A stretch of DNA of 22,312 nt from a virus, in IMG/VR virus record IMGVR_UViG_3300024335_000052, positions 1 to 22,312 of that record, one strand, 5' to 3'. Shown one piece after another: positions 1 through 22,312 of this stretch. Below the pieces are notes generated by a model. It did not search any database. It was not told the origin of the DNA and saw nothing but the letters and a program-made list of their open reading frames with translations. Positions within the stretch are counted from its first letter, which is position 1; each line of letters begins with the position of its first letter. The position numbers and the translations under genes are program-made.

Positions 1-2446
1 CTGAATTAGACCCTCTAAATAGTTGTGAGCTAGTGTTTGTACTGTTAATTGCAGAAACAAAGGCAGTTGCCGCACCTGTTTCAGAACTGTAAACGTGCGT
101 TCCGCTACCTCTGCCCCAGTAGAAAGGATTACCATCCCCATCCGACAGCACGATGTTGTTGCTTGAGGTGCGGATGTCCAAGCCGCCTTGGTTGCCGTTG
201 TACTTACCAATAATAGTATTATTTGAACCTGTGGTTATAGTACTTCCTGCCCCACCTGCGCCTGTAGCATAAGCTCCAACAAAGGTATTTCCTGATCCTG
301 TTGTAAGAGAATACCCACTGAAAGGCCCAACCGTTACATTTCTTGTACCAGTAGTATTACTATACCCAGCCTGATAACCAACGGCAGTGTTGTAGGATGC
401 GGTGGTGTTTTGGTTAAGTGCTTGATAACCAACAGACACGTTATTACCGCCTGTAGTTGTGTTATACCCAGCTTGATAACCAATACCTACAGAGTTTCCT
501 GATGTAGTTGCTTTACCCAAAGCATAATAGCCAACACCTACGTTATTTGAACCTGTGGCATCTGCTGGTGCGTTTGGCCCCATTGTTCCTATGCCAACGA
601 CAGTGTTTGAACTACCTGTCGTTATGTTTTCCCCTGCATTATGTCCAACAGCCGTATTATTGTTTCCTGTTGAAGCCAATAGTGCTTGATAACCAAAAGC
701 ATTATTACCCGTACCTGTAGTATTAGTATAAAGAGCCTGATACCCTACTGCGTTATTTCCAGTTGCGGTGGTGTTACCATACAATGCTTGCTGTCCAACT
801 GCCACATTGTTGCCGCCAGTTGTATTAACTTGCAGCGCAGCATAACCTAAAACAGAGTTTCCACTTGCAGTAGTAGTATTTGATGCCGCACCTTGGCCTA
901 CAGCAGTATTCTGTGCGCCTGTAGTATTGTCATAAAGAGCCTGATAACCAACAGCTACGTTGTTACTTGCGGTGGTGTTGGAGTATAATGCGGTTCTGCC
1001 GTAAGCTGTATTATAGCTACCCGTGGTATTTGTAAAAAGAGTTGCTTCACCAAACGCCGAGTTACCTGCACCTGTAGTATTTTTATTTAACGCTTGAGTA
1101 CCCACCGCTGTATTATTAGATGCGGTGGTTGCATCTTCTAATGCCTGATAACCCACTGCCGTATTTAATGCACCTGTTGTATTAGCATACCCAGCCTGAT
1201 ACCCAACCGCTGTGTTGTAAGATGCGGTGGTGTTGGAGTTAAGGCTCTCATAACCAACAGATACGTTGTAGTTCCCTGTGGTATTAGTGAGCATGGCCTG
1301 ATAGCCAATACCTGTATTATGATTGCCTGTAGTGTTGTTTGTTAACGCCTCTCTGCCAACTGCAGTAATACGAATGCCTGTAGAGTTATCGTAAAGTGCA
1401 GCCGCACCAACAGCCACGTTAGCCGTTCCAGTAGTATTACTATACCCAGCCTGATACCCAACGGCAGTGTTGTTACTGGCGGTGGTGTTGGTTTCAAGTG
1501 CGCTTTGCCCTAAAGCGGTGTTATAATTACCCGTTGTCGTGCTTTGCAAAGCATTTGTGCCAACACCTGTATTGGCGCTTCCTGTGGTGTTACTTAAAAG
1601 AGCCGTCCTGCCAACTGCAACAATCGCAGAACCAGTCGTATTATTATACCCAGCCTGATACCCAACGGCTGTGCTGTTGTCGGCGGTGGTGTTTGCGTTA
1701 AGGGCATATCCTCCTAATGCAGTGTTAAATCCACCTGTAGTCAAAGATACTAATGTTTCATGTCCAACACTTGTATTTACCAGAGCCGTTGTTGCGCTTG
1801 TCAAAGCACTACGCCCAATAGCAACGTTGTTGTCTCCATCTGTTAATGCCGTTAAAGCCGCATCACCTATTGCAATATTATTAAACGCATCAGATGTAAT
1901 GCTATCTAACGCAGCATCACCCAACGCCACGTTGTTTGTACCAACAGGATAATTCCCGTCCAGCTTAATTGTGCCGCCATCGATTAACACGTTGCCAGCT
2001 ACGGTTAGACCGTCCGTTACGGCTGTGCCTGTAATGTCTACACCTGTGCTGGTGGTGGCGAATTTCTGAGAACCATTGTAGTAAATATTTACGGCTCCAT
2101 CTGTAAGAGCCTCTACTTTCCACTCAGTTCCAGAGGCATTTTGAAAGCCAGTATTTGCGTCACTCTGTATAAGTAAGTTACCAGTGCCAGAATCCTTAAT
2201 AAAACTATTAGACCCATCATGGTAAATCTGTAGGTCAGACCCTGCGCCGAAGATGGCTTTTTCATTGTCAGCAAATAAAGTATCGCCGCTAGAGTTTTCA
2301 GTCTTTAGCTCAAAGCCACCAGCAGTTGCGCCATCATGAATCCTTACTCGTTTGTTAGTGGTATCAAATGTAAGCTCACCTTGCGCGCCAGTAAACGAGT
2401 TATTCTCTGTAGCAGTGCCGCGACGAAGTTGTACCTGTGTAGCCAT
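1..2446 (-). CDS. Long repetitive tail fiber / host-recognition protein, 3' end outside the window
   Basis: An open frame starts at ATG 2446-2444 and runs without a stop past position 1, giving about 815 residues in the window. Residues 1-45 (MATQVQLRRGTATEN..., then GELTFDT and RIHDGA) match the short N-terminal module common on phage fibers and seen in the Mtd family. A segment with DLQIYHDGSN follows. From about residue 168 the protein is built of 17-residue units such as NNTAVGYQAGYSNTTGT, which resemble the head repeats of YadA/Hia-type trimeric adhesins (Hep_Hag type). Near the window edge the repeats stop and a non-repetitive part begins (IVLSDGDGNPFYWGRG). The start codon shares one base with the stop of the upstream fiber gene (TAATG), so translation is probably coupled. 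By family precedent the missing C-terminus may hold a self-cleaving S74 chaperone domain, but this is not visible. A receptor-binding role is inferred from architecture and position. Confidence 0.85.
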   Translation of the reverse strand, partial: MATQVQLRRGTATENNSFTGAQGELTFDTTNKRVRIHDGATAGGFELKTENSSGDTLFADNEKAIFGAGSDLQIYHDGSNSFIKDSGTGNLLIQSDANTGFQNASGTEWKVEALTDGAVNIYYNGSQKFATTSTGVDITGTAVTDGLTVAGNVLIDGGTIKLDGNYPVGTNNVALGDAALDSITSDAFNNIAIGDAALTALTDGDNNVAIGRSALTSATTALVNTSVGHETLVSLTTGGFNTALGGYALNANTTADNSTAVGYQAGYNNTTGSAIVAVGRTALLSNTTGSANTGVGTNALQSTTTGNYNTALGQSALETNTTASNNTAVGYQAGYSNTTGTANVAVGAAALYDNSTGIRITAVGREALTNNTTGNHNTGIGYQAMLTNTTGNYNVSVGYESLNSNTTASYNTAVGYQAGYANTTGALNTAVGYQALEDATTASNNTAVGTQALNKNTTGAGNSAFGEATLFTNTTGSYNTAYGRTALYSNTTASNNVAVGYQALYDNTTGAQNTAVGQGAASNTTTASGNSVLGYAALQVNTTGGNNVAVGQQALYGNTTATGNNAVGYQALYTNTTGTGNNAFGYQALLASTGNNNTAVGHNAGENITTGSSNTVVGIGTMGPNAPADATGSNNVGVGYYALGKATTSGNSVGIGYQAGYNTTTGGNNVSVGYQALNQNTTASYNTAVGYQAGYSNTTGTRNVTVGPFSGYSLTTGSGNTFVGAYATGAGGAGSTITTGSNNTIIGKYNGNQGGLDIRTSSNNIVLSDGDGNPFYWGRGSGTHVYSSETGAATAFVSAINSTNTSSQLFRGSNS
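205..1945 (-). repeat. 51-bp tandem repeat array inside the fiber gene
   Basis: About 33 degenerate units of 51 bp encode a 17-residue repeat with the core (N)NTAVGYQA(L/G)..NTTG. The register is exact over long stretches. The marker ATACCCAGC sits at 362 and 464 (two units apart), and at 1187, 1442 and 1646 (five and four units apart). The blocks beginning at 361 and 1441 are nearly identical over about 50 bases, which suggests recent copying of multi-unit blocks. One unit near 570-600 carries a few extra codons, so the two halves are offset from a pure multiple of 51. Array edges are approximate. Confidence 0.85.
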
Positions 2447-3954
2447 TATAAGCTCCCGTAATCAGTAGATGAAGACACTGAATCACTTACAGCGCCATAG
2501 TCAAAGATGCCATCAATTACACCAGCATTGATGTTAGAGGCCACCAAGTTAATATTTGCAAGATTAGCAATGATTGTATTTATATCTGCCGCATCACCAG
2601 CAACAGCAGTAATGTTACCGCTAATGCCAGCCGCAGTTGTTACATCAGAACTAATCCCAGCAACAGTCGTAACGTTTGAACTAATTCCAGCAACCGTAGA
2701 AACGTTTGCACTAATACCGCCTACAGTATTAACGTCACTAATATTTGTAGCCACAGTATCAATCTCAGATACCGCTTCATTTAAGTCATCAGCTACAGTA
2801 ACAACCTCAGAAACGGCTTCGTTCAGATCATTAGCTACGCTAATTACATCACTAATGTTTGTAGCTACTGTATTAATTGAGTTAATATTGGAGCCAATAA
2901 TATTAAAGTTAGTAATGTTGTTAGCAACTGTAGATAAATAACCAACAGACGGAGCAACGGTATTAACATTAGCAATGTTATCCGCAACGCTAGTTACTTT
3001 CGTAATAACATTAGCAACATCATTAATGTCATCTATATTAGTAGCGGCTAGATTAATGTTTGTTGCGTTGCTGTTAGCTGTATTAATTGCACTTGTGATG
3101 CCAGCAACAGTAGTAATATTGGATGAAATTCCAGCAACAGTATTAATATTAGAAATGTTGCCAGCAGCAGTATTTACATTGCTAATCCCAGCGCCAACAA
3201 TATCTACATTGCTAATTGATCCTGCAACAAGCTCAACCTGATCAAGACTATCAGCAACATCATTTAAATCTGATATAGATCCAGCGACTGAGTTTACATC
3301 TGCAATATTTGTAGCGACTAAACCAACGCTAGATATGCCACTACTTACTGAAGTAACGCTGGAAATATTGTCGCCAACATTATTGATTTCCGTAGTATAA
3401 CCAGAAAGGCTAGTAATATTTGTCTTAATGGCGTTTAGCGAAGTAATGTCAGACGCAATAGATGCAATGCTTGTTAGCTCATCGCCACTTGGCCCAACCT
3501 CTAATGCACCAGTAGTGCTATTAAACTGAACAGTCTTACCTAAACGGCTGGCTTTGGCAGGAAGATCTAGCGACACACCTACTTCATAGTCATTTAAAGA
3601 TATAGAGCGCGACACTCGGTCATCTAAGTCAGCAACCTGAGTAACAAGCCGATCTAGCTGGTCATTTAAAGAAGATGCGCTGTAAGTAGATGTAAGGTCA
3701 GTTGTACGCTCGAGCGGCACATCTCTAACGATAGCAATCTCTGCGCCAGCAGTCTGTCCGCTATCTGTAGTAATAGATCCAGTTGACCCGTTGCCGCCTG
3801 TAACCGTGTAAGCAGATGCAGACAAAACCGAGCCATCTACATATACAGTCAGATCAGTGCTGGCAAAGAATTCAAAAGGAACTGTAAATACAGTTTGTCC
3901 TGATGTTGCTGTGTAATTTATACGCGGATTGTTATCTGCTACATTTATTGCCAT
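2446..3954 (-). CDS. T7 fiber-like tail fiber protein with coiled-coil repeat stalk
   Basis: This is a 502-residue protein (T7 gp17 has 553). Residues 1-120 look like the tail-attachment domain of T7-type fibers: a beta-rich part (NYTATSGQTVFTVPFEF, then VRDVPLERTTDL near 76-87) followed by a helical stretch, LNDQLDRLVTQVADLDDRV. From about residue 165 to 480 it consists of short repeats of 10-14 residues with hydrophobics spaced 3-4 apart (NISDVNTVA, GISSNVTTVA), most simply a trimeric coiled-coil stalk. The end carries a doubled motif, DYGAVSD...TDYGSL. The start is supported by a GGAGAGGT-type ribosome binding site 6-7 bases upstream and by motif copy A about 45 bases upstream. It lies directly before the long repetitive fiber gene, overlapping it by one base, so it is probably the adapter that joins that fiber to the tail. 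The adapter role is inference; the fiber identity is solid. Confidence 0.88.
   Translation of the reverse strand: MAINVADNNPRINYTATSGQTVFTVPFEFFASTDLTVYVDGSVLSASAYTVTGGNGSTGSITTDSGQTAGAEIAIVRDVPLERTTDLTSTYSASSLNDQLDRLVTQVADLDDRVSRSISLNDYEVGVSLDLPAKASRLGKTVQFNSTTGALEVGPSGDELTSIASIASDITSLNAIKTNITSLSGYTTEINNVGDNISSVTSVSSGISSVGLVATNIADVNSVAGSISDLNDVADSLDQVELVAGSISNVDIVGAGISNVNTAAGNISNINTVAGISSNITTVAGITSAINTANSNATNINLAATNIDDINDVANVITKVTSVADNIANVNTVAPSVGYLSTVANNITNFNIIGSNINSINTVATNISDVISVANDLNEAVSEVVTVADDLNEAVSEIDTVATNISDVNTVGGISANVSTVAGISSNVTTVAGISSDVTTAAGISGNITAVAGDAADINTIIANLANINLVASNINAGVIDGIFDYGAVSDSVSSSTDYGSL
2600..3500 (-). repeat. Short in-frame repeats of the fiber stalk (30-42 bp units)
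   Basis: Adjacent copies of a 30-bp unit at 2648-2677 and 2678-2707 differ at only a few bases and encode GISSNVTTVA-type decamers. A second repeat, DLNEAVSE(V/I)..VA, occurs twice in tandem with a 42-bp period near 2750-2840. Unit length varies (10, 11 and 14 codons) along the stalk, so it looks expanded and trimmed in codon steps. Confidence 0.7.
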
Positions 3955-4024
3955 GTGTCACCTCTCCTACCTCTTGTGTCATAAAGAAGCTAAGAAGAAC
4001 AATGCACAAATAATCTAAGACAAA
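3955..4024 (-). promoter_or_regulatory. Intergenic gap with motif copy A, upstream of the fiber genes
   Basis: The 70 bases between the gp16-like stop and the fiber start hold the minus-strand element TTTGTGCATTG (4010-4000) and, close to the start codon, the purine-rich AGGAGAGGTG ribosome binding site. The same 11 bases recur exactly at 18564-18554 and 21978-21968, in the same orientation and in the other large gaps. I read it as a candidate promoter or regulator site for the fiber unit. No clear terminator hairpin is visible here. Confidence 0.55.
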
Positions 4025-7000
4025 TTACTGTGCCCAAGCTCTAGTAATCTGATTAATGTCATCCTTTAAGAACCACATTCTAGCAAATGGCAAGTTTCTA
4101 ACTACTTGCTTACCGCCTTCTCCATACTCACCATTAGCAAACTGATACATTCCTGAAATAGTATCAGCAGCCCAAGATGGCCCAGCACCAGCAACACCAG
4201 TTAGCGCATCAATGGCATTTGGTTCCTGTGGAAACTTAGGAGAAATAAGACCGTTAGTAATGTTAGGCCCACCAAGAGCTAAGGAGGTATGCAAAGAAGT
4301 GTAAAGAATATCTGAGTAGAGTGCCATTACACCACTCATATCAAAGCTTCTTACAAATCTATCTCGCCAACCCATTTCTTCCCAAGCAAAGCTAGGAGTG
4401 CGAATAGCCAGTGACATATAAGCCAACCCCATAGACGCTGTAATACCTAGCATTCTATTTTTAATCTGCCCTTGTGCTAATGCACCTATAGTTTTATTTA
4501 CGTTAGCTAGCATGTAGCTATAAAACTGAAACGGCAAACCAACAAAACCGTTTTCAATTCTAGTGTATCCTTTAAATTTTGCGTCTTCTTTAAATCCAAA
4601 TGATCTACCTATGTGCGCTGGAATATAAACTACACCATCAGTAATAATTGGTTTATCAGCAGGAGTAGCAGACATAATTGTATTCAACACACCGCTATTA
4701 AGTGCAGTGCGAAACTTTAATACAGTCTCTTCATTAATAGATGACTGGGCTTTGTGTTGCTCCATAGCTATTTTGTTAATTCTATTTTCATACTGAGCTT
4801 TGCTTTCACCAGCTTTTTGCAAAAAGTTTGTATGAGCAATTTCGTGAAACATAATAAAATTAGAAAATGCTTTAGGTGTTGGAAAAGCATCTTCTGGAAG
4901 CGGGTTTACACCCTTAACTCTTGGTTTAGTCCAAGCTTTATCTTGATACATTGGGCCTTCAATGTAATCTATATCTGCAAAAATAGTTTTCTTTTTCTTA
5001 TCGTAGTAAGCCGGTATGTATCTGTCGCCTCTTGTTTTACCAACAGGAGAGCCATCTTCATTTATAGTTACAATGCGAGCATCAGTTTGTGGAAAGCTAA
5101 GATTATCAACCCACTCATCTGTATTAGCCATATACAAACCATTGTCTGTTTTGCGCCAAGGAGCATTAGCAATTTGCTTAGCATCCTCTGCGCTAATCCC
5201 GTAGCGAGACAGCCATGTTAGCTCTTGTGGTGTAAGCTCGGTGTACCGAATCGAGTAATCAATAATAGTATGTGCATCAACAATACCAGCTAGTTGTTTA
5301 GCTATACCAGTCATCGGAGCAAGCCCGTTCATAATATAGAAAGCATTTCGGGCATTACTAAGAAGGTCACTAGCATCTACGTTATTAGAAAGATCCTCCA
5401 TAAGCCGCATATGTGCAGAGCCACGAAGAATATCTATAGCCTCACCAGCATATCTAATTTCATTAGCTGTTAGATTAACTGTGTTTTTATCCATAATTGC
5501 TTGAATGCCTTTCATAACATTCTCAGCATCATGCTCCATAACAATGCGCCCAAAGTCAGGGAGCGCAGCTAAACCAGCAGAACCCATATAACTAAATGAA
5601 GCGGCCTCTCTAAGAATAAACGCAGCCTTCTGGCTCAAGCTATCTGGATTCCTAATAACTGCACCAGCAGTACGCTCATACATATGTAGATAATCCCTAC
5701 GCATTTTGTTTATGTCTTTTTCAGAAAAACCTTTAGCAATCATTTCTGATTCTAAATCAAACAAAACGCCATCAACGTCCTGACCAAATGCTTTTGCATA
5801 CTCATAACGCGGCTCAATACGAGTAGCATATGTTTTCATTACAGCAAGCGGATCAGTAACCATAAAGTCAGTTACAAGTTTATTAGGTATATCTAATTCT
5901 CTATGACGAAAGTGCTTAGAGCGACCGACACCAAAGCCAATATTATCTACATTAGTAGGGTCTTGCTCGCCTAGTATGCGATCTATTGTTAAGTCAACGC
6001 GCTCTTGAATTTTAGAAGGCTCAGAAGATAGTTCGGTCTTAACGTATGTAGATGTCTTAGAGTCAAACTCATAAATAAATGGGTTTTGCTTATACCAGCC
6101 ATAAAGAATTTCAGAAAACTCTTTACGATTCTTTTTAACCGCAGATTGGCTCCAAAACCTTGGAAAAAATACATCCTCATTGGCGGGATTAATCTTAACT
6201 TCCTCTAAGCCTTGTAATGTTTGACGCTCTCCTGCAAGCTTGCCGCCTAAGCGATCTAGTTCACCTTTAATTCTATTAGCCTCAAACTGACCGCGAGTAG
6301 TTTTTTTTCTTTCCGCTCTAGTTAATCGTGAGTTTAAGTCTTCAATCTTTGCCTCAAGATTATCTATACGACGAGACACACCTTTAGCTGTACCTATAAG
6401 CCCTACGTCTTCTAATCGCTCACCAGCATCCTTAAAGTATTTGTTTATAACTCCAATAGCCTTGCGCTCATTGTCAGTAAGATCTTCTATATTCTTAATT
6501 CTTTTTTCACTAACTGTAGTAAGCCACTTTCTGTAAGTGTTTTCGGAGCGAGAGGCACGACGAACAATATCAGTAACATTAATATCAAGCCTACTAATAT
6601 TGGCTGCACCAGTTTCCGCTGTCCAAAGCTTTATCATTTCGTCATGTGCTCTTACCCACTTGCCATTAGATACCGCTGCCCTTTGGGCAACTGACTGCGG
6701 AGAAGCCAAGCCAACAGAGTTTAAAGCTAGAGTAATGCCGCTGTCTCCAAAACTACGCACAGTCGCTTCTTTAATTGCTGACGGATATTTTGATTGTAGC
6801 AAACGTTTGACTGGTGTGGTGACTGCTTTGTAAAGAAAGCTATCAGTATAGAGTGTATTCATAATTCTATACGGATCTGTAAGATCTATATTCTTAGATT
6901 CTAGCTCACGAATACCTTGCTCATTTTTAAACTGTTGTGCGTAAGCTCTTTGCTCTTGTGCTCTCGCCTCAAACTGAGAAGCTTCTGGTCTACCTTCATA

Positions 7001-7759
7001 AGCAATAGCATCTGCCTCTGAGCGAGCCGCAGAAGACTCAAACATATCTAGTTGTGCTTGTAGATATTCATCGCTGTCATTGCCAAATCTGCGCTCTGCT
7101 CTTGGCACACTAATTTGTTCTGTTGTAACGCCCTCTAGTCTATCTAGGCGCTTAATCATATCAAATTCTTCTTGAATGCCCTGCTTTGTTTTTGCATAAG
7201 CCCTAGCGTTTACACCACCAAAGGCAGCACCAAAGCCAGCACCAAATGCGCCAGCAGAAAGAACATTTATTGCGCCCTCTTGTGCTGTCTGCAGGGGATC
7301 AGACTGCCTAGTTAGCTCTAAGCCTAGCTCTAATGCAGCCGTACCAGCGCCAACGCGCAATGCAGAACGGCCTACTCCAAGAGCAGGGCCGCCAAAAGGA
7401 AGGGCAACAAGGTTAATTGGATCAAATAAACCAGCACCAAGTTGAGAAAGGACAGATGAGTTCTGAAGAACCTGTCGCCTAGATATTGAGTCTTCTATAT
7501 CTTGTTTTAACTTTGCCATGTGCTGTGGGCTAACAGCATGATTAAGATCAGTCGCAAATAATTCATAGCCTTCTAGGTCTTGTCGCCAGTCATATCCTTT
7601 TTGAGGATTGTAACGAAAAGAATTAGTAAGAGTGTTGTATGCAGGGGCATAGCTATAACCAAGAGAAGCACCAAGTGTATCAAAAAATGATGGATCTGGT
7701 TGTTCAACTACGCCCTCAGCAAAGTACCCCGCACGAAAGCTATTAGGATTTACAGGCAT
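4025..7759 (-). CDS. Internal virion / DNA-ejection protein, T7 gp16-like, with embedded HEIAH zincin motif
   Basis: At 1244 residues this is the largest protein here (T7 gp16 has 1318), in the matching place after gp14- and gp15-like genes. Residues 102-182 are Gly/Ala-rich and hydrophobic (FDPINLVALPFGGP, then AGAFGAGFGAAFGG), as in gp16 homologues, and probably contact the membrane. Residues about 460-515 form a charged coiled coil. Residues 972-976 read HEIAH, the HExxH zinc-protease signature, preceded by PLPEDAFPTPKAFSNFIMF and followed by QYENRINKIA, where Glu991 could be the third ligand. I do not see the N-terminal lytic transglycosylase domain of T7 gp16, so the peptidase-like domain may replace it as the envelope-active part. 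The gene begins directly after the previous stop (TAA then ATG, no gap). The ejection role follows from synteny; protease activity is unproven. Confidence 0.8.
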   Translation of the reverse strand: MPVNPNSFRAGYFAEGVVEQPDPSFFDTLGASLGYSYAPAYNTLTNSFRYNPQKGYDWRQDLEGYELFATDLNHAVSPQHMAKLKQDIEDSISRRQVLQNSSVLSQLGAGLFDPINLVALPFGGPALGVGRSALRVGAGTAALELGLELTRQSDPLQTAQEGAINVLSAGAFGAGFGAAFGGVNARAYAKTKQGIQEEFDMIKRLDRLEGVTTEQISVPRAERRFGNDSDEYLQAQLDMFESSAARSEADAIAYEGRPEASQFEARAQEQRAYAQQFKNEQGIRELESKNIDLTDPYRIMNTLYTDSFLYKAVTTPVKRLLQSKYPSAIKEATVRSFGDSGITLALNSVGLASPQSVAQRAAVSNGKWVRAHDEMIKLWTAETGAANISRLDINVTDIVRRASRSENTYRKWLTTVSEKRIKNIEDLTDNERKAIGVINKYFKDAGERLEDVGLIGTAKGVSRRIDNLEAKIEDLNSRLTRAERKKTTRGQFEANRIKGELDRLGGKLAGERQTLQGLEEVKINPANEDVFFPRFWSQSAVKKNRKEFSEILYGWYKQNPFIYEFDSKTSTYVKTELSSEPSKIQERVDLTIDRILGEQDPTNVDNIGFGVGRSKHFRHRELDIPNKLVTDFMVTDPLAVMKTYATRIEPRYEYAKAFGQDVDGVLFDLESEMIAKGFSEKDINKMRRDYLHMYERTAGAVIRNPDSLSQKAAFILREAASFSYMGSAGLAALPDFGRIVMEHDAENVMKGIQAIMDKNTVNLTANEIRYAGEAIDILRGSAHMRLMEDLSNNVDASDLLSNARNAFYIMNGLAPMTGIAKQLAGIVDAHTIIDYSIRYTELTPQELTWLSRYGISAEDAKQIANAPWRKTDNGLYMANTDEWVDNLSFPQTDARIVTINEDGSPVGKTRGDRYIPAYYDKKKKTIFADIDYIEGPMYQDKAWTKPRVKGVNPLPEDAFPTPKAFSNFIMFHEIAHTNFLQKAGESKAQYENRINKIAMEQHKAQSSINEETVLKFRTALNSGVLNTIMSATPADKPIITDGVVYIPAHIGRSFGFKEDAKFKGYTRIENGFVGLPFQFYSYMLANVNKTIGALAQGQIKNRMLGITASMGLAYMSLAIRTPSFAWEEMGWRDRFVRSFDMSGVMALYSDILYTSLHTSLALGGPNITNGLISPKFPQEPNAIDALTGVAGAGPSWAADTISGMYQFANGEYGEGGKQVVRNLPFARMWFLKDDINQITRAWAQ

Positions 7760-10700
7760 TTAGTCTTCAACCCCGTTAATAATACTAATCATTGATTTTA
7801 AATCTACCTCAAGCTGTCTAGCTAAGGGATTTTTGTCTCGTTTTACTATTGATAGTATACTGCTCAAGGCTATTAATGACTGATTAAATGGAACCTCACC
7901 AACCCTGCCGTAAGATCTAAGCATTGCTGGCTTAACTGAGCTAAGAGATTCATATTTATCAACATCTACAATGGTTCTTAATTCATCCATCGCCTCTTGT
8001 TGAGTAAACTTTTTCTGAGCAACCTGAGCTTTATATTCTACACCAAAGCCCAAACGCTCTTGAACAGCTCGACCAAGCTGAGTTCTTTCTGCTATAACTG
8101 AAGCTTTACTAGGCTGAGCCGCTTCTTCTGTAGCAATATCTACTTGCTCTTGTTCAGCAGCTTTCATTCTTTTTTGTTTAGCAGCAGCAAAAAAAGGTTC
8201 ATTTGTAGAAAAGAACGCAGGAATAATAACAGGTTCTTCTGTATCAGGCTCAAGCTGCATAGAAACTTCTTGCAAGTCTCGCCCACCAGTTTCATTTTCA
8301 ATAACTACACCATAAGTCATGCCGCCATCTTCATCATTGTAACCAACGGGCGTCAGCTTAAACTCAACAGAGTTCCAATCTATATCTTTATTTGGAGAAT
8401 TTTGCGCTAAAGAAGAGCGGATATAGTCCATAAATGCTTGCTCATTGCCCTTGGCAGTAACAGACAATGGATACAATGTTTGGCTAGAGCCAGACAGAGT
8501 AATGATTCGATTATCCTCAACAAAGTTTTTATCTATATCAGACTGAAGATTAGAGATTAAATCATCAATAGACTCAGGTTTAATTTCACCAGCGTTCTTA
8601 AAGTAATGCATTCTTGTTTTGGTAAGCAATCTATCAAACAAGTTTGCATTCATTCGAGCTTCCGGAAAATTGTTAGCAACAAATTCTCTAGCGTCCTTTA
8701 CACCTTCTCCTTTAAAGTAATCATTCATCTGAGCCTTAAGTGCAGGGTTGCCCATAGTGGTTTTTATTTTTTGCATATGAACTGCTAAGGCAGTTGGGTC
8801 AGTATTGATTTGACTAAATGAAACGGCTTCATCCATTAAAACTTTTTGACTCGAGGTAAGCGAAGAAGATCCGCGTGACTCAACTTCTAGCCCTTGATCT
8901 GTCACAAACTCAGAAGCCTTTGCGTAAGTCACAAGAACTCTTTTGATCTGATCGGGGTCAGTAATGTTTCCGTTAAGGAACGAATTAATAGTATCTACTT
9001 GAGCTTGAGGCCAGATAGAAGAAGACGTTTGAGAAAGTATTTCAGTTAGCTGTGCGTACTCAGGCTCATCGTATTTTGAATTAGTGTAAAAATCATCAGG
9101 TACACTTAGAAGCCTTCCAAACTTAACACGATCATCTTTAGTTGCTTCTCCAAGAGTACCATCAAAGGCATCTCGTATAAGCTTATCATCAGAAGCAATC
9201 CTCACATTAAGATTGTAGCGTCTCTTTGCTCCATCGCTATATCTTTCTACAGATGCACCATATGCAGACGAATCATCAAACGCCTCTCTAGCTTTATCTA
9301 TTACGGCTTTTCGCTGAGAACTAACAAGATTATTAGGATCGACTCCATCTCTAGCATAAAGTGCAGCAGCCTCTATTGCTTTGGGATTAGTCATGCCGCT
9401 AAATGCAAAGCGAATAAAAGACTCCGAAGTTTTGTTCTTTAGCGCACTTTCAAACTTTTCCCTATCACCAGCTTGCAATTCAGTTTTGTTTAGCTCGTCT
9501 AATGAATTTTCTCTAATCAGCTCAATTTGCTCAACACTTTCTGCTGAGAATAAATTAGGAAATGTTCTTCCCTTGAGGTAATCATTGTAATCAAGAGCAT
9601 TATCTGTTTTCGTTTGAAACTCTGAAAAACGAACCTCATCGCTTACACCTTCTGCATATGATATAGCTTCAGTTAAAAACTGAGGGTTTTGACTACTCCT
9701 TGCCATATCAGTTAAAGTAATTGCTAAAGACTGCGAGGCTTCATTAACTCTATTTAAGTTGTCTGAAGTTGGGTTTGCTAAATACTTTTGAATATTAACA
9801 ACATCTTCTACTGAGGTAGCTTCAGCAAACAAGTTATTAATCACTCCGCTTTTAACGTTGTTTAATCTTCTAAAAGACCCAGATGTAATAGATTCTATTT
9901 CGGCTTGAGTCGCACCTGACTCGATTAAATTAAGCTGAGTCTGTAAATCAGTCATATAACTGGAAACTGCATCTGAAGCCGTTCCCGCAACATCTGAATT
10001 AGCTCCGCTAATTAGATCAAAGTATTCACTGTTATCTTTAGATTTGGTATCTAAATCATCTGCAATACGTTTGCGCGTTTCCATTTCAGCAGTAAGTCTG
10101 GTTTGGTTTAAACCATCTTGTAAAAGCTCAGTGGCAAAAGCAGCAAACGATTCTGTAAATGTTGCACCTTCGCTGACAAGGGTATTATAAGTATTATTAA
10201 ATCCCTTGTCGCTAAGACCTGATAAATCACCACTGTCTATAGCATTTAAAGCAGACTCAAGATCAAAGCGTGAAGCATTAGTTTTTATTGCTTGATTTAA
10301 TTCATATCTAAACTGGCCTTGAACCTTTGCGAGCTTTCTATTCTTGGCGTTGCCAATAGTTTCACTAGATAGAATGGTGCCAGCAGCAATATTATCTGCA
10401 TCCAGCTTTTCGGCAGATAAAATTAAACTATTTCCAAGCTCATCGTTACCAGCGGCAAATGAGTCTTCAATGTTGAGAGAAGCTTCAGAGTTATTAAACT
10501 TATAAAGAATTGCATCGTTGCGTTCTTGTCTAGCAATAGCTTGAGACTGTAGCGCTATATACTTTTGGTTTTGAACTGCATTTCCTATGCGAACAATTTC
10601 ATTTTTAAATACAGTAGATTCTTCTACATTACTCATGCCAGCAATGTATTCAGACATAGAAGACTTAAATGCCTCGGGGCTTCTTCTATGTTTTAATGCT

Positions 10701-11047
10701 AACTCTTTTGATTTGCTTTCAATTTCTGAGGCTATTTCTTGCTCAAAACGAGATAGCAAAACTTTTTGATAAGCCTTTAATGCATAACGCCCCATTCCTT
10801 TTGGGCCATCATAACTCTTTGGCCTACCTGTATCTGGATCAAGTGCAGTTATTTCAGAAGCCTCTAAAGCTTGAGCGCTTTCAATCCCTGCTTGCTGCGC
10901 GTCTTCAACAGCGCGTCTAAAAAAATATTGTTGGGCTTGATTTGCAGATCTAGCAACTTGTTCTCCAATAATCTGACCAGCAGAAGAGGATCTAGCTATA
11001 CCAATGGGGCCAATAGCAAATTGTTTTTTTTCTCTTATAACAGCCAT
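7760..11047 (-). CDS. Internal virion protein, T7 gp15-like
   Basis: This 1095-residue protein lies between the gp14-like and gp16-like genes, the place of T7 gene 15 (747 residues). The first 35 residues (AVIREKKQFAIGPIGIARSS, then GEQVARSANQ) match the usual opening of gp15-type ejection proteins in marine podoviruses as I remember them. The rest is mostly predicted helix, rich in Ser, Asp, Gln and Glu, without signal peptide, membrane segment or catalytic motif that I can see. Its size exceeds the T7 protein by almost half. In T7 the gp15 and gp16 proteins leave the capsid and build the periplasmic part of the DNA channel; the same is inferred here. Its ATG shares one base with the stop of the gp14-like gene (TAATG), and the gp16-like gene follows with no gap. 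Confidence 0.78.
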   Translation of the reverse strand: MAVIREKKQFAIGPIGIARSSSAGQIIGEQVARSANQAQQYFFRRAVEDAQQAGIESAQALEASEITALDPDTGRPKSYDGPKGMGRYALKAYQKVLLSRFEQEIASEIESKSKELALKHRRSPEAFKSSMSEYIAGMSNVEESTVFKNEIVRIGNAVQNQKYIALQSQAIARQERNDAILYKFNNSEASLNIEDSFAAGNDELGNSLILSAEKLDADNIAAGTILSSETIGNAKNRKLAKVQGQFRYELNQAIKTNASRFDLESALNAIDSGDLSGLSDKGFNNTYNTLVSEGATFTESFAAFATELLQDGLNQTRLTAEMETRKRIADDLDTKSKDNSEYFDLISGANSDVAGTASDAVSSYMTDLQTQLNLIESGATQAEIESITSGSFRRLNNVKSGVINNLFAEATSVEDVVNIQKYLANPTSDNLNRVNEASQSLAITLTDMARSSQNPQFLTEAISYAEGVSDEVRFSEFQTKTDNALDYNDYLKGRTFPNLFSAESVEQIELIRENSLDELNKTELQAGDREKFESALKNKTSESFIRFAFSGMTNPKAIEAAALYARDGVDPNNLVSSQRKAVIDKAREAFDDSSAYGASVERYSDGAKRRYNLNVRIASDDKLIRDAFDGTLGEATKDDRVKFGRLLSVPDDFYTNSKYDEPEYAQLTEILSQTSSSIWPQAQVDTINSFLNGNITDPDQIKRVLVTYAKASEFVTDQGLEVESRGSSSLTSSQKVLMDEAVSFSQINTDPTALAVHMQKIKTTMGNPALKAQMNDYFKGEGVKDAREFVANNFPEARMNANLFDRLLTKTRMHYFKNAGEIKPESIDDLISNLQSDIDKNFVEDNRIITLSGSSQTLYPLSVTAKGNEQAFMDYIRSSLAQNSPNKDIDWNSVEFKLTPVGYNDEDGGMTYGVVIENETGGRDLQEVSMQLEPDTEEPVIIPAFFSTNEPFFAAAKQKRMKAAEQEQVDIATEEAAQPSKASVIAERTQLGRAVQERLGFGVEYKAQVAQKKFTQQEAMDELRTIVDVDKYESLSSVKPAMLRSYGRVGEVPFNQSLIALSSILSIVKRDKNPLARQLEVDLKSMISIINGVED

Positions 11048-11508
11048 TATATGCCTCCGCTAGAGCCTTTACCTGTACTACTATAGTCGGCAATGCCTTG
11101 AGCCATTGTGGTAAATGCACCAATAGTTGCTGCTTGCTTTCTTGCTCTGCCTTCTACTCTCATTGTAGTTGCCTGTTGTTGAAGTTTCATTTGCTCAAAG
11201 AAACCCATAAGATCAGATCTTCCTGTGTCTTCTGCAACAACTTCTTTTTGCCTTTGAAGAAAGGCAGATACAGATTTATCAGAACCAACATCTCTGCCAG
11301 CCGCATAAAATGCAGAAATATTAGCCTTTACATTGTATCTATACTGCTCAAGCCTGTCATTATGACGTTGAAGTGTTTCAACTTTACTAAGCTCTCTTTG
11401 TGTTTCAGTATTAAATGCATCAAGTTCAGCAGACTCTTGAGCAGCTTGCCCAGCAGCCATTTGTCCAAATGCACTAATTCCAGCAGCAATTAATTGAAAG
11501 GCAGACAT
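11047..11508 (-). CDS. Internal virion protein, T7 gp14-like
   Basis: This 153-residue protein (T7 gp14 has 196) begins with an Ala/Gly-rich hydrophobic helix (LIAAGISAFGQMAAGQAA, residues 6-23). A long charged helical region follows, containing YNVKANISAFYAAGRDVGSD and, further on, GFFEQMKLQQQATTMRVEGRA. This pattern is typical of the small ejection protein that T7-like phages insert in the outer membrane. Position supports it: it follows the tail nozzle gene and precedes the two giant internal proteins. Both ends overlap neighbours by one base in TAATG, so expression is probably coupled. The family call rests on order and pattern more than on a diagnostic residue. Confidence 0.75.
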   Translation of the reverse strand: MSAFQLIAAGISAFGQMAAGQAAQESAELDAFNTETQRELSKVETLQRHNDRLEQYRYNVKANISAFYAAGRDVGSDKSVSAFLQRQKEVVAEDTGRSDLMGFFEQMKLQQQATTMRVEGRARKQAATIGAFTTMAQGIADYSSTGKGSSGGI

Positions 11509-13754
11509 TAGACTATTAACTCCGCTACTAATCCATTTACTTGCATCTCAGCAGGATTATCCTGCTCAATGGTAATCTGTGGATTTCTATTATATCCCAG
11601 CAATCTTACTTCCTTCTTGCCAGTAAAGTTTGAACTAATTACCGGCCTGTTGTTTACCCTTAAAGAATCCGTATTCTTTACATCAACAACTACATTGGTA
11701 ATGCCTCTGACCTCGCCTGTTGCTGGCCCATTACCCATAGAAGCATCTACAGGATTACTTACAATCTTGGCTGTAAATGCTCTGCCTACCCAGAAGTTTC
11801 CACCAAAACTTTGATATGCGCTTACATCTACTGAAGCAACTCCACTATTGCTTACAACAGGATGCTCACCAAGCCATGTTGTAGGAGTAGTCCATACGCC
11901 AAGAGTAACTGTATCACCAACAGAATAAAGGCTAGAAACATCAATCCAAGGATACCCAGCTACATAAATAAAGTTATCTATACCCATATCTCTTGAGCCT
12001 ACACCTGACAAAGAAGCTTTGGTAAACTCACATAAGCAAAGCTTATTGCCATAGTAAACATTCGCAAACAAACGATTGTGAATAGCAACAACAGAAGAAA
12101 ATCTGCCATCTGTTGTTACCCTAGTCCAAGACGCTTTCTTCTCTGCTCTGTTAGAACTAAACAAAGATATATCGCCATTACCCAAGGTTATAGCCGCATA
12201 GGAATCAGGCAGGTCAAAGCCGCTATGAACAACAGTTAAATACTTAGGACTATCTATTAAATGAGAGGCAATAGTAGATATTGAAGTCGCAGTATAAGCT
12301 TCTTCGGTATCTGTGTATAAATATTCTCTTACTGTCCTGCCACCCATCTCCGCAAAGATAGTAGCGCCATCAATAGAGGTTGGCTGAACAAACTCAGTAC
12401 CATATGGTGTTTGCTTTCTGATCTGAGCGTTTGTTGGCGTAATGGCTTGGTTCAAGTAGGTAGGTACATACAATTCACCAGTCGCAGTAAAGATCTGCAA
12501 GTCACGGTTAGAAACCATATATCTAATTTGGTTTACATCGCCTGTTGCAGCAACAATCTGAATTGAATCAGAATCGGCAGCATCACCTACGTCAAAGTTA
12601 AAAAAGCTACCAACCTTGCTCATCCAAATATTATCTGGCTCTGCTATTGTTCCACCAAAGCACAGGCGGTTTTCATGAAAAGTAACGGCCGCAGGATAGC
12701 CTCGAACAGCCGACCAAGACTGCTCATCCCAGTCTCGGATTGGTGCATGAGAAACCACCTTAACATTACCACCGCCATCTTCACTGTCATTTGCAGTACC
12801 TCCAGCTTGATAAGTGTAAGTATTCTCGTCAATAATCTCTCTAACTTGATCCGTAACATTTAATTGAGCAGTGTTAATTCCACCAGTTGCACTAGCGCCT
12901 TCTATTGTAATTGCATCACCAACATTAAGGCCATGATCTAAATGAGTAATCTCTACAAGATTAGAGCCATCAGCAGTTCTTAATGGATTTAAAACAGACA
13001 ATCTTATTTTAAGTGTGTCTAAAACATCGCCAGTAACTACTGTAGCCGAAGTATAGCCTGTAATTAAAATTTCAGACTCATGATACCGAACAGTAACCCC
13101 AACGTGATTTGGAACCCAATAATTTGCGCTTGTTGTAAGTGTAATGCCAGTGCCACTTATTGCTGATGGATCTAGCGTTACGCCATTAGCTTGAAACGTA
13201 GAGTAAGGTTGATAGGTAACTTTGTTATCAGCCCTTTGATCAAAGCTATAAACACTAATTTCAAACGCATCTAGCGCAGTTCTTGTAAGCATACGCGGCG
13301 CAAACAAAGGATGGCAGATAAACATTACATCGCCATATTGAGCAAAGGTATATTCTTGCAAATACTCTTGATCAAATGGCAAAGCGTTACTGCTAGTATC
13401 CTGAGTAATAGTTTCTACAAGATGTAAGTCACCAGCAGTGGTATAAGTTCCAGCGTCATCTAAGAAAAAACAACGAACCTTTTGATGCTCAACAGAAATT
13501 ACATATGATTCATTATCATCAAACTCAAACTTAAATAAGTGAGATTGCTCTGGATAAGTTCCATTATAAGTTATGCTATAGTTATAATGATTCTTTAAGC
13601 CATGACGCTTTTTCAAAGCACCCTCAGCCGTAACAATCATATTCTCTACGCGCTGTGCAGAAGAAACATACACAGCAGAATCCGTTCTCATTATCAAAGA
13701 ATCGCTGATTTCGCCAAACTGAAAGCTATTCTGTGGTACTCTAACTTTCTGCAT
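11508..13754 (-). CDS. Tail tubular protein B (nozzle), T7 gp12-like
   Basis: The protein has 748 residues (T7 gp12 has 794). It opens with NSFQFGEISDSLIMRTD and RVENMIVTAEGALKKRHG, the conserved start of this family, and residues 351-390 (RGYPAAVTFHENRLCFGGT, then DNIWMSKVGSFFNF) form its signature core. Residues about 260-333 look like an inserted beta domain with ITHLDHGLNVGDAITIEGA and NTYTYQAGG, resembling the FCCH-type insertion found in many phage tube proteins. The product forms the distal tail nozzle beneath the gp11-like ring. It overlaps both neighbours by one base (TAATG). Identification is firm; the name of the inserted domain is less certain. Confidence 0.9.
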   Translation of the reverse strand: MQKVRVPQNSFQFGEISDSLIMRTDSAVYVSSAQRVENMIVTAEGALKKRHGLKNHYNYSITYNGTYPEQSHLFKFEFDDNESYVISVEHQKVRCFFLDDAGTYTTAGDLHLVETITQDTSSNALPFDQEYLQEYTFAQYGDVMFICHPLFAPRMLTRTALDAFEISVYSFDQRADNKVTYQPYSTFQANGVTLDPSAISGTGITLTTSANYWVPNHVGVTVRYHESEILITGYTSATVVTGDVLDTLKIRLSVLNPLRTADGSNLVEITHLDHGLNVGDAITIEGASATGGINTAQLNVTDQVREIIDENTYTYQAGGTANDSEDGGGNVKVVSHAPIRDWDEQSWSAVRGYPAAVTFHENRLCFGGTIAEPDNIWMSKVGSFFNFDVGDAADSDSIQIVAATGDVNQIRYMVSNRDLQIFTATGELYVPTYLNQAITPTNAQIRKQTPYGTEFVQPTSIDGATIFAEMGGRTVREYLYTDTEEAYTATSISTIASHLIDSPKYLTVVHSGFDLPDSYAAITLGNGDISLFSSNRAEKKASWTRVTTDGRFSSVVAIHNRLFANVYYGNKLCLCEFTKASLSGVGSRDMGIDNFIYVAGYPWIDVSSLYSVGDTVTLGVWTTPTTWLGEHPVVSNSGVASVDVSAYQSFGGNFWVGRAFTAKIVSNPVDASMGNGPATGEVRGITNVVVDVKNTDSLRVNNRPVISSNFTGKKEVRLLGYNRNPQITIEQDNPAEMQVNGLVAELIV

Positions 13755-14332
13755 TAGCTACGCCTTTGACTTACAAACCTCGAAGTGTTTAGCTTTTTAG
13801 TTGTTTGCTGCTGTGAATCAAGCCTACGCGCTCTCATTAAGAACTGCTCACCCTTTTGCTCCATTAAAGAAGCTAACTGAGCATCCCTAGCGACTGAGAT
13901 GGAAAGCATAGCAGCTACTTGAAACTCTACAGCCATTGTAAAGTAAGGAGGCCAGTAAGCCTCATCTGCTCTAAATATATAATCAGCTACAAGAACCTCA
14001 GTTTCGTTAGCATCGCAATAAACCTTATCGCCATAAGTATTATAGATAATAGGTTCATCGTTTATTGTTACAGCACTTAGCATAATAAGATCAGACGGAA
14101 GCTGGTAAGCTGCATCGTATCGACCCGTTGGTGCCGCTACAAGTCTACTAATCTGCTGTTGATTAGTAGCAAAGCGCCATCTTGAGTTAGTTAGCGCAGC
14201 GCGAGCAATATCCTCATATACAGCGTCAACCACATCAGCTTCAGCCGTTCCCTCATCAAACGATTGAATAGGCGAGCCACCCATTAGTATAGAAGCGCGG
14301 GAGCATATTTTAATTGCTGTATTTGCTGGCAT
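13754..14332 (-). CDS. Tail tubular protein A (gatekeeper ring), T7 gp11-like
   Basis: The 192-residue length is close to T7 gp11 (196). Features of the family are visible: the opening helix AIKICSRASILMGGSPIQSF, then YEDIARAALTNSRWRFATNQQQISRL, then YQLPSDLIMLSAV, and a basic C-terminus. The product forms the ring between portal and nozzle. The gene lies between major capsid and gp12-like genes, as in T7. There is no ribosome binding site in the 9 bases before the ATG; instead an AGGAGG lies on the far side of a hairpin that could bring it to 9 bases from the start codon. The 3' end shares one base with the gp12-like start. Confidence 0.88.
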   Translation of the reverse strand: MPANTAIKICSRASILMGGSPIQSFDEGTAEADVVDAVYEDIARAALTNSRWRFATNQQQISRLVAAPTGRYDAAYQLPSDLIMLSAVTINDEPIIYNTYGDKVYCDANETEVLVADYIFRADEAYWPPYFTMAVEFQVAAMLSISVARDAQLASLMEQKGEQFLMRARRLDSQQQTTKKLNTSRFVSQRRS

Positions 14333-14363
14333 AAGAAGTTAGGGGGCTTTCGCCCCCCCTCCT
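14333..14363 (-). terminator. GNRA-loop hairpin after the capsid gene; possible terminator and ribosome-site bridge
   Basis: On the minus strand GGGGGC (14357-14352) pairs with GCCCCC (14347-14342) around a GAAA loop, a very stable 6-bp GNRA hairpin. It follows the capsid stop, the place of the T7 terminator after gene 10, but the following TAACTTCTT is only a weak U-tract, so termination would be partial. AGGAGG (14363-14358) precedes the hairpin and the gp11-like ATG follows it. If the hairpin is looped out, AGGAGG lies 9 bases from the ATG. Confidence 0.65.
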
Positions 14364-14364
14364 A

Positions 14365-15174
14365 TTAGTTGTTGTCGAGAACTTCAAACACACCGTCATC
14401 ATCGATAACGACAGAACCCATAGACATCATTGATGTCGCAAGGTGCGCTACCTTCTGCGGTACATAGTTGACCTCGGTTTGAACATCAGAGTTAATGCCA
14501 ATGCCCACAGCGCGAGCGTGGTAAGCAAAGTTTTTGCCGCCAGCTACCGCTGAAGTTGAGAAGATCTTGAATCCCAAGAACTCTTTCATTGTCATGCCAC
14601 CAGCAAACGGAAGGTTTTGTGGCCCAACGTAGTCTGATGAAGCAAACTCATTAATGTTAAACAAGTCAGCAAATCCAGACGGAGACATAGCTAAGTAGCG
14701 CTGTCCGTCTTCTGGAATATCTTCTGCACCAAATGTTTGGAACAAGGTCAGAAGATCTGCTTTAACAAGCGCACCGCCTGTGTCAGCAATCTGAGTTGAG
14801 TTAGCACCAGCATCCATAGCTGCTACAATCAAAGCATCAGTTTGGCGACCCAAAGCAGCAGCAGCAGATTGCGCTACAGCTTGACGCTCGTTGATGTTGA
14901 TTTTCAATTCATCCAGCTTGTCGATATACTCAGCTGCATAGTAATCAGCCATAGTCGCTTCGACATTGGTGTGCGCTAGTTCCATTGTGGAAACATCGCC
15001 ATTGCGTGTTTTAGTTGATGCAGTGCCTTTTCCAATTACTTGGAAACGTGCAGTTGAACCAGTCACATTGGTTGAGCGTACTGTGTTGCGGAGTTTAGAA
15101 CCCATACGCTGATATGCCATGTGAACTTCTGATTCAAACTGTTTGATAAAGGCTTGGTCAATAGTATTAGCCAT
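14365..15174 (-). CDS. Major capsid protein
   Basis: This is a 269-residue protein. The start (MANTIDQAFIKQFESEVHMAYQ, with SKLRNTVRS soon after), the GKGTAST motif near residue 49, the AEYIDKLDELKININERQ segment and AAAALGRQTDALIVAAMD all match a family of short phage capsid proteins with the HK97 fold that I know from podoviruses (I believe Pfam Phage_capsid_2). It is shorter than T7 gp10A (345) and shows no separate delta domain or frameshifted extension. It follows scaffold and the gp13-like gene and precedes the tail tube genes. The ribosome site is AGGA, 7 bases before the ATG, after a 79-base leader that contains a direct repeat; hairpins lie on both sides of the gene, so its expression may be set apart from its neighbours. 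Confidence 0.9.
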   Translation of the reverse strand: MANTIDQAFIKQFESEVHMAYQRMGSKLRNTVRSTNVTGSTARFQVIGKGTASTKTRNGDVSTMELAHTNVEATMADYYAAEYIDKLDELKININERQAVAQSAAAALGRQTDALIVAAMDAGANSTQIADTGGALVKADLLTLFQTFGAEDIPEDGQRYLAMSPSGFADLFNINEFASSDYVGPQNLPFAGGMTMKEFLGFKIFSTSAVAGGKNFAYHARAVGIGINSDVQTEVNYVPQKVAHLATSMMSMGSVVIDDDGVFEVLDNN

Positions 15175-15253
15175 TTTACAGTCCTATTTTGAAGTTACAG
15201 TTGCCAACGGGTATCCACTCTTTCACTTCGGCAAGGGTATCCTTTCGGGCCTT
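15175..15253 (-). promoter_or_regulatory. 79-base leader of the capsid gene with GGATACCC direct repeat
   Basis: One of the few gaps between genes in this block. On the minus strand GGATACCC occurs at 15242-15235 and again at 15216-15209, 26 bases apart. The stretch GAAAGG also occurs twice just before the first copy. Short pairings are possible, such as TTGCC with GGCAA and GAAGT with ACTTC. The ribosome site AGGA follows. This looks like a structured mRNA leader or a protein-binding site, but I recognise no known family. Confidence 0.4.
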
Positions 15254-15775
15254 TCAGTGCGTTATGGGCCGTAATTCCCCATCGTAAACACTTTTTTCAT
15301 TTGGATTGCAACGCACAAAATCAACGTACTTATGCGGAGGGGAGCTAGTCACACCCACGGGCTCAAAGCCTAACCATACTGCCCAGTCTACCATAAACTC
15401 ATAATCAGCAAGTATAGTCATAGTCATCTGCGGTTGAGTTTTGTCCAGATAATTAACAAGCATCTTAGAGCCGCGAGCTATAGTTGTGAAGTTTTCTTTT
15501 ACCTTGTCAGAAAACATAAAGAACATCTGAGGATAATCTTGATCTTCAGCATACCAAAGACCGCCTACCGCAGTAAATATCTCACCCTCTTTACGAACTA
15601 GGTAGCATTCAGAACATTCATACATTTCTGTAATGGCTTGCTTAATATCCAAGTGACCAAGGATTTTAAGCTCTCTTATATTTTCCTGACTCAGATTGGC
15701 AGCAACCTCATCAATATGGTCAGAAGTAAAAGGGGTTAAGTAAAACTTACCCCTTTTGAGAATCTTAACCTCCAT
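15254..15775 (-). CDS. T7 gp13-like protein (GNAT-like fold)
   Basis: The 173-residue protein resembles the T7 gp13 family (DUF2833), whose members have an acetyltransferase-like pattern. Seen here are an N-terminal strand-helix (YLTPFTSDHIDEVAANL), the segment YECSECYLVRKEGEIFTAVGGLW, then MFFMFSDKVKENFTTIARG, and VDWAVWLGFEPV, which fits the last helix and strand of a GNAT fold. The classic acetyl-CoA loop is not obvious, so enzyme activity is doubtful. In T7 gene 13 lies after the tail tube genes; here it sits between scaffold and capsid. It overlaps the scaffold end by 11 bases. The first codons contain a terminator-like hairpin (15757-15728). Its role in the virion or in capsid assembly is unknown. 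Confidence 0.72.
   Translation of the reverse strand: MEVKILKRGKFYLTPFTSDHIDEVAANLSQENIRELKILGHLDIKQAITEMYECSECYLVRKEGEIFTAVGGLWYAEDQDYPQMFFMFSDKVKENFTTIARGSKMLVNYLDKTQPQMTMTILADYEFMVDWAVWLGFEPVGVTSSPPHKYVDFVRCNPNEKSVYDGELRPITH
15309..15319 (-). promoter_or_regulatory. One-mismatch relative of the TTTGTGCATTG motif
   Basis: TTTGTGCGTTG on the minus strand differs from the three-copy motif at one base. It lies near the end of the gp13-like coding sequence, about 135 bases before the capsid start and after the internal hairpin, so it could drive the capsid gene. It is inside codons for VRCNPN, and a chance match is quite possible. Confidence 0.25.
15728..15757 (-). terminator. Terminator-like hairpin inside the start of the gp13-like gene
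   Basis: Minus-strand arms AAAAGGGGTAAGT (15757-15745) and ACTTAACCCCTTTT (15741-15728) pair over 13 bases with one bulged base and a 3-base loop. The second arm ends in TTTT followed by ACTTC. The form is that of a bidirectional intrinsic terminator, yet it falls within codons 7-16 or so. It may attenuate transcription between the scaffold and capsid genes or be an RNA processing site. Confidence 0.55.
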
Positions 15776-16496
15776 AAAGACGCTTAAAGCCCTCTTCTAC
15801 CTGCTTAACATAAGCAGTGTCATTCTTATCCCAGTATCTAGGGTCTTGCATCATTTGGTCTAATTCAGCTTGAGTTGTCTGACCTGTTGGCTGAGTGCCA
15901 TCAGAAAACGAACCATCCTTAGTTGCCTCCATGATTGCCTCAAGAGCAAGAATCCCTTCATGACTTTCGCACATGCGCTCAATAGCTGGCAAAGATTGCT
16001 CAGGAAAAAACTTGTTTGCAAACATAGACGCTGCTTGAATGCGATCATTTGCATTGTCGCCAAGCTTTGAAGCCTCAGCTTCAAGGTCAGGTTGGCTTCC
16101 ATTAACAGCTTGGGCATACATCTCAATGCCCTTCTGAAACTCATCTTGCCCATAGCCGTTTTCAAACGCATGTTCAGACCACCACTGCAGTAACTCATTA
16201 TCTACAGCAAGCTCATCATCAACAATATCAGGAAGCTGATAATCACCAGCAGACTCAGGTCTATCCCCAAATGCTTCTGTTTGTATTTCTTCAAGAAGCT
16301 TATTGCGAATGTCTTCTTCTTTGGTTCCAAGCTTTGATTCAAGTTCCTTGTAAGCTTTAGCTAAATCTTCACCGCTGCTATACTTCTCAGGCAACCACTC
16401 AGGACGCTCTGGCGCTGAAGACTGCTCAACATCCGCTTCAGTAACAAAGTCACGTCCATCAGCTTGGGCTGTTTCTACTGCCGCTTCTTCATTCAT
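15765..16496 (-). CDS. Capsid assembly scaffolding protein
   Basis: This 243-residue acidic protein is rich in Glu, Asp and Gln, as scaffolds of T7-like phages are (T7 gp9 has 307). An early PERPEWLPEKYSSGEDLAKAYKELE segment is common to scaffold proteins of this type. A helical C-terminus with AELDQMMQDPRYWDKNDTAYVKQVEEGFKRLYGG follows a flexible Gly/Thr/Gln linker and would be the shell-binding part. It lies directly before the capsid cluster. An AGGAG ribosome site stands 9 bases before the ATG, which overlaps the previous gene by ATGA. It should fill the prohead and leave during packaging. Confidence 0.82.
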   Translation of the reverse strand: MNEEAAVETAQADGRDFVTEADVEQSSAPERPEWLPEKYSSGEDLAKAYKELESKLGTKEEDIRNKLLEEIQTEAFGDRPESAGDYQLPDIVDDELAVDNELLQWWSEHAFENGYGQDEFQKGIEMYAQAVNGSQPDLEAEASKLGDNANDRIQAASMFANKFFPEQSLPAIERMCESHEGILALEAIMEATKDGSFSDGTQPTGQTTQAELDQMMQDPRYWDKNDTAYVKQVEEGFKRLYGG

Positions 16497-16753
16497 TTGT
16501 TTTTACTCCTATGAGAATGTGCAATACGCTGCTCAATCAGGCCAACAATATAGCGCTGACCTTCCATATGTCGCAGTTCTTCCGTAGTCACATTAGGGCC
16601 ATTTACCATCTCAATAGTAACAGAACGCAAATAGCGAAGAACTTCCTTGCCAGTAGGAGACTCAAATATCTGAGCAATGTTCTGACTTATCTGAACATCT
16701 TTGTCAGAAGATCTTTGGATTCCATCTAATCCAATATTAACCTTGTTCGGCAA
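16493..16753 (-). CDS. Bbp19-like small protein between portal and scaffold
   Basis: An 86-residue protein with a central pattern IFESPTGKEVLRYLRSV...MEGQRYIVGLIEQRI, which I associate with the Bbp19-like phage family, usually coded near portal and capsid genes. Its function is not established as far as I know. The start is a TTG at 16753, overlapping the portal end by 17 bases; AAGGA lies 7 bases upstream and no ATG is available before residue 49, so the rare start is well supported. The last four bases overlap the scaffold start (ATGA). Family call moderate, function unknown. Confidence 0.65.
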   Translation of the reverse strand: MPNKVNIGLDGIQRSSDKDVQISQNIAQIFESPTGKEVLRYLRSVTIEMVNGPNVTTEELRHMEGQRYIVGLIEQRIAHSHRSKNK

Positions 16754-18266
16754 TCATCTGTCCTTGCTGTTGTTGCGCCATTTGCTGCGCTAATGCAGCT
16801 ATTTGTCTACGCTGTTCTTCGTCACGAATCAAGCTCTCTGGCACACCAAATTTTTTCGCAAGGTGAATTGCTGTTTGTTCACCGTCAATTAGAAGCTGCA
16901 ACATCTCTGGGCCAAAGGCTCCACCAACCAATTCAAGGAAACGAGCAACGCTAGAAATGTCCTGATTTGATTGAGCTTGTGCAAGCGGAGACACAGAACG
17001 TACTTTAACTTCCCGTCCGTTTACTGTAGGTACTTCTATGCGGCCCTGCTTCTTTAAGATGTATATTACACGTTGAAGTACGGGCTGCACGAGTTCTGCT
17101 TGCAAGCGACCAAATGCAGATCCCATTCTTCTAGCTAAGTCACCCATGCGCTCTGCTACCTCAGTTGCAGTCGCAGGAGTTCTATCAGGATTGCCAAGCA
17201 TGTCATTATATAGCGCTTTCTTAATATTCAAACGCATGTCACTAAGAACAAGCTGCGCTACATCAAATCGACCAGCGGCATTAATAGGCTGAAGACCAGC
17301 AGAACCCATGGCTTTTGGTATAATCGATCCGGGCACTAAATTAATCGTATCAATATTTACTACGCCATCATCTTCCATTTGATAAATACCAGAGATAGAC
17401 ATCTGAGCATTCTCAAGAATAAGCTCGATAGTAAGATTAGTAGTCTTAATAGCAGATAGCGCATTAAGTAGTGGGCCGCGTCCGTAAATCTCACCAGCAC
17501 ATTTACCCCATCGAAAGCAAACAAAGGGATTAGAGCCAAGACCAGTCATTTCTTTAGCGTAGAGCAAAGTTTTAGTGGTCATACAGATTGCATAGTGAAA
17601 GTAAGCTTCTTCGTTTTTCTTTTTGTAGTCGCGGCAAACAACCTCAAGCACAGTCGTTTCACGATCAGATCCCATTAGGGATGTAACCTTTTGATCAAAG
17701 GTGCCCTTAGGATACATAATAGGAAGGTGATCGAACTTTACTTTTTTTCGCTCACGATAAACGTGATCGATCTTATCATCGGGACCAGTGTCAAGTACCA
17801 CATGAGGGAGCGGTATAGCTGAGAAGTTTACAGGATTGATTGCATCCCCCTCTTCTACGCACAAGACACCAGTACCCACAGCCAAATCCATGAATGATTC
17901 ATGAACTTCTTGGCTGAAATTAGAGTTCTGAAGAACCTCGAATACATACTCAGTTACTTCATCAAGCTCATTATCTATAGCTTCACGCTGATCTGGCGGC
18001 ACTTCACTGCCAGCCATAAGATCAGCCCATCGCGCAAAGTTAGGAACTAAGCCAGACTGCAAGCGGCTGGCAAACTCTTGCACACCAACCACCGCAGTCT
18101 CATCAAAGATCTTATCATCTCTGCGCTGTCCAGCTTCTTCATAGTAAAATGACTCACGCTGAGGCAAAGCATACTCATAGCATTCCTCAAACAACGGAAC
18201 CCAGTTTTCACGAAAGGCTTTTGCCTTCTGATAACTTTGAATATATTGCTTTGCTATATCAGCCAT
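16737..18266 (-). CDS. Portal (head-to-tail connector) protein
   Basis: The 509-residue protein matches the T7 gp8-type connector family (T7 has 536). The N-terminus carries the typical helices ending in FEECYEYALPQRESF, then FASRLQSGLVPNFARWADLMAGSEVPP. VPGSIIPKAMGSAGLQPI and TATEVAERMGDLARRMGSAFGRLQ belong to the stem and wing region. The C-terminus is Gln-rich (AQQMAQQQQGQ), presumably flexible. Twelve copies should form the channel through which the terminase packs DNA. It starts with TAATG on the end of the small MCFG gene and overlaps the Bbp19-like gene by 17 bases. Confidence 0.92.
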   Translation of the reverse strand: MADIAKQYIQSYQKAKAFRENWVPLFEECYEYALPQRESFYYEEAGQRRDDKIFDETAVVGVQEFASRLQSGLVPNFARWADLMAGSEVPPDQREAIDNELDEVTEYVFEVLQNSNFSQEVHESFMDLAVGTGVLCVEEGDAINPVNFSAIPLPHVVLDTGPDDKIDHVYRERKKVKFDHLPIMYPKGTFDQKVTSLMGSDRETTVLEVVCRDYKKKNEEAYFHYAICMTTKTLLYAKEMTGLGSNPFVCFRWGKCAGEIYGRGPLLNALSAIKTTNLTIELILENAQMSISGIYQMEDDGVVNIDTINLVPGSIIPKAMGSAGLQPINAAGRFDVAQLVLSDMRLNIKKALYNDMLGNPDRTPATATEVAERMGDLARRMGSAFGRLQAELVQPVLQRVIYILKKQGRIEVPTVNGREVKVRSVSPLAQAQSNQDISSVARFLELVGGAFGPEMLQLLIDGEQTAIHLAKKFGVPESLIRDEEQRRQIAALAQQMAQQQQGQMIAEQG

Positions 18267-18505
18267 TAGCCAAACCTACCTAAGAATCCACCGCCACCAG
18301 CTTTAAACAAAGAACGGCGACCAGCGCCACCACGCATTCCGCTTCTGCGCGTTCTGCTTTCTAAAGCTGTAGAAATATCTTCACGCTTTTGTTTAGCTCT
18401 TTTTTGAATCTCTTCAGACTTAGCCGCCTCAGCTTCTATACGCTGATCCGCTGCTGCTTCTTGCTCAGCCGGACTAGGGCCACCACCGCCACCACCAAAA
18501 CACAT
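18266..18505 (-). CDS. Small glycine-rich MCFG...RRSL protein before the portal
   Basis: The product has 79 residues: MCFGGGGGG, a charged helix (residues about 12-50, rich in Glu, Lys and Ala), then a basic tail RRSGMRGGAGRRSLFKAGGGGF. The function is not known to me; proteins of this form are common just before the portal in related phages. A second gene at 21395-21580 has the same MCFG start and an RRSLL...GRY end. The start has a strong ribosome site, AAAGGAG, about 7 bases upstream, and is the first gene after motif copy B. The tail overlaps the portal start by one base. Confidence 0.75.
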   Translation of the reverse strand: MCFGGGGGGPSPAEQEAAADQRIEAEAAKSEEIQKRAKQKREDISTALESRTRRSGMRGGAGRRSLFKAGGGGFLGRFG

Positions 18506-18567
18506 ATTAATCTCCTTTGTTTTTTACTCGTAAGCATAGAAGGCAGAGAACATCAATGCACAAAAAG
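18506..18567 (-). promoter_or_regulatory. Intergenic gap with motif copy B, upstream of the head genes
   Basis: These 62 bases between the large terminase stop and the first head gene hold TTTGTGCATTG on the minus strand (18564-18554), directly after the terminase stop codon. AAAGGAG follows near the next ATG. The position at the head of the structural gene block fits a promoter. No consistent sigma-70 -10 box lies at the same distance in the three copies. Confidence 0.6.
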
Positions 18568-20091
18568 CTATAGCCTTGCCCAAAAGCTAGGTTTGTTTCT
18601 TTGTTTTGCACCCCTGTTAAACACATCAAAGTTACGTTTTGCAATTACAGGTTGGGCTGGTTTTTGACTATTCATTAGGGCTCTGCCCTCACCAGCACCT
18701 AAGAATAAATACTGAGCCGCATCGTGAACGTGGCTAAACATATTCTTATCTGGTTTATCAGCGTACCTTTCGCCACTTACTTCCATTCTCTTATAGGCAT
18801 AGCCACCCTCAAAGCCCTTAATTAACTGAGGACAACGCCTGTCTATTAGTAGTGCTGGCTTACCTTCGACCATCTTCGTTAGCTGGGAGGATACAGATTC
18901 AAGCCGAAGGTCAACAGAGTTGGAGGGCGCAGGAAACGCCTTCAAGCCAGCACCGCGCAGAATGTGAAAGGGAGTCGATTCATCAGTCTGCGCTCTAAAA
19001 TCACCCGCAGGATCGCCGTAAATAATTACCTCAGAGGCAGCAGCAAACCTAGTGGATAGTTCATTTCTAAGAACCTCGGCAAAACGCACGATGCCCATGT
19101 CTACCGCCACAATTTCTGACTGTAGAAACCACCGCCCCCTTACCTTTTGACCAAAGACCGCAGCAGGAGTTAGACCAAAATCCACACCAACATAGACTGG
19201 CATGTTTGCAGCAACGGGTATTTCTTCTTGAGCTATGTGAACTTCGGATGCAAACATTGGATATACAGGCTTTCCGTCTTGAATATGACCCAATCGGTTC
19301 ATCACATAAACATCTATCCATGATTTAGTCTTTCCTCGAATGAGGTTTGGATAGTAGCTCTTGAGCATGTTTTTTGTGTTTTCAGCCTTTGGGTTTGGAT
19401 CATAGTCTTCTATTTCTCCGTCTTCTGTTTTCCTCTCAACCATGCCAGAGGGCTGGGTATAGAAAGACCAGTTGTCTGGTTTAACCAGCATCTTAGCTTG
19501 CTCACGCGGTATATGATCTGGGATTGGAACCTCGCCAGACATAATTGGCCACCAGTGATCTTCCTCAGGGGCGTTTGTATCGGCAATAACGCCAGTCCAA
19601 GAAGGACCACCGTCACGCATAGAAGGATAGCGGCCAACACGCATCGTACAGGCATCAATAATACTCTTAGGAATTTCCCTCGCTTCATTGATCCAGATCC
19701 CAGTAAGCTCCAAAGAAAGAAGTTTTTTGACATCCTCTGGGCGATCAAGCGCCAGAAATATAACCTCAAGATCTATGTCTCCCTTTTGAATCCTATGGGT
19801 GTATGGCACTGACCAAGTAAACTTGCCCCAGTCTGATTCCGGAAACCAGTCTAGCCAAGTCTTGATAGTAGTAGTTCTAAGCTGTGGGTTGGTATTACGA
19901 ATAATAGCCCAGCGGCTTTTTCGTATTCCGTCTGGGCTTTTCTTCTGCTGAATAGCGCGGCGAAATACTTCAACACAGCAGCCAACCGATTTACCAGAAC
20001 CAACTGGGCCTCTTACGCCACGAAAGAAGGTATCATCTTTCATAAAGGTTTTGAGTACATCGCCATCGGGTTTGTACTTGAAGTTAATCAT
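18568..20091 (-). CDS. terL: Terminase large subunit
   Basis: This 507-residue packaging motor has the Walker A motif GPVGSGKS at 28-35. A Walker B-like strand GIWINEARE lies at 131-139, with Asn-Glu in place of the usual Asp-Glu, and the coupling segment VIADTNAPEEDHW starts at 168. The nuclease domain shows YVGVDFGLTPA with Asp304, YGDPAGD with Asp360, and HVHDAAQYL with Asp457, the expected acidic triad of the RNase H-like fold. It cuts concatemeric DNA and pumps it through the portal. The start overlaps the upstream small gene by ATGA and has AAAGG 6 bases before the ATG. The distance of about 2 kb from the probable small terminase gene, filled by ten tiny genes, is unusual. Confidence 0.95.
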   Translation of the reverse strand: MINFKYKPDGDVLKTFMKDDTFFRGVRGPVGSGKSVGCCVEVFRRAIQQKKSPDGIRKSRWAIIRNTNPQLRTTTIKTWLDWFPESDWGKFTWSVPYTHRIQKGDIDLEVIFLALDRPEDVKKLLSLELTGIWINEAREIPKSIIDACTMRVGRYPSMRDGGPSWTGVIADTNAPEEDHWWPIMSGEVPIPDHIPREQAKMLVKPDNWSFYTQPSGMVERKTEDGEIEDYDPNPKAENTKNMLKSYYPNLIRGKTKSWIDVYVMNRLGHIQDGKPVYPMFASEVHIAQEEIPVAANMPVYVGVDFGLTPAAVFGQKVRGRWFLQSEIVAVDMGIVRFAEVLRNELSTRFAAASEVIIYGDPAGDFRAQTDESTPFHILRGAGLKAFPAPSNSVDLRLESVSSQLTKMVEGKPALLIDRRCPQLIKGFEGGYAYKRMEVSGERYADKPDKNMFSHVHDAAQYLFLGAGEGRALMNSQKPAQPVIAKRNFDVFNRGAKQRNKPSFWARL

Positions 20092-20294
20092 CTATAACCT
20101 TTGTTGACTCCAAAGCGGATCATCTCTTCCACTACTTCTGGCGCAATGCTTTCAATCAGCTTATCGCAAGCAGAATCACTAACCAAGTGGCTGCTTTCAC
20201 CAAACTTCTCTACAACGTAAGCGAGATGCACCTTGCGCACAATATTGCGCAAAAGATTTAAGTCTTCCTGTTTAATCGTGTTTATAAAGCTCAC
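20088..20294 (-). CDS. Small hypothetical protein directly before terL
   Basis: A 68-residue protein, predicted helical: EDLNLLRNIVRKVHLAYVV, then DSACDKLIESIAPEVVEEMIRFG. I do not recognise a named family, although similar short proteins occur before terL in other marine podoviruses as I remember them. The start is GTG inside GTGA, overlapping the previous stop by four bases; the stop overlaps the terL start by ATGA. Tight coupling on both sides suggests a packaging-related role. That is only context. Confidence 0.7.
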   Translation of the reverse strand: MSFINTIKQEDLNLLRNIVRKVHLAYVVEKFGESSHLVSDSACDKLIESIAPEVVEEMIRFGVNKGYR

Positions 20295-20446
20295 TTCTTA
20301 GCAGCCTTCTTTTTTGGCTTTGGGTCTGGGCCTTCAACAAGTCGCCGCGAAGAAGGGGTTCGAGTAGCCCCAGAGTAAGTCGTACCGCCCAATGTGTGAG
20401 TCGGCCCTGTGTAAATCTTATTATCGTTTGCTGTGTACCAAGCCAT
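20291..20446 (-). CDS. 51-residue basic protein with KPKKKAAKK tail
   Basis: Reading MAWYTANDNKIYTGPTHTLG, then GGTTYSGATRTPSSRRLVEG and a lysine-rich end. It is too short for most gene finders but fits exactly: its ATG follows the previous stop after one base (TAA C ATG), and its TGA is inside the GTGA start of the next gene. The aromatic first half with GP and GG turns looks like a small beta structure; the tail could bind nucleic acid. Function unknown. Confidence 0.65.
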   Translation of the reverse strand: MAWYTANDNKIYTGPTHTLGGTTYSGATRTPSSRRLVEGPDPKPKKKAAKK

Positions 20447-20447
20447 G

Positions 20448-20612
20448 TTAGCCTAAGTCTTTCTCTAAAAGCTCTTGAAGCGGCTGCCCAATAGAAGGCT
20501 TGGCCTCTTCATACATGGCCTCAATCATTTCTATCTGATCTTTAAGGCTGTCAGACTTTAAGACAGCACTTGCCATCTGCTTAAAGCGCCACACTTGAGT
20601 TACTTCATTCAT
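20448..20612 (-). CDS. 54-residue hypothetical acidic protein
   Basis: Begins MNEVTQVWRFKQMASAVLKS and ends LLEKDLG; mostly helical and rather acidic, in contrast to its basic neighbours. The ATG overlaps the previous stop (ATGA), and the next gene begins one base after its TAA. No family recognised. The perfect fit in the overlap chain is the main support. Confidence 0.6.
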   Translation of the reverse strand: MNEVTQVWRFKQMASAVLKSDSLKDQIEMIEAMYEEAKPSIGQPLQELLEKDLG

Positions 20613-20845
20613 GTTCTGTACTTCCTTACTTTCTTGGCAATAGCTTTCGGTTGAGCCACATGCTGCTTACCTGCTGCCTTACCCTTTCGTTTAGCTGCGG
20701 TTGTAGCTGCATATTCAGAAGAGCTAAGAGCAGCGATAGCCTTACTAGGAAGATAACGCTCGCCTGTCTCACTAGACTTCTTGCCAGACTTGGTGCGCCA
20801 CTTCTGCTTGCCCCAGTTAAGTAATGACTTCTGTGGTGCTCTCAC
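20609..20845 (-). CDS. 78-residue basic protein with RYLPSKA motif
   Basis: Very Lys/Arg-rich: WGKQKWRTKSGKKSSETGERYLPSKAIAALSSSEYAATT is followed by AAKRKGKAAGKQHVAQPKAIAKKVRKYR. The pattern KQKWRTKSGKKS...RYLPSKA...YAATT resembles a small basic protein family that recurs in marine phages and viruses, for which I cannot give a sure name. It probably binds DNA or RNA, or occupies the capsid interior; this is inference from charge. It starts at GTG (GTGA overlap with the preceding gene) and ends at ATGA with the next. Confidence 0.7.
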   Translation of the reverse strand: MRAPQKSLLNWGKQKWRTKSGKKSSETGERYLPSKAIAALSSSEYAATTAAKRKGKAAGKQHVAQPKAIAKKVRKYRT

Positions 20846-21009
20846 TTGTAACCACCACCAGCAGCCTTATACCGCTTTGCTAAGAGTTGCGCCTTTCTTG
20901 CTGACCACTTACCAGCAGCAGTACCTTGAACATTGGCAGCCTTTATTCTGTTGAACAAAGACTTCCGCATTTTAGGCTTGGTATAGTTACCAGCTTCATT
21001 AACCGCCAT
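20842..21009 (-). CDS. 55-residue basic protein with KWSARKAQLLAKRYKAAGGGY motif
   Basis: The frame reads MAVNEAGNYTKPKMRKSLFN, then RIKAANVQGTAAG, and ends in a KWSARKAQ...AKRYKAAGGGYK element. That element is the core of a small family common in marine phages and other aquatic viruses (I associate it with DUF5872-like proteins). Function unknown. The ATG at 21009 overlaps the upstream gene by 11 bases, and its TGA lies in the GTGA start of the next gene. The motif makes this a confident real gene despite its size. Confidence 0.75.
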   Translation of the reverse strand: MAVNEAGNYTKPKMRKSLFNRIKAANVQGTAAGKWSARKAQLLAKRYKAAGGGYK

Positions 21010-21262
21010 CTTGTTCCTCGCTTATATTCTTTTGACTGCGGAACCTCTCAGAAGATGTCTTCTCCATCTTCTTAACTTTCTTCAAAAGATTCTCTCGCTT
21101 CAGGCTAGTAACCATCTGCCCATCAGAAGTACCAAGAAACTCCTTAACCTTGCGGCGCAACTTAGTCACCATAGAGTAATCTTCGGGCATAGTTTCTAAT
21201 TGCTTAGAAAGCAACGAATAACGAGCATTCATTCTATCGCGGGGCGATTGTCCTTTAGGCAT
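20999..21262 (-). CDS. 87-residue basic helical protein
   Basis: Begins MPKGQSPRDRMNARYSLLSK; a predicted all-helical, highly charged protein with KLRRKVKEFLG and KRENLLKKVKKMEK segments that could form a coiled coil. I recognise no family. It overlaps the upstream 46-residue gene by 8 bases and the downstream gene by 11. A small DNA-binding or capsid-internal protein would fit its charge, but there is no direct evidence. Confidence 0.65.
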   Translation of the reverse strand: MPKGQSPRDRMNARYSLLSKQLETMPEDYSMVTKLRRKVKEFLGTSDGQMVTSLKRENLLKKVKKMEKTSSERFRSQKNISEEQDGG

Positions 21263-21395
21263 TCTTTTTCTTCTTCATCTTAGCGGCCATAATCCGCTTC
21301 TTTAAATCCTCAGGCAAAGCCTTCTGACCGCTAGTCAATAAAGACTTCTTAGGACGCCCAACCTTAGATCCATAAGTTCCTTTACCCTGTGGCAT
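21255..21395 (-). CDS. 46-residue lysine-rich protein (MPQGKGTYGSKVGRPKK)
   Basis: Opens MPQGKGTYGSKVGRPKKS and ends in a KMKKKKNA tail. The GKGTYGS...GRP(P/K)K start is a pattern I have seen in many short phage proteins near terminase genes. GRPKK looks like an AT-hook-type minor-groove element. The ATG shares a base with the previous stop (TGATG), and the end overlaps the next gene by 8 bases. Function unknown; DNA binding is inference. Confidence 0.7.
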   Translation of the reverse strand: MPQGKGTYGSKVGRPKKSLLTSGQKALPEDLKKRIMAAKMKKKKNA

Positions 21396-21580
21396 CAGTA
21401 TCTCCCCATTCCTAATAAACTCCTACGCTGCATTCCCTTCCGCATCTGAGGTACATCCCCCAACTCCTGCTCAGGGCGATCAACAGGCTTCATACTCAAA
21501 GAAGGCAACGGCTCTTCTTCCGGCTTCTTCTCCTCGTAAATACTTTGAGCGCTTCTACTACTTCTTCTTCCAAAACACAT
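21395..21580 (-). CDS. Second MCFG...RRSLL small protein
   Basis: The 61-residue product begins MCFGRRSSRSAQSIYEEKK, has an acidic proline-rich middle (EEKKPEEEPLPSL) and ends RKGMQRRSLLGMGRY. The MCFG start and RRSL plus Gly-rich end match the gene just before the portal (18266-18505), although the middles differ. No function is known to me. It overlaps both neighbours by one base (TGATG). Confidence 0.7.
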   Translation of the reverse strand: MCFGRRSSRSAQSIYEEKKPEEEPLPSLSMKPVDRPEQELGDVPQMRKGMQRRSLLGMGRY

Positions 21581-21849
21581 CAGCTTTTCTTATGCCTCCT
21601 TGCAAAATTCCTAGCAGCCTCAACACTGCCAAAACCCCACTTCTTCAAAGCTAAAGCCTTCCGAGTAGGGCGACCCTTCTCATCCTTCATCGGGCCCTTC
21701 ATACCAGCAAACCGAGCAGCAAAAGAAACACGCCTTGGATTCGTACCACTCTTTAATTGACGCTTTAAATTAGCGCCTTCAGTCCGCTTGAAATAAGCAC
21801 GACCCGCAGCAGTCAATCCACCAGTCTTACTCTTGTGCTCTTTTCGCAT
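21580..21849 (-). CDS. 89-residue basic protein with GGLTAAGRAYFKRTEGANL motif
   Basis: The segment KTGGLTAAGRAYFKRTEGANL, followed by RRVSFAARFAGMKGP and KDEKGRPTRKALALKKWGFGS, matches a small basic family of aquatic phages and viruses that I believe is DUF6321. Function unknown. I chose ATG 21849, which has AAGAG 8 bases upstream; a GTG at 21858 would add three residues. The 5' end overlaps the 35-residue gene in another frame. It ends by sharing a base with the MCFG gene. Confidence 0.75.
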   Translation of the reverse strand: MRKEHKSKTGGLTAAGRAYFKRTEGANLKRQLKSGTNPRRVSFAARFAGMKGPMKDEKGRPTRKALALKKWGFGSVEAARNFARRHKKS

Positions 21850-21934
21850 ATCCAACACTCTTCAATGCAGCCTTAGCAACACTCGTATCCGCTCTAGGCG
21901 GCTGCGCCTCAGGCTCTTTCCCATACCTACTCAT
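21827..21934 (-). CDS. 35-residue small protein, first gene after motif copy C
   Basis: Reads MSRYGKEPEAQPPRADTSVA, then KAALKSVGYAKRAQE and stop. It has a good ribosome site (TAGGGG, 6 bases before the ATG) and is the first frame after motif copy C. It overlaps the next gene by 20-30 bases, more than other junctions here. It may be a real small protein or a leader that couples translation into the next gene. Confidence 0.5.
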   Translation of the reverse strand: MSRYGKEPEAQPPRADTSVAKAALKSVGYAKRAQE

Positions 21935-22074
21935 AAAATACCCCTACACTAAAAAAAATATAACTGACAATGCACAAACCTTTAGGGCTAATAATGCTCG
22001 TGGTGGACTATTACAGTAACTAGCACTGCAACTTTTCCCCCTACCCCCCCTGCTACAGCCTAGCTTGCAACGAA
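21935..22074 (-). promoter_or_regulatory. 140-base intergenic region with motif copy C, direct repeats and C-run
   Basis: The largest non-coding stretch in the window. On the minus strand it carries TTTGTGCATTG at 21978-21968, about 34 bases before the next ATG, followed by a T-rich run. Further upstream an imperfect palindrome, CTATTACAGTAACTAG (plus strand), ends at about 22023. Two related sequences, CTAGCACTGCAAC (22020-22032) and CTAGCTTGCAACG (22060-22072), flank a run of five and seven C bases. I see no coding sequence or tRNA. It likely starts transcription of the small-gene and terminase block. Confidence 0.55.
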
Positions 22075-22312
22075 TTAACCTAGATCAATAGTCACCTTGA
22101 TGTCACCAGCCACTTGTACCTGACTTCTATCGATAGGTTTATAGCCAGCACGATCCAACAAATCCTTACTCGCTTCTAGCTGAACGTACTCAGACTTAGC
22201 GTTCTGTGACAGCCTACGCACTGTTCCAACAGCTAGAGTAGCGCTAATCCCAAACTCTTCATTCATACGCTGCATCATGTACTGCTGCACATGGGCTGTT
22301 TTCAAAGCTCTA
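22075..22312 (-). CDS. Probable terminase small subunit, 3' part only
   Basis: The frame is open to the window edge, and the first codons (RALKTAHVQQYMMQRMNEEFG) look like the middle of a protein, not a start. The only nearby start codon would be TTG at 22305. The C-terminal part, AKSEYVQLEASKDLLDRAGYKP, then VQVAGDIKVTIDLG, has the form seen at the end of many phage small terminases, where the LDRAGYKP motif is followed by a short beta tail. The small subunit recognises phage DNA and regulates the large subunit. The DNA-binding N-terminus would lie outside. Position upstream of terL, though 2 kb away, supports the call. Confidence 0.65.
   Translation of the reverse strand, partial: RALKTAHVQQYMMQRMNEEFGISATLAVGTVRRLSQNAKSEYVQLEASKDLLDRAGYKPIDRSQVQVAGDIKVTIDLG

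Follow-up and report, generated by a model that had tools for sequence, protein, structure and literature searches.

Genomic context of the ejection protein

The window (the whole stretch of DNA that was analysed, a virus fragment of 22.3 kb) carries a T7-type morphogenesis block comprising genes for terminase, portal, scaffold, capsid, tubes A and B, and gp14-like, gp15-position and gp16-like proteins (coordinates of the features discussed here are collected in Table 1). The scaffold gene matches the T7 scaffold family in Pfam (PF05396, 1.3e-11), while the 1095-aa protein in the gp15 position matched neither a PHROG nor a Pfam family. By its terminase the nearest isolate is the SAR11 phage Hodr (65% identity), which makes a Pelagibacterales host plausible for the window phage. 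Two further ORFs lie on the minus strand: an open-ended, tail-fibre-like ORF with many YNTAVGYQAGYSNTTG-type repeats (2–2446) and a small one that matches DUF6321 strongly (21580–21858; 4.6e-22).

Table 1. Positions of the ejection-protein genes and of the parts of P0001 in the window
Feature	Position	Strand	Evidence
gp16-like ejection (internal virion) protein P0001, 1244 aa, carrying the cassette	4025..7759	-	PHROG_342 match, gene order
N-terminal core of P0001, residues 1–885	5105..7759	-	cassette sites of relatives (~196–339, ~484–495, ~564–572) fall inside
Type I zincin cassette (predicted), residues 886–1011, core site 4	4727..5104	-	core alignment of relatives resumes at 885/1012; AF2 model
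C-terminal core of P0001, residues 1012–1244 including stop	4025..4726	-	kept in relatives whether or not they have the cassette
HEIAH, residues 972–976: predicted zinc ligands His972 and His976, predicted general base Glu973	4832..4846	-	translation, conservation in homologues
Glu991 in YENRINKIA, predicted third zinc ligand	4787..4789	-	aligned Glu invariant in types I and II
gp14-like internal virion protein	11047..11508	-	PHROG_418, E 4e-4
Ejection protein in gp15 position, 1095 aa	7760..11047	-	lies between the gp14-like and gp16-like genes

Residues 20–866 of the gp16-like protein, P0001, match positions 220–998 of PHROG_342 (‘internal virion protein with endolysin domain’, E 6e-36), in agreement with its preliminary description as gp16-like. 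The first ∼220 positions of the PHROG_342 profile, which P0001 lacks, are the endolysin part, and Pfam yielded no SLT or lysozyme match in P0001; the absence of an N-terminal transglycosylase, remarked on in the same description, is thus upheld. On these sequence comparisons we class P0001 as a gp16-like core and not as a transglycosylase-bearing gp16. The ejection-protein core, the gene order and the T7-type scaffold, portal and tube genes are common to P0001 and to T7 gp16 and the PHROG_342 proteins, whereas P0001 has no N-terminal endolysin region and does have a zincin insert.

A conserved HExxH+E motif with a predicted zincin-like fold

A HEIAH motif had been pointed out between positions 4801 and 4860, with Glu991 proposed as a third zinc ligand. 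The HEIAH codons lie inside that interval and the Glu991 codon just outside it. Glu991 is 15 residues past His976, which is the commonest spacing in the family according to our spacing count. In a protein of the size of P0001 the number of HExxH motifs expected by chance is ∼0.007 (a rough estimate from composition).

A scan with patterns made from the whole ejection protein gathered 80 relatives. The domain falls into two types: P0001 carries type I, and type II sits in relatives at the same point of the core or elsewhere in it. In the type I alignment His89, Glu90, His93 and Glu108, the four predicted catalytic positions, are invariant; in the type II alignment (170 positions) the only invariant positions are G45, D113, H121, E122, H125, E140 and A147, four of the seven being the predicted active site. 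The two histidines, the glutamate between them and the downstream glutamate are all kept in 118 of 136 type I and 122 of 123 type II profile matches in the fetched loci (the two sets overlap, as the profiles cross-match, and near-copies are included). Over the segment from HExxH to the downstream Glu the two types align in hhalign with probability 99 and E-value 7e-18, and we take them, on this profile comparison, to be homologous.

The zincin domain is under purifying selection. Pairwise dN/dS values of the domain are mostly 0.04–0.18 and usually slightly higher than those of the flanks; in one distant pair the domain has 0.32 and the flanks 0.37. Between the window and L013 the domain has dN of 0.020 and dS of 0.41.

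In six loci (L019, L163, L169, L176, L181 and L182) a long additional insert separates HExxH from the YEN.IN Glu helix of the type I domain. In two of them, L163 and L169, the first residues of the insert (MSDDDLGSLFD) resemble the start of a type II domain, which points to nested insertion.

The type I domain was modelled by AlphaFold2 from 13 sequences (P0001 numbering is local numbering + 795), with pLDDT of 83–94 over residues 895–1000. The model has strands followed by a helix bearing HEIAH (local 167–183) and a next helix bearing Glu991 (local 192–209). The type II model has pLDDT of 87 and pTM of 0.84. In a second-look structural alignment of model residues 91–211, the top rows for type I are almost all zincins, with modest Z scores (best 5.0): the minigluzincins selecase (4qhf, Z 5.0) and jannalysin (4jix, 4.7), Wss1 and PprI/IrrE (8sln, 4.6); 8s5f (alphaKG-HExxH) is also among the rows. 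For type II the structural matches, at Z 5–6.6 and so modest as well, are YbeY (a nuclease, first at 6.6), DPP III and SPRTN. Zincins came only from this second-look aligner, Foldseek against PDB giving nothing significant for the type I or the type II model; against predicted viral proteins, Foldseek matched large uncharacterised phage proteins with E-values down to 1e-7.

For both types of the domain the models predict a zincin-like fold. The predicted third-ligand Glu is invariant in both types, and the type I model places it on the helix that follows HExxH, as expected for the gluzincin type. The two ligand-bearing segments are predicted to lie on adjacent helices and the four residues are kept in relatives; conservation and predicted fold alike agree with the earlier proposal of a zincin-like domain with H972, E973, H976 and E991 as its predicted ligands.

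Relation to known zincin families

Sequence comparison with Pfam, PHROG and PDB assigned the domain to no family; in PDB neither P0001 nor either profile gave anything credible. The preliminary description had likened its layout to ImmA-type zincins. A likeness to ImmA, IrrE and PprI does exist: HExxH is followed by an E..AN.FA-like segment (E..IN.IA in the window), and PprI (8sln) aligns to the domain at Z 4.6 with 21% identity over 80 residues. As a family assignment, however, ImmA (M78) did not hold up, since PF06114 matched neither the domain (at E 10) nor the window, the same model matching 7 of 14 control genomes, and PprI/IrrE is one of several zincins at about that Z score. PF18818 (MPTase-PolyVal) likewise did not match the domain; its model was also silent in all the control genomes.

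Zincins in large phage proteins predicted to be injected have been described by Iyer et al. 2017 (PMC5512222). The domain resembles the MPTases of these polyvalent proteins in having HExxH with a Glu on the next helix and the logic of a three-stranded sheet. Like them it takes varying positions within large phage proteins for which delivery with the DNA is predicted, and the stretch that joins the two helices can hold inserts that vary (L019 and L181 in this set). It differs from them in being found mainly in one family of T7-gp16-type ejection proteins, within which the cassette relocates. The main text of PMC5512222 contains no mention of gp16, ejection, internal virion or T7-like.

The C1 part of N4 gp50 (virion RNA polymerase) is another HExxH zincin-like domain in an ejected virion protein with the role of gp16 (PMC12633501), but its third-ligand context is ALNEFMAW and it has a fixed place in an RNA polymerase. 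As a candidate relative it was rejected, the hhalign probability being 6.3% for type I and 2.8% for type II over 11–23 aligned columns. In these comparisons a relationship of the domain to either ImmA (M78) or the N4 vRNAP zincin is not demonstrable. Apart from the N4 preprint, a literature search, thin on subscription journals, gave no paper on zincins in proteins of the gp16-like kind. Set beside these known systems, the domain is a zincin family without a curated model that swaps and relocates within T7-gp16-type ejection proteins.

Occurrence of the domain

In the loci scanned first, every profile match fell within a gp16-like protein, and a wider scan added large proteins. Type II was found in gp16-like proteins only. 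Type I is present also in more distant PHROG_342 proteins (L185, L205, L213 and L222) and in proteins of 1250–2600 aa without BLAST similarity to P0001. Among giant phage ORFs, five (L193, L195, L197, L201 and L203; 2294–2616 aa) have an intact type I zincin (HE..H ... YENRIN). In its C-terminal part L195 has matches to two virion structural families, PHROGs 30152 and 684; neither L195 nor L197 has a credible Pfam match. The domain was not confirmed in any bacterial genome contig at the search sensitivity used.

When isolated phages were searched with five versions of the domain, the sole phage found was Pelagibacter phage EXVC031P Hodr (OQ414635), the closest isolate. Its gp16-like protein is 27% identical to that of the window and carries a homologous type I domain (E 5e-6), which differs from ours in occupying another site (∼263–368 of the ORF) and in being inactivated, with HEIAH replaced by KEVYR.

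Exchange, relocation and decay of the cassette

The window and L004 (the same contig as L017) are sister rows with support of 100. As far as residue 885 their proteins share 96% identity, and at the DNA level the gene is ∼91% identical on one side of the cassette and ∼90% on the other. Between residues 885 and 1012 the window has a type I domain and L004 a divergent type II domain, and five relatives (L035, L038, L042, L044 and L047) have nothing. Including this one, the core has four cassette sites, the other three (in P0001 numbering) being ∼196–339 (used in L103 and L111–L117), ∼484–495 (L074, L075, L079 and L140) and ∼564–572 (L083, L089 and others).

Loss and decay are seen as well. L053, without the domain, is the sister of L026/27/33, which have type I (support 100). 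A degenerate type I copy, with HExxH changed to KExxR, adjoins an intact type II in L037, L040 and L126, and type II lies next to type I remnants in L118 and L142. Two intact copies were never found in one ORF (124 ORFs have one and 8 have none). Activity of the domain is not essential, because some degenerate copies (in L028, L030, L031, L172 and Hodr) have no intact replacement. Among 53 non-redundant gp16-like proteins obtained with the core patterns, the domain is intact in 28, degenerate in three and absent from 22.

On a tree of the core, the seven states of the cassette require at least 20 changes (mean of 45 when shuffled). Site 1 corresponds to one clade, and sites 2 and 3 require one to two changes each. 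This is a quick ML tree made with the domain regions cut out, the sites were hand-labelled from alignments, and the placement of the long rows (Hodr, L144/L145 and L078) is unsure. Related phages have moved, swapped, inactivated or lost this exchangeable cassette.

Inserts of other kinds were also noticed. At site 1, L067 (∼218–340 aa) and L082 (∼215–330 aa) have an insert without HExxH that reads by eye as ADP-ribosyltransferase-like (EFVYHGT...VSLGEDL...YTAYKDG); Pfam gave this reading no support. If real, it would add another class of enzyme to the cassettes of this protein. At site 4, L058–L062 (∼887–1050 aa) have an insert of ∼160 aa, again without HExxH and with no Pfam match, which is possibly another cassette.

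Proposed function and alternative explanations

We propose that HEIAH forms the catalytic centre of a zincin-type metallopeptidase (gluzincin-like, HExxH+E), inserted into the gp16-like protein as an accessory cassette. In T7, gp16 is a capsid-packaged protein that is ejected and forms the inner-membrane part of the channel (PMC12633501). By analogy with this known behaviour, the cassette would be stored in the capsid and would enter the envelope or cytoplasm inside the ejected protein, either ahead of the DNA or together with it; the T7 analogy favours the earlier suggestion of a peptidase carried in a protein delivered with the DNA. The delivered peptidase would then cleave a host protein (of defence, envelope or regulatory function) in trans, and phages would exchange the cassette under host pressure.

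The cassette looks like a payload and not a structural part because it is dispensable, is swapped in a near-same background, tolerates different sites and never has more than one intact copy per protein. Of the functions suggested in the preliminary description, swapping, loss and relocation of the domain favour attack on a host protein over channel maturation. We infer catalysis and action in trans, and would give an about even chance to a delivered effector peptidase that targets host or envelope proteins in trans.

The main rival explanation, which we hold to be rather unlikely, is self-processing or maturation of the ejectosome. Here the zincin would cut the gp16-like protein itself, or its gp14 and gp15-position partners, during assembly or ejection or after delivery, thereby freeing parts or dismantling the channel. 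The domain is always in cis with an ejection protein, an arrangement to be expected of a self-processing protease, and the limit of one intact copy per protein also fits such a role; both facts count against action in trans. Iyer et al. (PMC5512222), citing P1 DdrB, propose that the MPTases of polyvalent proteins process their own polypeptide. However, the 22 of 53 same-core relatives that have no cassette, with the three that have a degenerate one only, indicate that a cut is not required by the core, and site, type and linker all vary with no evident compensating change in the core.

The metal site could also serve something other than proteolysis, as structural zinc or in other HExxH chemistry such as that of an alpha-ketoglutarate HExxH oxygenase or a YbeY-like nuclease, which seems to us improbable. 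The same ambiguity is mentioned in the paper on the N4 vRNAP (PMC12633501). The occurrence of 8s5f among the type I structural rows and of YbeY at the head of the type II list speaks for this explanation, but the putative general base Glu973 is strictly conserved along with three gluzincin-type ligands, and peptidases (selecase, jannalysin, Wss1, SPRTN, DPP III and PprI) make up most of the remaining top structural rows. The third ligand of YbeY is a His and not a Glu.

It is improbable, in our judgement, that the domain cuts peptidoglycan peptides as a substitute for the endolysin domain missing from P0001. Ejection does need an opening of the wall, and Pfam matched no SLT or lysozyme in P0001 or in the other ejection proteins. 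Yet the zincin of L050 shares its protein with a Pesticin-type lysozyme at the N-terminus (E 2e-36), and that of L205 with sequence weakly matching Phage_lysozyme (E 0.003), a co-occurrence that weakens the cell-wall opening put forward in the preliminary description; L066 has a lysozyme (Phage_lysozyme, 7e-6) and no zincin. Four zincin-less proteins of ∼1100–1170 aa (L035, L038, L044 and L047) align to P0001 from the N-terminus and have no extension. Phage wall peptidases, besides, are usually of the M15, M23 or NlpC/P60 families and not HExxH+E gluzincins.

The N-termini of L134 and L138 carry an extension of the GNIRAGQGYAG type without a Pfam match; it is wall-hydrolase-like and unlike those of L050 (∼1–150 aa), L066 and L205.

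Finally, HExxH by itself is short, but a chance motif within a helical structural protein has next to no likelihood and was rejected, given ligands kept across divergent domains and four insertion sites (a conservation that already refutes it), purifying selection and a zincin-like predicted fold.

Significance for marine T7-like phages

Zincins in phage-injected proteins are a known theme of unproved function. In the phages described here the same ejection protein occurs with a type I domain, a type II domain, a dead copy or nothing, that is, in natural near-isogenic pairs; these allow a direct test that separates the structural, self-processing and effector explanations.

Somewhat short of an even chance, and so tentatively, we suggest that in marine T7-like phages the gp16-like proteins serve as a delivery platform: several of their sites tolerate insertion, and enzyme cassettes (zincins of types I and II and perhaps the ADP-ribosyltransferase-like insert of L067 and L082) are plugged into these, exchanged and retired. 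The peptidase would be an injected effector, the ejectosome an evolvable injection system and the swapping of cassettes the trace of an arms race.

Internal virion proteins are among the under-recruiting metaviromic islands of marine phages, the cause of which has been called obscure (PMC3909814). Exchange of cassettes is a possible explanation for the presence of internal virion proteins in these islands, a link that we infer. If the effector explanation is true, T7-type ejectosomes would bring exchangeable enzymes into very abundant bacteria of the ocean.
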